From: Nitrosospira briensis C-128 | GTDB taxonomy: Bacteria; Pseudomonadota; Gammaproteobacteria; Burkholderiales; Nitrosomonadaceae | Direction: 5' to 3' | DNA: 64,000 nt | Assembly: GCF_000619905.2 (NCBI RefSeq) | Contig: NZ_CP012371.1 | Coordinates: 2,997,942 to 3,061,941 of the forward strand | Shown: positions 1-64,000 of the stretch, one piece after another | Layout: each line of letters opens with the position of its first letter | How positions within the stretch are numbered: the stretch's first letter is position 1 | Position numbers and translations under genes: made by a program | The notes under the pieces: generated by a model | What the model was told of the DNA's origin: nothing | The model's database searches: none | What the model saw: the letters and a program-made list of their open reading frames with translations, nothing else

Positions 1-7
1 TCTTCCA

Positions 8-2710
8 TCAATGCTGGGTATTCACTGGTTTCTGTAACCAGAACTGATACATGCCCTTAAACGTGTCGGGGTTCTCGATCTCAAAGGTGTGCCATTTATC
101 CAGGTCGGTTTGGGATATATCCTCGGGAAAACGCTCTCTATATCGTTTGGAAATGTCGGGCTCAAGTGAAAATCCGAGAAATGCGAGGTCCAGTTCCCGC
201 AGGTTTTCTTTAAGCAGAGGCAGCGTATAGTGATGCTCTTGAACGTGAAACAGCAAATCACGGCACTCGCTCATCGTATAAAAGTCCCTTGCGGACCAAA
301 CTTTTTGGAACCGTAGCGCATTTTCGGGAGACATCATGTCCTGCCGGCACCGCCGGATATCTTCCGCATTTGGTGCATATCCCTTCTCGGCAATATAAAG
401 CCTCGCATCAGTTTCATTTTGCCGGGCGAATTCGCTGTAGAAGCCCAAACGCATGAATCCACCGGGGCGTAGTAAAGCAAGCAGTTCTCGCCATCCTGCC
501 AGCGGATTTGCAAGATGATGAAGCACGCCGACCGATTCGATGAGGTCGAACATTCCGCCACCCGTTTCAGGCGAATTGAGCGTGCTTAAGCTGGTAATGT
601 CGGCCTGTGCATATTCAATGTTTCCCAAGCCCAGTTCCTCGGTCTTTCTCCTTGCATAACACAGGCTCGTTAAACTCAAGTCCACGGCAAGGACTTTAGC
701 ATTGCCATGTCGCTGGGCCGTTGCGATCGAATGTTGACCCGTTCCGCATCCGGCTATCAGAATATCGATTCCTGCATCTGCCTCATCGAGACGGCTCATC
801 GGGATGAACTGCGAAAAAGGAAATCGGTTGCGCAGATAGCGATTAAGCGAGATGGTTTCGCGGCATGAGGGCAGTTTGACCCATCTTGGATACGGGTTTT
901 CCTCATACTGCTTCTGCACCAGGCGGGACGTATCGCCAACGATAGGCGTCAGCTGGGGGATGAGCGAGCGAAGCCGCCGCTCTTCCAGCGGTTCCCGTAC
1001 CTGTTGTGCTAGCAACGTAGCCATGGCATCAGGTAAGGGACGATCCAGCAGCGGCTGTACAAGGGCCAACTGTACAAGGACCCCAGGGGAGACCACTGAG
1101 ATCAGCGGGAAATACGCCGCCACGGTTGCCAGCCATAACGGGGAAACCGGCAGTGAGGCTGCCAAAGCTGCAGCAAGGCGCTCTTTCAACCCTTGCGCCA
1201 GTTCTAGTTCTTTGCCTGAGCAGGCAAAGATGTATTCGTTGATAAAACACTGTCGAGCCAGGGCACAATAGAAAACCAGCGCTTTCCCTTCCAGCGCATT
1301 GGGAAAAGCATCGGAAAAAACGGCGGGTGAATCAGCGGTGATCCTGCTGTGATCGTGCTCGTGGATGGCGGCATGCAACATGGTGTATCTCGCCATGGTT
1401 AAAAACCGCTCGAGTTCCATATCGCATACCGGCGTAGTTTCCAGCAAGGACTGAAGCAAGACGTCGCTGCAGACGTTGGCGAAGCCGGACAGGCCATCTG
1501 CGCTATCCGGACTATCGGATCCAAGGTGCCCACTTGAGCCATTTGAACCGTGGGTTTCAAATAGCTCTTGCGGCGAAAGCAGGTCGGGCCAGGCGTTGTT
1601 CGCCCGGTCTATGCATTGCCTGATGCCTGGATTCAACTTGATGAGTGATACAGCCGGGTTTCCGAGATCAGCCGGGCGACTCCATGCCTCGGATAGGGCT
1701 CTGGCGACAAAAGCACGAATACCGGGAATCTCGTGAGTAAGGTAAACATTTTCTATGCACTGCGCGAATCCGCTTTTTATTCCCGGGTTTTCGCTAATCT
1801 GTAGTGCGCATTGATAATTGAATACCGCCTCGTCCAGCTTCCCTTGCTCTTTCAGTGCATTTGCCAGATTACTGTATGCCTCGGCATAATCCGGTTTGCG
1901 AGCGAGTGCATTGCGATAGCTCGCAACTGCCTCATTCAGTCTGCCCAGTTCTCTAAGCCCATTTCCCAGATTGCTGTGCGCCTCGGCAAAGTCCGGCCTG
2001 AGAATGAGCGCTTTTTTAAAACTGGCGACGGCGTCTTCCAGATTGCCCCGTTCGATCAGCATATTCCCCAGGTTGTTGTGCGCTTCGGCCGAGTCCGGTT
2101 TGAGCGCGAGCGCTCTGCGATAGCTTGCGATCGCTTCATTCGGCTTACCTTGTTCTCTCAGCGCGTTTCCAAGATTGGTGTGTATCTCCGTGAAATCCCG
2201 GTTGAATGTCAGCGCTTTTCGATAACTGGCAATCGCTTCATCCAGATTGCCCTGTTCCTTCAGCGCATTGCCCAGATTGACGTATACCTCCACCATGTCC
2301 GGCTTGAGCCTGAGTGCGGTGCGATAACTGGCAATCGCATCGTCTATCCTGCCTTGCTGCCTCAGGGCGTTTCCCAGATTACCATGGGCTTCCGCATAGT
2401 CCGCTTTGAATACGAGCGCCTTGCCGATGAGCTCGATGGCGATCTCCGTTTTTCCCATCTGTCTCGCTATTAATCCCATGAAATGCAGCGCACCGGGATG
2501 ATCTGGCGCTACCTGGAGTATTCGCTGATAGATGGCCTGAGCCTGAGGCAGGTCTCCCCCTTGATGATACTGAATCCCTGCCTGGAGATATTCCGAAATG
2601 GACTGAACGGAGGGGGCGGATGAGGCTCCCGATTCGTGTTTCTGGCAGCAGTGCTTGTACTTCCGGCCGCTATTGCATGGGCATGGGTCATTGCGAGAAA
2701 TCTTTTTCAT
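8..2710 (-). CDS. SEC-C / TPR / SAM-methyltransferase fusion protein
   Basis: 900 residues. The first 25 residues form a SEC-C zinc motif (CPCNSGRKYKHCC). Roughly residues 37-310 hold a run of near-identical 34-residue TPR units with the A-x-x-N-L-G-N-A-L core. From about residue 640 there is a class I SAM-dependent methyltransferase domain with motif I LIAGCGTGQHS, an acidic residue after strand 2 (AVDLS) and FDLIESVGVLHHL. By family knowledge the TPRs bind a protein partner and the C-terminal domain methylates an unknown acceptor; the substrate cannot be read from the sequence. The middle (about 310-600) has no motif I recognise. The gene is monocistronic and points out of the window. Confidence 0.88.
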   Translation of the reverse strand: MKKISRNDPCPCNSGRKYKHCCQKHESGASSAPSVQSISEYLQAGIQYHQGGDLPQAQAIYQRILQVAPDHPGALHFMGLIARQMGKTEIAIELIGKALVFKADYAEAHGNLGNALRQQGRIDDAIASYRTALRLKPDMVEVYVNLGNALKEQGNLDEAIASYRKALTFNRDFTEIHTNLGNALREQGKPNEAIASYRRALALKPDSAEAHNNLGNMLIERGNLEDAVASFKKALILRPDFAEAHSNLGNGLRELGRLNEAVASYRNALARKPDYAEAYSNLANALKEQGKLDEAVFNYQCALQISENPGIKSGFAQCIENVYLTHEIPGIRAFVARALSEAWSRPADLGNPAVSLIKLNPGIRQCIDRANNAWPDLLSPQELFETHGSNGSSGHLGSDSPDSADGLSGFANVCSDVLLQSLLETTPVCDMELERFLTMARYTMLHAAIHEHDHSRITADSPAVFSDAFPNALEGKALVFYCALARQCFINEYIFACSGKELELAQGLKERLAAALAASLPVSPLWLATVAAYFPLISVVSPGVLVQLALVQPLLDRPLPDAMATLLAQQVREPLEERRLRSLIPQLTPIVGDTSRLVQKQYEENPYPRWVKLPSCRETISLNRYLRNRFPFSQFIPMSRLDEADAGIDILIAGCGTGQHSIATAQRHGNAKVLAVDLSLTSLCYARRKTEELGLGNIEYAQADITSLSTLNSPETGGGMFDLIESVGVLHHLANPLAGWRELLALLRPGGFMRLGFYSEFARQNETDARLYIAEKGYAPNAEDIRRCRQDMMSPENALRFQKVWSARDFYTMSECRDLLFHVQEHHYTLPLLKENLRELDLAFLGFSLEPDISKRYRERFPEDISQTDLDKWHTFEIENPDTFKGMYQFWLQKPVNTQH

Positions 2711-2926
2711 GCGCTCAATCGTAATTCATAAATCGATTCGTAAACGAAAACCCGGTACTGGATAGCACCAGCCGGAGTCGCGATACAAATATTTGGCGAC
2801 GTACAAAACGCCAACAAAACGGCCATGTATATCTCCTGCAATACCTTGGGTTCCGGCAATAGCATGATGCTGCCGGTAGATTCAAGCCAGGGGCGGTAAA
2901 CAAAGCCATCAGCTGATTTTTTCACC

Positions 2927-2954
2927 TTGAAATTTTGATTACATGGTCTATTCT
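2927..2954 (+). promoter_or_regulatory. Candidate sigma-70 promoter of the PEP-CTERM gene
   Basis: TTGAAA at 2927-2932 and TATTCT at 2949-2954 with a 16-bp spacer, about 55 bp before the ATG at 3010. Assigned by consensus match only. Confidence 0.4.
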
Positions 2955-3009
2955 AAAAAGTTATTAGATTTTATTTTCAAGCGGCAACGTTTACTGGAGT
3001 GCATAAACC

Positions 3010-4173
3010 ATGAAAGCTATCCACAACTGTAAAGTCGGAAACTTGATTCTGGCCACAGCCTTGGGCGTCAGCCTGGGTTTCGCACCGACTGCTTTTGCCG
3101 GCTTCCGTTCCTTCATCGTTGACCCCAACAGCAAAGCGGTAGTCGATATCGGTACCCTGGGCGGAATAGATGCGTTTGCTCGCGGCATCAACGATGCCGG
3201 ACAGGTGGTCGGTTGGTCCAGAACGTCTGGCGGAAATACGCACGCTTTCATTACCGGTTCCGACGGTGCAGGCATCAAAGACCTTGGTACCTTGGGTGGA
3301 AGCGACAGCTGGGCCTATGGCATCAATGCTGCCGGACAAGTTGTGGGACGTTCCCTCATGACCGGGGATAAAGCTTACCATGCTTTTATCACCGGTCCCA
3401 ATGGTGTCGGCATGACGGATCTCGGCACCTTGGGGGGGAGCACCAGTTGGGCCTATGGCATCAACACCGCCGGGCAAGCTGTCGGAATCTCCCTGACGAG
3501 CGGTGATAAATCCTTCCGTGCTTTTACTACCGATGCGAAGGGTGGAAACATGACTGACCTGGGTACCCTGGGAGGAGGTTACAGCGCGGCCCATGGCATC
3601 AACAGCGCCGGACAGGTAGTGGGCGATTCATTTACGAATAACGGGGATCAACGTGCGTTTATCACGGGCGCTAATGGTGGGAGCATGGCCGACCTCGGCA
3701 CGCTGGGCGGAGATACCTTTGGGTATGGTGTTAACGACACTGGGCGGGCAATAGGGCAGTCGGACTCCCATGCTTTTATTTCTGGCGCTAATGGCATGGG
3801 CTTGACCGACCTCGGCACGCTGGGCGGACTTGAAAGTGTGGCCTACGGCGTCAACAACGCCGGGCAAGTGGTGGGCGCAGCCCAAATTCCCCTGCTACCT
3901 GAGGAATCGGTCAGCGATTTTCATGCTTTTGTCACGGGTCCAAATGGAAGTGGCATGACCGACCTTAATTCACTGGTAAATCTTCCTGGCGATCCCTTGA
4001 CGGAGTCCTATGGCGTCAACAATCTGGGGCAGGTTATTGCAGGCGGCTTTATTGCCGCTGTTCCGGAGCCAGAATCTTATGCCTTGATGCTTGCTGGCCT
4101 GGTCCTGGTAGGATTCATGGTGCGCCGCAAGCAGGCATGCCAGGCCGTTCGCTCCAGAAGCCGGATTTTATGA
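3010..4173 (+). CDS. HAF-repeat PEP-CTERM exported protein
   Basis: 387 residues. An N-terminal signal peptide (about residues 1-30, ending near APTAFAG) is followed by about eight repeats of roughly 40 residues built on DLGTLGG...A.GIN..GQVVG, the HAF repeat. The C-terminus has the PEP-CTERM sorting signal: VPEPESYALMLAG, a hydrophobic helix, then an arginine-rich tail. By family knowledge such proteins are processed by exosortase and released to the surface or exopolysaccharide matrix. A TGGAGT ribosome-binding site precedes the ATG. No exosortase gene is in the window. Its exact role is unknown. Confidence 0.9.
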   Translation: MKAIHNCKVGNLILATALGVSLGFAPTAFAGFRSFIVDPNSKAVVDIGTLGGIDAFARGINDAGQVVGWSRTSGGNTHAFITGSDGAGIKDLGTLGGSDSWAYGINAAGQVVGRSLMTGDKAYHAFITGPNGVGMTDLGTLGGSTSWAYGINTAGQAVGISLTSGDKSFRAFTTDAKGGNMTDLGTLGGGYSAAHGINSAGQVVGDSFTNNGDQRAFITGANGGSMADLGTLGGDTFGYGVNDTGRAIGQSDSHAFISGANGMGLTDLGTLGGLESVAYGVNNAGQVVGAAQIPLLPEESVSDFHAFVTGPNGSGMTDLNSLVNLPGDPLTESYGVNNLGQVIAGGFIAAVPEPESYALMLAGLVLVGFMVRRKQACQAVRSRSRIL

Positions 4174-4415
4174 TACCGAAACGGATGAACCGGTCTTGCC
4201 AAAGAAGAGAGCACGGATACCTGAAGCTTGACCTGATCAATCAATAAAGTAGTTGATGGAGGTGAAAACACGAAAAATCCAATCCTCTTTTACCGGGTAG
4301 AAGTGCGTGCAGCAACGCCTATATGTACGGTAACAGACAGTTAGAGCTAGAGCTTCAGGTTATCTTATATACACGGCGGTTTCCAGTGCCGTCCTTACTA
4401 AAAAGGATAATCGAA

Positions 4416-4571
4416 ATGAAAAAATTAAAACTATTTACGGTGATTGTGATGCTTGCTGGAGTTGCAGGCTGCCTATCGATAGATACCAGCAAATCTGGAC
4501 CACCAGGTCCAAAGGGAGATCCTGGAACCTCCACGGAAAAGATTATTGTCGTTCCTGATAAGGACTATTAA
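4416..4571 (+). CDS. Small collagen-like lipoprotein
   Basis: 51 residues. The start at 4416 is preferred because an AAAAGGATAA ribosome-binding site precedes it and a lipoprotein signal peptide begins there: a lysine-rich start, a hydrophobic core and the lipobox LAGVAGC. The mature part is about 30 residues with three Gly-X-Y triplets (GPPGPKGDPG), as in collagen-like bacterial surface proteins. The in-frame extension to 4323 has no ribosome-binding site and no signal sequence. Function unknown. Confidence 0.6.
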   Translation: MKKLKLFTVIVMLAGVAGCLSIDTSKSGPPGPKGDPGTSTEKIIVVPDKDY

Positions 4572-4882
4572 AAGGCGTTTTCAGTGAACAAACTGCTGGC
4601 GCTCCCGTGAGGTCACGGAAGCGTCAACGGTTGAGTAATCGTCGTCCCTCCCATTCTATTTCTCACTAATCCACGTCTGCCTGCCATGCTCGCTCGAATG
4701 CGAGTTCCTTTTACGCCCCGGTTCGTCGTCGGATATGTTACGCTACCTGACTTGTCCACTATATGCTCAAAACGGCCTGAGGAGAGCGTTTGAGCCCGAA
4801 TTCGGGTGTTGTCAGCGACTACTGATAGGCGGTTTTGATTGACCCGCCTCGCCCAAGCTATTAGTATATGCACCTCTTCAAT

Positions 4883-4958
4883 TCCCCGATAGCTCAGTCG
4901 GTAGAGCGACGGACTGTTAATCCGCAGGTCCCAGGTTCGAGCCCTGGTCGGGGAGCCA
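4883..4958 (+). tRNA. tRNA-Asn (anticodon GTT)
   Basis: Full cloverleaf with a TCCCCGA/TCGGGGA acceptor stem, D-arm AGCTCAGTCGGTAGAGC, anticodon loop CTGTTAA, T-arm GGTTCGAGCC and an encoded CCA at 4956-4958. Confidence 0.97.
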
Positions 4959-5333
4959 TTATCAATAAGTTAGCCCTGCTAACCTCTGCAACCTATCTCC
5001 TTTCGTTTAATTCCTGTGTAACTGCGTCAGCTAGAATTGCGATAGCAGCCTCCCAGCTTATCCATTGCCGATTCGATGATTGTGTCTGATGTTCCCCCTG
5101 TAATTCTTCCAGGGGGCTGAGATGTTTGGTACAAGATAGGTGATCCTGGCAAACAGCATCAGCAAAATGCAAAACATTAGGTAATAAATAAGCTTGTCAA
5201 CCGCCCGGTTCTTTCAGCGACCAGCGAAACGATATCTTCAAGTGACACGAGCGCATTTATACCCGGGTTGAGCAATGGATTTTGCGTGCGCAGCTTTTTG
5301 ATCCAGCAAAAGTTCAGTCAGATAGGAGAAAAT
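4959..5333. other. Intergenic region with a GC hairpin
   Basis: No convincing gene. A perfect 7-bp stem (CCCCCTG 5094-5100, CAGGGGG 5110-5116) lies downstream of the tRNA. It has no T-tract, so a terminator is not proven. AGGAG at about 5325 belongs to the kinase gene that follows. Confidence 0.4.
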
Positions 5334-6950
5334 ATGGCCCAGTTCATCAACACGAAAGAAAACATCGTCACCGAAGCCGTCGATGGTCTGGTCGCGGCGT
5401 CTGGCGGTATGCTGGCGCGGCTCGACGGCTATCCGCATATACGGGTGGTCGTACGTAATGACTGGGACAAGTCCAAGGTCGCGTTGATCTCGGGAGGCGG
5501 ATCGGGCCACGAACCGGCACATGCGGGTTTCGTCGGGGAAGGGATGCTGACGGCTGCGGTGTGCGGCGACATCTTCGCCTCGCCGACAGTCGACGCGGTA
5601 CTGGCAGGCATCCTTGCCGTAACGGGATCGTCTGGCTGCCTGCTCATCGTCAAGAATTATACCGGTGACCGATTGAATTTCGGGCTGGCGGCCGAACGCG
5701 CTCGCCAGTTCGGCTTGAATGTCGAGATAGTCATCGTCGACGATGATGTGGCGTTGCCCGACTTGCCCCAAGCCCGTGGCGTCGCCGGCACCCTTTTCGT
5801 GCACAAGATAGCCGGCGCGTTGGCCGAGAATGGTGCCGACTTGGCGCACGTCGCCGCGGCCGCGCGCAAGGTCGTGTCAAAGACAAAAAGCATCGGCATG
5901 TCGCTAAACACCTGCACCATCCCAGGTTCGCCAAAGGAGGATCGCATCCCGCCCGGCATGGCCGAGCTTGGGCTCGGCATCCACGGTGAAGCCGGGGTTG
6001 AGCAGGTCGAGTTCAAGGACGCGAGCGAAGCTGTCGCTGCCATGGTCGAGCGCCTGTCAGCTGCAATGGAAGAAAAGCCGCATGTCGCTATGGTCAACAA
6101 TCTCGGCGGCACGTCGGTCATCGAGATGTCGATCATCCTCAACGAAATACGGCGGTCAGCGATTGGCGAGCGGATAACCCACGTCATCGGGCCGGCGGCC
6201 ATGATGACATCTCTCGACATGCATGGCTTCTCGATTTCAGCCTATCCTGCCGACGATGCCGAGATCGCCCTGCTCAAGCAGCACACGCCGCTGGCAGCAT
6301 GGCCGCGGGTCTCCCGGCTAGGCCAGGTCGCGATTCAGGCGCTGCCGGACGGCCTCACGCCTGTCGTTCCGATGCCCTCGATGCACAAGCCGACCAGGGA
6401 GTTCCTGACCAGTTGCTGCGAGGTTCTGATTGCCGCCGAGAACGACCTCAATGCGCTCGACGCGAAGTCAGGCGATGGCGACACTGGCAGCACGCTGGCC
6501 GGCGCGGCACGCGCCCTGATCAGCGCCATGGATCGATTGCCGCTTGCCGACCATACCCAGCTCTATCGCGCCATTGGCTTGGAGCTTTCCAAAACCATGG
6601 GAGGCTCGTTCGGTGTGCTCCTCGCGATCTTCTTCGCCGCAACGGGCGACGCCGCCTCAAGCGGCTTGCCAATGTGCGAAGCGTTGCAGGCCGGGTTGCG
6701 GAGAATGCAGGAGATTGGCGGGGCACGTCCGGGTGACCGCACCATGGTCGATGCCCTTGCGCCGGCCCTTGATGTCCTGGAAGAGAGCTTGCCCGAGGCG
6801 GCGAAAGCCGCGCGTGCGGGTGCCGATCGCACTGCCCACATGAGCAAGGCGAATGCGGGCCGCGCTTCCTATGTCAATGCCAAGCATTTGGTCGGTCACG
6901 CTGATCCAGGTGCTGAAGCAGTCGCGCGACTGTTTGAACATTTGGCCTAG
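5334..6950 (+). CDS. Dihydroxyacetone kinase (DhaK-DhaL fused, ATP-dependent)
   Basis: 538 residues from the ATG at 5334, chosen for the AGGAG just upstream and the family-typical MAQFINTKE start. The first ~330 residues are the DAK1/DhaK domain: GGGSGHEPAHAGFVG binds substrate, and the histidine in LGIHGEAG is the residue that forms the covalent hemiaminal with dihydroxyacetone. The C-terminal DAK2/DhaL domain has SGDGDTGSTL and MGGSFGVLLA for ATP-Mg. It makes dihydroxyacetone phosphate from dihydroxyacetone. The gene stands alone, and its base composition and codon choice look more GC-rich than its neighbours, suggesting horizontal acquisition. Physiological substrate in an ammonia oxidiser is unclear. 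Confidence 0.92.
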   Translation: MAQFINTKENIVTEAVDGLVAASGGMLARLDGYPHIRVVVRNDWDKSKVALISGGGSGHEPAHAGFVGEGMLTAAVCGDIFASPTVDAVLAGILAVTGSSGCLLIVKNYTGDRLNFGLAAERARQFGLNVEIVIVDDDVALPDLPQARGVAGTLFVHKIAGALAENGADLAHVAAAARKVVSKTKSIGMSLNTCTIPGSPKEDRIPPGMAELGLGIHGEAGVEQVEFKDASEAVAAMVERLSAAMEEKPHVAMVNNLGGTSVIEMSIILNEIRRSAIGERITHVIGPAAMMTSLDMHGFSISAYPADDAEIALLKQHTPLAAWPRVSRLGQVAIQALPDGLTPVVPMPSMHKPTREFLTSCCEVLIAAENDLNALDAKSGDGDTGSTLAGAARALISAMDRLPLADHTQLYRAIGLELSKTMGGSFGVLLAIFFAATGDAASSGLPMCEALQAGLRRMQEIGGARPGDRTMVDALAPALDVLEESLPEAAKAARAGADRTAHMSKANAGRASYVNAKHLVGHADPGAEAVARLFEHLA

Positions 6951-7303
6951 TTTTAGATTGTAATTAAATAAGCACCTGTTGAATCGCCCTGATTTTTTGA
7001 GCTGGATAATTTTTCCCGCGATCACAAAGAAAATTGCCGCTCCCTTTTTGCTATTTTTACCCATGATAACGTATTTTATCGTGGGTATTTCATCGGCTTC
7101 ACTCCCCCGCCCCTTAACCTTTAGCACGGAGGAAGTGTTGTATGTCCCACAACAAGCTACTCTGATCGGATATGACGTACACACGTTCTTCCTCTAGGTC
7201 AACATTGTTGAGATAGGTGGTTTCGAACCTTCTTAGAGTAAGTAGAGGATCACCTGTCATAGAATAAGAGTGGCATATTGGACTTGTGATGCGGTTAAAT
7301 GTA

Positions 7304-7334
7304 TGTGTAATTCCTGTGTAATTCCTGTGTAATT
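7304..7334. repeat. Short tandem repeat, 11-bp unit
   Basis: TGTGTAATTCC occurs at 7304-7314 and 7315-7325, with a partial third copy at 7326-7334, just outside the left end of the IS3-family element. The surrounding 6951-7356 holds no gene I can support. Confidence 0.7.
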
Positions 7335-7406
7335 GAGCAGCGAAAATTACACAATTTGAACCGCCCCGGGTTTTGAGGAGGCTCCAACATCTGAGAGAAT
7401 GGAGCC

Positions 7407-7730
7407 ATGAAAAAATCAAACAAGTTTTCCCCCGAGGTACGTGAGCGTGCGGTACGCATGGTGCTCGAACACCGCGGCGAGTACTCCTCCATGTGGGCGG
7501 CTATTTGAGTCGATTGCCCCCAAGATTGGGGGTGTGCCACAGACATTGAACGAATGGGTGCGCAAGCACGAGGTCGAGACCGGCATGCGCGATGGGATGA
7601 CGAGCGCTGAACGAGAGCGGGTAAAGCGCTAGAGCGCGAAGTTCGAGAACTGCGCAAAGCCAACGAGATATTGAAACTGGCCAGCGCGTTTTTTGCCCAG
7701 GCGGAGCTCAACCACCGATTCAAGTCTTGA
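7407..7730 (+). pseudogene. IS3-family orfA (HTH transposase subunit), frameshifted
   Basis: Begins [19 protein letters not shown] and continues as a typical helix-turn-helix and leucine-zipper OrfA ([19 protein letters not shown], then [24 protein letters not shown]). An extra T near 7503 brings in a stop after WAAI, and a missing base near 7627 causes a second shift. The three frames together rebuild the whole protein. Confidence 0.85.
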
Positions 7731-8624
7731 GAGCCTTCATTGATGCGCATCGGGATACCTACGGGGTCGAGCCGATTTGCAAGGTGTTGCAGATTGCCCC
7801 GTCAGGCTACCGGCGCTACGCTGCGCAGCAAAGGAATCCAGAATTGCGTTGCGCACGTGTCAAGCGTGATGACATGCTGATGCCGGAAATTCAACGTGTT
7901 TGGCAGGCCAGTATGCGAGTCTATGGCGCGGATAAAGTCTGGCATCAGCTCAATCGTGAGCATGAGCGCGTGGCACGTTGTACGGTTGAACGCTTGATGC
8001 GGCGCATGGGGCTGCAAGGCGTACAACGGGGTAAAACCGTACGCACCACGATTCCTGACACATCGGTCCCATGCCCGCTGGACAAGGTCAATCGGCAATT
8101 CAAGGCGAAACACCCAAATTAGCTATGGGTTTCGGACTTTACCCATGTTTCGACTTGGCAAGGCTGGTTGTACGTGGCCTTCGTCATTGACGTATTTGCC
8201 CGGCGTATCGCAGGTTGGCGCGTGAGCAGTTCCATGCAGACGGGCTTTGTACTCGATGCACTGGAGCAGGCGTTCCATGCTCGCCAGCCAAAGCTCTCCG
8301 ATGGCTTGATCCACCACAGCGATAGAGGCTCCCGGTATGTATACCGAGCGTCTAGCCGAAGCAGGCATTGAACCCTCGGTGGGCAGCCGGGGAGACAGTT
8401 ACGACAACGCCTTGGCTGAAACGATCAATGGCCTGTACAAAGCCGAATTGATACACCGACGTGCGCCCTGGAAGACAAAGGCAGCGGTGGAACTGACCAC
8501 CCTGGAATGGGTATCGTGGTTCAACCATCAACGTCTGCTCGAACCCATCGGTTATATTCCACCGGCTGAGGCCGAGGAATATTATTATCGACAGCAGGCA
8601 GAAAAGGCCACGGTAAAGGTCTAA
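7727..8624 (+). pseudogene. IS3-family orfB (DDE transposase), broken
   Basis: Reads RAFIDAHRDTYGVEPICKV, an HTH_21 region, then a stop at 8120-8122 where homologs have Glu or Gln before LWVSDFT. The integrase core follows (DFTHVSTWQGWLYVAFVID, HHSDRGS) and is interrupted by a frameshift near 8335 before GIEPSVGSRGDSYDNALAE. The catalytic D, D and E blocks are all present but in separate frames. Confidence 0.87.
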
Positions 8625-8661
8625 CTTAAACCAACCAGCCTCAATGAAAGCCGGGGCGGTC

Positions 8662-9042
8662 AATCACGATGCAGAACGAGACCGTGAGTTTGAGTTCATT
8701 ACCAATCGTTTTGATTGGCTGGCAAAGCTGGTGGCGCAGATTTACCAGCAGCGTTGGCAAGTGGAGTTGTTCTTTAAATGGATTAAACAGAACCAGAAGT
8801 TGAAGAGCTTTGTCGGACTGTCTGACAAAGCAGTCATTACGCAGGTCATGGTGGCGACGTGTGCTTATTTGATGCTGGCGTATTTGAAGTTCACCTCGAA
8901 ATTCAAGCAGTCGTTACAGCAAATGATCCAGTTGATTCGGGTGAATTTGTTTATCAGGCGGTCATTGGTGGCGTTATTTGATCCGCCTGATAAATTGGAT
9001 GTCGAAGTCAGCAATTGGTGCTTTTGTAGTGTTTGGAATTAA
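8662..9042 (+). pseudogene. C-terminal fragment of an IS4-family transposase
   Basis: An open frame adjoining the IS3 right end reads ITNRFDWLAKLVAQIYQQRW, then QVELFFKWIKQNQKLKSF. This is the YREK-type catalytic region of IS4-family DDE transposases, through to the normal C-terminus. The N-terminal half is absent, also from the left side of the IS3 element, so this is a leftover and not a simple IS-in-IS insertion. Confidence 0.85.
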
Positions 9043-9276
9043 GTGGGACAGCAGTGGCTCAGACTCGATTGAATCAACATAAAGGCGACATATTGATTGC
9101 TTTAAAAATTTGAGTACGTATGGTCTAGCGGTCGGAACGCTTCTTATCAATCGATTCCGACCTTTTATATTCTTGGATCGGGGAAGTCAGTACGGCGGTC
9201 TTGTTTTCCAGGACACACTGAAAGAGTACGATATGATATGTCGACACCCGACCTTGGGTTACAAGAAGGCACAATC

Positions 9277-9744
9277 ATGAGCAGCGAGCAGCACATGCGA
9301 GAAGCCCTGGCGCTGGCACGGGCCAATATCAAGGCTGGAGGTCGGCCTTTCGGTGCGGTGCTGATATACCAAGGGCAGGTAATCGCCCGGGCGGTAAATG
9401 AGATTCATAGTACACAGGACCCGACCTGTCACGCTGAAATGCAGGCGATACGCCAAGCTAGCCGTGTGCTGGGCCGTCCCGATCTTGATGGCTGCGAAAT
9501 CTACGCCAGCGGTCACCCATGCCCCATGTGCCTGGCCGCAATGCACCTGTGCGGTATCCATCGGGCGTGGTTTGCCTATTCCAACGATGAGGGCGAACCG
9601 TATGGGCTTTCAACTGCTGACGTGTATGCGCAGATGGCTCGCCCGTCTTTGCAGCAGGAAGTGGTGCTACGGCCGTTGAAGCCTACGGACGAAGAGGGCC
9701 TTTACGCGCAGTGGCAGGCAAAGCAGGCGGACCGCACTTCGTAG
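9277..9744 (+). CDS. Nucleoside/guanine deaminase family protein
   Basis: 155 residues from the ATG at 9277, which has GAAGG upstream; an earlier in-frame ATG at 9238 is less likely. It has the zinc-dependent CDA fold: CHAEMQA supplies a Cys/His ligand region and the proton-shuttling Glu, and PCPMC supplies the two other zinc cysteines. The tail (AYSNDEGEPYGLSTADVYAQ) resembles GuaD-type deaminases and not TadA, so guanine or a related base is the likely substrate. It sits alone between IS remnants. Confidence 0.85.
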   Translation: MSSEQHMREALALARANIKAGGRPFGAVLIYQGQVIARAVNEIHSTQDPTCHAEMQAIRQASRVLGRPDLDGCEIYASGHPCPMCLAAMHLCGIHRAWFAYSNDEGEPYGLSTADVYAQMARPSLQQEVVLRPLKPTDEEGLYAQWQAKQADRTS

Positions 9745-9779
9745 ACCAGTGGTTTCCGCTTGCAGGTCGTTTCCTGCGG

Positions 9780-9995
9780 ATTGTCAAACAGGTATTCACT
9801 CAACCGGGAAAATCCACGCAGAATGCCTATATCGAAGCTTCTGTGGTCGATGGCGGGAATGGCCATTCGTTCTCGACGTTGCATGGAGCGCGCGTTCTCA
9901 ACAAAGCGTGGCGAAAAGATTACAACTAACGCGGCTGCACAGCGCGCTTGGGCGGATACACCTCAGTCAGCCGAATTTGTAGCCCAGAATCAATT
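9780..9995 (+). pseudogene. Remnant of a second IS3-family orfB
   Basis: Fragments in several frames match the end of an IS3-type DDE domain: FTQPGKSTQNAYIEA, FSTLHGAR, AWRKDYN and then TRLHSALGRI. These correspond to the conserved FSRPGKPTDNAYIESFN and YNxxRPHSALG blocks. About 200 bp survive, with at least two frameshifts and no start. It is unrelated in sequence to the element at 7357-8662. Confidence 0.75.
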
Positions 9996-10057
9996 TTCAA
10001 ACCAAAATCTTATTCCATCATGTGGCTAATTACGAGGGGCAGATTATTACAAATAAA

Positions 10058-10079
10058 AAACCCGCTATGTAGCGGGTTT
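10058..10079 (-). terminator. Bidirectional Rho-independent terminator
   Basis: Perfect 10-bp stem AAACCCGCTA / TAGCGGGTTT with a 2-base loop. The run of A at 10054-10060 gives a T-tract when read on the minus strand, so it best serves transcripts arriving from the nitrosocyanin gene at 10382. The 10080-10381 stretch between them holds no gene I can support. Confidence 0.8.
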
Positions 10080-10381
10080 CATTGTTCCAGATAAGCATTG
10101 CTCACTCTGTAGAAGTACTACATCACACTCCTAAGCAGTATCAAGCGCTTATTATGAACAGCTGCGGTATGGCAGATTAAATGCACCTCATCAACTGTGG
10201 CATCTAAATTTGCTTTATGAGAGCCCCTGCCATGCCGCTTCTGCTTCGGCGTTCGGCAGCTTCGAAGCTATCATTGACCAGATCGGCACGCCGATCTGTT
10301 GTTGTCGATGTTAGCTTCGTTGCTTCCGCTTTTTCTACTGCGCCGCCGATCCTGCTACTTCACAGTCTCCGTAACGGGACT

Positions 10382-10792
10382 TTAATCTATAACGTTCAAG
10401 GAACCCGATAGATGGATGTTCTTGGGATGGAGCTGGCACCAAATGGTAAACGCACCGCTCTTGTTCGCTACGAAAGAGACCTCTTTTGTTTCTCCCGCCT
10501 TGAGTACTTCTTGAACTCCATATTCATCAATAGTAAATCCCTCGCTGATAGGGGATTTGTTCTCTACGGTAATCTTTACTTTGGTCCCTTTCTTCACAGT
10601 CAAGGTTTCGGGCTCATTGATAACGTTAAACGCGCGGATGTTCTTGACTGTCACACCTTCCACGTTGAGCTCAGGAATAGTAGTGTCATAAGCATTGATA
10701 ACTACCTTGAATTTTTGTTCGGCTGCTTGCGCGGTTCCTACTAATAACAATCCCAAGGCAAGGCTTGCAAACATCGTTATGGTTTTTTTCAT
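10382..10792 (-). CDS. ncyA: Nitrosocyanin (red copper protein)
   Basis: 136 residues with a 24-residue signal peptide ([20 protein letters not shown]..). The mature 112-residue cupredoxin closely resembles nitrosocyanin of Nitrosomonas europaea as I recall it ([18 protein letters not shown]). The known mononuclear copper ligands are all present: mature Glu60 (SEGF), Cys95, His98 and His103 (CQLHPKNIH), matching precursor residues 84, 119, 122 and 127. This periplasmic protein is found almost only in bacterial ammonia oxidisers and is thought to act in ammonia or nitric-oxide metabolism; its reaction is unsettled. AAAGGAAAG precedes the start. It stands alone, with an inverted repeat (GCCCT/AGGGC near 10880) in the upstream region. 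Confidence 0.97.
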
Positions 10793-11210
10793 AATTACTT
10801 TCCTTTACTATACGTTACGTTTTAATGAAATAGCAGCCGCTCTTGTTTAACGGTACTTACAACTTGCCACGCCCTGATCAACAAGGGCAAGCATCTGGAT
10901 AGTACTCATTAACCATGAGCGCTTTACTCATCGTTAGAATTGTAATTCTGCGTATGTTTTATCCTGAATTCGCCCGCGCGAATCCAGCTAATACTCTAAT
11001 TGGGATAATCACGGATGTCAATCGCAAGCGTCCCTCAAGTCCAAGTTTAAGATAGGTTTTCTGGCCGATTAGATCAAGCCGTGGCATTCGAGCTTCCGGC
11101 TTCGCCATTGCTGCTTTCTGGTTGTATTCAGCCTATCATGGCACACTAAACCGTAATTTTGGGCATAGCCAATAATTACGGTAATATTGTCGATCAAAAT
11201 CGGGTAGACC
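10793..11210. other. Upstream region between divergent nitrosocyanin and membrane-protein genes
   Basis: About 420 bp, AT-rich, with no coding potential I can support. It should hold the nitrosocyanin promoter and that of the plus-strand gene at 11211. I see no consensus promoter strong enough to mark. Confidence 0.4.
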
Positions 11211-11522
11211 ATGGCTGATAGCGGGTTGATAATCTTTAGCGTTGTAGTCCTGACTGGATTGCTTTGTCTGGCTATATGGGTTCTCAGGAAAATAGCGCGC
11301 GGAGAAATCGACGTAAGCGTTAACACCGCACTGGTGGCATTGCTGGTGGTTGCATTGCTGGTGCCTTTGGGATTGAATTTTTCCGCTCATCTGATATTCG
11401 GCAAGATGAATCATTCAAGTATTAACGAAACCGCCGAACACCCGGAACACCCGGAACACCCGGAACACCCGGAACACCCGGAACAGTCAGAACACTCGGC
11501 ATTCGAGACTGAACACCATTGA
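11211..11522 (+). CDS. Small membrane protein with His/Glu-Pro repeat tail
   Basis: 103 residues. Two hydrophobic helices (about 5-26 and 41-65) are joined by a short charged loop (RKIARGEID). The tail contains five EHP triplets followed by QSEHSAFETEHH, giving at least eight histidines. The repeat is mirrored in DNA as a 9-bp tandem array. A histidine-rich cytoplasmic or periplasmic tail suggests metal binding, but that is inference. I do not recognise the family. The ribosome-binding site is weak. Confidence 0.6.
   Translation: MADSGLIIFSVVVLTGLLCLAIWVLRKIARGEIDVSVNTALVALLVVALLVPLGLNFSAHLIFGKMNHSSINETAEHPEHPEHPEHPEHPEQSEHSAFETEHH
11439..11483. repeat. 9-bp tandem array (CACCCGGAA x5)
   Basis: Five perfect copies, then a degenerate one at 11484-11492, all inside the tail of the small membrane protein. 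Unit loss or gain keeps frame, changing tail length by three residues per unit. Confidence 0.9.
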
Positions 11523-11579
11523 AGTTAACTGAGGACGTCAATCTGCATTGGCGAGGTCTAGAAACAATGGGAATTTAAT

Positions 11580-12362
11580 ATGCCTCGCGATACGAAGATT
11601 TGGCCACTGCTGACAGGCACGCATCGCTACGAAAAGACAATCTCGACACGCAACCGCGGCCATGGCAGATTTATCGATGCGCCGATTCTTGCCTATTTGA
11701 TTGAAACGCCCAATGGACGCATTCTCTACGATGTCGGTTGCGACTATCGCAAGCTTGCTGACCCAGCGCTGCGCGCAAAATATTTCGAGCCCATGCGTCA
11801 TTCGTTTGAACCGCCTGCGATGGAGGAAGACCAACGTATCCCTCACTATCTGGCACGGTTGGGGCTCGAGCCATCCGATATCGATGTCGTGTTTATCGGG
11901 CATTTACATTTCGACCACGCAGGCGGCCTGTGCGACCTGCCCGGCTGCGAGGTGCATGTTCAGGCTGAGGAGGTGGCGGCAGCGCGTACCGGACAGGATG
12001 GCAGCGTATTTGCCGATGAGCTGGAGAGTGCGGGACAATGGAAGGTAATGACGAATGAGTATATGTTGACCCCCGGCGTCCAGGCGGTTGCCAGCCCAGG
12101 GCATACGGCCGGACATATGTCGCTATTCATCGAGCTGCAAAAAGGGCAGCCCGTCATCTTGTGTGGGGATGCAGCCGATCTGGTTGAAAACCTGGACGAG
12201 GAGGTTGCGCCGGGATACTGTTGGCAGGATAACGAAGCACTGGCCCTAGCGAGCATTCGTAAGCTAAAGGCGCTCGCCCGCACCGAGAACGCGCAGCTTT
12301 GGCCTAACCACGATATGAATTTTTTCCTGGGCTTGCCGAGATTTCCGGCATGGAGAGACTGA
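11580..12362 (+). CDS. Metallo-beta-lactamase fold hydrolase, AHL-lactonase family
   Basis: 260 residues. The HLHFDHAGG motif at about residue 108 (HxHxDH) and the later GHTAGH and CGDAADL supply the di-zinc ligands. The overall layout (DVGCDYRKL, then IDVVFIGHLHFDH, then SLFIELQKGQPVILCGDA) matches the AiiA/AttM-type N-acyl-homoserine lactonases, so quorum-signal or other lactone hydrolysis is likely. Sequence alone cannot fix the substrate. GGGAA lies about 6 bases before the ATG. No signal peptide, so cytoplasmic. Confidence 0.8.
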   Translation: MPRDTKIWPLLTGTHRYEKTISTRNRGHGRFIDAPILAYLIETPNGRILYDVGCDYRKLADPALRAKYFEPMRHSFEPPAMEEDQRIPHYLARLGLEPSDIDVVFIGHLHFDHAGGLCDLPGCEVHVQAEEVAAARTGQDGSVFADELESAGQWKVMTNEYMLTPGVQAVASPGHTAGHMSLFIELQKGQPVILCGDAADLVENLDEEVAPGYCWQDNEALALASIRKLKALARTENAQLWPNHDMNFFLGLPRFPAWRD

Positions 12363-12421
12363 AGCACCGGGCTGCCAGCCCGGCATGTTTCGTGGCGATT
12401 TCGTGGAGAGGTGGCTGGAGC

Positions 12422-12850
12422 CTAATTGGAGTTAGGATTTAGCGTGGCGGCGTCTACAATTTGCCCTTTACGGGCGGCAAATTCGCGTTGTGCCTGTTCT
12501 GTTGCCATTCGCCGATGCATCGCGGCTTTTTTTATACTCTCTTCCGCATTTGCTTCATATTTACGAACCAAAGCATAAGTATGTGATTTCAAATCCTGAG
12601 CTCGCCGGCCATAGAGATATCCTTTATCTTCATAGTGCTCAAGTAATTTCTTTTGCTCCTTTGCCTTCGTCTGCATTTCTCTCGCTGTATTTTCAAAATA
12701 CTGCGTCAAGGCATCATGATCGCTGCGTGTTCTGGCGTTCTGGGAAGCTTTTCTGATATTGGTGTTCTGAAGGGCTTCGTGATGGCTTAGCTGAGCGCAG
12801 GCGGCCAATACGCTGAAGGATAAGGCTGTGAATAAATTTCTTGTTCTCAT
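12422..12850 (-). CDS. Small helical lipoprotein, paralog 1 of 3
   Basis: 142 residues from the ATG at 12850; the upstream in-frame ATG at 12886 lacks a signal sequence context. A lipobox-like LAAC ends the signal peptide. The mature part is a charged, almost wholly helical segment sharing blocks with the proteins at 15091 and 15948: RSDHDALTQYFENTAREMQ, LLEHYEDKGYLYGRRAQDL and YALVRKYEANA. The shared block predicts a coiled-coil. Function unknown. It may sit at the outer membrane. Confidence 0.75.
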   Translation of the reverse strand: MRTRNLFTALSFSVLAACAQLSHHEALQNTNIRKASQNARTRSDHDALTQYFENTAREMQTKAKEQKKLLEHYEDKGYLYGRRAQDLKSHTYALVRKYEANAEESIKKAAMHRRMATEQAQREFAARKGQIVDAATLNPNSN

Positions 12851-13064
12851 GCCGCGCGCTCCTTTAGAATCGAGCGACTGCTCCAAAAGACGCGAAGCAA
12901 GGGCTACAACAAATTATCGTTTGTGAAAAAATTGTAAAGGGATGAGCGTGAATTTGTCAACTATTTTATGTGTAAAGTGTATTAAGATAGCGTATAGTGG
13001 TAAATGTGCTATAACACGCTTTTCGATTTCCTGATACAGACGGGGGGGAAGGAGGTACAACCAA

Positions 13065-13706
13065 ATGGTTAATAAAATGGGTGCACGCCAAAAGCAACTA
13101 CTCAAGCTATTGCGTGGGAACAGAAGCGGCATGAGTGTGGATGAGCTTTCGAAAGGGCTTGAAATTACCCGAAATGCCGTGCGACAGCACCTCGCGTCCC
13201 TGGAAGCGGCAGGATTAATTGCGGCAGGTGTCACGCGTCCATCTGGCGGAGGCCGCCCTCAGCAACTTTACGTACTCACCGAGCTCGGCCAGGAAAGTTT
13301 TCCACGTCAATATTCGTGGCTTGCGCAACTGGTGGTGGCCTCGGTTCAGCGTGAGGAAGGCGCGGAAAACATGCGTAAGCGGCTGAACGGTATCGGTGCC
13401 GGCATAGCTCGGCAGATACGAAGCCAGTACCCGGAATTGACCACGCAACAGGAAAAGGTCCAAAAGCTCGCCGAGGTAATGGATCAGCTTGGTTACAATG
13501 CGAGAAATGCGACATTGCCGGGTGGCGAGGCAGTTATTGAAGCCGATAACTGTGTCTTTCACCAAATGGCGGTAAAAGACCTGGAAATCTGCCATCTGGA
13601 TAAGGGCCTGATGGAAACGTTTACCGATACCAAGGTCGAGCAACACGAATGCATGGCTCGTGGCGGAGATCTTTGTCGATTCAGGTTTTTGCCTAAAAAG
13701 GAGTAG
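13065..13706 (+). CDS. SufR-like winged-helix regulator with cysteine cluster
   Basis: 213 residues. Residues ~8-80 form a winged helix (LSKGLEITRNAVRQHLASLEA..GGRPQQLYVLTELG) as in DeoR/ArsR-type SufR proteins. The C-terminal part has cysteines at NCVF, EICHLD, HECMARGG and DLCRF, spaced like the Fe-S or metal-binding set of SufR. By family knowledge it would sense iron-sulphur cluster status or a ligand. The ribosome-binding site AAGGAGG lies about 10 bases before the ATG. An alternative start is the ATG at 13077 (MGARQ). No suf genes lie next to it. Its targets are unknown. Confidence 0.75.
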   Translation: MVNKMGARQKQLLKLLRGNRSGMSVDELSKGLEITRNAVRQHLASLEAAGLIAAGVTRPSGGGRPQQLYVLTELGQESFPRQYSWLAQLVVASVQREEGAENMRKRLNGIGAGIARQIRSQYPELTTQQEKVQKLAEVMDQLGYNARNATLPGGEAVIEADNCVFHQMAVKDLEICHLDKGLMETFTDTKVEQHECMARGGDLCRFRFLPKKE

Positions 13707-13724
13707 TTTCTACTCCTTTTTTTT
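13695..13724 (+). terminator. Rho-independent terminator overlapping the stop codon
   Basis: A 12-bp stem, AAAAAGGAGTAG / CTACTCCTTTTT with a TTT loop, is followed by more T. The last bases of the left arm are the TAG stop of the regulator gene, so termination begins within the coding sequence. Confidence 0.9.
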
Positions 13725-13750
13725 GCCTTTCTTTCTCTTCTGGCGCGGAC

Positions 13751-14473
13751 CTAGTGCGTTATCCCTGCAAGCGGCTGCAATAAAGCAGACTCTACCAGCA
13801 CATCGACACCCGTTTCACCCATTATCGCTCGCGCGGGGATATTTTCTCCCGCGCGCCACCTTGCCACTGCTTTATGCTTCGATGCGCCGCTCACCAGAAA
13901 AATTATCTGACGCGAACGGCTTAGCCGCGCGGCGCTGAGCGATACGCGCTGAGGTGGCCGTTTGGGCGAATTGAAAATCGCCAGTGTATCGGGGGAATCC
14001 GAAGCGGTTCCCCACTCATTACCGGGGAACAGGCTTGCAGTATGGCCGTCTTCCCCGAGCCCAAGCAAGGTCAGATCGAACATGTCAACGCCCTGTAGGG
14101 TTTGTGCATATTCATTAGCTGCTTTATCCGCGCGAATCTCGCTCGGTATTGCATGTATCTGGTTTGGGGGAATAGACACATGATCGAGCCATGCTTCCCC
14201 AGCCATACGAAAATTCAACTCTTCCACCGTGGGCGGCATGCAGCGCTCATCGCCAAAATAGATGTGCCAGGCAGTCCAGTCCGTGGGAGCCGATCGCAGC
14301 CGCTGATAAATTCCGCGCGGTGATTCACCCCCAGCCAGCACGAGATTGAAACGTCCGCGTTCCTGTATCGCCATCGACGCCCCGTCGAGAATGGCGCCCA
14401 GTGCTGCTTCCTGTAAAGCTGGCAGATCGGCGAATCCGTGCCAGCGGTATTTTTCCGAATTGACGATGCTCAT
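13751..14473 (-). CDS. pgl: 6-phosphogluconolactonase
   Basis: 240 residues, the usual DevB/Pgl length. Family motifs are LAGGESPRGIYQRL, HIYFGDERCMPP and LGLGEDGHTASLFPG. It hydrolyses 6-phosphoglucono-lactone in the oxidative pentose phosphate pathway. Gnd and Tal follow in the same orientation 2.4 kb to the right, but genes for DoxX and two small helical proteins lie between. No zwf gene is in the window. Confidence 0.93.
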   Translation of the reverse strand: MSIVNSEKYRWHGFADLPALQEAALGAILDGASMAIQERGRFNLVLAGGESPRGIYQRLRSAPTDWTAWHIYFGDERCMPPTVEELNFRMAGEAWLDHVSIPPNQIHAIPSEIRADKAANEYAQTLQGVDMFDLTLLGLGEDGHTASLFPGNEWGTASDSPDTLAIFNSPKRPPQRVSLSAARLSRSRQIIFLVSGASKHKAVARWRAGENIPARAIMGETGVDVLVESALLQPLAGITH

Positions 14474-14546
14474 GGCTGTAGTTACCTGTGCTGATTGGTC
14501 TTGTAAATAACTTAAACTGAACAGTAGAGCTGGCTATGCTAACACA

Positions 14547-14957
14547 CTAATCCGGTCTGATTGCCATTCGGCCGCTGCCCAGGAATAATACTGCGAGGCC
14601 GGAAAATAAATAAAAACCCTGCAATTCGAGTGCCCAGCCACCTGAAGTCGTCAAGGTAAACAGCTGGCTGCGGTGTGCCAGAAAAAGTGCAAACACCATA
14701 TTACCGAAAACGAGCAAACCGCCAAGGCGTGAAAAAATTCCCAGGATTATCATTAACGGTGCGATAACCTCACCCAGATAAACGCCATAAGCCAGAGCCT
14801 GAGGTAGACCATTGTTGCTGAGTTGCTTGCTGATGAAGTCGAGAGAACCTGGATTGAGTATTTTATGTGCCCCATGGAACAGTATCAGCATTCCAACGGT
14901 AACACGGAGGATCAGTTTACCGAGGTTATCATTGTGAAACGGATTGGACACTATCAT
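14547..14957 (-). CDS. DoxX-family membrane protein
   Basis: 136 residues with four hydrophobic helices and the DoxX signature near the first (LILRVTVGMLILFHGAHKI) and second (GVYLGEVIAPLMIILGIFSRLGG). DoxX proteins are inner-membrane proteins linked to quinone or redox stress responses; the role here is not defined. It lies 73 bp upstream of pgl in the same orientation and could be cotranscribed. Confidence 0.85.
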   Translation of the reverse strand: MIVSNPFHNDNLGKLILRVTVGMLILFHGAHKILNPGSLDFISKQLSNNGLPQALAYGVYLGEVIAPLMIILGIFSRLGGLLVFGNMVFALFLAHRSQLFTLTTSGGWALELQGFYLFSGLAVLFLGSGRMAIRPD

Positions 14958-15090
14958 GTCTCCGGTAATTTCAGGTTCGCCATTTCAAGGGGCGGAATAG
15001 GGCAGGAGACAACCGATGCATTGCGCGCTACGCTAGCCGAACTTGCTCGCTCGGCCTAATGGGAAAACCTTAGTTATTCAGTTGAATTCG

Positions 15091-15555
15091 CTAGTGAGAT
15101 TTATTTACGACACTGAATCTCTGCGCACTGGACGCAGTGGCGTGATTTTTTTCTTTAAATTTCAAGGCGATTTGCCGGTGAGTGGCAGCTTCCTTCGCAT
15201 CCGCCTTCGCGGCTTGTTCATACTTGCGTACTAACGCCGCGGTATGCGCTTGCAGATCCTGAGCTTTTTTTCCGTAGAGATAGCTTTTTTCCTCGTAATG
15301 CTCAAGCAACAGTTTCAGTTCCCTCGTCTTTGCCTGTGCCTTCCCTGCCTCATCTTCGTAGTATTTGGCCACAATCTCATGTCGCTTCCTTGCTTCATCT
15401 TCATAGTATCTTGCTATAGCTTCGTGGTCGCTCCCGGCGGGGGGATCCTGCCCGGACGGGATTTCGGAATCATCGACGGTTGCTGTTACAGGCGAACTCA
15501 GTGAGGCCAGCAAGCCAAGCAGGGACAACGCGGCAAAAGTATTTATCGTTTTCAT
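15091..15555 (-). CDS. Small exported helical protein, paralog 2 of 3
   Basis: 154 residues from the ATG at 15555, where a signal peptide begins (MKTINTFAALSLLGLLASLS). It has an insertion of a second EDEARKRHEIVAKYYEDEA block not seen in the other two paralogs, then shares LLLEHYEEKSYLYGKKAQDL and AALVRKYEQAAKADAKEAA. Predicted to be periplasmic and coiled-coil. Function unknown. An in-frame ATG at 15582 is possible but masks the signal peptide. Confidence 0.7.
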   Translation of the reverse strand: MKTINTFAALSLLGLLASLSSPVTATVDDSEIPSGQDPPAGSDHEAIARYYEDEARKRHEIVAKYYEDEAGKAQAKTRELKLLLEHYEEKSYLYGKKAQDLQAHTAALVRKYEQAAKADAKEAATHRQIALKFKEKNHATASSAQRFSVVNKSH

Positions 15556-15628
15556 TTCGAGGCGTTCGAATCCGTTTTTCACGGACGTCAGAACTGAAGT
15601 TTCGACAAAATTTACGCCAGAATATTCC

Positions 15629-15901
15629 TTGACTCGAAGCCTACCTGATGGCTATGGCTTCGTCAACTTCGGTATGTTTAAAGCACCAGACTTTGCAGAT
15701 ATGCCGATGTTATGGACGGACCATAAGATGGGGCCAAGAATTGAGCGCAGACTGAAGCAGATTAAGAGGGAAAACTCGGAGCTTATCGTAGCGGAAAGAG
15801 TCGTGGAGGTGTCGCGAGAAGGGTTTATGGGGCACCTTCGAGATTACGCTACGGTAGCGAAGCTGCCTATGAAAATGAGAGAAAGTCAAAATACAATTTG
15901 A
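15629..15901 (+). CDS. Hypothetical protein, uncertain
   Basis: 90 residues between two minus-strand paralogs. It reads SLPDGYGFVNFGMFKAPDFAD and a basic helical tail. No family recognised, no clear ribosome-binding site, and it may be a fragment of a larger lost gene. Confidence 0.3.
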   Translation: MTRSLPDGYGFVNFGMFKAPDFADMPMLWTDHKMGPRIERRLKQIKRENSELIVAERVVEVSREGFMGHLRDYATVAKLPMKMRESQNTI

Positions 15902-15947
15902 AGCTACTGTAATGCCATACGCTAAGTTTTAATTCATTGCTCTACTG

Positions 15948-16385
15948 CTATTTTTTAGAAACAGTAGCCTGGCGAAGCTCATGCACAATACTCAGTTTCT
16001 CCAATTGAGGTACAGAGTAGCCGTTCTCTTCAGCGCTTGCTGCCATCTGCCGATGCAGGGCGGCTTCTTTTATATTGGTTTTTGCCTCTTTCTCATACTT
16101 ACGCACTAACGCATAGGTGTGGGATTGCAGGTCCTGGGTCTGTCTACCGTATAGGTAGCTTTTGCTTTCATATTCTTCAAGTAATTGTTTTTGTTCCTGC
16201 GCTTTTGCCTGTATTTCTCGGGCTGAGTCTTCGTAATAGGCTGCCACAGCCTCATGGTCGCTTCGAGTTGTAGCATTCTGGGCAGCGGCGGTGATATCAA
16301 TATCTTCTGCGGCGGATGCAGCGGGGCTCAACAAGGAAAAAAGGCTGAGTAGAGATAAAGTAGTAACGATTTGTTTCGCATTCAT
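15948..16385 (-). CDS. Small exported helical protein, paralog 3 of 3
   Basis: 145 residues. Start set at 16385 (MNAKQIV), with AGGAGG 7 bases upstream; the adjacent ATG at 16388 is equally possible. A signal peptide ends at PAASAAED. The mature part matches paralog 1 over RSDHEAVAAYYEDSAREIQ, LLEEYESKSYLYGRQTQDL and YALVRKYEKEAKTNIKEAA. Periplasmic helical protein of unknown function. The three copies lie within 4 kb around pgl, which suggests local duplication. Confidence 0.75.
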   Translation of the reverse strand: MNAKQIVTTLSLLSLFSLLSPAASAAEDIDITAAAQNATTRSDHEAVAAYYEDSAREIQAKAQEQKQLLEEYESKSYLYGRQTQDLQSHTYALVRKYEKEAKTNIKEAALHRQMAASAEENGYSVPQLEKLSIVHELRQATVSKK

Positions 16386-16794
16386 CATCACACCTCCTAT
16401 TCTTCGCATTGCAAAGCGGGCGTTAATTTCTCATGCTCATGGTGTGAAGAATATGTGAAGGATAAATCTTTGTCAACTTATTTATGTTGAAAGTATCATT
16501 AGGATTGATCCCACCTGTCAACTTCAAGCATTGATAATGCGCAAGCGCTTTCGGGCTAGGCTCGCGCAGGTGCCTCAGCCTGTCTATTCCTACAATTGAG
16601 AAGTAGTCGGGCTGCGCCCGACGATCGAAGAGACGATGGCCGGCAGAGCTCGCCCTGCCGGCGTTATCCTGGGCCGGATGAGTGCAGCGTGAACCGATGA
16701 AGACATGCAAATGGCAGAGCGCATTCGCTATCCTGAAGACAACGGCTGATTGATTTTGGTAAGGCCAATATTAGGGAGGCGTCAATATCGCGAG
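16386..16794. other. Intergenic region with palindromes
   Basis: No gene supported. It holds GTCGGGCTGCGCCCGAC at about 16607-16623 and a GCCGGCAG/CTGCCGGC hairpin at 16639-16662, relatives of the REP-like family found elsewhere in the window. Confidence 0.45.
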
Positions 16795-16849
16795 GTAGGT
16801 CGGGCTACCCGACGATCGTAAAATTGATGTCGGGCGTAGCCCGACCTAC
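16795..16849. repeat. REP-like palindrome pair (GTCGGGC family)
   Basis: GTAGGTCGGGCTACCCGAC on the left, and its inverse TGTCGGGCGTAGCCCGACC on the right, with about 15 bp between. The same unit flanks the RAYT gene at 24155. Confidence 0.85.
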
Positions 16850-16918
16850 TTATGGGGTTAGCGCAGCGTAAGCCAACGAAGGAGGGTAAACAGCAGGGCG
16901 CATTCGAGGATTGTGCAA

Positions 16919-17824
16919 TTATTCCTTTTTTATATCATGTCCGCCGAACTGGTTGCGCAACGCCGACAGCAATTTGTTGGAGAACGACTCGGGATCGCGC
17001 GACTGCAGCCGCTGCAATAGCGACAGCGTGATTACCGGTGCGGCGACATCGAGATCGATTGCCTCCGCGACAGTCCAGCGTCCCTCGCCTGAGTCAGGCA
17101 CATAGGCGGCGATACCATCCAGATCGGGATTTTTTGCAAGCGCCGCAGCGGTCAGGTCGAGCAACCATGACCGGACCACGCTGCCGTCGCGCCATATCTC
17201 CGCCACCTGGTGCAAGTCCAGGTTGAATTCGGTCTTGCGGCTCATAAGTGTAAACCCTTCACCATAGGCTTGCATCAGGCCATACTCGATGCCGTTGTGA
17301 ATCATCTTGGTGAAGTGCCCGGCACCGCTGGGGCCCACGTGCCCCCAACCTTTATCAGGCGCCGGAGCAAGTGTCTCGAAAATAGGACGCAACTGAGCGA
17401 CGACATTGTCATCGCCGCCTACCATGATGCTGTAGCCATTCTCCAGACCCCATACGCCGCCGCTGGTGCCGACATCCACATAGTGGATTCGGTTTGCCTT
17501 CAGCATCTGGGCGCGGCGTTGCGTATCCTTATAATTCGAATTGCCGCCATCGATAATAATGTCATCGGGTTCCAGCAGCGGTAACAGCGTAGCTATCGTT
17601 TCATCTACCGGCGCACCGGCAGGAATCATCAACCATACGACGCGCGGCGACTTCAGTTTATCCACGAGGTCTTCGAGCGACGCTGCCGCCGTTATGCCTT
17701 TTTCCCCCAACTGCTTGCGGGTATCCGCGCTGCGGGCGAAACCGGCTACGCGATGACCATCCCGCAGTAGCCGTTGTGACATGGGGCCGCCCATGCGCCC
17801 CAATCCGATCATTCCAACATCCAT
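16919..17824 (-). CDS. gnd: 6-phosphogluconate dehydrogenase (decarboxylating), short form
   Basis: 301 residues, the length of the short, usually NAD-preferring Gnd/GntZ type. The Rossmann motif GLGRMGGPMSQRLL is at the start. Substrate region DVGTSGGVWGLENGYSIMVGG and HNGIEYGLMQAYGEGF are conserved. It converts 6-phosphogluconate to ribulose 5-phosphate and CO2. It follows tal by 47 bp in the same orientation, so the two are likely one operon. Confidence 0.94.
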   Translation of the reverse strand: MDVGMIGLGRMGGPMSQRLLRDGHRVAGFARSADTRKQLGEKGITAAASLEDLVDKLKSPRVVWLMIPAGAPVDETIATLLPLLEPDDIIIDGGNSNYKDTQRRAQMLKANRIHYVDVGTSGGVWGLENGYSIMVGGDDNVVAQLRPIFETLAPAPDKGWGHVGPSGAGHFTKMIHNGIEYGLMQAYGEGFTLMSRKTEFNLDLHQVAEIWRDGSVVRSWLLDLTAAALAKNPDLDGIAAYVPDSGEGRWTVAEAIDLDVAAPVITLSLLQRLQSRDPESFSNKLLSALRNQFGGHDIKKE

Positions 17825-17871
17825 TAGTTTCCGCCCAGTTCTCAGTTATGCAGACTGCCTACAGCAGTGGT

Positions 17872-19002
17872 TCAGGCCGCGTGATTGCAGGCGGCAAGGA
17901 TATCTTGCCGTTTTTCCTTTATCGCGCCAAGCAGTTTGTCATATGAAGCGGCGAAAGCGGCCACGCCGTCATTCTGAAGCTTTTCGGTGATGGCATCAAG
18001 ATCGACTCCCAGATGCGCCAGTTGTGCAATATTCGCTTTCGCTTGCGCCATATCCTCTTGCAGCGTCGCATGCACGCGGCCGTGATCGCAGAATGCCTGG
18101 AGGGTTTTGGGTGGTACGGTGTTGACGGTATCGGGCCCGATCAATTTTTCCAGGTAGAGTACATCTGAATAGGCCGGATTCTTGGTTCCGGTACTGCCCC
18201 ATAATGGCCGTTGCACACGTGCGCCTTTACCGCGCAGAGCGGCAAACGATTCACCATAAAATACTTCGCGAAAGCGCTGATAGGCAAGCTTGGCGTTGGC
18301 GATGGCAATCTTGCCGCGCAAATTGAGCGCCTCGGGCGTACCCATTTTTTCCAGCAAGGCATCGACCACGGTATCCACCCGGCTGACAAAAAAGGACGCG
18401 ACCGAAACCGGCAAGGGTTTTGTTACGCCAGGGGATGCCGTCCGGCGCTCGAGCCCGGCAATATACGCTCGTGCCACCACTTCGTAATGCTTCAGCGAAA
18501 ACATCAGGGTGACATTGACATTGATACCTTCGCTGGTCAACTGCTCGATCGCGGGAATGCCCTCGGGCGTGGCGGGAATCTTGATCATCAAATTGGGGCG
18601 CTGCACGGCCTGCCACAGCCGTCGCGCTTCCGCGATGCTGCCCGTGGTATCGTGAGCGAGTTGCGGCGAGACTTCAAGGCTGACATAGCCGTCTCCGCCG
18701 TTCGTTTCATCATACACGGGCCGCAGCACATCGGCCGCCATGCGGATATCTTCGATGGCTACCGCCTCAAACAGTGCTTTGTCGGTTTGTTTATCGTTGG
18801 CTTTGAGCAGTTTGCCCAGCGCATCATCGTAACTATTGCCGCGAGTAATGGCTTGCTCAAAAATGGTTGGATTGCTGGTCAGGCCGCGCAGCTTGTCTTC
18901 AGTTACGAGCCGTTGCAGTTCTCCGCTATTGATGAGGTCACGACTGATCGAGTCCAGCCAGATAGATTGGCCGCATTGCAGTAACTGTTCAAGGGGTTTC
19001 AT
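17872..19002 (-). CDS. tal: Transaldolase
   Basis: 376 residues, the longer TalB-like form found with Gnd in many autotrophs. It has LTSNPTIFEQAI near the start, KIPATPEGIPAIEQL with the Schiff-base lysine, and NVTLMFSLKHYE. It transfers a dihydroxyacetone unit between sedoheptulose 7-phosphate and glyceraldehyde 3-phosphate. An AAGGAGAAC ribosome-binding site precedes the ATG. First gene of the tal-gnd pair. Confidence 0.94.
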   Translation of the reverse strand: MKPLEQLLQCGQSIWLDSISRDLINSGELQRLVTEDKLRGLTSNPTIFEQAITRGNSYDDALGKLLKANDKQTDKALFEAVAIEDIRMAADVLRPVYDETNGGDGYVSLEVSPQLAHDTTGSIAEARRLWQAVQRPNLMIKIPATPEGIPAIEQLTSEGINVNVTLMFSLKHYEVVARAYIAGLERRTASPGVTKPLPVSVASFFVSRVDTVVDALLEKMGTPEALNLRGKIAIANAKLAYQRFREVFYGESFAALRGKGARVQRPLWGSTGTKNPAYSDVLYLEKLIGPDTVNTVPPKTLQAFCDHGRVHATLQEDMAQAKANIAQLAHLGVDLDAITEKLQNDGVAAFAASYDKLLGAIKEKRQDILAACNHAA

Positions 19003-19443
19003 AGGATTTGTTCTCCTTTAGCGATGGCACTGTTGCAAATGGCTGCTGTGAACGATTCGCGCAATTTGCCTGCTTCACGCGACTGCTTCGGCGTTTCACA
19101 ACGGCGTCGGATGGCTGTGCCTTATATCGCGGGAGATGTTTATTTGCCCATCAGGGGAATAAAGCACAACAATAAGACAATGCGATCACGCGATCGTTCA
19201 TCACGTTGCTCGTTGCTTCCTGCCCTTATCGCGTTTTTAGGCCGGGAGCCACATGGAGTTTCGCTACGGGTTTTCGTTATTTTCGTTATGCCAGTTGCTT
19301 CGCCTGTCCGGCTACACGCGCGCAAGTGCTTGAGTGTATATATGATTTTCCATTGATCACGTGGGCTCGCCGTCAGCGGAGTAAGGCAACATGAGGGTTG
19401 GGTATGTACAGGCTCCACTCTGCCGATCATTTGCTGTCCAGCG
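19003..19443. other. Intergenic region, nothing recognised
   Basis: About 440 bp between tal and gloB. One 110-codon plus-strand frame (19024-19356) has no ribosome-binding site and no family resemblance, and I do not call it a gene. Confidence 0.4.
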
Positions 19444-20235
19444 CTAAAAATGATTCTTCCACTCCCGGATTGCAGCAAACACGCTGACACGGTCGGTTAA
19501 CGGTGTGCCGGCATAGTTGCTGGCATTCCGGATAACTTCCGGTTCATTGCAGCGCAGGAATGGATTGGTGGCCTTTTCCAATGCGATCGTGCAGGGGAGG
19601 GTCGGAAGATTTTGCCCACGTAATTTTACAACGGCCGCTTTGCGTTCGATCAACGCCTGGTTGCCTGGTTCGACCGCCCTGGCGAAGCGAATATTATTGA
19701 GTGTATATTCGTGACCGCAATAGATCAGTGTTTCTTTGGGCAAATCGGACAGTTTTTCCAGGGAATCGACCATTTGCCGGGCGGTGCCCTCGAATAAGCG
19801 TCCACAGCCGCAACCGAATAACGTGTCTCCACAAAACAGCAGGTTTGCGCCATAATACGCAATATGCCCGGCAGTATGACCGGGGATGTCCAGGACCTTG
19901 AGGCTGAGCGAGAATTCCGAAAGGTAGACGTTACCCTCTTCCTTTTCTTTTTCGGTGTATTCTTTGAGGCGATGAGTCAGTGTGGGGATTGATTCCTTCT
20001 CGGGGCCGTAAACCGGTACCGTAAATTCCTGCAGCAACGCTGCGTTTCCTCCTGTATGGTCCTTGTGGTGGTGGGTATTGAGAATCGCGATGAGTTTCAG
20101 TTTTTCGCGCCTCAAGTAATCCAGCACCGGGGAGGCATCGCCCGGATCGACCACGGCAGCGTGGCAATGGTCGCGAATGACCCAGATGTAATTATCGGTG
20201 AATGCACGGATCGGAACGATATATGGCGTAGTCAT
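19444..20235 (-). CDS. gloB: Hydroxyacylglutathione hydrolase (glyoxalase II)
   Basis: 263 residues from the ATG at 20235, matching family length; the in-frame extension to 20292 is not needed. THHHKDHTGG supplies the zinc ligands, followed by GHTAGHIAYYG and FCGDTLFGCGCGRLFEG. It hydrolyses S-lactoylglutathione to lactate and glutathione, the second step of methylglyoxal detoxification. It diverges from the methyltransferase gene at 20391. Confidence 0.93.
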   Translation of the reverse strand: MTTPYIVPIRAFTDNYIWVIRDHCHAAVVDPGDASPVLDYLRREKLKLIAILNTHHHKDHTGGNAALLQEFTVPVYGPEKESIPTLTHRLKEYTEKEKEEGNVYLSEFSLSLKVLDIPGHTAGHIAYYGANLLFCGDTLFGCGCGRLFEGTARQMVDSLEKLSDLPKETLIYCGHEYTLNNIRFARAVEPGNQALIERKAAVVKLRGQNLPTLPCTIALEKATNPFLRCNEPEVIRNASNYAGTPLTDRVSVFAAIREWKNHF

Positions 20236-20390
20236 GATAGTTCGGGCGGTTGAGCCAGGTAGGGAAAATCGATAGCTCGGCGTCGCGTTCAAAGATAAGG
20301 TAATAGGCTAGCCAATAATCCTGCCGGTCTACCTGCGATAGAGTCCCATATCGTTTAACTGTTGAGCTTCGGCCGTTCTAGACATTATTT

Positions 20391-21164
20391 ATGCCTCTAA
20401 AAAATACACAGGAATGGTTTGAAACCTGCCTGGGCCAATATCTGTTGGAACGGGAGCAAAGCTATTTCGACAAGGCCGTGGCAAATGTGTTCGGATACAA
20501 TGCCATGCAAATCGGATTTCCGCAATATGACTTTTTGCGCACCAACCGTATACCGCTCCAGTTTTGCGCGGCAACGGAAGGGGGCGCCGAAGTACTGGCA
20601 GCACCTGATTTTTTGCCGATTGAAACGAACAGCATCGATCTGGTGGTGATTCCACATGTGCTCGAATTCAGCTCCAATCCCCATCAGATCCTGCGTGAGG
20701 TGCACCGGGTATTGATGCCTGAAGGGCAGGTCATTGTCTGCGGTTTCAATCCCCGCAGTCTGTGGGGCGTGCGCGGACTCTTCAGAACGCCTCGGGATAA
20801 TTTTCCCTGGCGCGGCAATTTTATTGCGCTGCCACGGCTCAAGGATTGGTTGACGCTACTGGATTTCGAGATTACCGAAGATCGGCTATGCTGTTATGCG
20901 CCACCGTTCAGCCAGGAAAAATGGTTGACGCGTTTTTATTTCATGGAGACTGCGGGTAGCCGCTGGTGGCGATTTTCCGGAGGCGTGTATTTTCTGAATG
21001 CCGTCAAGCGCGTCCATGGTATGCGTGTCATCAAGCCCGAGTGGAAAGAAGTCCGAGCAAGAAGAAAAAGCATGGCCCCGGTTGCGCAGAAGATCAAAGG
21101 CACTACAGGGAGCGAACCACGCAGGGCCGCGCGCAACAAGACATCAGTGCAAGGCAGGGAGTGA
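20391..21164 (+). CDS. SAM-dependent methyltransferase (type 11)
   Basis: 257 residues. It has the Methyltransf_11 pattern without a strict motif [21 protein letters not shown], then [20 protein letters not shown]. The basic C-terminal tail is likely disordered. This gene lies next to rnhA in many beta- and gammaproteobacteria, and gloB beside it is a conserved neighbour. Its stop overlaps the GTG start of rnhA (GTGA). Substrate unknown. Confidence 0.82.
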
Positions 21165-21673
21165 AGCCGGATCGTGCAGGTGTGGTCGACATATTTACCG
21201 ATGGCGCCTGCAAGGGTAACCCGGGTGTCGGCGGTTGGGGTGCATTGCTGCAATACAACGGACATAGGCGTGAGCTGTTCGGCGGTGAAAAACTGACGAC
21301 CAACAACCGGATGGAACTGCTTGCGGTGATCCGCTCGCTGGAAGCACTGAAACAGAGATGTAACGTGCGTTTGCATACCGATTCCCAATATGTGCAGAAG
21401 GGCATCAGCGAATGGATACATTCCTGGAAAAAGCGCAATTGGCGTACCGCGAGCAAGAAGCCGGTAAAAAATGACGATCTGTGGAAGGAGCTCGATCTAC
21501 TCACACAACGCCATAACATCGAGTGGTTATGGGTGCGCGGCCACTCCGGACATGAGGGCAACGAACAGGCGGATCAGCTTGCCAACCGAGGGGTGCAGTG
21601 TGTGCTTGAAAATCCGGCGGGCTCGCTCAGCGCTGCGGAGAAGTGCGAAGTTAACGGAAATTTCAATGAATAG
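21161..21673 (+). CDS. rnhA: Ribonuclease HI
   Basis: 170 residues from the GTG at 21161, which overlaps the previous stop (GTGA) and has AAGGCAGGGA upstream. The longer in-frame reading from 20966 runs through the previous gene and is rejected. Active-site residues are visible: D in [12 protein letters not shown] in [10 protein letters not shown] in [10 protein letters not shown] and D in NEQADQLA. It degrades RNA in RNA-DNA hybrids. Compared with E. coli there are extra C-terminal residues after the core. Confidence 0.93.
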
Positions 21674-21719
21674 TTTGCTTTTAACGCTTTTTGCGGGAAA
21701 GGCACAGATTTAACCCTCT

Positions 21720-22466
21720 ATGCGCCAGATTTTTATCGACACTGAAACTACCGGCTTGGAACCGAGGCTCGGCCACCGTATTATCGAAATCGGGGCGTTG
21801 GAAATGCTGAGCCGGAGGCTGACGGGCCGCCGCTTCCACTATTACCTGAATCCCGAACGTGATAGCGAGCCGGGCGCTTTGCAGGTACACGGATTGACGA
21901 CGGAATTTCTCCAGGACAAGCCGAAATTTTGTGACGTAGTCCATGAGCTGCTTGAGTTCATCGATGGTGCAGAGCTGATCATGCACAACGCCTCTTTCGA
22001 CGTTGCATTCATCGATCATGAATTGGGGCTGGCCGAGCTGCAACCTCTGGGTAAATGTTGCCATTCGGTCACAGATACCTTGAAAATGGCCAAGGAGTTG
22101 TATCCCGGCAAAAGAAACAACTTGGATGCGCTATGCGAACGCTACGCCGTCGATAACACCAGGCGCTCGTTGCATGGCGCACTGCTGGATGCGGAGCTGT
22201 TGGCAGAAGTCTACCTCGCCATGACACGTGGGCAAGACAGCCTGCTGATGGATCTGGAAGACCCCTCCGCGCTGGATTTTGCGATCAGTCTGAGTGAGCT
22301 TCAATTGACGGTGCTGCCACCTACCCCGGAAGAACTGGAAGCCCACGCACAGCAATTGGAAAGCATCGAGCGCGAAAGCAAAGGTAAATGCTTGTGGATA
22401 AGGCTGGAATCCGCCGGGCCGACACAGCCGTCCGCGGAAATGCAGCCCCTGGAGCCAATAGCGTAG
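21720..22466 (+). CDS. dnaQ: DNA polymerase III epsilon subunit (3'-5' exonuclease)
   Basis: 248 residues. Exonuclease motifs are FIDTETTGLEP (I), MHNASFDVAFID (II) and LHGALLDAELLAEVYLAMT (III epsilon, HxAxxD). It proofreads in the replicative polymerase core. It follows rnhA by 46 bp in the same orientation; the rnhA-dnaQ pairing is common in proteobacteria. Confidence 0.94.
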   Translation: MRQIFIDTETTGLEPRLGHRIIEIGALEMLSRRLTGRRFHYYLNPERDSEPGALQVHGLTTEFLQDKPKFCDVVHELLEFIDGAELIMHNASFDVAFIDHELGLAELQPLGKCCHSVTDTLKMAKELYPGKRNNLDALCERYAVDNTRRSLHGALLDAELLAEVYLAMTRGQDSLLMDLEDPSALDFAISLSELQLTVLPPTPEELEAHAQQLESIERESKGKCLWIRLESAGPTQPSAEMQPLEPIA

Positions 22467-22494
22467 GAAGATAATCCATAAGGACGGCGAGCTT

Positions 22495-22530
22495 AGTAGG
22501 ATGGGTGGAGCGAAGCGCAACCCATCAAAA
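22495..22530. repeat. Palindromic repeat (GGATGGGTGGAGCG / CAACCCATCA family)
   Basis: AGGATGGGTGGAGCGAAGCG followed by CAACCCATCAAAA, between dnaQ and the radical SAM gene. Related copies occur at 26641, 44567, 50082 and 61645. Confidence 0.8.
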
Positions 22531-22570
22531 AGTATCGACGCGACTCAAGAGCTGACCTGGGATAGGTTTC

Positions 22571-23857
22571 CTAAAAAAGCTCACGCTGCCCGTCCGATTT
22601 GCCTTTTTTTGCCTCCCTCATATTTTTTGCCCCTGAAGCGCCAATCTTGGCGGTAACCTCAACCGGTGGCGCAACTGCCGAGGCAACCGAAGGTGGATGA
22701 AAACGGGAGCTATCCAACCCCTTGAAGCGGCCTGAACGGACACCCATGCCCAAGCGCGCAACCGTTTTTTCGAAGCGCTGACGAATCACGTCAGCCCAGA
22801 TGCCTTCCCCATGCATGCGCTTGCCGAAACTAGCGTCATAATCCTTCCCGCCGCGCATATCCCGCACGCGGTTCATCACACGGGCAGCCCGATCAGGAAA
22901 GTGGGCTTCAAGCCATTGGCGGAATAGCGGACTCACCTCCCACGGCAGGCGCAGCATGACATAACCCGCATTGATGGCTCCCGCTTCCGCTGCCGCAGCC
23001 AATATGCGCTCAAGATCAGGTTCGGTAACAAAGGGAATTATCGGCGCGACGCTGACCCCTACCGGAATCCCGGCATCGGTCAACGTGCGAATGGTACGCA
23101 AGCGACGTGCAGGAGCCGCAGCGCGCGGTTCCAGTGTACGGGCAATAGTCGGGTCGAGCGTGGTGATGGTTACTGCCGCCATCGCTTGCCGGCGGGATGC
23201 CATATCCGCCAGTAAATCGATGTCGCGTTCAATCAATGACGATTTCGTGATCAGCGCCACCGGATGTTGGCACTCATGCAGCACCTCCAGCACGCGCCTC
23301 GTCAGCCGCAGTTCGCGCTCGCAGGGCTGGTATGCATCTGTATTGACACCAAGCGCAATCGGCTCCGGTATATAAGACGCTTTGGCCAGCTCACGCCTCA
23401 GCAATTCAGGCGCATTGACCTTGGCGAAAATCTTGCTCTCGAAATCCAGCCCAGGTGACAAGCCAAGATAGCTGTGCGTGGGACGCGCGAAGCAGTAAAT
23501 ACAGCCGTGCTCGCAGCCGCGATAAGGGTTCAGCGAGATGCTGAATGGAACATCCGGGGATTGATTGCGGCTCAAGATCGTTTTGGCTCGTTCCTCGATC
23601 ACCTGAGTCTTCCAGCTTGGGACAGGATCTGTCCCCGTATCGACATCGATGCTGCCATCCGTCGGGCAATTCGCTCCAGCATCGGCTCCCGAGCACCCTC
23701 CAGCATCACCCTGAGACCAGCCATCATCAATAGCTTCGCGCGTCAGCAGCTCATAACGTCCCTGCAAATTGGAAACCGCACCCCGGCCTTTTTTTGCTTT
23801 CAAGGGGGGTTGTATGAATAGCGGCTCATCCTCGGCAGAGATATCGGAGTCAGACAT
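22571..23857 (-). CDS. PA0069-family radical SAM protein
   Basis: 428 residues. NPYRGCEHGCIYCFARPTH carries the CxxxCxxC [4Fe-4S] motif, and KSSLIERDIDLLADMA, TITTLDPTIARTLEPRA and PIIPFVTEPDLERILAAAA follow the SplB-like (spore photoproduct lyase-like) pattern. The C-terminal block DYDASFGKRMHGEG is typical of the PA0069 group. The reaction is unknown; the family is not itself a proven DNA photolyase. The first 90 residues are low in conserved motifs. Confidence 0.85.
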   Translation of the reverse strand: MSDSDISAEDEPLFIQPPLKAKKGRGAVSNLQGRYELLTREAIDDGWSQGDAGGCSGADAGANCPTDGSIDVDTGTDPVPSWKTQVIEERAKTILSRNQSPDVPFSISLNPYRGCEHGCIYCFARPTHSYLGLSPGLDFESKIFAKVNAPELLRRELAKASYIPEPIALGVNTDAYQPCERELRLTRRVLEVLHECQHPVALITKSSLIERDIDLLADMASRRQAMAAVTITTLDPTIARTLEPRAAAPARRLRTIRTLTDAGIPVGVSVAPIIPFVTEPDLERILAAAAEAGAINAGYVMLRLPWEVSPLFRQWLEAHFPDRAARVMNRVRDMRGGKDYDASFGKRMHGEGIWADVIRQRFEKTVARLGMGVRSGRFKGLDSSRFHPPSVASAVAPPVEVTAKIGASGAKNMREAKKGKSDGQRELF

Positions 23858-24049
23858 TATGCAGTCCCAATATTCCTGATCTGTGAAGGAAGGGTAAAAG
23901 CACTTTAGCTGGCAATCGGCGCTGGTGGGTTAAATACGAGATAAAGGATATCCCTTTGAAAGCCTGGTCGTCAGTCAGTTCACGTGCAATATCAATCACT
24001 GTACAATTTTTTTTCAGCAAGCAGATCGGATTTGCGGTGACAAAACGAT

Positions 24050-24118
24050 GTCGGGCGGAGCCCGCCCTACCAATGCGTCTCATCGACAGCATGAGTAGGG
24101 CGGGTTCTACCCGCCGGA
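24050..24118. repeat. REP pair upstream of the RAYT gene
   Basis: TGTCGGGCGGAGCCCGCCC and the near-inverse AGTAGGGCGGGTTCTACCC separated by about 25 bp, ending 37 bp before the RAYT start. Confidence 0.85.
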
Positions 24119-24154
24119 TGACCCCATCACTCCCAATCTAACCAACAAACAACC

Positions 24155-24661
24155 ATGCCAAACTACCGCCGCCATCAAGAACCAGGAGGAACCTATTTCT
24201 TTACCGTGGTGGTCGCCGGGCGAGAACCCATATTTACTCAGGAGGTTGCACGCATTGCGCTGCATGCGGCAATACAAGCAGTGCGCAAGGAGCATCCATT
24301 TCACATTAAAGCGTGGGTATTGCTCCCCGACCATTTGCATTGCATTTGGAGTTTGCCCGAAGATGATGCTGATTATCCGTTACGATGGGCAAAGATAAAA
24401 CGGGCGACGCGGCACAATCTGGGCTTGACCCCTAATACAAGATTCTGGCAACCCCGATATTGGGAACACTTCATCCGCAATGACAATGACTTGATCCGCC
24501 ATCTGGACTACATCCACTGGAACCCCGTGAAACACGGACTAGCCAAATGTGCCGCAGACTGGCCTTATTCCACATTTCATCGTTTTGTGACAGCTGGTGT
24601 TTATCCACCAGACTGGGGCATTGCCGAAAGTGAAATTGATGGAAAACTATTCGGCGATTGA
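24155..24661 (+). CDS. REP-associated tyrosine transposase (RAYT / Y1 Tnp)
   Basis: 168 residues. MPNYRRHQEPGGTYFFTVV begins the Y1_Tnp fold; the HUH-type histidines are in LLPDHLHCIWSLPEDD; the catalytic tyrosine region is IRHLDYIHWNPVKHGL. By family knowledge RAYTs nick and process REP palindromes and are domesticated IS200/IS605 relatives. REP pairs bracket the gene on both sides (24050-24118, 24694-24751), as expected of a REPtron-like unit. It looks intact. Confidence 0.93.
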   Translation: MPNYRRHQEPGGTYFFTVVVAGREPIFTQEVARIALHAAIQAVRKEHPFHIKAWVLLPDHLHCIWSLPEDDADYPLRWAKIKRATRHNLGLTPNTRFWQPRYWEHFIRNDNDLIRHLDYIHWNPVKHGLAKCAADWPYSTFHRFVTAGVYPPDWGIAESEIDGKLFGD

Positions 24662-24693
24662 GGAATTTGACCATCCCGAATGAACATTTGACG

Positions 24694-24751
24694 GGTAGGT
24701 CGGGCTACGCCCGACGATTAAGAAACGATGTCGGGCGGAGCCCGACCTACC
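24694..24751. repeat. REP pair downstream of the RAYT gene
   Basis: GGTAGGTCGGGCTACGCCCG and its inverse GTCGGGCGGAGCCCGACC, in the same pairing as at 16795. Confidence 0.85.
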
Positions 24752-24819
24752 AGTTGGTCTCTGATATCGGTGAGCCCCATCGGCAGGAACCCATTATTGC
24801 CGCTATTCCAACATCATAT

Positions 24820-25042
24820 TTAGTAGGGCGGGTTCTACCAGCCGAATGGCTGCCAATCCAACAGACAAATAACGATGCCAAATTACCGCTCCCACCAAAG
24901 AACCGGGAGAAAGCCACTTCTTCACCGTGATGACCGAATGACCGCCAGGTGGAAAACTATATTTACTCAGAGTGACACGTATTGCGTGCCTGCGGCAATA
25001 TAAGCAGTGCGCACGGAACACCCGTTTCGCATCAATGCATGA
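24820..25042 (+). pseudogene. Decayed RAYT copy 1
   Basis: Starts with AGTAGGGCGGGTTCTACC and a leader like that of the intact gene, then ATGCCAAATTACCGCTCCCA and short matches to its first ~150 bp (GAACCGGGAG, ACTATATTTACTCAGAGTG, GCGGCAATATAAGCAGTGCG). Several frameshifts, and the gene stops where homology to about codon 55 ends. The 3' two thirds are missing. Confidence 0.8.
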
Positions 25043-25062
25043 AAAATTGTGGTTGAGCCCCC

Positions 25063-25452
25063 TTACTCCTTCGGTTTTTCGACTTCGCTGCCTAATAATA
25101 TCGATTTCAGTCCGAGAAAACGCGTGGGCTCTTCCGGTATGGGCTCCGGGCTTATTCTCATCAGCTCTCCTTCCAGTTGAGTGACACGCCGCTCCAGTGC
25201 GGCTTTGTCATCTTCCAGTTTATTGACCCGGCGGCGTAGTTGCGAACCTTTCCAGACATTCTTGATTATGCCCGGCCAGGATACCAATAGCGCAATAACG
25301 GCGCCGATGCCGATTGCCAGCAGCAATACCATGGCTAGAGAGCTATCGAAGGTCCATAAACCCAGGGTGACCGTCACCGATGTACTGTTCTGCAGAGCAA
25401 ACGCCACAGCAGCGATGGCGGCGGCAATACCGACTATTAACAAAAGCTGCAT
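25063..25452 (-). CDS. LapA-family membrane protein
   Basis: 129 residues from the ATG at 25452 (AAAGGAGAC upstream). Two transmembrane helices (about 3-23 and 39-60) surround a short loop with NSTSVTVTLGLWTFD, the DUF1049/LapA pattern. A coiled-coil follows (RRRVNKLEDDKAALERRVTQ). In E. coli LapA and LapB control lipopolysaccharide assembly; here it stands without a lapB gene. An upstream extension to 25518 is unlikely. Confidence 0.82.
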   Translation of the reverse strand: MQLLLIVGIAAAIAAVAFALQNSTSVTVTLGLWTFDSSLAMVLLLAIGIGAVIALLVSWPGIIKNVWKGSQLRRRVNKLEDDKAALERRVTQLEGELMRISPEPIPEEPTRFLGLKSILLGSEVEKPKE

Positions 25453-25674
25453 GACTGTCTCCTTTGCTATTAATTTTTTACGAAAGGAAGCACCTTCGCA
25501 GACAACATTAGTATGCACTCAGTCGTAAACGGCCGAAAGGGGTGATGGGATAAGGGATTCAACCACTAACAGGTCGGTAAAGTAATAACTGCCCAATAAT
25601 TGATGGGTTTATTATCTCGTGAGAGCATAAATCGTCAAAGAGCAGGATTTTCGGATTTAGAAATAAAAATCCTC

Positions 25675-26550
25675 TCATGGATTCGCCGGAACGCGCTTGG
25701 CATTGCTCATCGCCTTGAGATAGGCAATGAGCTCTTCAGTGGCCGTTTCACGGTCGAGGATCGCGCCGGTAAGCCCCGGCATCGTTGTGTTGTACCGGAT
25801 ACTCTGCGGGCTCATAATCCAGCGCTTCAGATACTCGGGTTTGATATATTCGGTCACGCTTATCGGGTAATTGAGTTCTGGCGCCTTACCTCCGCCTTCA
25901 CCGTTGATAGTGTGGCATGCCATGCAGTGCTGTCGAAAATGCATGAATCCGCGCTGCGCCTCCGCTGATGATCTTGCAGGGGGCGTCATATTTGGAAAAG
26001 GCGGCATGAATTTAAGCTCGATGCGCTTGATCTGGTAGGGCATGTCCGATGCGCCGGCATCGAGCAATTCTTTTGACTTGGTATTGTCCCAGACCAGGTA
26101 GAGCGGCCCGAGTTGCACGATTTCATTGTTTTGCAGCCTATTAGTCAATGTAAACGGCGTGCCATCCTCATGCGCGAAGGCGAAATAGGCGTCATGTGCG
26201 AGTAACTTCATCACCGGAATGCTGGGCTGATACCCGTCAATGGACGTGAAGATGATCTCCCGCGCCTTTTCCCAACCCTTCCCGAATACCTTATCAAATA
26301 CAGGTCGAGCTGGCAAAGCGCGATAAATACGCTCCGCATTTTCGTGCACCTCAAAAACCTTTATCGAAGCCACGGGTGCGATAGCGCGAAGCTCATCCAG
26401 GGACAGAGCCTTGACGGTTTGGCCGTTGTCCTTGAACTCGATACTAATGGCGCTTTGTGCCGATGCGGGCACAAGCGGGAACGCATGGGCGCAAAAGCTG
26501 CCGAGCAAGAGCAGGAGATATTGCAGAATTCTTGAGACGCTCATACTCAT
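25675..26550 (-). CDS. Periplasmic monohaem cytochrome c protein
   Basis: 291 residues from the ATG at 26550, with GGGAGGAG just upstream. A signal peptide is followed by an N-terminal domain (about 40-190) whose pattern (IFTSIDGYQPSIPV, LVWDNTKSKEL) recalls the sulphite-oxidase/molybdopterin-type fold without its cofactor residues; that link is my inference. The C-terminal domain has the haem motif CMACH and a methionine ligand in NTTMPGL. It should be a periplasmic electron carrier or sensor. Partner unknown. Confidence 0.85.
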   Translation of the reverse strand: MSMSVSRILQYLLLLLGSFCAHAFPLVPASAQSAISIEFKDNGQTVKALSLDELRAIAPVASIKVFEVHENAERIYRALPARPVFDKVFGKGWEKAREIIFTSIDGYQPSIPVMKLLAHDAYFAFAHEDGTPFTLTNRLQNNEIVQLGPLYLVWDNTKSKELLDAGASDMPYQIKRIELKFMPPFPNMTPPARSSAEAQRGFMHFRQHCMACHTINGEGGGKAPELNYPISVTEYIKPEYLKRWIMSPQSIRYNTTMPGLTGAILDRETATEELIAYLKAMSNAKRVPANP

Positions 26551-26583
26551 GCGGCTCCTCCCACGGTACGTATCCATTATTTT

Positions 26584-26679
26584 ACAATATGCCTATGTAC
26601 CGTTCTCGGTTTGACGGATGTACAGCTTGGGTAGCTTGGGTAGGATGGGTGGAGCGTAGCGCAACCCATCAAAACTACG
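26584..26679 (+). repeat. Long intergenic repeat including the CAACCCATCA palindrome
   Basis: Shares about 90 bp with 61594-61678: CAATATGCCTATG, CGGTTTGACG, CTTGGGTAG, then GGATGGGTGGAGCGTAGCG and CAACCCATCAAAACTAC. The rest of 26680-26895 holds no gene I can support. Confidence 0.8.
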
Positions 26680-26895
26680 CAACACACACCTTAACCACAA
26701 CCGAATATCAGCGATGTTGCTTTAGTAGGGCGTTAGCATAACCAAATGATGAGTTGCACCACGTAAAATCGCGAGCCGCGACCTTCGTCATGCGCTGTGT
26801 GTTTTCAATTTTACCAGCTTAACCGCCAGCCAAGCACGTTGCGGAAGATTTGTTCAGAGATTCCCAATGACATATATCCATAGCAATAATTGAAA

Positions 26896-28614
26896 ATGCT
26901 GCGTGAACTGATTTCCAGAGATATGAAGAGACTTGCTGGCGCGGTATATCACGCCAGAGGCACCACCTATTTCGAACAAGGCCTGGTGAAATTGATCGAT
27001 GAGAATGACAGCGACATCATCGCTTGCGTTGCAGGCACATATGATTATGAAGTGCGGCTATGGCAGGAAGACGATGAGCTAATGTACGAGTGCAGTTGCC
27101 CGGTGGGGCAGGATGGCGATTTCTGCAAGCATTGCGTTGCAACCGGTCTTGCGCTGCTCGCAAAGCGCGTGGGAAAGAAGCAGCACTCCGCCATGGATAA
27201 CATTCGCAACTATCTGGAGACGCTGGAAGCGGACGCGTTGATGGGCATCATTACGCATGCCTGCAAACATGACAAGCGCTTGCGCGAGAGGTTCCTGCTG
27301 GTGGCGCGGGGACGCGGAAATTCCAAATCGGCAGTCAAGGCATGGAAGGATGCGTTAAATCGCGCCACGGTTACACGCAGATTTATTGATTATCATGAAA
27401 TGCATTCCTTCGCGGCGGGTATTCAGGAAATTATCGATGGGCTGGGAGACTGGGTTTCAGGTGGGCGGGCAGCCCAAGCCATTGACCTGGCGGAATACGC
27501 GGCAAGCAAGGTGGAAAAACTGGTTGGTGAATGCGACGATTCCAACGGGGAATTGGGTGATCTTCTGGACAGCATCGGCCAGGTTCACCTGGCGGCCTGC
27601 CGGGTGGCGCGCCCTGATCCGGAGGCGCTGGCTGGCCGGTTGCTGGGGCATGAGCTGGGCGATGAGCTGGATACTTTCACCGATGCCGCGGCACGCTATG
27701 CTGATGTACTGGGGGAAAAGGGATTGGCGGAGTATCGTCGTCTGGCCGAGCTGGAATGGCAGAAAATTCAACCATTACCCCCGGGATCCTCGCAGTCTGA
27801 TCGATGGGATGGGAATCGCTATCGCATCACGCGAATTATGGAAACATTGGCGAAGCAAAGCGGCAACGTGGAAGAACTGGTGGCGGTAAAATCCCGTGAC
27901 CTTTCACTGGCGTGGCATTTTCTCGAAATCGCCGAAATTTACCGGGACGCAAAAAAGGGAGAAATGGCATTCGAATGGGCGCAACGCGGATTGGCGGCGT
28001 TCCCCGTAAACACCGATTCGCGCTTGCGGGATTTCCTGATCGAGGAATATTTGCATCGTGGCACAGGAGAAAAAGCCATGGGTCTTGCATGGATCCAGTT
28101 TGAAGAAGATCCATGTCTGGAAAACTACATAAAACTGAACAATGTCACAACCAAGCTGAATAATTGGCCGACCTGGCGTGACAAGGCATTGGCATATCTT
28201 CGGAATAGAATCGCTCGCGCGTTTGCTGAAAGAGGCAAATCTCGTTTTGGTGGAGTGGAAGCGCCGGATCAATCGCCCCTGGTAGAAATTTTCCTCTGGG
28301 AAAAGAATGCCGAAGCGGCATGGCAGGAAGCCCAGTCAGGAATTTGCCACGAAAAATTATGGGTCAAGCTCGCAGAGCTTCGCGCGAAAGAACATCCCCA
28401 AGACGCCATAACAGTTTATCGGCGCCAGATTGCGCGCCTGGTGCAACAGACCAACAATCATTCTTACGAAGAAGCCATCGAACTGATCAAGAAAATCAAA
28501 CCGCTCATGATACGTGTTAGCGGTGCGTCAAGCGTGAGCGACTACCTCGCCGAGCTGCGTATCATATTCAAAGCCAAACGTAATTTCATGAAAATGCTGG
28601 ACCAGCTTCGCTAA
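26896..28614 (+). CDS. SWIM zinc-finger protein
   Basis: 572 residues from the ATG at 26896; TTG at 26890 is also in frame. Residues ~60-85 hold the SWIM motif (CxCxnCxH: YECSCPVGQDGDFCKHCVA), a zinc fold reported to bind DNA or protein. The remaining 480 residues are helical repeats, with LAALPRY-free pairs such as AYLRNRIARAFAERGK and CHEKLWVKLAELRAKEHP, resembling TPR-like scaffold. Similar proteins occur in many bacteria without assigned function. No clear ribosome-binding site. Confidence 0.78.
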   Translation: MLRELISRDMKRLAGAVYHARGTTYFEQGLVKLIDENDSDIIACVAGTYDYEVRLWQEDDELMYECSCPVGQDGDFCKHCVATGLALLAKRVGKKQHSAMDNIRNYLETLEADALMGIITHACKHDKRLRERFLLVARGRGNSKSAVKAWKDALNRATVTRRFIDYHEMHSFAAGIQEIIDGLGDWVSGGRAAQAIDLAEYAASKVEKLVGECDDSNGELGDLLDSIGQVHLAACRVARPDPEALAGRLLGHELGDELDTFTDAAARYADVLGEKGLAEYRRLAELEWQKIQPLPPGSSQSDRWDGNRYRITRIMETLAKQSGNVEELVAVKSRDLSLAWHFLEIAEIYRDAKKGEMAFEWAQRGLAAFPVNTDSRLRDFLIEEYLHRGTGEKAMGLAWIQFEEDPCLENYIKLNNVTTKLNNWPTWRDKALAYLRNRIARAFAERGKSRFGGVEAPDQSPLVEIFLWEKNAEAAWQEAQSGICHEKLWVKLAELRAKEHPQDAITVYRRQIARLVQQTNNHSYEEAIELIKKIKPLMIRVSGASSVSDYLAELRIIFKAKRNFMKMLDQLR

Positions 28615-28725
28615 TGCCACTGCCACTCGTTATTTTTTCTTTATATGTTGCTCCCGAACCTTGCCTTGACATGGGTGCCATACTTGTTAAAAGGATTCTA
28701 CCCCGCCAAAATGAGGCCATTTCAG

Positions 28726-28880
28726 AGTAGGGCGGGTTCTACCCGCCGGATGGCTGCCAATCCAACAGACAAATAACAATACCAAACTCCCGCCGCTATC
28801 GAGAACCGGGAGAAAGCCATTTCTGATGATCGCCGGGCGGAAAACTATATTTTTTAAGAGTAACGCACATTGCGCTGCCC
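28726..28880 (+). pseudogene. Decayed RAYT copy 2
   Basis: Begins with AGTAGGGCGGGTTCTACCC and CGGATGGCTGCCAATCCAAC as in copy 1, then fragments of the RAYT 5' end (CGCCGCTATCGAGAACCGGG, GATCGCCGGGCGGAAAAC, CACATTGCGCTGCC). It is internally deleted relative to the intact gene and has no open frame. It shares the leader with copy 1 more closely than with the intact gene. Confidence 0.78.
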
Positions 28881-29145
28881 GCGTTGTCCTCGCTGCCGGT
28901 ATTGAGTTTTATGGAATACCCTCGAGTTGGAAGTGAGAATTTTCACGAGGTGCGACACGGCATAGTAATGTACCGAACGCGCACGAATATAAAGGTTATA
29001 GAATTAGAGTTGCTGGCATGACCCGTCGCCACAGCACCGGTGTAAAGTGCCCGGTCCTGGTGGCTATACAGCAACCTGAAGCGTTCAGGAAAATAAAATC
29101 CTGATTTATCAAACCTCACTCATTCAATACAAATAGGAGCCATTG

Positions 29146-29644
29146 ATGCAAATCGAAGAGCAACACGATGCCGCATTAAAAAAAGTGGCTGAAATGGTAG
29201 GAGACACAAAATTTGCCATGCTGACCATCATGGAGAGAGATGGCACCTTGCGCAGTCGCCCCATGTCGACGATGCAACTTGATGCTGACGGCAACCTTTG
29301 GTTTTTTACGTCGCAGTCGTCATTAAAGTTTGTGGAAGGGCAGCGGCAGTGGCAAGTCAACCTTTGCTATGTCCGCACGGATAAGCAGGATTACCTTTCC
29401 ATATCCGGCAGCGCGCAATTCGTCCATGACAACGAGAAAATGAAAGACTTGTGGACGCCAGAGATAAAGCCCTGGTTTCCAAACGGGCTGGACGATCCGG
29501 ACTTGACCTTGCTCAAGGTCAGCATTGTGGAAGCGGAATACTGGGATGGGCCCCGATAGCACGGTAGAGCGTACTATGGGGCTGGCCAAAGCTCTTATTA
29601 CCGGAAATACCGACGTGCTTGGCGAAAGTCGCAAGATAGAATAG
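29146..29644 (+). pseudogene. Pyridoxamine 5'-phosphate oxidase-family (general stress) protein, frameshifted
   Basis: From the ATG at 29146 (AGGAG 7 bases upstream) the frame runs 137 residues with the FMN-binding split-barrel pattern (KFAMLTIMERDGTLRSRPM, NLWFFTSQSSLK, SISGSAQFVHD). It ends at a stop after EYWDGPR. The next frame continues the expected C-terminus (STVERTMGLAKALITGNTD, then VLGESRKIE) to 29644, so one extra C in the run near 29555 splits the gene. In the family the tail completes the flavin site. A sequencing error is possible. Confidence 0.85.
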
Positions 29645-29672
29645 CCAAGGATGGGGCGGAAGGCAGCACAAC

Positions 29673-29839
29673 TAGCCCGGATGTTTCATAAATTCGCGTG
29701 ATGATTGTGCAGGATTTTGTTTTGCAGGGGGATTTTGTGAAAGAGTGGCGTAGTTATTCATACGCCCGACTGAACGAAATTTTCATACGAAACAAAAGAC
29801 CAGCAAGGGCGCGCATCAATTTATGAAACATCCGGGCTA
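29673..29839. mobile_element. MITE, 167 bp, with 22-bp perfect terminal inverted repeats
   Basis: Left end TAGCCCGGATGTTTCATA... at 29673-29694 is the exact inverse of 29818-29839. No coding capacity. It is flanked by TA, and the related sequence at 31321-31328 has a single TA at the matching place, meaning it inserted at TA and duplicated it. The parent transposon is not in the window; TA-targeting families such as IS630 are candidates by inference. Confidence 0.9.
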
Positions 29840-29859
29840 ATACAGGGCTCAGAGTTATT

Positions 29860-30090
29860 TTAGCCAGCGTGAAAACTGGCGCACACTACGCCAGCACGCG
29901 AGCCCTCCACCGCCTCCCCTAATAGTTCTACTTCAATGTCTTCCGGATCCGCCCAGGATTCGTCAATCCACTCCTCTTCGCCAGAGGGATGAGTAAGCTG
30001 TGCCGCCTCCTCGGATTCAGCAATGACAACAGCGGTATCGTAGGTGTTAAAACCCGTATTCTCATACTGAGAAATGAGATAAATGTTCAT
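29860..30090 (-). CDS. Small acidic hypothetical protein
   Basis: 76 residues, start preceded by AGGAGGTGGC. The pattern MNIYLISQYENTGFNTYDTAVVIAESEEAAQ..HP is found in small bacterial proteins of unknown function, often near phage or accessory genes. Very acidic (EEEWIDESWADPEDIEVE). It begins 21 bp beyond the right end of the MITE. No function assigned. Confidence 0.6.
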   Translation of the reverse strand: MNIYLISQYENTGFNTYDTAVVIAESEEAAQLTHPSGEEEWIDESWADPEDIEVELLGEAVEGSRAGVVCASFHAG

Positions 30091-30351
30091 GCCACCTCCT
30101 CTTGCCTCGAAATCAACAGTGTATCAATTAAATCACCAACAATATGCCGGGGAACCTGGGCGCAGGGGGACAAAATAGATGGGATTACGCGGGTTGCATG
30201 AAAATCCCAAGCGCGGGGTCTTGCCTGATCCAACCCATTACCCCCATAGGGAACCCAAGACTTAAACATGCAAGGTTGTATGGAATAATCAGATGGTGAA
30301 GTACATCCCCACCTTAATGTCGATAGAAATTTCTACTCCCAGGTTTGATCG

Positions 30352-31170
30352 ATGTTAACGACAACATGGCAAGACCTCCTGAACCCGGGAGGAGCGACTG
30401 ACTTCTTTTCTCGCAGGGAATTCCCACCATTCGAACCAGAGGCAGCCCATGAGTACAGTCGCGCCAATGCGCTGTGGCTCGCGGAGCTCAGCCGATTGAT
30501 TTATCGACAAGATATCGAGGAAGTGATAACGGCTCCGCGGCCGACCCGAGCTCGCTTTTTGGAAAAGGCGGGATTGAAACAGCGTGCCTTTTTTGCTTCA
30601 CCGGAAATGGATACTCACGCAATGCTCGTTGAACCCATGGTTTCACCTTCCTTTGCAATTCTGGTATTCAGAGGTACCGATAGCAACAGGGATTATGTTA
30701 CCGACTTTGAATGTGGAATACTTCCATGGGACCGAAACGAAGTAGGGATTCACAAGGGTTTTAAAAAGGCGCTTGACTCGGTGTGGGATAAGATTGAGAA
30801 GGAGCTCTCCCCGCTTGTCTGCCCGATCTTCTATACGGGTCATAGTTTAGGCGGAGCGCTAGCCACTTTAGCGGCATCGCGATATAAACCGCGGGCGGTT
30901 TATACATTTGGATCACCGCGGGTGGGAAACGAAGCATTTGTTACGTCCCTGCAAACACTACCAATCCATCGCGTTGTTGACAATAAAGATGCAGCAGCGC
31001 TGCTTCCGCCTGAAGTATTGGGATTTCGCCATGTTGGTTTATTACAATTGCTTATGGAGCCACAAACCGAAGCCAAAGAAAACTCCTTTTTTGCACCGCT
31101 AAAGGTCTTTGGAGAACCCCCAAGGCCATTGGCAGATCATGCACCGGTTAATTATGTCGACAGAATATGA
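30352..31170 (+). CDS. Lipase class 3 family protein
   Basis: 272 residues. TGHSLGGALATLAA carries the nucleophile serine of the alpha/beta-hydrolase fold, preceded by the FRGTD strand. Aspartate in RVVDNKDA and histidine in LADHAPVNYV are the likely triad partners. No signal peptide, so probably cytoplasmic or unusually secreted. Acts on lipid esters by family; substrate unknown. Confidence 0.85.
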   Translation: MLTTTWQDLLNPGGATDFFSRREFPPFEPEAAHEYSRANALWLAELSRLIYRQDIEEVITAPRPTRARFLEKAGLKQRAFFASPEMDTHAMLVEPMVSPSFAILVFRGTDSNRDYVTDFECGILPWDRNEVGIHKGFKKALDSVWDKIEKELSPLVCPIFYTGHSLGGALATLAASRYKPRAVYTFGSPRVGNEAFVTSLQTLPIHRVVDNKDAAALLPPEVLGFRHVGLLQLLMEPQTEAKENSFFAPLKVFGEPPRPLADHAPVNYVDRI

Positions 31171-31242
31171 ATTTTCCCTGAAAAAACGTTCAGTAGTAGC
31201 ACCTGTTTTTGTAAAAACCCTGGTTTCCAAACAGGTTGGATG

Positions 31243-31300
31243 ACTTACCACCGGCAATACTGATGCGCTTGGCGAACATGGCAAGATAGAATAGCCAAGG
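31243..31300 (+). pseudogene. Ghost 3' end of a second flavin-oxidase copy
   Basis: TTGNTDALGEHGKIE and a stop at the same place as in 29146-29644, with the downstream sequence (ATAGCCAAGGATGGGGTGAA) also shared to about 31327. Nothing upstream of 31243 resembles the gene. It is the leftover of a duplication or of a lost paralog. Confidence 0.8.
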
Positions 31301-31384
31301 ATGGGGTGAAATGCAGCACAACTAATACAGACGGATGTCCATGGGGCTTATCATGCAACCGCTAGTCAATTTAGGGCATCCTAG

Positions 31385-31403
31385 GTATGATGTATAGTCA
31401 TAC
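31385..31403 (+). promoter_or_regulatory. Candidate operator of the MazEF-like pair
   Basis: GTATGA-N7-TCATAC, 18 bp before the antitoxin ATG. Position and symmetry fit autoregulation by a ribbon-helix-helix antitoxin. Inference from sequence only. Confidence 0.55.
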
Positions 31404-31420
31404 TAAAGAGTGATGATGCC

Positions 31421-31663
31421 ATGAGTAAAGCAAAAATAGCGATTACCCTTGAAGAAGAAACCCTGGAAAAGGTCGACCGCCTCGTTGGGTTGCACGTTTT
31501 TCCGAACCGGAGCCGCGTTATTCAGGAAGCAGTTGAGGAAAAACTTGAACGCCTTGAGAAGAATCGCTTGGCGACGGAGTGTGCCAAGCTGGACCCAGCC
31601 TTCGAGCGGATGCTTGCTGAGGAAGGTTTGTCCGAGGATCTGGCGGCATGGCCAGAATATTAA
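31421..31663 (+). CDS. Ribbon-helix-helix antitoxin (CopG/MazE type)
   Basis: 80 residues. The N-terminus [19 protein letters not shown] and the [17 protein letters not shown] helix form the ribbon-helix-helix fold that binds DNA as a dimer. The acidic C-terminal tail ([14 protein letters not shown]) is the expected toxin-binding arm. It overlaps the toxin gene by 16 bases, as in translationally coupled TA pairs. A palindrome sits upstream at 31385. Confidence 0.88.
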
Positions 31664-31986
31664 GAGGCGAGATCCGCTGGGCTGATCTAAATCCGGTGCG
31701 AGGCCGGGAACAAGCAGGGCTAAGGCCCGTTCTTGTTCTTAGTCAGGATGTTTTCAATGAACGTTCAGGTACCGTTATTGCTATGGCGCTTACCACTCAG
31801 GCTCAGCGAGCGGGATTTCCGCTAACCTTTGAGCTGCACGACATTGAGGTTGGAAAGCGTTCGTGGGTCAAGATCAGCCAGATCAGGACACTTGCGGTGG
31901 AACGCGTCGGAAAGAAAATAGGTAAAGCGTCTCCTGAGCAACTTTTGCAGATAGTTGAGGGGCTGAACGAAATTATAGGGGCATGA
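31648..31986 (+). CDS. MazF/PemK-family toxin
   Basis: 112 residues. [17 protein letters not shown] and [14 protein letters not shown] are the classic MazF start, followed by [18 protein letters not shown] and [16 protein letters not shown]. By family it is an endoribonuclease that cleaves mRNA at short motifs unless held by the antitoxin just upstream. The frame is intact. Confidence 0.9.
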
Positions 31987-32285
31987 CACAGCGGCGATGT
32001 GCTGGGTGTCTGAGCTTCTGGACTTCTCGGGAATAATCCTTGCGCTCTACGGTGTAGATTCCTGCACATTGTCCACGAAGAGGTACTTCAAAGTATATCG
32101 AGTATTAGCTTTGGCGAATCAGCAGGCGCCAATAATCCGGTAAGTCGGATGAAGTCCGCGCGGGTCAAGGCTGGGAGATCCGTGTCGCTGACGGGTGAGA
32201 TCAGCCACCGGCGCTCCGCATCAATTTGGGTAGGAATATCGCTGTGTGGTGCCACAAATAATGTGACCCGATCAGCTAAAACCGC

Positions 32286-32761
32286 TTGCCACAAGATCGA
32301 GCTGTCAATTGCTCGCTCCTCAAAAGCGATACGCACACGCTTGTGCTGCCCGCGATCTCGGCTTCTGATGTCGTGCGTCGTGCTCTGGCAGACTCTGATA
32401 ACTTGCTTGCCACTTCAGGAGCACCAAGTGCGATCGACAGGCTTCACACGGCCATGCCGGATACTTGAAGTCCGTTTGCAAGGAAAGTGCGATATCGCTC
32501 GCCGATGACGCAACTCTTACGCAGGCATATAAGGCCCTTCGTATCCAACATCCAGCACTGCAATCATTGGGCGAGCATGACGGCGAGATAGGAAGAATTT
32601 TGGCATCATTTGCTTCTGTTCTCGATGCGCTCAATACCCTTCGCAACCATGGGAGCGTTGCCCATCCTAACGAGAATATCGTCGGGCTTGCTGAGGGTGC
32701 ATTGGTGGTTAATGCCGTCCGAACGATCTTCCACTATCTGAGCCAGAAGATTCGTTCATAA
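32286..32761 (+). pseudogene. Abi_C-domain (abortive infection) gene, frameshifted
   Basis: Two frames join into one product. 32286-32467 reads LPAISASDVVRRALADSDN then APSAIDRLHTAM, and 32465-32761 continues GYLKSVCKESAISLADDAT to TLRNHGSVAHPNE and ALVVNAVRTIFHYL. The later part is the C-terminal abortive-infection domain (Abi_C). A one-base deletion near 32462 breaks it. The start is uncertain and the 5' end may be lost. It lies between the TA pair and the split Gabija-like locus. Confidence 0.75.
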
Positions 32762-32881
32762 GTGTGGGCGTGTAGGTTTGCATACTAATGCCGCCCAGAT
32801 CTCGTATCACGGCTTGCTCGCAGTAAAAGTCTGAACGCGGCGGCGGCCATTTCCTTGCGCAATCATTCGAGCGGGAATCAC

Positions 32882-33103
32882 TTAGGCTGCCACGAAGACG
32901 GCCCCAGTGTGGATTGCCTCATCTTCAAAAAGATCAAGCTGACGCAGGTGCGCCTCTGCCTGCTCAGGATCGGCCGTGAAGAGAACGACCGCTAGGTCTT
33001 TCAAGGCCCTCGTGCAGCTCACATAGAAAAGACGGCGCGTTCGATCCACAGTTGTTTCCTCGCCAGCATCAATGTGTTTTCGGTCGCTATCTGAGAGTTC
33101 TTC
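32882..33103 (-). pseudogene. 3' fragment of the UvrD-like (GajB-type) helicase
   Basis: Reads EELSDSDRKHIDAGEETTV then DRTRRLFYVSCTRALKDLAV and ends VFVAA-stop at 32882. The VDRTRRLFYVSCTRA block is helicase motif VI, missing from the helicase body at 35224-36975 on the other strand. Joined at the AAGAACT core, this adds 70 residues in frame to the body. Upstream of the core on this strand there is unrelated reading frame, so the fragment has no start of its own. Confidence 0.88.
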
Positions 33104-35231
33104 GTGCTGGAAAACTTTCGATGAAGCTGAGAATGTCAATCTGGCCGACCCGATTCCCGAGGGTTTCTCACTTCCAAGCATAGACCTTGATCTCTGGTTC
33201 GAGGTTGCAGCGCCAGACCTCTATCTAGTAATTCCCTTGCTTCCGAGCACGGCATGGGAGGGAACCAAGGTCGGTATACGAGTTTCGCTGACCGCTCGAA
33301 GCTCCATTAGCCTCATTCAAAACTACCAAGAAGCTAAGGCCAAAGGTACTGGACAGGCTGCGGAACTGCCGCCAGAGTCGCAATATGTTCCCTGGCCTCG
33401 CTCCATGACGGACTATCTCCAGCGCGAGTTCAAGAACGAATATGAGCTGCGCTACTTCATCTTGGACCGCACGCAATTCGATGAAAACTTCCGCGAAATC
33501 GGCGCCTATGTTCCAGATGAGCTAGGTGGAGAGCCAGGCGGCGGAACAATTCTAAAATCGCTTATCCATATCGACAACCTGGGGGCGCAGCGACACCTTG
33601 CTGATCCTAATCCGGAAGCTGGTAGTAGATCGGAAGACCTATCAAAGCGTTTAAGCCGTTTCTACAAGCGCAACCTTAATCAGAGGCAAGACGATCACAC
33701 AGCACTTAGGGCGCTGTTCGACTCTGAGCAAGCGCTTAACATTCACTTAGATGGGGTATTCAAGCCGACGCTTGATCGGCTTGCCAAACTTGGCTATCCG
33801 GGCATTAATAACCCGCGATTGAAGATTATGTCGGCGCTAGACCCAGCCCACGTCATGAGCCAGGACGCGCGAGTCCACTATCAGATCGGAGATGGTGAAG
33901 ATACTGCCACCCTTCCTGACAGTTATAACGGGCTTGGATTCAAAAATTTGATCTACATGGTCGTGGAGATTCTCGACGCCCAAGTTAGGTGGGCGTCGAT
34001 GGACAATCGCCCTCCATTGCACCTGATTTTCGTGGAGGAACCAGAGGCCCATCTACACGCCCAACTCCAACAGGTCTTCATCCGAAATGTTCTTGAGCTT
34101 CTGAACATAGAGGGCGACGACGGAAGTATTTTTGGCAGTCAGATGGTCATCACGACCCACTCGCCGCACATTCTTTACGAGCGAGGTTTCAAGCCGATTC
34201 GCTACTTCCGACGCAAGAAAGTCGGCAAGGAACAGTTGACAGAAGTTCTAAATCTGTCGGCGTTCTACCAAGCTCAGCCAGGCGATCGTGATTTTCTAGA
34301 ACGATACTTAAAACTGACTCACTGCGATCTATTTTTCTCAGATGCCGCTATTCTCGTTGAAGGCAATGTTGAGAGACTGCTCCTGCCCGTCATGATTCGG
34401 AAGGTCGCGAAGACTCTCCGATCAGCTTGTCTATGCATTTTGGAGGTCGGCGGTGCTTTTGGGCACCGCTTCCAGTCGCTTATCGAGTTTCTCGGTCTGA
34501 CAACGCTGATCATCACCGATATTGATAGCGTCGCCCTTGTAGCTCCGGCGGCCGCCGATGCCGTGGATGACGAGGAAGTCGAGGAGTTCGAGGTTCCAGC
34601 CGACGCGGAAGAAAACGTCGCAGTGCAGGCCCCGGACAATGGTCAAGATCCAGTCGGTGAGCCAGTTGCCCCAGCGCCTAAGAAGAAATACGGCAAGGCT
34701 TGTTTGCCCAGTGAACCGGACGCTGCGACCTCGAATCAAACCCTCATCAAATGGCTTCCGGGGAAGCTCACAATCGAAGACTTGCGTAACGCCTCTGAAG
34801 CTGACAAAACTCATGTGCTCGAAGACGATGCAAAGGTTCGTGTGGCCTATCAGACTGAGCGGGCTATCACTTGGAATGGAGCCACTGAAACCCTCTGCGG
34901 GCGCACGCTAGAGGAGGATTTTGGCCTTGAAAACCCGGAGTGGTCCCAAGCCACGGCGAGGAAGCCTCTGGGCTTGATAGTAAAGGGTGGAGCCGCTGGT
35001 CCTGCCGCTCTTGCCAAAGGCCTTCATGAGAAGGTTTCGCGGAAGAGTTTCGATAAAACGAAGTTTGCGCTCGCCGTCCTTACTGAAGACGAGAATGCTT
35101 GGCATGTACCTGCCTACATCCGTGATGGGCTTTTCTGGCTGAAGGACGAAGTACGGATCGAACTTGAGACCGTGCTGCCCGACGCCGTTCTCATCGCCGA
35201 AGATGTCGCGATTGGAGGCGAGCATGAGTAG
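33096..35231 (+). pseudogene. OLD-family ATPase/TOPRIM nuclease (GajA-type) body, 5' end detached
   Basis: The plus-strand frame (open from 33072) encodes the protein from SSCWKTFDEAENVNL on. It has the Walker B block LIFVEEPEAHLHAQLQ, the switch histidine ITTHSPHILYE, then the TOPRIM nuclease with ILVEGNVERLLLP and LIITDIDSVALV. It lacks Walker A, which lies in the minus-strand fragment at 36966-37142. OLD class 2 nucleases next to a UvrD-type helicase are the Gabija anti-phage arrangement by family knowledge; length (770 when rejoined) is larger than the Bacillus prototype, so a variant is likely. It overlaps the helicase start by 8 bases. Not functional in this orientation. Confidence 0.87.
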
Positions 35232-36965
35232 CCGGGCGAATAAGCCGGACACACAGGCCGACATCGACCTGCGAAACTGCCTTGGAAACGTTCCACCACG
35301 CAGCTTCATAATGAAGGCCGGTGCCGGTTCCGGAAAAACCACTTCTCTCATTAAGGGCCTGTCATCGGTCATCCGAATGCACGGAGATAAGCTTAGGAAG
35401 ACCCGTCAGCGCGTTGCCTGCATTACCTACACAGAGATTGCAGCCGGAGAGATTTGGAGGGACGTCGGCAGTGACCCCCTAGTTCACGTCTCGACGATCC
35501 ACAGCTTCATGTGGCTGCTAGCTAAGCCGTTCCAGAACGACATTCGCGTCTGGGTGTCTGGACGCATCGTGGAAAAAATTGAGGCACTTGAAGAAAAGCA
35601 GGCAGCCTATGGCCCCAGGGTTCAGCAGCGCACGAAGGATAAGGACACCCGAGACCTAGAGCGCCTCCGTCGGCAGTCGGGGCGGATCGCCGCAGTCAAA
35701 GGTTTCCGATACGGAACAGGTAGCAACTACGCAAAAGGAATTCTGGGTCACGATGACATTCTGAAGCTCGTGCCCCACTTCATTGCCGAACGCCCTCTCT
35801 TCCGAACCCTTCTCGCGCGCCAGTTCCCGTTCGTATTTGTGGACGAAAGCCAAGACACGACTACAGAGGTCGTGGAAGCTTTGAAGACCGTCGAGCGTGA
35901 ACCCGGCGTTACGCTTTGTCTCGGCTTCTTTGGCGATCCGATGCAAAGAATTTACGCTACTGGGACTGGACAGGCTGAAGCGCAGCCCACTTGGGCCGAC
36001 ATTCCGAAACCTGAAAATTTTCGGTGCTCAACCAGGATTCTGAATCTCGCGAACGCGATTCGTCGTGATGGCGATGACCTCGTTCAAACCCCGGGCCAAC
36101 GTCTAGGTCCTGATGGCATCGTTCCAACCCCTGAAGGTTCGGCCCACCTTTTCATTTTGCCTGCGGACGATACGCGGGACTCCAATCTGGTTAGGGTGCG
36201 CGAATGGATGGCGACACGAACCGGTGATGATCATTGGCAAGCAGGTGATGATGACCAAGAGCGGGTAAAGCTTCTCGTCATTGTTCACCAGATGGCCGCA
36301 AGGCGCTTAGGATTCGGAGACCTCTACGCTGCGCTCAACTCCAAGGCGCCGTCAGCGTTCAAAGATGGTTTTTTAGATGGCTCTGCGTGGCCTATTTCGC
36401 CGTGTGTAAAGTTTTTGATCCCGATCGCTATTGCTCACACCCATGGCCGACAGCTTGAAGTGATGCGACTGATCCGGGAGTATTCACTTCTTCTCGATAA
36501 AGACTCCCTTGTCGAGGTGAGCGTAGCTGAGCGTCTTAAGGCACTTGGAGATCTTGTTGCTTCGATCGCAGCAGGCATAGTGGGGAATTCCGGCGTAACG
36601 ATCGGCGACCTTCTGAGACAGGTGCATGCCTCTGACTTACTGATCCTCGACCCTCGGCTGGTATCGTATTTGGATCCGAATGCAGCTGTGCCTGTGCAGC
36701 CCGAGCCCGAAGAAGGAGCGGAAAATGATGACGACGTTCAAGAAGACGATGAATCCGGCAAGGAGTTGGCTTCAATGGATGCTTTTCTAGCGTGCCCTGC
36801 TAGCCAACTATTGGCATACCAGACCTACATCTCGGAACGTTCACCTTTTTGGACTCAGCAAGGCATCAAAGGGGCCGAGTTCGATAGGGTACTTGTCGTC
36901 CTGGACGATGCCGAAAGTACCCACTTCCAGTTCTCCTACGAAAAATACCTCGGCCTTAAAGAACT
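33096..36965. other. Inverted 3.87-kb segment cutting both genes of a Gabija-like locus
   Basis: Bounded by AGTTCTT (33096-33102) and its inverse AAGAACT (36959-36965). Left of it is the minus-strand helicase 3' end; right of it is the minus-strand ATPase 5' end; inside, both gene bodies read on the plus strand. Flipping the segment makes ATPase 59 + 711 = 770 codons and helicase 581 + 70 = 651 codons, both in frame with no base lost. No longer inverted repeat is evident, apart from a weak GTCNCTAT similarity beside each core. No invertase gene is visible. Confidence 0.85.
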
Positions 36966-36975
36966 GAAATCATAG
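35224..36975 (+). pseudogene. UvrD-like helicase (GajB-type) body, 3' end detached
   Basis: Start set at the ATG at 35224, overlapping the ATPase stop (ATGAGTAG). Superfamily 1 motifs are present in order: motif I AGAGSGKTTSL, motif II FVDESQDTTTE, motif III FFGDPMQRIYATG, then motif V QGIKGAEFDRVLVVLDD. After GLKEL the frame enters KS-stop at 36975, so motif VI is missing and is found at 32882-33103 on the other strand. By family the partner acts with the ATPase/nuclease in sensing and degrading foreign or altered DNA. Not functional as it stands. Confidence 0.87.
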
Positions 36976-37142
36976 AGACTGAAACGGTCCCTTCCACCCG
37001 TGACGAACGCATGGATGGCCTGAGTTGCCGACGTTTTTCCACTGTTATTCGATCCTACGAATATTGATATGTCGTCAGCCAGCTCAATATGAGCATCCTT
37101 CAAGCGTCGAAAGTTTCTGAGGCGATACGAGTGAAGATGCAC
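36936..37142 (-). pseudogene. 5' fragment of the OLD-family ATPase (GajA-type), with native start
   Basis: From GTG at 37142 with GGAGG 6 bases upstream: HLHSYRLRNFRRLKDAHIEL, then FVGSNNSGKTSATQAI with Walker A. It matches the body at codon FSS across the 7-bp core. In the current orientation it runs 9 more codons (SLRPRYFS) to a stop at 36936, giving a 68-residue stub. A possible TATAAA at about 37176 on the minus strand could be a -10 element; promoter and start lie outside the inverted segment. Confidence 0.87.
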
Positions 37143-37756
37143 GAAAATCCTCCGCTAATTTTTTAGAATTTATAAGAAGCAATATTCGCCGAAAAATGGC
37201 GGAGTGTTCGCGTCTTGCCAATATCCAACTCTAGCCAAAGCAGCTAACTCATTCATAAGAATGATAAGCGAAATACATCAGTGCGTCTCCGCTTCGCGGA
37301 CCGCGCTGCTCCAGGTTCGCTATTCGCTCATCCCTGATGGGACTGGCCTTCGCCAGCCTTCCACATCGCTAACGCCTACGGCCCAGCTTCCAGCTTCGGG
37401 CCTGCGCGCTTCGCTTGCGTGCGGTCGACACATCAAGGCGGCCGTTGCCTTGTCCAGTCGTCTCCCCTGACTTCATCACCTTGCTCGCGACTGTAGCCCG
37501 CGGCCGTGTGCCGTCAAGGCGCGCAGGGCCGTGTCCTCGCTGCGCTGCGGGCCGCACCAACCCTGCGCTTCTCTCCTTGACGGCCCCCGTCCGCGCGCTC
37601 CTGACCGTCGCGGGCGATGAACTTAGGAAAGACGGTGGCAACGAGGCCAACCGGGTTTTTCGTGCCGACCGCACCGAACAGCCGAAAGGCTGGGCTCCGA
37701 ATCTTGGAATCCGGTGCGGTTTGAACAGCAAACCCTTCTTTGTCAGGAGAAAGACC
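37143..37756. other. GC-rich leader region of plasmid/ICE type
   Basis: About 550 bp of GC-rich sequence with no supported gene. Its run into CAGGAGAAAGACCATG before the DUF932 gene resembles leaders seen on integrative elements and plasmids; that resemblance is from memory and is inference. The antisense and overlapping frames here have no known family. Confidence 0.4.
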
Positions 37757-38348
37757 ATGCAACTCGCATCCCGTTTCGCTTCCCATTCCCCGACGCTGCG
37801 CAGCGATTACCCGCTGTCCGACGACCAAATCCGCCGCGTGGCCCCGTCCATCTTCGCGGACACCCCGCATGAAAGCCGCTCCGAACGGTACGCCTACATC
37901 CCCACCGCCGCCGTGCTGGCGGAACTGCGCAAGGAAGGGTTTGAACCCTTCATGGCAGCGCAAACGCGCGTGCGGCACGACGACCGCCGCGAATACACCA
38001 AACACATGCTGCGCCTGCGCCATGCCAGCCAGATCAACGGCGCGGAAGCCAACGAAATCGTGCTGCTGAACTCCCATGACGGCACGAGCAGCTATCAGAT
38101 GCTGGCCGGGATATTCCGGTTCGTGCGGCGACACGGTGGCGGATGTGCGCGTGCCCCACAAAGGCGACGTGGCCGGACACGTTATCGAAGGCGCTTACGA
38201 AGTGTTGAGCGGCTTCGACCGGGTGAAGGAATCCCGCGATGCCATGCGCGCCATCACCTTGAACGATGGCGAATCCGAAGTGTTCGCCCGCGCCGCGCTG
38301 GCCCTCAGCAGCCCTTGCCGCTTCTTTCGCTGCTGCATCCCTAACCGC
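37757..38348 (+). pseudogene. DUF932-domain protein, frameshifted
   Basis: ATG at 37757 with AGGAGA upstream. MQLASRFASHSPTLRSDYP and RYAYIPTAAVLAELRKEGFE follow the DUF932 phage/plasmid-like family. A frameshift near 38122 moves the rest (CGDTVADVRVPHKGDVAGHV, ESRDAMRAITLNDGE) to another frame, and a further frame ends it near 38348, short of the family's usual C-terminus. By family knowledge these genes ride on plasmids and conjugative elements. Function unknown. Confidence 0.82.
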
Positions 38349-38836
38349 AAGGAGTTATCACCATGAACGCCGTTAATGGCCAACTCTGAGCGGTTGAAAG
38401 AGCTGCGCCAGCAACGCAAGGCTGATCGCGCCACGGTGGACGACACACTATGCAGCGTGGTGGCTGAGGCTACGCTCGACGCTGGTTGATAATGGTATTG
38501 AAAGATCTGTCGCTCGGCAGATCGCTCCATCCGCCGCGCCAGCAGAAGATCTGCGTTCTAACAGTAAAAGCGACGACAAGACCCATGTCGATCGACGCGA
38601 AGCCCACTCAATCATCCAGGTGAGGGAGAAGCCGACGGCAGTATCCGCGTTGCCCGCCCTGGTACGCAGAGATCCGCATTCGCAAGACTCCTATGTAGCC
38701 CTCAGCCCACAAACCCACAGTGAACTCAAGTTGCGAGAAACGCGATAAGCTATTATTTTAACTGCGCTTTTCTCATTGCGCCACAAAAATAAATACTTGA
38801 CAGCGGTCATTTTTTATTACCCCTTAATAAGGGCAA
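38349..38836. other. Intergenic region with a possible 37-codon frame
   Basis: ATG at 38376 opens a 37-residue frame (NSERLKELRQQRKADRATVD) to a TGA at 38487-38489. No ribosome-binding site stands out, and I recognise no family. The rest is degraded sequence, possibly the DUF932 tail and further element debris. Confidence 0.3.
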
Positions 38837-39895
38837 TTACCCCTTTTTTATCCATGTCGCTCCCGGACTTCGCCCCTGACGCTCGACAATGCCCTTTGCC
38901 TGCTGTTCGCGTAATACCCGCCGTACCATATCGCGGCTGACGCCCGGACAAGCCTGCTCCAGTTCGCTGATGGGAAATCCCGTAGTCGCTGCAGCCAGCC
39001 GCCCAATCCCGGCCAGCACTTGGTCCCGCTTCGCACCGCGTGGCGCCTTACCTCGCCTACACGTTCGGCAAATTCGCGATAGGCGGTTTTCAGGATCGAC
39101 AACACATAGTTGATGTAAGGCCACGGGTCGTGGCTGCCTTCGTGCCAGCCTTGAGAACTCTGCTCCAGCGTCTCATAGTATCTTTCCTTGTTCTGCTCGA
39201 CCAAGCGCTCAAGGCTGATGTAATGCCCGACCTCATAACCCAGTATGCAGCTTTGCAGCAACCACAGCAGGCGCGACATTCGGCCATTTCCGTCACGAAA
39301 TGGATGAATGCACAGGAAATCGAGATTGAATGCCGCCAGCGCTAAGAGTGAAGGCACCCAGGGCTCGTCAAGGCAACGCTGCCAGTCCGCTTACCAGTGC
39401 GGTCATCGCGACTGGCACGTCGCGCATCGGCACCGTCCGGAAGCGAACACGCTCTGTTCCGTCCGGGTAACGCTCGATAATATCGCTATCTTCATTCTTG
39501 TATTTTCCCGCGTCCCAGATTTCGCCGAGCGCCATGATGTGAAGACGCGAAATGGTTTCTTCAGAAATTGGTATGGCTACAGCGTTCCCGTATATCCACG
39601 TGAGTGCGTCCCGGTAGCCCCGCACTTCTTCCTCGTCGCGATCACGGAATAGGGGGTGTGGCGAGATGAGTACGTCGCGAACACGAGAAGGCTCAACAGA
39701 GACGCCCTCGATCCGGTTGGACGATACGGCACTTTCGATCAACGCATGTTCGCGCAGGGCTTTGAGCCGCTGCGGCGATTGACGCGTATAGAGCTCCTGC
39801 TTGCCGCGGTATTCGCCGAGATCGGAGAGGTACCAGACGGTGGTTGGATGAATGGGGTATTGACGAGTAGCGAAGAGACGCAGAGTGCTGGTCAT
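38837..39895 (-). pseudogene. Fic-family protein, two frameshifts
   Basis: Starts MTSTLRLFATRQYPIHPTT. The inhibitory/Fic N-terminal region (SSNRIEGVSVEP) is intact to about residue 173. A missing base near 39375 shifts the core, which carries the Fic motif HPFRDGNGRMSRLL. A second missing base near 39050 shifts the C-terminal winged helix (GFPISELEQACPGVSRDMV). The three frames together rebuild one protein of about 350 residues. Fic enzymes transfer AMP to proteins; this one should be inactive unless the shifts are sequencing errors. Confidence 0.85.
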
Positions 39896-40254
39896 GATTT
39901 ATCCGCAGCGATTGATTAACATACCGTAAGAAGTGGACTGTTACACTGTGTTCATCAAGCATAGGATCCTTTATATCCTTCCTATGACGCGTAAATTCGA
40001 AAAGCTGTCAGAATCAAGTAGAGTGCCTGCATTTCTTCAGAAATATATCAAGGGTCAAAAGCGACAAATTGCCCCGCATATAAATCTTATTGTATTTGCA
40101 TAGGTTATCTTATGCCATCCCCAATCCTTGCGGTGTGTAGCTTTATGATCTGGAGCGGGTCAGCGGCGGAGTCCGAAACTTATGCATTTTGACAAAAGAG
40201 GCCGGAATACTTTTCTTTGCTTGTACCAGCGTACCGGGAAAATCTTTATAGAAG
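39896..40254. other. Intergenic region before tRNA-Val
   Basis: About 360 bp, AT-rich in part. No gene, and no direct repeat of the tRNA 3' end was found that would mark an attachment site. Confidence 0.4.
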
Positions 40255-40329
40255 TGGTGGGCGGTACTGGGATCGAACCAGTGGCTTCCACCGTGTGAAG
40301 GTGGCACTCTACCGCTGAGTTAACCGCCC
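40255..40329 (-). tRNA. tRNA-Val (anticodon CAC)
   Basis: Minus-strand cloverleaf: acceptor GGGCGGT/ACCGCCC, anticodon stem CCACC/GGTGG with loop TTCACAC, T-arm GGTTCGATCCC, discriminator A and encoded CCA. It lies 180 bp before gltX, at the border of the accessory region. Confidence 0.95.
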
Positions 40330-40510
40330 ATTGGTTAACCGACAGATAACCGGTTGGGGAGGCGCAATTAGAGCATGAACCCGCGCTTTTGGTCAACGCG
40401 CTCGCGCTCGTTACAAGCCACGCAATCTCACGGCGATCGACGTAAGTCACGGCTGACCTGGTATTTCACGTAAAATAGCCGGCTTTCACCTCGTCAAAGT
40501 CTATCCCCTC

Positions 40511-41908
40511 ATGATCCGTACCCGTTTCGCTCCCAGTCCCACCGGTTATCTCCACATTGGCGGTGCACGCACCGCGCTGTTTTCCTGGGCTTATGCCCGC
40601 AGGCACGGCGGTAAATTCATTTTGCGCATAGAAGATACCGATCTCGAACGCTCTACTGCGCAATCCACTCAGGCGATACTTGACGGCATGGCCTGGCTGG
40701 GGCTCGATTATGACGAGGGGCCGTTTTACCAGATGCAGCGTTTGGCTCGCTATCATGAAGTGGCGGAACAGTTGTTGCGTGCGGGGAAGGCATACCACTG
40801 CTATTGCAGCAGGGAGGAATTGGACGCGATGCGCGAGCAGCAGCGTGCGGCGGGGATGAAACCGCGGTACGACGGACGCTGGCGCGATTCAAAGCAAGCC
40901 CCGCCCGCAGGGGTGAAACCGGTGGTACGGCTGAAGAATCCGCTGGAAGGAGAGGTGACATTCAATGACCTGGTCAAGGGTCAGATTACCGTAGCCAACA
41001 GTGAACTGGACGATCTGGTATTACTGCGCGCCGACGGGGTTCCGACTTACAACTTTGGCGTGATGATTGATGACCTGGATATGAATATCACCCATGTGAT
41101 CCGTGGCGACGATCACGTCAACAATACGCCGCGCCAGATCAATATCTTAAAAGCACTTGGCGCGCCATTGCCCCAATACGCCCATGTACCGATGATACTG
41201 GGGCCGGATGGCGAGCGGTTGTCCAAACGCCATGGCGCGGTTTCAGTGATTCAGTACCGCGAAGATGGTTATCTGCCCGAGGCGCTGATAAATTATCTGG
41301 CGCGACTGGGCTGGTCGCATGGTGACGAGGAAATATTCAGCCGCGAACGACTGGTTGAATGGTTCGATTTTTCGGCAATCAACCGTTCTCCGGCCAAGTT
41401 CAATCCGGAAAAATTGCAGTGGCTCAACCAGCAATATCTCAAGACTGTCGACAATGTGCGGTTGGCGGAACTGGTTCGGCCTTTTCTTGAAGCGGACGGT
41501 TGCAACACGGCAGGGCAGGGTATGCCAAATCTCCCAAGCGTGGCGAATCTGCTCAAGGAACGGGTCAATACCGTGGCGGAGCTAGCCGATGCGGCAGTCT
41601 ATTTCTTTCGCGCGCTGGAACCCGCCGAGGAACTCAAGGCACAGCATTTTACCGCCGAGGTAAAACCGGTCATTCTCGACCTGAGGCAGAAACTGGCTGT
41701 TATCGAGTGGGAAAGCGATGCCATTAATGACGCTATCAAGACCGCCGCCAAGGGCCATGGCGTGAAAATGCCCAAGGTGGCCATGCCGCTGCGCGTAATG
41801 GTGGCAGGTGTCGCGCAGACACCTTCAATAAACGCAGTGCTCGAAATACTCGGTAGGGAAGAAACGCTCAAGCGCATGGATAACCAGCTGGCAGGTTTTC
41901 CTGCCTGA
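40511..41908 (+). CDS. gltX: Glutamyl-tRNA synthetase
   Basis: 465 residues. Class I signatures are PSPTGYLHIGGARTALF (HIGH) and LSKRHG (KMSKS) with the catalytic lysine. It charges tRNA-Glu; downstream are tRNA-Ala and tRNA-Glu(TTC). The C-terminal anticodon-binding domain looks complete. Confidence 0.96.
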   Translation: MIRTRFAPSPTGYLHIGGARTALFSWAYARRHGGKFILRIEDTDLERSTAQSTQAILDGMAWLGLDYDEGPFYQMQRLARYHEVAEQLLRAGKAYHCYCSREELDAMREQQRAAGMKPRYDGRWRDSKQAPPAGVKPVVRLKNPLEGEVTFNDLVKGQITVANSELDDLVLLRADGVPTYNFGVMIDDLDMNITHVIRGDDHVNNTPRQINILKALGAPLPQYAHVPMILGPDGERLSKRHGAVSVIQYREDGYLPEALINYLARLGWSHGDEEIFSRERLVEWFDFSAINRSPAKFNPEKLQWLNQQYLKTVDNVRLAELVRPFLEADGCNTAGQGMPNLPSVANLLKERVNTVAELADAAVYFFRALEPAEELKAQHFTAEVKPVILDLRQKLAVIEWESDAINDAIKTAAKGHGVKMPKVAMPLRVMVAGVAQTPSINAVLEILGREETLKRMDNQLAGFPA

Positions 41909-42039
41909 TCCGGCGCGGGCAGCAAAATGCAGTATATCGTTGGGCAAAATACGACATATCGTTGATCTGCTTTGCACTATACTGCCGCTTTACATTGACT
42001 GGAATTGTGCGGCTCAGTATAATTCGCGTTCATTTTGTC

Positions 42040-42115
<76 letters not shown>

Positions 42116-42163
42116 GTTTCCGGCAATATCGCAAACTGACTGCAATTTGTTTAAAGTCCTTCA

Positions 42164-42239
42164 GTCCCCATCGTCTAGTGGCCTAGGACATCACCCTTTC
42201 ACGGTGAGTACAGGGGTTCGAATCCCCTTGGGGACGCCA
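42164..42239 (+). tRNA. tRNA-Glu (anticodon TTC)
   Basis: Acceptor GTCCCCA/TGGGGAC, anticodon loop CTTTCAC, T-arm GGGGTTCGAATCCCC, encoded CCA. It is 255 bp downstream of gltX, whose product charges it. Confidence 0.96.
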
Positions 42240-42399
42240 AGAAAAATCCTCTATTCGTCGCTTGTTTTTCAAGCGATACGATGTGACGCGCCGAGTCAGG
42301 CTGGATTCATGTGGTCCCGAATGATATTCGGGCGCAAGCTACCACTGTAGAGCGCATAAAATAGAACAGCCTGATAATTGCCGGAGACTTTACCGGCAC

Positions 42400-42597
42400 T
42401 CAGCCGTTTATTGGCGCTATCCCTACGCTTGGTCCTATTTCGCTTGCCCAGTAGACTTTTGATTCTGGAAATCCGGTAAGTTTGGCTTCAAAGTAATATG
42501 GATCCATCGAGTCCTCTGAACAGGTTACGACAAGACCGGGTTTACGTTCGATATTGCCTTCTTTAGTCCGTACATAGGTGATACATTTTGTGGCCAT
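42400..42597 (-). CDS. Small hypothetical protein
   Basis: 65 residues from the ATG at 42597, with AGGGAG about 9 bases upstream. MATKCITYVRTKEGNIERK and an acidic middle (TCSEDSMDPYYFEAK). The longer in-frame reading to 42825 overlaps the next gene and lacks its own start signals. No family recognised. Confidence 0.5.
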   Translation of the reverse strand: MATKCITYVRTKEGNIERKPGLVVTCSEDSMDPYYFEAKLTGFPESKVYWASEIGPSVGIAPING

Positions 42598-42806
42598 TTT
42601 GCTTGGCTCCCTGTATATGGTTAAAGTGGGTGCATTCAAGTTTTCCCTTTGTACTACTGGTTTGCCGGCTGGTTGAACTACCAGCCTTCCACAACAATTT
42701 CTCGTAGCGATCAACAAAACGCTTCGAGGACGGATGAGACCACTCATACCAGTTGATCTCATCCCTGTGTTGCATCGTATGCCGCAACCGATACCGGATG
42801 GGCTTG

Positions 42807-43238
42807 CTACGGCTTGGTCACACACATCCCCTTGCAGTCAAGACCATCTCTGGTGGGATCGCAGTTGTCGGCGGGGTCATCCACGCAAACCATGCCGCCG
42901 ATGCAGTTAATCCGGCTGGGTCCACCGCAAGGCTGTTTGAATTTGCTCTTTTCCCCGGAACCGGCCACACATTTTCCGGGACACTCAAGGCCGTCTCTGG
43001 TGGGGTCGCACTTATCCGCGGGATCATCAACACACGACAGGCCCTGCGGGCATTGGATTACGCTGGGTCCGCCACAGGGCAAATGTTTTTTTTGACCGGT
43101 GGCGGATTTCCCGTGCGGAGCGGAAGCGTCCGGTCCAGATGCCCCATCCTGTGCATGAACAGCGCCACCTAAACCAATAGTCAAGCCAAGCGCCGCTATG
43201 AATCTGGCAGTTAAATTAAATATCCGATAACGTTTCAT
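42807..43238 (-). CDS. Secreted cysteine-rich protein with duplicated domain
   Basis: 143 residues from the ATG at 43238 (GGAG then 5 bases). Signal peptide to about residue 30 (GLGGAVHAQ). Two copies of a 40-residue module follow: PCGGPSVIQCPQGLSC, then VDDPADKCDPTRDGLEC, and again PCGGPSRINCIGG and VDDPADNCDPTRDGLDC, with six matching cysteines each. The DNA is duplicated as well. Likely extracytoplasmic and disulphide-bonded. Function unknown; a protease-inhibitor-like fold is possible but unproven. Confidence 0.7.
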   Translation of the reverse strand: MKRYRIFNLTARFIAALGLTIGLGGAVHAQDGASGPDASAPHGKSATGQKKHLPCGGPSVIQCPQGLSCVDDPADKCDPTRDGLECPGKCVAGSGEKSKFKQPCGGPSRINCIGGMVCVDDPADNCDPTRDGLDCKGMCVTKP

Positions 43239-43773
43239 GGTAGCTCCATTCAAGTAAGAGAATAATAGCATCAGCTAGAAATCTCCCTCTTTCTGCTAAA
43301 ACCGCTGCCTGTTATTTTTTATCCGGGTATCGAAAACAAGATAGAAATTCACACTAATTTTGCGAATATGGAGCTGCCCGGTTCTGTGCGGTGCCGCACT
43401 TTTTGCAGAGGTAATTTGCACAGACACATCGGTAAATGAATGGCGACCCGGAAAGCATTTGTGGCGAAATGCGAGGCCAGTATCAGACACAGGATAAGCA
43501 AGTGATGGGTATCGAGGGACCGCGGGGCGTTCTCACGTGTGCCAAGTTGTGTAAGATATCGGTCGATTGATACGATTGATCGTCCAAGCGCCGGCGTAGT
43601 GACGCCCGAGCACCGGCATAGCATCAGCATAACTCTCCTGGGCCGCAATTTTTAAAACCCGGGAATTTACCGATACCTGCCTGGTCAGTGTACATTTGCG
43701 TAGCGCAGCAAGAAGCGCTGAAACGCCGACCTGTAAACCAGTAAAGATATTATTATGTTCAATACGTACGTGC

Positions 43774-44451
43774 ATGAGTGACGGTTGGAGCCAAGAAGAA
43801 CTGACGGCGTCAGTTGAATGCTATGTCGAAATGCAGCGCAAGGAGCGTGCAGGCCAGCCTATCGCAAAGAAACAATACTATAGGAAGCTGGCGCAGAGGT
43901 TCGGCCGAAGTGAAAAAGCATTCGAACACCGGATGCAAAACATTTCATACATCCTCTCGCTCATGGGGCGCAGCTGGTTGACCGGCCTCAAGCCTGCAAA
44001 AAATGTCGATGCTGACGTTGCGGACCGGATCGAAAAATTATTTACCCAACTCGACGGTCAAAAGGCGGTGGCCGTGGCTGCCTTCGAGATCGCTGTGCGA
44101 GAAGGGGCCCGGCAAAAAAATCTCCCCAAGCCGAATGGTAATCCCAGCCCGAAGGCCAGACGTATAGCGATCACACAATTTCAGCGGGATACCGCAGTCA
44201 AGGCTTGGGTTTTACGGCAAGCAGGGGAAATTTGCGAATGCTGCGAGCAACCCGCTCCGTTCAATGGTGCCGACGGTTTGCCTTACCTGGAATTGCATTA
44301 TGTTCGGCAACTGGCGGAGGGTGGAGCGGATACGGTATCGAATGCGGTTGCGCTCTGTCCCAATTGTCATCGCGAAATACATCATGGCGCAAACGCTCAG
44401 GCACTCACGGCGTGGCTGTACGATAACGTCGCCAGGCTGTTGCGAGACTAG
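43774..44451 (+). CDS. HNH endonuclease family protein
   Basis: 225 residues from the ATG at 43774 (MSDGWSQEEL). The C-terminal HNH domain has a zinc pair CECCEQ and CPNCHREIHH, and ELHYVRQLAEGGADTVSNAV holds the H and N. The N-terminal 110 residues (KKQYYRKLAQRFGRSEKAFE) look like a DNA-binding helical region. By family it is a DNA nuclease resembling McrA types; specificity unknown. The longer frame to 43696 is not required. Confidence 0.82.
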   Translation: MSDGWSQEELTASVECYVEMQRKERAGQPIAKKQYYRKLAQRFGRSEKAFEHRMQNISYILSLMGRSWLTGLKPAKNVDADVADRIEKLFTQLDGQKAVAVAAFEIAVREGARQKNLPKPNGNPSPKARRIAITQFQRDTAVKAWVLRQAGEICECCEQPAPFNGADGLPYLELHYVRQLAEGGADTVSNAVALCPNCHREIHHGANAQALTAWLYDNVARLLRD

Positions 44452-44815
44452 GCCGGTAAAGAGGAATGATTCGTGTTTTTGCCGTGCCGCAAAAATGTTT
44501 GCTGAATAATATTAATACAACATATCAATATATGATAGATGAATGCACCGGCATGGCTGATGCAGGGCGGATGGATTGGAGCGCATCCCATCAAGATGCT
44601 GGGCAGCACCAGAAGAAATATCGGTATGATTATTTACCATTCGGCTTAGCGGCTGATTCAAGGGATAGGATAAGCGGATGAAATGATAGGCCGCGCTTTG
44701 CTCCACCCATCCTGCGTGTATCACCAGCAGTGAGGCTACCAATACTCAGCAAAATGAAATAACCTTTATGAGACTATGGTAAATATATGAAACAAATGTA
44801 TTGGAAGGATCACTG
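44452..44815. other. Intergenic region with repeat pair
   Basis: No gene supported. An inverted pair of the CAACCCATCA family lies at 44567-44594 (GGATGGATTGGAGCGCATCC) and 44689-44714 (GCTTTGCTCCACCCATCCTG), about 95 bp apart. Confidence 0.45.
44567..44714. repeat. Inverted pair of the GGATGGGTGGAGCG family
   Basis: Diverged left arm at 44567-44594 and right arm at 44689-44714. Could fold as a long hairpin if transcribed. Confidence 0.6.
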
Positions 44816-46600
44816 ATGCTTTTTTGGCAAGCAATAATGGCGGCACGGGATCTCGGACGTTTGCACGAGATCGCATCTATACTCATCCGTTACGGCTTCG
44901 GGGATATGGTGCGGCGATTGGGGCTTGCCAATGCGCTGGAGCGCACCGGCCGCGTATTGCGCTGGAACGAAGCGAGTGAATTGGCTCAGCTCGAACCCCA
45001 TGCTCGCGTGCGCCGGGCGCTGGAGGAGATGGGGCCCACTTTCGTCAAACTGGGCCAGATTCTCGCGACCCGTGTCGATCTCTTTGATCCCGAGTGGATC
45101 GCCGAATTCAGCAAGTTGCAGGACAGCTCGCCGGCCTCTCCTTATCCAGAGGTTCATCGGCAGCTTACCGAAGACCTTGGCGCCGCGCCCGAGGAGGTAT
45201 TTGTCGCGTTCGATCCACAGCCCTTGGCAACGGGGTCGATTGCGCAAGTGCACCGTGCCCGCTTGGAAGATGGCAGCGAGGTGATAGTGAAGGTGCGCCG
45301 GCCCGGCATCCGGGCGGTCATCGAGGCTGACCTGCGCTGGCTCTCCAGGCTGGCCGAATTGATCGAAACGGGGAACTCCGAGTTGCGCCATTTTCGCGGG
45401 CAGGAGATTGTCCGGCAATTCACCCAATCCCTCCGGGCAGAGCTTGATTTCGCGGCTGAGTGTCGTAGCGCAGAGCGCATCGCGTCCAATTTCGTGGACT
45501 ACACCGGGCCTGGTCACCCGCGCGATGACGGTCTCCCGGACGAGTACGCTGCTACGGAAGCCTTGGCCGGGCTCCATCCTCCGCTTCCCATCGTTGTTAT
45601 TCCCAAAGTCTATTGGCAATGGACGGGTGAGCGGGTGTGCGTGCAGGATTACATCGAAGGCATACCCGGCCGTGATCTCGCCGCTGTCGATCGTGCCGGC
45701 CTTGACCGAAAGATTCTTGCCCGGCGTGGTGTCGCCGCAGTGGTAAAGATGATTGTCCTGGATGGGTTGTTCCACGCCGACCCGCATCCGGGCAACGTGT
45801 TTTATTTACCGGGCAATCGCCTCGCTCTGATCGACTTCGGCATGACTGGGAGGCTTACGGAGGATCGAAGGGGCCAGTTGATCCAGCTTTTGCTGGGTCT
45901 GGTGCAGCATGAGCCCGCGCAAGTCGCCGATGTGCTGCTCGACTGGGCAGTGGACGGAGAGGTCAATGAAAAAACGCTGACAGCCGAAATTCAAGCGTTT
46001 GTAGATCAATACCTCGGCGTGCCATTGAAACAGCTCAGGCTTGGCTTCATGCTGTCCGATCTGGTGGGCATCCTGCGGGGGCATCAGCTTCATCTACCGC
46101 CGGATCTGGCACTCTTCGTCAAGGCCTTCATTACGCTCGAAGGCATGGGGCGCGAGCTCGATCCGGATCTGGATATGGCCAGCGAAGCGCTGCCCGTTCT
46201 TCGCGACGCGATAAGTGCCCACTACGCTCCATCGGCAGTGGCGAAACGGAGCATGCGGACGGCCGCGCAGATAGCCAGCCTGATAGCGGATATGCCTCGA
46301 GAGCTTTCCCGACTGCTGCGCACCGCACGCCGCGGCAAACTGGATATCCAGGTTGACGTTTTGCCTCTCAAGCATCTGGGTGCCCAGCTGGACGGCGCCG
46401 CCAGCCGGCTCACGGTCGGTATCGTCGTGGCGGCGATCATCGTCGGTTCGTCCATCGTCATGACTGTATCAGGTGGTCCGACGTTGTTGGGGTTGCCTTT
46501 CTTTGGACTGCTCGGTTACCTGTTCGCGTCGGTCGGCGGAATCTGGTTGCTGTTTTCCGTTTCGCGCAGCAACAAGGCGGATCGGGAGAGAAGGCCCTGA
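44816..46600 (+). CDS. UbiB/ABC1/AarF-family kinase-like protein
   Basis: 594 residues from the ATG at 44816, with GGAAGGA upstream. The KxGQ motif (FVKLGQILATRVDLF) and ATP-binding parts VIVKVRRPG, FHADPHPGN and LIDFGMTGRL are those of ABC1 proteins. Two transmembrane helices close the C-terminus (VGIVVAAIIVGSSIVMTVSG and GLLGYLFASVGGIWLLFSVS). In other bacteria UbiB supports ubiquinone synthesis; this one has no ubi genes beside it. Confidence 0.9.
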   Translation: MLFWQAIMAARDLGRLHEIASILIRYGFGDMVRRLGLANALERTGRVLRWNEASELAQLEPHARVRRALEEMGPTFVKLGQILATRVDLFDPEWIAEFSKLQDSSPASPYPEVHRQLTEDLGAAPEEVFVAFDPQPLATGSIAQVHRARLEDGSEVIVKVRRPGIRAVIEADLRWLSRLAELIETGNSELRHFRGQEIVRQFTQSLRAELDFAAECRSAERIASNFVDYTGPGHPRDDGLPDEYAATEALAGLHPPLPIVVIPKVYWQWTGERVCVQDYIEGIPGRDLAAVDRAGLDRKILARRGVAAVVKMIVLDGLFHADPHPGNVFYLPGNRLALIDFGMTGRLTEDRRGQLIQLLLGLVQHEPAQVADVLLDWAVDGEVNEKTLTAEIQAFVDQYLGVPLKQLRLGFMLSDLVGILRGHQLHLPPDLALFVKAFITLEGMGRELDPDLDMASEALPVLRDAISAHYAPSAVAKRSMRTAAQIASLIADMPRELSRLLRTARRGKLDIQVDVLPLKHLGAQLDGAASRLTVGIVVAAIIVGSSIVMTVSGGPTLLGLPFFGLLGYLFASVGGIWLLFSVSRSNKADRERRP

Positions 46601-46675
46601 GGCTTGCTTGATACCCGCAATGGATGCGGGTAAGGTGAGGTTTTTGTATCGCCTATTGAATGGGGGATCTTACAA

Positions 46676-47050
46676 ATGGCAATCACGCTTAATCATACCA
46701 TTGTGCCTTCGCATAACAAGACTGAGTCGGCCAGGTTCTATTCGAGAATATTTGGCTTCGACTATTTTGGCGAGTTCTCGCACTTCGTTGTTGTGAAGGT
46801 GAACGATACGTTATCCCTGGATTTCGACAACAGGGAGAAATTCGAATCTCATCATTATGCATTCAAGGTTAGCGAGCAGGAATTCGACGAGATATTCGGA
46901 CGCATCAAAGCCGAGAATATCAAGTATGGCAGTGGTCCCTTTGAGCCGGAAAACATGAGCATCAATCACAATGATGGCGGGCGCGGCGTTTATTTCCGTG
47001 ATCCCAGCGGCCACCTCCTGGAGATGCTGACCGTTGATTACGCGATGTGA
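46676..47050 (+). CDS. VOC-family (glyoxalase/bleomycin-resistance) protein
   Basis: 124 residues with the paired beta-alpha-beta-beta-beta fold: LNHTIVPSHNKTESARFYSRI, then HHYAFKVSEQEFDEIFGRIK and GVYFRDPSGHLLEML. Metal ligands are likely His at the start, His at HHYAF and Glu near the end. Substrate unknown. GGGGGA precedes the ATG by about 7 bases. Confidence 0.82.
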   Translation: MAITLNHTIVPSHNKTESARFYSRIFGFDYFGEFSHFVVVKVNDTLSLDFDNREKFESHHYAFKVSEQEFDEIFGRIKAENIKYGSGPFEPENMSINHNDGGRGVYFRDPSGHLLEMLTVDYAM

Positions 47051-47185
47051 TCAGAAGGATTGAAGGCGCTTCCGCTTCCATACGGGCAATGCGCTTTGCT
47101 AATCGGTCGCCGTACACTTTGCCGATCGTCGCTCGCAAGTGTACCCTCAAGGTCATCGTATAGAAGCGACGAGCCCCGACAGTAT

Positions 47186-47944
47186 TTATTGTTGATGATT
47201 GGCCATCAACATCCCTTCGTCGGTTATCTCATGCCGTAGCTCATGCACAATATCCTGCAACGCGTTTCGGAAGTCCGGATCCTGTAAATGGCGAATTTTC
47301 AATATGACGATGAGTTGATTGCCGTTCCTTGTCCTGCTCCAGTTTTCCATTTGCAAGCTCTTCTCTATGGCTTCAGCTCGCCTGTCATCGGAAAGATAGA
47401 AGAAATCACAACAGCATTTCCTTCCTGAACTCGAGGCTGGCGGAGTTCGGCAGGATGCGCATGCGGCGAACAGCGCAGCCGAGGGTACGGCGACCGGTTC
47501 AAATCCGAGTTCCGTCGTGTTTGCGGCTGAGTGCGCATTTGCCGGTTTGACGCCAGCAATTAACGCTGCATAGTTTTTGTTCGTGCTGTGACTCCCGTTT
47601 TTCTCAGGAACTTGGCCGAGTGTCGCGGCGCAAACCCTGACTTGTAAAAGAAGCGTTTGCAATCCGAAGCCTCTCCACTCTTTTTTCACATAGCACATCC
47701 CCAGTTCTTTCTCGGTTGGGTTTGCAAGATCGAATACGCCTGCGCCAGCCATGAAATTGCCGACGGTGTTCTCTATAACAAAAAATAGCCCGTTTTCAAC
47801 GGCTGCCTTGAATTCATCGTAGGGCCGCGACAGGAGGTTAGCCGATTCTTCCGGCGGCAGATTTTTAATCGCTTCGCGATACTCCGCCAATATGTGCCCA
47901 ACATCACCAAGACCCGCCGCGCGGACAACCGCATGGATTATCAT
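47186..47944 (-). CDS. GNAT-like acetyltransferase family protein
   Basis: 252 residues from the ATG at 47944 (GTG at 47947 is equally possible; AGGAGGG is upstream). LGMCYVKKEWRGFGLQTLLLQV is the GNAT acetyl-CoA block (strand, then R-x-x-G-x-G-like loop, degenerate here). The middle has a Cys-rich insert (CASCRTPPASSSGRKCCCDFF). The acyl acceptor is unknown. Confidence 0.6.
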   Translation of the reverse strand: MIIHAVVRAAGLGDVGHILAEYREAIKNLPPEESANLLSRPYDEFKAAVENGLFFVIENTVGNFMAGAGVFDLANPTEKELGMCYVKKEWRGFGLQTLLLQVRVCAATLGQVPEKNGSHSTNKNYAALIAGVKPANAHSAANTTELGFEPVAVPSAALFAACASCRTPPASSSGRKCCCDFFYLSDDRRAEAIEKSLQMENWSRTRNGNQLIVILKIRHLQDPDFRNALQDIVHELRHEITDEGMLMANHQQ

Positions 47945-48273
47945 CACTGTATTGCCCTCCTGTCGCGCTGCTGTGTCTCACATGATTACTGTTGCTATTT
48001 CGCCGTTGCAACCCCCTGCGGGCGGATTCAGATGCGTAGGACATCTGAATAACCTCTTCGTTCCTTGATGAGCTGCGCTATATAAGGGCGCCAAGGCAAG
48101 GATCAATCCAATGAAATTTCTTTCGATGGCATATGCTTAGTTGTCGGTCTTTATAAGAAATTGCATTTTTCGATATACTACGTTGACATTAAAATAGGAT
48201 TGGAATATAAATAATTGCATTATTCAACTATATTGCTGAGAGAGATATGCTTGAATGGAAATGAGATAAGGCC
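47945..48273. other. Intergenic region with strong promoter
   Basis: About 330 bp, AT-rich; no gene. It contains the promoter at 48183-48211. Confidence 0.5.
48183..48211 (+). promoter_or_regulatory. Near-consensus sigma-70 promoter
   Basis: TTGACA 48183-48188, TATAAA 48206-48211, 17-bp spacer. It is about 63 bp before the small HTH gene, with astB immediately after. Confidence 0.75.
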
Positions 48274-48576
48274 ATGGTTACCATAGAGCAGTACCGGTGG
48301 ATTTGCGCGAAGTGGACGGGCGACCCCGAGGAATTCTCATGGCTGGTCCAGCATGGCGACATCGTGGGGTTCTCGCAGCGCGCTATCGCGGATGAATTCG
48401 AATTTGCGCCGTCAACGGTTTCACGCTGGGCGGCGGGCGAGGCACTTCCCCATAAGCGCATCCAGAAACTGGTGATTGGCGGATTGGAGAAAAAGGCCCG
48501 TCGGCTCGAAAACGCAGCCGCCAACGCAACTCTCTTTCCAGGTAAAACCCATGGTCATGAGCCATCGCAGGGATAA
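48274..48576 (+). CDS. Small helix-turn-helix protein
   Basis: 100 residues. GFSQRAIADEFEFAPSTVSR is a clear helix-turn-helix, followed by WAAGEALPHKRIQKLVIGGL. No other domain. Likely a local regulator, perhaps of itself or of astB 40 bp downstream in the same orientation; this is inference. Confidence 0.7.
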   Translation: MVTIEQYRWICAKWTGDPEEFSWLVQHGDIVGFSQRAIADEFEFAPSTVSRWAAGEALPHKRIQKLVIGGLEKKARRLENAAANATLFPGKTHGHEPSQG

Positions 48577-48615
48577 ATCTCCCGTAACGCATAATCGTCC
48601 CCTTGGTCTGCATGC

Positions 48616-49968
48616 ATGAGCGCATACGAAGTCAATTTCGATGGTCTGGTGGGCTTAACGCATAATTACAGCGGATTGGCTACAGGTAACATTGCCGCGG
48701 CAGAGAACGCGCTGACCGAATCCAATCCAAGGCAAGCGGCGCTTCAAGGGCTGGAGAAAATGAAGCGCCTCGCCGATCTGGGAATACGGCAAGGCGTATT
48801 GCCTCCACAAGATCGTCCGGCGGTCGGCCCGCTCAGGAAATTGGGTTTTTCGGGTAATGATGCTTCGGTTATCCGCCAGGCCGCTGCGGTGGCGCCGGGA
48901 TTGCTGCGGGCGTGCTGCTCGGCATCGAGCATGTGGGTGGCGAATGCTGCCACGGTTTCCCCGAGCGCGGATACGGAAGACGCCAAGGTCCACATCACTC
49001 CGGCTAATTTGCCCTCTCAATTCCACCGGAGCATCGAGGCGGCAGCCACATCGGTAATCCTGAAACGGGTCTTCAGCGATGGGCGGTTTTTCGAGCATCA
49101 TGACCCACTCCCACCGAACCTGTATTGCGCAGATGAAGGCGCGGCCAACCATATGCGGTTGTGTTCGGATCACGGTGAGCCCGGGCTGGAGGTTTTCGTA
49201 TTCGGCCGATCTGCAAGGCGTGATGCGCCGCAACCGCTGAAGTTTCCCGCGCGCCAATCATTGGACGCGTGTGAGGCGATATCCAGGCTTCACAAGATCG
49301 AGCCCGGAAGACAGTTGTTTGTCCAGCAGAACCCGGCGGCTATCGACGCCGGCGCGTTTCACAATGACGTGGTCGCGGTGTCAAATTGCAATGTCCTGCT
49401 CTATCACGAAGCCGCATTCCTTGATTGGCGGGAAACCGAAAAAGCCATGGTTGAAGCATTCAATTTTTCCAGTTGCCCGGTTCACTTCATAAGAGCCGGC
49501 GAATCGGATTTCCCGCTTGCCGAGGCAGTAAGCACTTACCTGTTCAACAGTCAGTTGATCAGTCTTCCCGGTGGAGGAATGATGCTTCTGGCGCCTTCCG
49601 AATGCCGGAATTCCGACCCTGCACGGACTTTTCTCGAACGTATTGCCAGCGACGCGTCTAATCCTATCTCACGTATCGAATACGTGAATTTGCGCCAGAG
49701 CATGAGAAACGGCGGCGGCCCGGCTTGCCTGCGGCTACGTGTTGTCCTTACCGAACCGCAATTCGACGCTGTTGCGAGGGATAGCCGCACCATTCTCGAC
49801 CAGAGCCTTTACGACGAGCTGAAGGCGTGGATCGAGAAGCATTATCGCGAGCGCATTTCGCCGAATGATCTGGGAGATCCCGCGCTAGTGCATGAAAGCC
49901 GTACTGCGCTCGATGAGCTTACACATATCTTGTCGCTTGGGCCGATATACGATTTTCAGAAGGTGTAG
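48616..49968 (+). CDS. astB: N-succinylarginine dihydrolase
   Basis: 450 residues, the usual AstB length. Signatures are YEVNFDGLVGLTHNYSGLAT, DAKVHITPANLPSQFHRSIE, ADEGAANHMRL and VQQNPAAIDAGAFHNDVV. It removes two NH3 from N2-succinylarginine in the arginine succinyltransferase pathway. The other ast genes are absent from the window, so it is an orphan here. Confidence 0.93.
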   Translation: MSAYEVNFDGLVGLTHNYSGLATGNIAAAENALTESNPRQAALQGLEKMKRLADLGIRQGVLPPQDRPAVGPLRKLGFSGNDASVIRQAAAVAPGLLRACCSASSMWVANAATVSPSADTEDAKVHITPANLPSQFHRSIEAAATSVILKRVFSDGRFFEHHDPLPPNLYCADEGAANHMRLCSDHGEPGLEVFVFGRSARRDAPQPLKFPARQSLDACEAISRLHKIEPGRQLFVQQNPAAIDAGAFHNDVVAVSNCNVLLYHEAAFLDWRETEKAMVEAFNFSSCPVHFIRAGESDFPLAEAVSTYLFNSQLISLPGGGMMLLAPSECRNSDPARTFLERIASDASNPISRIEYVNLRQSMRNGGGPACLRLRVVLTEPQFDAVARDSRTILDQSLYDELKAWIEKHYRERISPNDLGDPALVHESRTALDELTHILSLGPIYDFQKV

Positions 49969-50081
49969 CGTTGCGGCGATCAGACTTGTTCCTTGCGACA
50001 GGTCTGTCGCAGCTTCAGTTTTATTGCCGGGTTACCCTACACTTGGGTTAATCCGATCCGACTGGAGTTTCACGAAATAGC

Positions 50082-50154
50082 AGGATGGGTGAAGGCGGCA
50101 AGCCGTAACCCATCATTTTTGCCTTGATGGGTTGCGCTTTGCTTCATCCATCCT
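50082..50154. repeat. Palindromic repeat pair (CAACCCATCA family)
   Basis: AGGATGGGTGAAGGCGGCAA, then GTAACCCATCA, TTGATGGGTTGCGCTTTGC, TTCATCCATCCT. An inverted arrangement of two arms. The stretch 50155-50445 holds no gene I can support. Confidence 0.75.
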
Positions 50155-50445
50155 ACGAATTGAATATGCCGTAGGGTAGGGCCGCCACTACTTATCTGCC
50201 TGGGTCATTTCGCCTCTGGCAATTCTCAGAACATCTCTTATTGCTGAGCTAGCCATGCTGGATTAGAATTCGTCTGATGCGCTTGAAAAGCGAAATCAGC
50301 CTCATAATGATTCTGCTGATTTATTGCGATAGAAGATTGCAGGCAGTAAACTTCCTGGCGAAACGCACCCAAATACGTCAGATTGAATACCGTTACCCCT
50401 CCGTTTGCTGGATAAGGACAGCTTATTCCAGATGAGAGATCGCTT

Positions 50446-50961
50446 GTGAAAAATAAACTTTGGTTCGTCGGCTGGTTCGTAATCATGACCCTCATGGGTT
50501 GCACTCACGTGCCTGAAAGAGGCATGGCAAGGGCGGAATACCCGCAGATGGAAACGAGCGCAACCAGGGACGTCAACCTGAGCGATTCGAAATCGCTGAA
50601 AGCGATTCTCTACGCCCAGTATGAGGAATGGAAGGGCACGCCGCACCAGATCGGCGGCTTGAGCAGGGACAGCATAGACTGCTCGGGGTTCGTTCATTTA
50701 ACGTTCAAATCGAAGCTGGGCATTGTACTGCCAAGATCAACCGATTCGCTGGTAGAGCTGGGAGTGCATATCGATAAAGATGAGCTGCGTACGGGCGATC
50801 TGGTCTTTTTCAAGACGGGCAAATCGCTCAGGCACGTGGGGGTCTATCTGGAACGCGGCAGATTCCTGCATGCCTCGACCAGGCAGGGTGTCGCCATTTC
50901 AAGTTTGAACAGCGCCTACTGGAAATCGGCCTATTGGAAAGCGAAGCGGCTGGAAATGTGA
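50446..50961 (+). CDS. NlpC/P60 family lipoprotein (cell-wall peptidase)
   Basis: 171 residues from the GTG at 50446 with GAGAG upstream. A lipobox (MTLMGC) follows a hydrophobic signal. The NlpC/P60 fold has the catalytic Cys in SIDCSGFVHLTFKS and His in SLRHVGVYLERGRFLHAS. By family (Spr/MepS-like) it cuts peptide cross-links in peptidoglycan at the outer membrane. Confidence 0.88.
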   Translation: MKNKLWFVGWFVIMTLMGCTHVPERGMARAEYPQMETSATRDVNLSDSKSLKAILYAQYEEWKGTPHQIGGLSRDSIDCSGFVHLTFKSKLGIVLPRSTDSLVELGVHIDKDELRTGDLVFFKTGKSLRHVGVYLERGRFLHASTRQGVAISSLNSAYWKSAYWKAKRLEM

Positions 50962-51032
50962 TAACCGCCCATAGGATCATTGGATAAGAGCCAACCACAC
51001 CGTACGTTGATTGCGGAAAAATCTCTGGGTTT

Positions 51033-51053
51033 GTAGGTCAGGCTATGCCTGAC
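51033..51053. repeat. Single REP-like palindrome (GTCGGGC family, diverged)
   Basis: GTAGGTCAGGCTATGCCTGAC. A lone unit, without a partner nearby; a partial copy of the other family (TGCGCCTTGCTCCACCCAT) follows at about 51112. Confidence 0.65.
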
Positions 51054-51320
51054 ATTCTTTTGACTATCGGGCTAATCAGATTCATCCCGCCTGCTTTAGT
51101 TTAAGTAGGATTGCGCCTTGCTCCACCCATCACTACAGAAGTGATGCCCCTGTGAGCGGCATCGCGATAATATATCCTTGAGCCATTCTCGGTTGTGTCG
51201 TCGAGCATAATCCGACCACCCTGTTTTCCTTACGACTACAGAACCTGGCGATAATGCCGGCGCATGGGAATCGACAGCCAGGTAGTTCCCTCCGGCACAG
51301 GCATGGTATGCTTCGCCGCT

Positions 51321-53702
51321 ATGCTGCCATCCATCGAACAACGCCTGTCCCTTGAACTCGTCGCCAAGCCACCCCAGATTGCCGCTGCTATCGCCCTTCT
51401 GGATGAAGGCGCGACCGTTCCTTTTATTTCACGGTATCGCAAGGAAGCCACGGGCGGGCTGACCGATACCCAGTTACGGCTGCTGGAAGAGCGGCTGGGT
51501 TACCTCCGCGAGCTGGAAGACAGGCGCGCTGCTATCGTCACGTCCATTGAAGAGCAGGGCAAGATGACGCCGGCCTTGCTGGCTTCAATCATGCAGGCGG
51601 AAGACAAGACGCGGCTGGAAGATCTTTATCTGCCTTTCCGGAAGAAGCGGCGCACCAAGGCGCAAATCGCGCTGGAGGCCGGGCTTGAGCCGCTGGCGGA
51701 TGCATTGCTGGCCAACCCGACGCTGCAACCCGAGGAAGAGGCCGGAAAATACCTGAAGCCCGCTTTCGCCACTGAGCAAGGCGACAATCCCGGTGTGGAA
51801 GATACCAAGGCAGCACTCGAGGGCGCACGGCAAATCCTCATGGAGCGTTTTGCCGAAGACGCAGTGCTGCTCCAGTGGCTGCGGGAATATCTGCTGGCGC
51901 ATGGCATGGTCGAGTCCCGAATCGTCAAGGGAAAGGAGGAGGCGGGCGCCAAGTACGCCGATTATTTCGACTATTCCGAAGCGATCAACACCATCCCCTC
52001 GCATCGCGCTCTGGCTATGTTCCGGGGCCGCCGCGAAGAAATCCTGCACGTTGCCTTGCGGCTGGATTCCGAAGCGGAAAGGCCGAAATGGGATGCGCCG
52101 CATAACCCCTGCGAAGCCCGCATTGCCATGCAGTTTGGTATCAGGAACCAGAATCGCGCGGCTGACGCATGGCTGAGCGACACTGTACGCTGGACCTGGC
52201 GGGTGAAAAGTTTCCTCCATCTTGAAACCGAACTGATGGGGGCGCTGCGCAAGCGCGCCGAAGCCGAGGCGATCGATGTCTTTGCGCGTAATCTGAAAGC
52301 ACTGCTACTGGCCGCACCCGCCGGGCCGCGTGTCACGATGGGCCTCGATCCCGGCGTACGTACCGGGGTAAAGGTCGCGGTGGTGGATGCGACCGGCAAG
52401 GTCATGGATACCGCCGTTATTTATCCGCACCAGCCCAGGAACGATTGGGAGGGCTCGCTTCATGTTCTGGAAAAGCTGGCTGAAAAATACCAGGTATCGC
52501 TGATTTCCATTGGCAATGGCACAGCATCGCGTGAAACCGACAAGCTGGCAAGAGACCTGATCAAGCTGCGCCCGGAACTCAAGCTGACCTCCATCGTCGT
52601 GTCGGAAGCGGGCGCATCGGTCTATTCCGCTTCGGAATTCGCCTCGCGCGAACTGCCCGACATGGATGTATCGTTGCGCGGCGCGGTATCCATTGCACGC
52701 CGTTTGCAGGACCCGTTGGCAGAACTGGTGAAGGTCGACCCCAAATCCATCGGCGTCGGCCAATACCAGCACGATGTTGCACAAACCCAACTGGCGCGTT
52801 CGCTCGACGCAGTGGTGGAAGACTGCGTCAACGCGGTTGGCGTGGACGTCAACACGGCCTCATCACTTCTTCTGGAACGCGTCTCCGGGCTTAACAGTAC
52901 CGTGGCGCAAAGCATTGTCGCGTATCGCGACATGAAAGGCGTGTTCACCTCGCGCGGGGCTTTGCGCAACGTGCCGCGCCTGGGTGACAAAACCTTTGAA
53001 CAGGCGGCAGGTTTTCTCCGTATCATGAACGGCGACAATCCGCTGGATGCCTCCGCCGTGCATCCCGAGGCATATCCGCTCGTGGAAAAGATCATTGCCG
53101 ACCTCAAGCAGGATATCAAGTCGCTCATCGGTAATGGCGACCTGCTGAAATCATTGAATCCGGCCAGGTATACGGACGAGAAATACGGCATACCCACCAT
53201 CAGCGATATTCTGGGTGAGCTCGAAAAGCCGGGCCGCGACCCCCGTCCGGAGTTTACTACCGCGACATTCAAAGAGGGCGTGAACGAAATGAAGGACCTG
53301 CGCCCGGATATGATCCTGGAGGGTGTGGTGACCAATGTCGCCGCGTTCGGAGCGTTCGTCGACGTTGGCGTGCATCAGGATGGGCTGGTGCATATTTCCG
53401 CACTTGCCGACAAATTCGTGAAAGATCCGCATACCGTGGTCAAGGTAGGCCAGATTGTCAAGGTCAAGGTGGTGGAGATCGATGAAAAGCGCAAGCGGAT
53501 TGCGCTGACCATGCGCCTGACGGATAACGCGGCACAACCAGCCAGCCGCGACGGAATGCGGGAACAAAGAATCAACCCGAAAGACAATTCAGCCCGGGCT
53601 CAGCAGAAAGGTGCGCAGAAAAATGGGCAGAAAAACGAACAGAAGCGGGAACCCTTGGCAAATACAGCCATGGCTGCAGCGTTTGCAAAGCTGAAGAGAT
53701 AG
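51321..53702 (+). CDS. tex: Tex-family S1 RNA-binding protein
   Basis: 793 residues from the ATG at 51321, chosen for the family start [13 protein letters not shown]; an upstream ATG at 51264 is in frame. Regions: TexN ([18 protein letters not shown]), YqgF-like resolvase fold ([17 protein letters not shown]), HhH motifs ([19 protein letters not shown]) and a C-terminal S1 domain ([19 protein letters not shown]). Tex affects transcription and RNA handling in several bacteria. The last ~60 residues are low-complexity and rich in Gln and Lys. Confidence 0.94.
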
Positions 53703-53767
53703 GGCTATACCCATCCAATCTGAGGATGTCGGAATAACGCCCTGTATTACACATGACGCCGGTTACG

Positions 53768-54406
53768 TCATTGGCTGGTTTTCTTGACACGCGGGCATCC
53801 ATTACAGCCGCTCGTGTCCGCATTGGAAAAATCGACATCGTTGAGAGTGGCTCCCCTGAGATCGGCGCCCTGCAACGATGCATTGTTCAGGTTTACCCCG
53901 GCCATGTTGGCGCCACGGAAGTCTGCTCCATTCATCACGGAACCTGATAAATCTGCCCGTTGAAGCTCGGCATTGCCAAATTTCGCCCTGGTGAGATTTG
54001 CACCGTTCAAATTGGCGCCTTTAAGCTCTGCGCTGGTAAAGTCCGCTCCCGTCAAATCGGCACTTTTAAGACTGGCGCCATTCAATCGCGCCCCAGTGAG
54101 CCGGGTGCCTATCAGGGTAGCGTTTCTCATATCCGCCTCATTCAGCATGGCTCCACCGAGATTTGCGCTGTTGAGATTGACCAGCACCATGTCGGCGTTG
54201 AACAAATTCGCGCTCCGCATGTCGGCGCCGGTAAAATCGGACTGGCGAAGCGCTGCTCGAGCGAGATCGGCATTGCGCAGATTCGCGCCGCTAAGATCCA
54301 TTTCCGTACAAAGCGTAGCTGACGTGATGGTACAACCATTAATTTCCGCAGCCGCTACTGTGCGTACGGTGAATAAAACAGCAAGTATAATCAGGCGGCA
54401 AATCAT
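53768..54406 (-). CDS. Secreted pentapeptide-repeat protein
   Basis: 212 residues from the ATG at 54406 with GGAGGAATCC upstream. A signal peptide (MICRLIILAVLFTVRTVAAA) is followed by about 30 A(D/N)Lxx pentapeptides (LSGANLRNADLARAALRQSD and so on), which fold as a right-handed beta-helix. It ends in a Cys-rich tail (SGCNGCPRVKK). Function unknown. Confidence 0.85.
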   Translation of the reverse strand: MICRLIILAVLFTVRTVAAAEINGCTITSATLCTEMDLSGANLRNADLARAALRQSDFTGADMRSANLFNADMVLVNLNSANLGGAMLNEADMRNATLIGTRLTGARLNGASLKSADLTGADFTSAELKGANLNGANLTRAKFGNAELQRADLSGSVMNGADFRGANMAGVNLNNASLQGADLRGATLNDVDFSNADTSGCNGCPRVKKTSQ

Positions 54407-54663
54407 GGATTCCTCCGTCTCGATAAAATTTTGAGCAGACGTTGCATGGAGTGAGGCAACATTTCCCTGCATCCGGCACCCACGGAAGACAGCGCAACCA
54501 TGGGCTGTACGTTCTTACGGTTCGGCCTGCCTCCAATAACATCGTGACGCTAGTCGTCCGCCGATGCCGATGTCCTCACTTCTTCTTTCCCTTCACCCCA
54601 GACGGTTGCGGATTTCAAACCGTTTTCCACGCGGCTTGCGTTGATACAGTTGGGGGTTGCGTA

Positions 54664-54774
54664 TCAGTCAACGGACCAGACTTCATCTTCGACTCTGCGA
54701 TTGCTGCAACCACCGGTCAGCATCAATGCTGAGAGCACCCCTGCCGCCATCGCAATGTACACTTGCCTTTTCAT
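54664..54774 (-). CDS. Very small lipoprotein
   Basis: 36 residues from the ATG at 54774 (GAGGG upstream). The lipobox LTGGC follows a hydrophobic helix (AMAAGVLSALMLTGGC), and only NRRVEDEVWSVD remains after it. No family recognised. The neighbouring 54775-55040 has no other supported gene. Confidence 0.45.
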   Translation of the reverse strand: MKRQVYIAMAAGVLSALMLTGGCSNRRVEDEVWSVD

Positions 54775-55040
54775 CGTTGAGCCCTCGAGAAACAGGTCGT
54801 GGTCCCTGGTAAGGCCGGCGGTGTGGATCTTTTCATTATATTTTTTGACACATCCTGATATGAAGCGTGGCACTGCTGGCGTTTCTGTTCTGTGCGGTAA
54901 CCCACTATCATCTTTTCAGTGATAGCGCTTAGTTGACAAATGAGGTGGCAAATGAGCGGTCAACTACCGGATTCAGGATCATGCGAAGAGGCTGAGTCTG
55001 TGGGTAAGCCTGCTGGCGGTCGCCTTTCAGGGGAGCAGGA

Positions 55041-57728
55041 CTAGGGTGCGACTGTTTTATCCAGTACATCGCCGCTGGTTACCTTCCTTAATATCAGCTT
55101 ACTAAGCGCAGGAAGAATAATAAAAGTGCAGACCATGATCCAGAATATGCCTATGGTAATGATCAAGCCCATGCTGGAGATACCGGCATGTGGCGAGAAA
55201 GCCAATCCTCCAAAGCTGGAGGAAGTAGTCAGAGCTCCATAGAATATGGCTCGGGCGGTGCTGGACTGATAGATATTCTGCTCTTCGGAATCAAAAAGCG
55301 AATGACGTAGCCTGACGAGCATGTGAATGCCGTTATCAACTCCCAGCCCCAATAACAGCGGCAGGGCGATGATGTTGGCAAAGTTGATGGGCGTGTTGGT
55401 GAGAACCGCGCTTGCCAGGGTAAAGAGGCCGGCCAGTATGAGCGTTGCCATGATCAGGATTGTATCGATGACACTGCGCCGGATAGCGAGTAAAATCAGC
55501 GTGATGGCAATCAGGGCAATCACGATAGCCTCCTGGAAGGCGTCGACCACTACCTTCATGGATTCCCAATATATTATGGGCAAGCCGGTTGTTTCCGGTG
55601 CGACCGATTGCACTTCGGTAATAAATTCTTTCAGGTTGGCCAGATCATTCAGGTCTTTTTTTGGAAAAATCTGAATACGGTATAAACCGTCCCTGCTGAG
55701 CCATCGGTCCCGGATGTCGGGAGGCAGATCGTTCAGGCTGATTTTTCCGGGTTCCAGGCTGGCTGATAGTTCTTTCATGACCTGCGGTAGGGTGCCGAGC
55801 AGCGCAGTCTGGATTTTTTCAATGAAAGCCGTCCGGCTGGATTGTTGCCGTTCATCAAGCTGGATCAAAATTTCCTGCAATTCCTTTTTAAGGCGTGCCA
55901 GCGACGCGCGATCCTGGACATTGGTTTTTTGAGGCAGTACTTTGTCAATCGTGTCTATCAGATGGATGATGCCGGGCGCTGGGTCGACATCGGTTTTTAG
56001 CGGTGGGAAGTGCTGCACTTGCGGGCCAAGTATCAGTCCCAGGTCTTCAATCAAGACCAGTTTTTCATCCTGATCCGTGGGCTGAAGGTCAAAAAGACTA
56101 ATGGTTTTACCAACCGAAGCCAATGCCGACAGCCTTTGTTGCAGGATTTTGGTGCTATTTCCATCTTTGACTAGGACATCCAAGGTCAGTGGCGTGGTTT
56201 CCTCGTCTTCCATTAGTTGTTTGAACGCGATAACCGATTCGGTACTGGGGTCGCGAAGATCGATCGGATTAAAATCAGTTTTCACATTAAGCGCCAACAC
56301 GATGGAAATCAGGGCCACAATGAAGGTGGCAACGGAGATCGATTTGGCATAACGGATCGGTATGGCCGCCAGGTTCTTTGACAGATGCGAGATCTGAGGC
56401 CGATTTTCCTTCGACCTGAACTTCCTCGGTGTCGGCAGGATTTTTAACAGCGCAGGTAAGGTAACCAACGTGATCAGCAGGCAAATAAACAGACTGGTTC
56501 CTGCCAACAGGCCAAGCTCGGCGACGCCTTTGTAATCAGTCGGCATAAAAGCATATAGCCCGATGGATGTCGTGCCGGCGGCCAGCAGCAGCGACGGCCC
56601 CACAGTCATGATGGTATCGTGTAGCGCCCGCTCTTTATCAGCATGATCGTTCAAATTATCCCGATAGCGTAAGCAGAAATGAATCGCATATTCCACACCC
56701 AAGCCGATATTGGATACTGCAAAAGCGATTGAAATCAGGTTTAATTCTGTGACGGCGATGGTTGCGAATGCGCCGCAGAAAACCATGCCCAAGGCCAGCG
56801 TCAGCAACGTGGCTATCGTAAGCAAGATAGATCGGTAAGCAACCAGTAAAATAAATAACACCACGACAACGGAGAAAACGCTGGCGGTAAAGGTGCCGGT
56901 GCTGATGCCTGCAAGCTCATCATCTTCAAGGCCGATTTCGCCCGTCACCAAAACCTTGACAGCCGGCAGACCGGGATCCTGAATATCCGCAGCGGCTTTG
57001 CGGATAGCCTCAATCGCACTTTCAGCGGGACGGATATGCGAGTGATCAAGCTTGGGCGAGACAATAATGAACGTCTTGTTGGAATGTCTTCTCTTCTCGG
57101 CGATCAATGATTCCCAGGAGAGCAAAGCTTTTCCCCCATTGATCGTTTTATGCAAAACAGATGCAATCTTGTCGGCCAGCGAAGCTAAATCGATAGGTAC
57201 GACCTGGGTCTTGTCTATTGCCTCCCTATCTGTGGCCTTCAGTGCATCCTCAAAAATAGAAAAAAAACCACTCAGATCGGGTTTCTGGGCAATTCTGCCG
57301 ATAAACGGTTGGGCGATCGACAGGTTGTTGGACAGCGCCTGCAACTCGTCAGTGTCCAGATAAAGCAGGCCATTCTGGCGGAAAAATTCGCTGTCATCGG
57401 GAATGTAAGCTGAATTGAAGCGATCCGTATTGTTGCGGAGCAGGCCCAGCAGTTTTCTACTAGCGGATTTGGTCAGTTCAGGCGTATCCGACTCGACCAC
57501 CAGCAACAGCGTGCTCAAGTCCTGGGAAAAAGCCTGCTCATGAAGGCGGCGGTATTGCTGAAAAGGTGCGTCGGGCGCGATCAGCTTGCTGGTATCAGTA
57601 TCAATGCGTATATTGTCGACGGTGTAGTAGCCGGCCAGAATACCGAGCACAACCACTATTGACAGTACCGTAAAAGGGTGCCTCAGCGTCCAGTTTCCCC
57701 ACGACGCATAACTGCGGATTGTCAGCAT
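55041..57728 (-). CDS. hpnN: RND-type lipid transporter, HpnN-like
   Basis: 895 residues, with the two-halves MMPL/RND layout: an N-terminal transmembrane helix, a large periplasmic loop (about 35-270), six helices, a second loop (about 490-690) and six more helices. Typical blocks are NIGLGVEYAIHFCLRYRDNL and LLLGLGVDNGIHMLVRLRHS. HpnN-family proteins export hopanoids to the outer membrane by family knowledge. No other hpn genes are in the window. I place it as HpnN and not a generic MMPL with moderate certainty. Confidence 0.83.
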   Translation of the reverse strand: MLTIRSYASWGNWTLRHPFTVLSIVVVLGILAGYYTVDNIRIDTDTSKLIAPDAPFQQYRRLHEQAFSQDLSTLLLVVESDTPELTKSASRKLLGLLRNNTDRFNSAYIPDDSEFFRQNGLLYLDTDELQALSNNLSIAQPFIGRIAQKPDLSGFFSIFEDALKATDREAIDKTQVVPIDLASLADKIASVLHKTINGGKALLSWESLIAEKRRHSNKTFIIVSPKLDHSHIRPAESAIEAIRKAAADIQDPGLPAVKVLVTGEIGLEDDELAGISTGTFTASVFSVVVVLFILLVAYRSILLTIATLLTLALGMVFCGAFATIAVTELNLISIAFAVSNIGLGVEYAIHFCLRYRDNLNDHADKERALHDTIMTVGPSLLLAAGTTSIGLYAFMPTDYKGVAELGLLAGTSLFICLLITLVTLPALLKILPTPRKFRSKENRPQISHLSKNLAAIPIRYAKSISVATFIVALISIVLALNVKTDFNPIDLRDPSTESVIAFKQLMEDEETTPLTLDVLVKDGNSTKILQQRLSALASVGKTISLFDLQPTDQDEKLVLIEDLGLILGPQVQHFPPLKTDVDPAPGIIHLIDTIDKVLPQKTNVQDRASLARLKKELQEILIQLDERQQSSRTAFIEKIQTALLGTLPQVMKELSASLEPGKISLNDLPPDIRDRWLSRDGLYRIQIFPKKDLNDLANLKEFITEVQSVAPETTGLPIIYWESMKVVVDAFQEAIVIALIAITLILLAIRRSVIDTILIMATLILAGLFTLASAVLTNTPINFANIIALPLLLGLGVDNGIHMLVRLRHSLFDSEEQNIYQSSTARAIFYGALTTSSSFGGLAFSPHAGISSMGLIITIGIFWIMVCTFIILPALSKLILRKVTSGDVLDKTVAP

Positions 57729-58044
57729 AATCGATCGGATCGGGCCTGATTAATTTGTTGTAGAGATTCGATTAATCTGACGATAGCCTTGTGGAAGACG
57801 GGCCACCCGATTCGATACGTGAACGGACGCACAAGCGCAAACGCAAATCCCAAAAGTTCGCTTCCATCGGTAATGTCCGAATTCTGTAAGACCGTCGCGC
57901 GCGCGCTCGTTACCCGATGCGGCAACCTGTCCGAGTACCTTCAGTTTGCGGAAATGTTCTTCGCGACAGGACGACTCGGAAATAATTTCGATTCACCAGG
58001 AGCTGTAACCGAAGCCGCCCTATTCATATCTGGAGGTGGGTTTT
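57729..58044. other. Intergenic region, nothing recognised
   Basis: About 316 bp between hpnN and the cupin-like gene. Short frames exist on both strands, none with start signals or known family. Confidence 0.4.
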
Positions 58045-59244
58045 TCAGTATAACGTGGATTCCTGCTCGTTATGGGCCGTGTCGGCGGCCAGATCGGCGA
58101 TATTGCCGCGTATGCTGCAGCTGATGACTTCAATGCAGCTTTTCCAGAACCCTCCCGAAAGCAGTTGCAGGCCGCGGAAATACCGGTTGGAGATCTCCGT
58201 CGGCGCGGTATACCGGCAGGTAATGCCCAGGCCCTCTTCATCCAGATTGATTGTCTTGTGCCACATCCATGGTGGAAAAAATAAAACATCGCCCGGATGC
58301 AGGTCGAGCTCATAGCGCGGTGCATATTCTGTCAGCGCATAGGTATCGCGATCACTCGGTTCGCCATGCTCATCGGCGCTGAATTCCGCAAACCGTCGCA
58401 TGCCGTTCCCACGCGCTGCCGGGTACAACAGCCAAGAGTATTCGGACTCGATCAATGTCCAATGTTTGGACCCTGATACGGCCATATACCAATTCGGACC
58501 TTCCTCACAATGGTAGTTGGCATTCAACCCCGCTCCCAGGCCGAGAATCAGAAAACTCAGAACGGGTTTCGATGGCCGGCCCATGACAGGAAAATATCCA
58601 TGTGACCGTGGGATGCCAAAATATTCGTAAAAAGTCGGGTTCTGGTCGAGCAGCAGTTGTTGCGGGATGAAATTGCGGCGGCGATCCTCGGCGATCTGGC
58701 GCAGGGACGTATTGACCATCTTCTTGGTACCCTTGTCCAAAGCCTGCACTACGGTGTTTGGAAATCGTTCCGCAAGCCTTGCGAGTGTCCAGTCTGCAGA
58801 GGCATTTTCCACAAATCCGCGCAGCACGCAGGGAATGGATCGCTTGACGTGCTCACGGTAAAATCGGTGCGGGTCAATCTCCCCAGGTCCATACTCGGAA
58901 ATCGCCAGGACTTGCCCGCGCGCTACCCCGTGGTTTTGCAATCGCCGTAGTATCCGCTGCTCCGTACGCCGACGGACGTCTCGCAACATATCAGGATTAG
59001 CGGAAAGGTGCTGACACAACATGATGCTCTTCAGCGCCAGCACATTGCCGTATCCCAGGGGCAGTTTCGCCACCCCGCGCTTGCCTATTCGCTCGATAAG
59101 AAATGTGTGTAAGAAAAGTTGCTGCTCCACCACCAATTGCCACATGACATATAGAAGTGTGGCCATTCCGGCCAGCGGTGTGGCCAACAGGTTTCTCGTA
59201 TATGCCAGCGCCGTTTCTTTTTTTGTCTTGCCTGTACCTGCCAT
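58045..59244 (-). CDS. Cupin_8/JmjC-like domain protein
   Basis: 399 residues. The cupin core runs from about residue 130 to 350: NANYHCEEGPNWYMAVSGSK holds the first metal-ligand region and HPGDVLFFPPWMWHKTINL the second histidine. Fe(II)/2-oxoglutarate hydroxylases of this fold modify proteins or small molecules. A basic N-terminal part has a hydrophobic stretch (LAGMATLLYVMWQLVVEQQL) that may anchor it to the membrane. Same orientation as hpnN; the substrate is unknown. Confidence 0.75.
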   Translation of the reverse strand: MAGTGKTKKETALAYTRNLLATPLAGMATLLYVMWQLVVEQQLFLHTFLIERIGKRGVAKLPLGYGNVLALKSIMLCQHLSANPDMLRDVRRRTEQRILRRLQNHGVARGQVLAISEYGPGEIDPHRFYREHVKRSIPCVLRGFVENASADWTLARLAERFPNTVVQALDKGTKKMVNTSLRQIAEDRRRNFIPQQLLLDQNPTFYEYFGIPRSHGYFPVMGRPSKPVLSFLILGLGAGLNANYHCEEGPNWYMAVSGSKHWTLIESEYSWLLYPAARGNGMRRFAEFSADEHGEPSDRDTYALTEYAPRYELDLHPGDVLFFPPWMWHKTINLDEEGLGITCRYTAPTEISNRYFRGLQLLSGGFWKSCIEVISCSIRGNIADLAADTAHNEQESTLY

Positions 59245-59607
59245 CGGATGCCTCCTTTGGTTCGCTTCTCTACGTTTAATTTCACCTCAAGAATTGATTC
59301 ATGCAAAACTTCGTTACTTGTTCAGCCAAATCTGATTCCGGTATGTCGATGAAATGGCGGAAAGGTACAAATCAAGGTTGCCGCCGGTGAATTGGTTCCC
59401 GAGTTAGAGGTTGCCGGGAGTCGATTCTAATTTCAATACTGGAGCCATGCGATACGACGATGTCCGTTTTATGCTGCCTGACATGCCTTTCACATTAGCC
59501 AACGTGGCAGCAATCGTCAAGTCTGCTTTTTCGTGATGAAGATTATCCACTCGCCTGGACTGGCCGGCGCAATGCGCCAGTAAGGCAGACTGCGCGGCGC
59601 TTACGAT
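59245..59607. other. Intergenic region, nothing recognised
   Basis: About 360 bp; no frame with start signals or a known family. Confidence 0.4.
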
Positions 59608-60054
59608 TTACGATTCGATTCCTTTTTTGCGCAGTTCCGCTTTTGCCTCTTCGCTTTTATCCAGGTTCAGCCCCATGAACTTCAGTACCGCCGGTGTCTT
59701 CGTGAATTGCAGATCGCGGTATTCGACCACCTGGATGCGATTGCCCCACGGGTCGAGAAAATCCAGAAAGCCGCCTTCCAGAATTTTTGCACCCGCCGCT
59801 TTTGCCAGCTCACGTACTCGGGATCGATCATCGACCACGAGACCGAAATGCCTTTCATCGTCCGCACCTTGCGTTCGGCCTTCGCTTAATGCGATGAACT
59901 GATCACCCATGTCGATGAAAGCCGACCTCTGGCCGCGGCCGCGCAATTCGAAGTTGAAGATACGGCCATAGAAGGCCAGCGCCTCATCGATATTTCCGAC
60001 TTCGAGCGCGATATGGTTGATGCCGACCAGGTGCGGTTTTGTATTTTCGTCCAT
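59608..60054 (-). CDS. VOC-family dioxygenase-like protein
   Basis: 148 residues. GINHIALEVGNIDEALAFYG, FIALSEGRT, and EGGFLDFLDPWGNRIQVVEY are the VOC pattern of the glyoxalase/dioxygenase superfamily. Metal ligands likely include the His in GINHI and Glu near VVEY. Substrate unknown. It is separate from the VOC gene at 46676. Confidence 0.82.
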   Translation of the reverse strand: MDENTKPHLVGINHIALEVGNIDEALAFYGRIFNFELRGRGQRSAFIDMGDQFIALSEGRTQGADDERHFGLVVDDRSRVRELAKAAGAKILEGGFLDFLDPWGNRIQVVEYRDLQFTKTPAVLKFMGLNLDKSEEAKAELRKKGIES

Positions 60055-60190
60055 GCTGTTTCCTCCGGATGATTAACGGGTTTTATTGCCGGGAATCCTT
60101 TTTGCCTGCCTTGTTGGTCAGAATGGCTGGGGTCATCCCTTCCAATTGAACCCAACTTTATTGATGGCTCCTGATTTGTATCCGCTCTGC

Positions 60191-61450
60191 TTATTTCGCT
60201 CGCCGCTTGACAGCATAGCCGTAGGGGATCGGCCAGGCAGGTTCCACCCCCATGGTGTGTTGCGCCTTGATGGCCCAGTACGGTTCCCGCAGTAATTCCC
60301 GTCCGATAAAGACGAGATCTGCCTGGCCGCTGGTAATGATTTCATCCGCATATTGCGAGTCGGTAATCAAGCCCACGCCGCCGGTCCGGATTTCCGCCTC
60401 GTCGCGGATGCGGCCGGCAAACGGAACCTGGTAACCTCTCGCGACTGGAATCTTCGCGTCGGGCGTCGTTCCACCGGATGAGACATCAATCAGATCCGCC
60501 CCCAGCGCCTTGAGCTCTCTGCAAAGAACGACGGATTGCTCGATATCCCAGCCTCCATCAGCCCAGTCGGTTGCCGAGATGCGTACGAAAAAAGGCAGAT
60601 CCTGAGGGATAACTTCGCGCAGCCGTCCTGCAACCCGCAGCAACAGCCGCATGCGGTTTTCCAGACTGCCGCCATATTCATCCGTGCGGTGGTTGCTGAT
60701 AGGCGACAGAAATTCATGCATCAGGTAACCGTGAGCGGCGTGCAGCTCGATCACTTTGAAGCCCGCCTCGAGCGCACGTCGCGCCGCCGATTCCCAGGCG
60801 TCGATGCAATGCTCGATATCCGCATCAGACATGGCTGCCGGAATTGGGTCTCCTGCATCGAAGGGTAGCGAACTGGGGCCGATAACCGGCCAGCCACCCT
60901 CGGTAGCCGTTTTCAGGCTGTTTCCGCCGGTCCATGGGGCATCGCAACTGGCCTTGCGCCCGGCATGAGCGAGCTGTATACCGGAAACCGCGCCTTGTGC
61001 CTCAACGAACCTTGCGATCCGGGCCAAAGGTTCGATATGATCATCTTTCCAGATTCCCATATCACTCGGCGAAATGCGCCCTTCGGCGGTAACTGCCGTA
61101 GCCTCCACCATCACAAGCCCCATGCCACCTATCGCCCGGCTGCCAAGATGAACCAGATGGAAATCATTGGCAAAACCATCCTGCGCCGAATACATGCACA
61201 TGGGTGACATTGCGATCCGGTTACGGAAGGTAACGTTGCGAATGGTCAACGGGGATAGCAGGTCCACTTCGGGGACTTCGCGGTCGTGCTCGCTCTGGCA
61301 TTGGGTCTGGATGGCGCCTTGGCCAGCACTGCTGCGAGCGGACGGAGCGGCGCTCTGGCGCAAAACAGGAGTAGTTATATGACTTTCGGCTTCGCTTACG
61401 GACGGGGCATCTCCGAATTTGTCGCGTTTGCTCTGATCATGATAGGGCAT
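60191..61450 (-). CDS. NADH:flavin oxidoreductase (Old Yellow Enzyme family)
   Basis: 419 residues from an internal ATG at 61450 with AAAGGA 6 bases upstream, the natural start (MPYHDQ). The OYE fold shows FRNRIAMSPMCMYSA, GIQLAHAGRKAS, KVIELHAAHGYLMHEFLSP and HRTDEYGGSLENRMRLL; the HAAHGYL and R-x-DEYGG sites bind flavin and substrate (YqjM/NamA type). It reduces alpha,beta-unsaturated carbonyls in family members. The upstream part of the same open frame encodes a separate hydrolase. Confidence 0.88.
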   Translation of the reverse strand: MPYHDQSKRDKFGDAPSVSEAESHITTPVLRQSAAPSARSSAGQGAIQTQCQSEHDREVPEVDLLSPLTIRNVTFRNRIAMSPMCMYSAQDGFANDFHLVHLGSRAIGGMGLVMVEATAVTAEGRISPSDMGIWKDDHIEPLARIARFVEAQGAVSGIQLAHAGRKASCDAPWTGGNSLKTATEGGWPVIGPSSLPFDAGDPIPAAMSDADIEHCIDAWESAARRALEAGFKVIELHAAHGYLMHEFLSPISNHRTDEYGGSLENRMRLLLRVAGRLREVIPQDLPFFVRISATDWADGGWDIEQSVVLCRELKALGADLIDVSSGGTTPDAKIPVARGYQVPFAGRIRDEAEIRTGGVGLITDSQYADEIITSGQADLVFIGRELLREPYWAIKAQHTMGVEPAWPIPYGYAVKRRAK

Positions 61451-62815
61451 GATTTTTCCTTTATCGAAAAAGTACCTGTTGACCCGTGCAACTAACTGGA
61501 TTCGGCCGGTTGCCTGTATTGACACGTATATTGAATCTACACCGGCGCTGGTTTGAAAGCGCAATAATGTAATGTAGCCTAATGGATCATTATTGCAATA
61601 TATGCCTATGCACCATTCCCGGTTTGACGCGTATGTAACTTGGGTAGGGTGGGCGCAGCGCAACCCATCAAAACTACCGATGGCAAGTCGGTTCCGATAA
61701 GGCAATACCCGTTCGATCAATACCTGGCTGAACTTTGCCGGCTCTTCGAAAGGTGGGTTATGCGCTGAGTGTTCGAACCACACGAGACACTTGAAGGGTG
61801 CTTTGATCCTGGCGAAATATTGTTCGGCCAGGGTGGCGGGAACATGCCGATCATAACGCCCCAGCAGAAAGAATACCGGCATATCAAAGGATAGATACCG
61901 CTCGCTCAGATTGAGCCGGGAAATTTCGTCCTCAAGCTGTATCAGGGAAAAGCGGTTGCCTTGACCAAACCTGACTAGGTCAATCAGACTGGCCTCATCG
62001 GTGCGCAAGGCAGACCAGATGAGTTTTCCTGTTGAAAGATCAGCGTGGAACACGCCGCCGAGCTGCTCGACCCACTTGCCGGTTGTCAACATTTCATTCA
62101 CTGAAGCATATGGGGGCGGGTCGACGATTCTTAATTCGGAGATTGCTTTGGAGTTTCTCCGCTTCCTGGCCTCGGCAACTGCGAACGCGTAGGATAGGCA
62201 GCGGCCCGGCACATCGGCAATCTGCGCGATACCGACATATGCGGAGATTTTTTCCGCGTGCAGAGAAGCGTAGATCGTTCCGGGTACCGTGCCCCACGAA
62301 TGGCCGAGCAACACGACCTTATCCTTTTCAAAACGTTGCCTGACCATTTCCACCACCTCGTCGAGGTCGCGTACGAATTGAGCGATGGTCATGGATGCCG
62401 GCGGAATGTCGGGATGGAACGAGCGCCCTGTTCCACGCTGTTCCCAATAGACGACCAAGAAATGCTGCTCAAGGGCTGAATTATAGTGGCGAAAGAGTGC
62501 CGATTCGCTGGCGCCCGGTCCTCCATGCAGGAGAATCAGCGCCGGATTGGATCGGGATATGCTACGAAACCAGATGCTTTGAGATATGCCGCCGATGGTT
62601 GTGGTTTCCATTGTCGCAATGCTGCCGGGAATGATGCGATCCTTCGCATCCCGAAATGGAACGGTATGAGCGCAACCGGTGCACAAAAGGAGCAACGCCA
62701 TGGTGGCAGCGCGACTGATGAGAGCGAGGCGCGTCGGTTTTATTGGCGATCCTGTGGCGCTAGCCATTGCACGACGGCTTTCCGCTGCTCCAGCGGGGTC
62801 AACGTATTCGGTCAC
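60191..62815 (-). CDS. Fused reading frame: lipoprotein alpha/beta-hydrolase running into the OYE
   Basis: One 874-codon frame. The first part, likely starting at 62767 (MASATGSPIKPTRLA), has a lipobox (LLLLCTGCAH) and an alpha/beta-hydrolase: ALILLHGGPGAS, VVLLGHSWGTVPG (Ser), FFLLGRYDRHVPATL (Asp) and FEHSAHNPPFEEP (His). The hydrolase domain ends near LIERVLPYRNRL, at the repeat at 61594-61678, and the frame has no stop there, so it continues to the OYE. The OYE has its own start and ribosome-binding site at 61450. Most likely these are two proteins, with the hydrolase stop lost; a functional fusion is possible. Confidence 0.6.
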   Translation of the reverse strand: MTEYVDPAGAAESRRAMASATGSPIKPTRLALISRAATMALLLLCTGCAHTVPFRDAKDRIIPGSIATMETTTIGGISQSIWFRSISRSNPALILLHGGPGASESALFRHYNSALEQHFLVVYWEQRGTGRSFHPDIPPASMTIAQFVRDLDEVVEMVRQRFEKDKVVLLGHSWGTVPGTIYASLHAEKISAYVGIAQIADVPGRCLSYAFAVAEARKRRNSKAISELRIVDPPPYASVNEMLTTGKWVEQLGGVFHADLSTGKLIWSALRTDEASLIDLVRFGQGNRFSLIQLEDEISRLNLSERYLSFDMPVFFLLGRYDRHVPATLAEQYFARIKAPFKCLVWFEHSAHNPPFEEPAKFSQVLIERVLPYRNRLAIGSFDGLRCAHPTQVTYASNREWCIGIYCNNDPLGYITLLRFQTSAGVDSIYVSIQATGRIQLVARVNRYFFDKGKIMPYHDQSKRDKFGDAPSVSEAESHITTPVLRQSAAPSARSSAGQGAIQTQCQSEHDREVPEVDLLSPLTIRNVTFRNRIAMSPMCMYSAQDGFANDFHLVHLGSRAIGGMGLVMVEATAVTAEGRISPSDMGIWKDDHIEPLARIARFVEAQGAVSGIQLAHAGRKASCDAPWTGGNSLKTATEGGWPVIGPSSLPFDAGDPIPAAMSDADIEHCIDAWESAARRALEAGFKVIELHAAHGYLMHEFLSPISNHRTDEYGGSLENRMRLLLRVAGRLREVIPQDLPFFVRISATDWADGGWDIEQSVVLCRELKALGADLIDVSSGGTTPDAKIPVARGYQVPFAGRIRDEAEIRTGGVGLITDSQYADEIITSGQADLVFIGRELLREPYWAIKAQHTMGVEPAWPIPYGYAVKRRAK
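61594..61678 (+). repeat. Repeat copy of 26584-26679, inside an open reading frame
   Basis: CAATATATGCCTATGCACC, CGGTTTGACGCG, CTTGGGTAGGGTGGGCG and CAACCCATCAAAACTACC match the intergenic copy at 26584 in the same orientation. It is translated on the minus strand as SFDGLRCAHPTQV. Confidence 0.85.
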
Positions 62816-64000
62816 TGTCGGCTCGCGCCTGTTCGATGAGGCAAGAGAGCGTGGCTACATAGGAGCAGGTTTTTGTCAGGACGGCCCAGCATGGGATAGG
62901 TGACGAGCCTAGCGGCTGCATCGCTGAATAACTCATCCATCAAGGTGGCGGCATCCAAGTTGTCGGCTGCGATGTATGTCGTCGCGATCCTGCTCCGCTT
63001 CCGGCGTCCAGATAACCCTCATGCCTAGTTTGCGGCACTGGCACGCTTTGCGTGCGAATTCGGCTTCAATCTCAGTGTTCGATCGGTCGCTCCCGGCGAG
63101 GCCGACAGGCTGCTAGCAAAGTAGAGCGACACATACCTGAAGTGGGTACATGGCTCATGGCGCATGGAAACTGATATCCTTCAACTGAACGGCGGTGCCC
63201 ATAATGTCGGGAATGCGCGAGGGCACGTCGCGGTTGTGTGGAAGCGTGCAAGGAACGGTGAGCAGACATTCGTTACATATCGACTCCATTTCCTGAAAAA
63301 TGAACTATATTGTGTATTATGCTTTGAGCAGATTAATCCGGTTGCCGAGCTTGCCGCGACCCTATTCGGGAACTGGGGGAAGGGTTTGAAGCACACCACA
63401 GGTGGGTGAAGCTGGAAGGTGGGGCCACTCGATGCTTGTGAAAAAGCAGATAAATTATGGGAAAAATCCCGCGATACGCGCTGGTTCGTCGTGATGGACG
63501 ACGACAGTGCGGTTTTCATGGAATTGGTGCGGAACGCCAGCGCTTGGCTGATTTTGCGGGGTTCTCGTTCTTCTTCCGGTGATGCTTCCTGCGAGAGGTC
63601 CATAAAATACTCAAGAAGGTACTGGACTGGAAAGGGATTTTCGCGCCGGGGAAATCGGACATACGGTGGTAGAACGCTTCTGCTAGGGGATTGGCGGACG
63701 AAGTGTCGTATCACGCTTCATTTTTCATGGGCAATGCCGGGTTCCGCATTCACCACCGACCGATGGGCAACTGTCCAGCATGTACTATGCCACCATCCTT
63801 TCGATACGCACGTTATCAATGGAAGATCAGGGAAAACACGTGGCGGGCGAAACAATTGGAAGAAGATTGCGCTTTCCTTCGCAACCTCTTTCGCAATGCT
63901 TTCCCGCGGTTTTCCCTCTATGCCGCTCGACTGAATCAGGAACGAATATAGCTTACCCCAACCGCTATTCCATGCAAATAACTCCATGGGGTACCACCCT
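62816..64000. other. Region without a supported gene
   Basis: About 1.2 kb. Frames of 130-180 codons exist on both strands (63181-63714 minus, 63419-63934 plus), but they overlap one another, show no conserved motifs and lack start signals. The region could be decayed or continue a gene beyond the window. Confidence 0.35.

Follow-up and report, generated by a model that had tools for sequence, protein, structure and literature searches.

A Gabija-type defence operon of Nitrosospira briensis C-128 divided by an exact inversion that looks recent and one-off

Introduction

Nitrosospira briensis C-128 is a soil ammonia oxidiser; as expected of such an organism, its genome has three matches to AMO (PF02461), all with the same score. 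In a stretch of 64,000 nucleotides of this genome (the whole stretch analysed, hereafter "the window", to which all positions refer), the two genes of a Gabija-like locus are each cut in two, with their parts lying on opposite strands. This raises the question of whether a known defence system has been lost here through a single inversion, or whether the locus is a reversible switch that was caught in its OFF state. The original prediction, made from the sequence alone, proposed an exact inversion that was either recent or reversible. In the present analysis, we examined the identity of the gene pieces, their arrangement in related genomes, the decay of the restored reading frames and the possible signs of a programmed switch.

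Results

Identity of the gene pieces

The best PADLOC models for all four gene pieces (Table 1) were GajA or GajB, and the pieces cover complementary stretches of a single GajA profile and a single GajB profile. In the PADLOC profile search, the minus-strand piece at 36966-37142 matches positions 1-58 of the GajA profile PDLC00095, and the plus-strand body at 33096-35228 matches positions 59-749 of the same profile. Similarly, the plus-strand helicase body at 35224-36963 matches positions 1-564 of the GajB profile PDLC00143, and the minus-strand C-terminal piece at 32885-33094 matches positions 567-630. The Pfam matches above the cut-off were AAA_15 (gajA 5' piece and body), OLD-like_TOPRIM (gajA body) and UvrD-helicase (gajB body), the C-terminal gajB piece on its own being under the Pfam cut-offs. 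By motif inspection, the sequence GSNNSGKT, which we take to be Walker A, was located in the N-terminal gajA piece, and RLFYVSCTRA, presumably a motif VI-like sequence, in the C-terminal gajB piece.

An ABC-type ATPase with an OLD-like TOPRIM, as expected of GajA, is thus present as two complementary pieces, and a UvrD-like helicase (PDLC00143, Pfam UvrD-helicase) is found directly 3' of gajA. Both genes are cut, at 33096-33102 and 36959-36965, and the locus is therefore regarded as a probably disabled copy of Gabija. The pairing claimed in the original prediction is supported by the PADLOC profiles and, additionally, by weak matches to the solved GajA and GajB chains (E values of about 4e-5 and 3e-4), so that the C-128 locus is distantly related to the Gabija whose structure has been studied.

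Table 1. Features of the divided Gabija locus and its surroundings, in positions of the window.
Feature	Position	Strand	Description
gajA 5' piece	36966-37142	minus	GTG start at 37142, GGAGG before the start, 59 codons, presumed Walker A; outside the inverted segment
gajA body	33096-35231	plus	711 codons and stop; rest of ABC-type ATPase and OLD-like TOPRIM; inside the inverted segment
gajB body	35224-36965	plus	UvrD-type helicase without its C-terminal end, 580 codons; overlaps the gajA stop; inside the inverted segment
gajB 3' piece	32882-33094	minus	70 codons and stop; RLFYVSCTRA, presumably like motif VI; outside the inverted segment
Inverted segment	33096-36965		3,870 bp with the two cores counted in; the break may lie at any position of the cores; sense to L016, both flanks antisense
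Left 7-bp core AGTTCTT	33096-33102	plus	Exact
Right 7-bp core AAGAACT	36959-36965	plus	Inverted copy of the left core, exact
Island carrying the locus	31178-40254		About 9.1 kb; missing at this place in sister genome G009; ends at tRNA-Val (40255-40329)
CopG-like and PemK/MazF-type pair, then short Abi_C-domain protein	31421-32758	plus	Pfam; beside the Gabija locus
DUF932 gene in two frames	37415-38366	plus	Profile 1-97 and 95-159; as if frameshifted
Fic-like gene, two overlapping frames	38848-39895	minus	Fic above cut-off, Fic_N weak; as if frameshifted

Anatomy of the inversion

When the segment 33096-36965 was flipped in silico, open frames of 770 codons (ATPase, from the GTG at 37142 on the minus strand) and 651 codons (helicase, ending at 32882) were obtained with no base lost, which confirms that the inversion is exact and that both frames can be restored. 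The 7-bp core said to be shared by the breakpoints in inverted orientation proved to be exact at both of them. As 687 inverted 7-mer pairs occur within 32882-37142, an inverted match of 7 bp needs no special origin; what is beyond chance is that the two cores sit where both genes are cut and where the alignment to the uninverted relative L016 (see below) breaks on either side. The 75 bp ahead of the gajA start, which include the GGAGG sequence, differ by one base from those of L016. A promoter left outside the segment, as had been predicted, was not borne out: on the minus strand, the consensus scan gave none ahead of 37142.

Uninverted relatives

The same DNA was found uninverted in Stenotrophomonas rhizophila USBA GBX 843 (L016), with shared flanks on both sides. 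In the nucleotide alignment, the orientation of the window relative to L016 changes twice, both times at a 7-bp core: it is antisense at 32342-33097 (93.5%), sense at 33096-36961 (88.7%) and again antisense at 36959-38307 (89.1%). The L016 operon is uninterrupted, with 770 and 648 codons. This antisense/sense/antisense pattern supports a true inversion.

Of 149 stretches that encode relatives, the best 80 were covered in the search for further loci, and 10 of 381 plasmid records were fetched. All four pieces were present in 86 of the 92 loci fetched (a sample that includes those best 80 of 149 stretches) and were collinear in every one of the 86, with no second inverted case. In the first set, 79 of 84 loci had all four pieces, all 79 collinear, and five were without a piece, namely L026, L056, L061 and L080 through contig ends, and also L078, which is without the gajA start. 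In the later set, seven of eight loci had all four pieces, collinear by coordinates, and L137 was without the first one. A scan of viral_contigs gave two loci, neither of them inverted in its visible part. The uninverted operon, which was to be sought in other genomes, was accordingly found in L016 and in 85 further collinear loci. The possibility that the fragments come from two different loci is rejected by the same data, L016 having the whole stretch with the flanks of both sides.

It is important to mention that collinear pieces do not equal a working locus: L098 has an IS3 transposase inside gajA, and L097 is without an annotated gajA. In L098, a Klebsiella pneumoniae plasmid, the transposase is annotated at 7479-8590 within the gajA relative, and L097, the sister plasmid of the same strain, has the locus without this insertion. 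In L078, a Burkholderia aenigmatica contig, the sequence concerned is that upstream of 7001; the GajA match begins only at residue 84 of the body, and no N-terminal gajA piece was found on either strand despite 7 kb of upstream sequence, which suggests that this gajA is truncated or diverged.

Island setting and origin

In the sister genome G009, the flanks of the island (Table 1) are about 670 bp apart. An attachment repeat was not seen, as no same-strand word of at least 10 bases is shared between 31100-31700 and 40150-40400. The nearest operon relatives, in the sample that includes the best 80 of 149 stretches, belong to Stenotrophomonas, Dokdonella, a Serratia symbiotica plasmid, Chitinimonas and Massilia, and the best match by E-value in 22 genomes of the same genus is 39% identical. 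Taken together, the absence of the island from G009, the nearest relatives outside the genus and the low identity within it point to a horizontal gain of the Gabija operon of C-128.

Age and decay

The restored frames contain no stops in 1,420 codons. The codon work was performed with 14 chosen relatives, and changes on the C-128 branch were counted using L016 with L019, L029, both of these, or L096 as outgroup. With L019, GajA has 7 non-synonymous and 53 synonymous changes (omega 0.041), and both genes together have 59 and 198 (omega 0.093). The corresponding omega values for GajA and for both genes together were 0.053 and 0.081 with L029, 0.034 and 0.056 with L096, and 0.036 and 0.074 with L019 and L029 jointly. 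Among six relatives compared in pairs (15 comparisons), omega was 0.064-0.091. The upper bound of the unconstrained share of the branch is 8-12% assuming zero earlier accepted non-synonymous changes, and 3-6% with a background omega of 0.06. The proposed recency is thus supported, and the inversion looks recent; an old pseudogene is rejected by the open frames and the branch omega.

For GajB alone, the branch omega reaches up to 0.114 (outgroup L019). Moreover, the gajB body is mosaic: in 75-codon bins, the identity to L016 is 91-94% for GajA, 73-88% for the next seven bins (gajB, window 35224-36800), of which six are nearer to L096 or L020 than to L016, and again 92-93% for the last two bins. 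The age estimate is therefore weaker for GajB.

Discussion

We regard it as probable, with good confidence, that C-128 carries a horizontally acquired Gabija operon that was disabled by a one-off, recent, microhomology-mediated inversion. The gajA-gajB operon would have been acquired horizontally, and a single recent inversion of about 3.87 kb would have occurred between fortuitous 7-bp inverted matches, early in gajA and late in gajB. The crossover may have been mediated by microhomology, through strand switching or other illegitimate recombination, and would have been a one-off event. In their truncated form, GajA lacking Walker A and GajB lacking motif VI are predicted to be non-working; as each protein is separated from its motif, both genes are probably dead, and this anatomy supports as probable the earlier claim that the inversion disables the system. 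The firm parts of this account are the anatomy of the locus, its collinear arrangement in relatives and the fact that no decay is visible.

In favour of a one-off event, spontaneous inversions ending in short inverted matches were reported in Salmonella, and they resemble the C-128 case in the short inverted homology at their endpoints. Some points count against it: the cut-off deduced for verified inversions in that report is at least 12 bp (PMC3411829), as compared to 7 bp in C-128. In addition, low decay means either a recent flip or a locus that is mostly in the uncut state, and a reversible locus that is intact for most of the time would explain the absence of decay just as well. The age estimate itself is weakened by the omega of GajB and by its mosaic body.

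Phase variation of Gabija by reversible inversion between ON and OFF, with a site-specific recombinase acting at the 7-bp cores and the OFF state caught here, would agree with the zero bases lost, the two restorable frames, the lack of decay and the identity of the cores at both ends of the segment. As no base was lost, a second identical event could undo the inversion, but dedicated machinery for it was not found in the window (PF00239 and PF00589), in the arms or in the dyads. The search for recombinases covered these two families, which have 4 and 7 matches genome-wide and none in the 64,000-nt window; the nearest lie more than 250 kb from the locus, counted round the origin, and such integrase-family genes could act in trans. 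Beyond the 7 bp, the sites are alike at 1 of 13 and 3 of 13 positions, near the arithmetic expectation of 3.25. The right site has dyad symmetry at 6 of 13 positions, which is above this chance mean, but the other site has 3 of 13. The cores were counted in 75 of the 84 loci of the first set, in which the pieces end exactly at the join, leaving aside the eight later loci: the gajA core was found in four, the gajB core in one and both together in none (again a sample including the best 80 of 149 stretches), and L016, the nearest relative, has neither core. The inverted repeats of invertons are given as 10-40 nt in PMC11892184, whereas the C-128 locus has 7 bp; the nearby invertase gene and the conservation of the sites in relatives that invertons would lead one to expect were likewise not observed, for the two families in the window and for the core pair in the 75 loci. 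Recombinases of two families, arms and dyads, conserved cores and recurrence among the 86 loci were thus all examined with no positive sign of a programmed inversion, the predicted OFF state is unsupported, and we consider such a switch unlikely. A switch specific to this lineage, with 7-bp cores born by drift and operated by a trans recombinase or by frequent strand switching, so that defended and undefended cells would coexist, is also given little probability.

An assembly error, with a true chromosome that is uninverted, appears very unlikely. The mean read length calculated from the published totals (148,206 reads, 519.8 Mbp) is about 3.5 kb, and many reads would be shorter than the span of the segment. 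Against an error, an overlap assembly would not be expected to be misled by a match as short as 7 bp, and the sequence contains the two reciprocal junctions, whereas a chimeric molecule would be expected to yield only one. Moreover, the assembly is a finished one, obtained from PacBio reads with HGAP at 176x and consisting of one contig, and according to its authors the genes predicted outside gaps and repeats are identical with those of an earlier Illumina assembly (PMC4964001). Finally, the inverted form could be imagined as a working, re-wired locus, in which a truncated GajA is made from the in-frame ATG at 33072, ahead of the gajA body, together with a truncated GajB, both bodies being open and adjacent on the plus strand. 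However, these products would be without Walker A and motif VI, a ribosome-binding site ahead of 33072 is not evident by eye, and the re-wired form occurs in none of the 86 loci; this reading is hardly credible.

Compared to known systems, the locus is like Gabija (GajA, an OLD-family ATPase/TOPRIM nuclease, and GajB, a UvrD-like helicase) in its profiles, gene order and the slight overlap seen in relatives, and differs by having both genes cut, longer proteins and a weak likeness to the solved GajA and GajB. With the operon of S. rhizophila it has common DNA at 89-94% identity and common flanks; the latter operon is uninverted and uninterrupted, and differs at the cores. Invertons share with C-128 a segment inverted between short inverted matches that turns expression of the product off, whereas in C-128 a second orientation was not observed, apart from the differences in repeats and recombinases given above. 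In the PinQ inversion reported from E. coli under T2 infection, DNA inversion also alters phage sensitivity by joining gene parts; there, a serine recombinase makes a chimeric adsorption-blocking protein (PMC12529663), whereas in C-128 defence genes are broken and no recombinase of the two families was found in the window. Our search of the open-licence part of PubMed Central found no report of a phase-variable or inverted Gabija.

We read the locus as a probable recent loss, by a single event, of a known defence system, and not as a built-in switch. It offers a clean natural case in which a defence operon was lost without deletion of any base, and which one event could in principle restore. 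Gene finders will list its fragments, and tools that demand full-length matches may overlook it or score it wrongly. Should the flip prove reversible, it would represent a new way to vary innate phage defence within a population.
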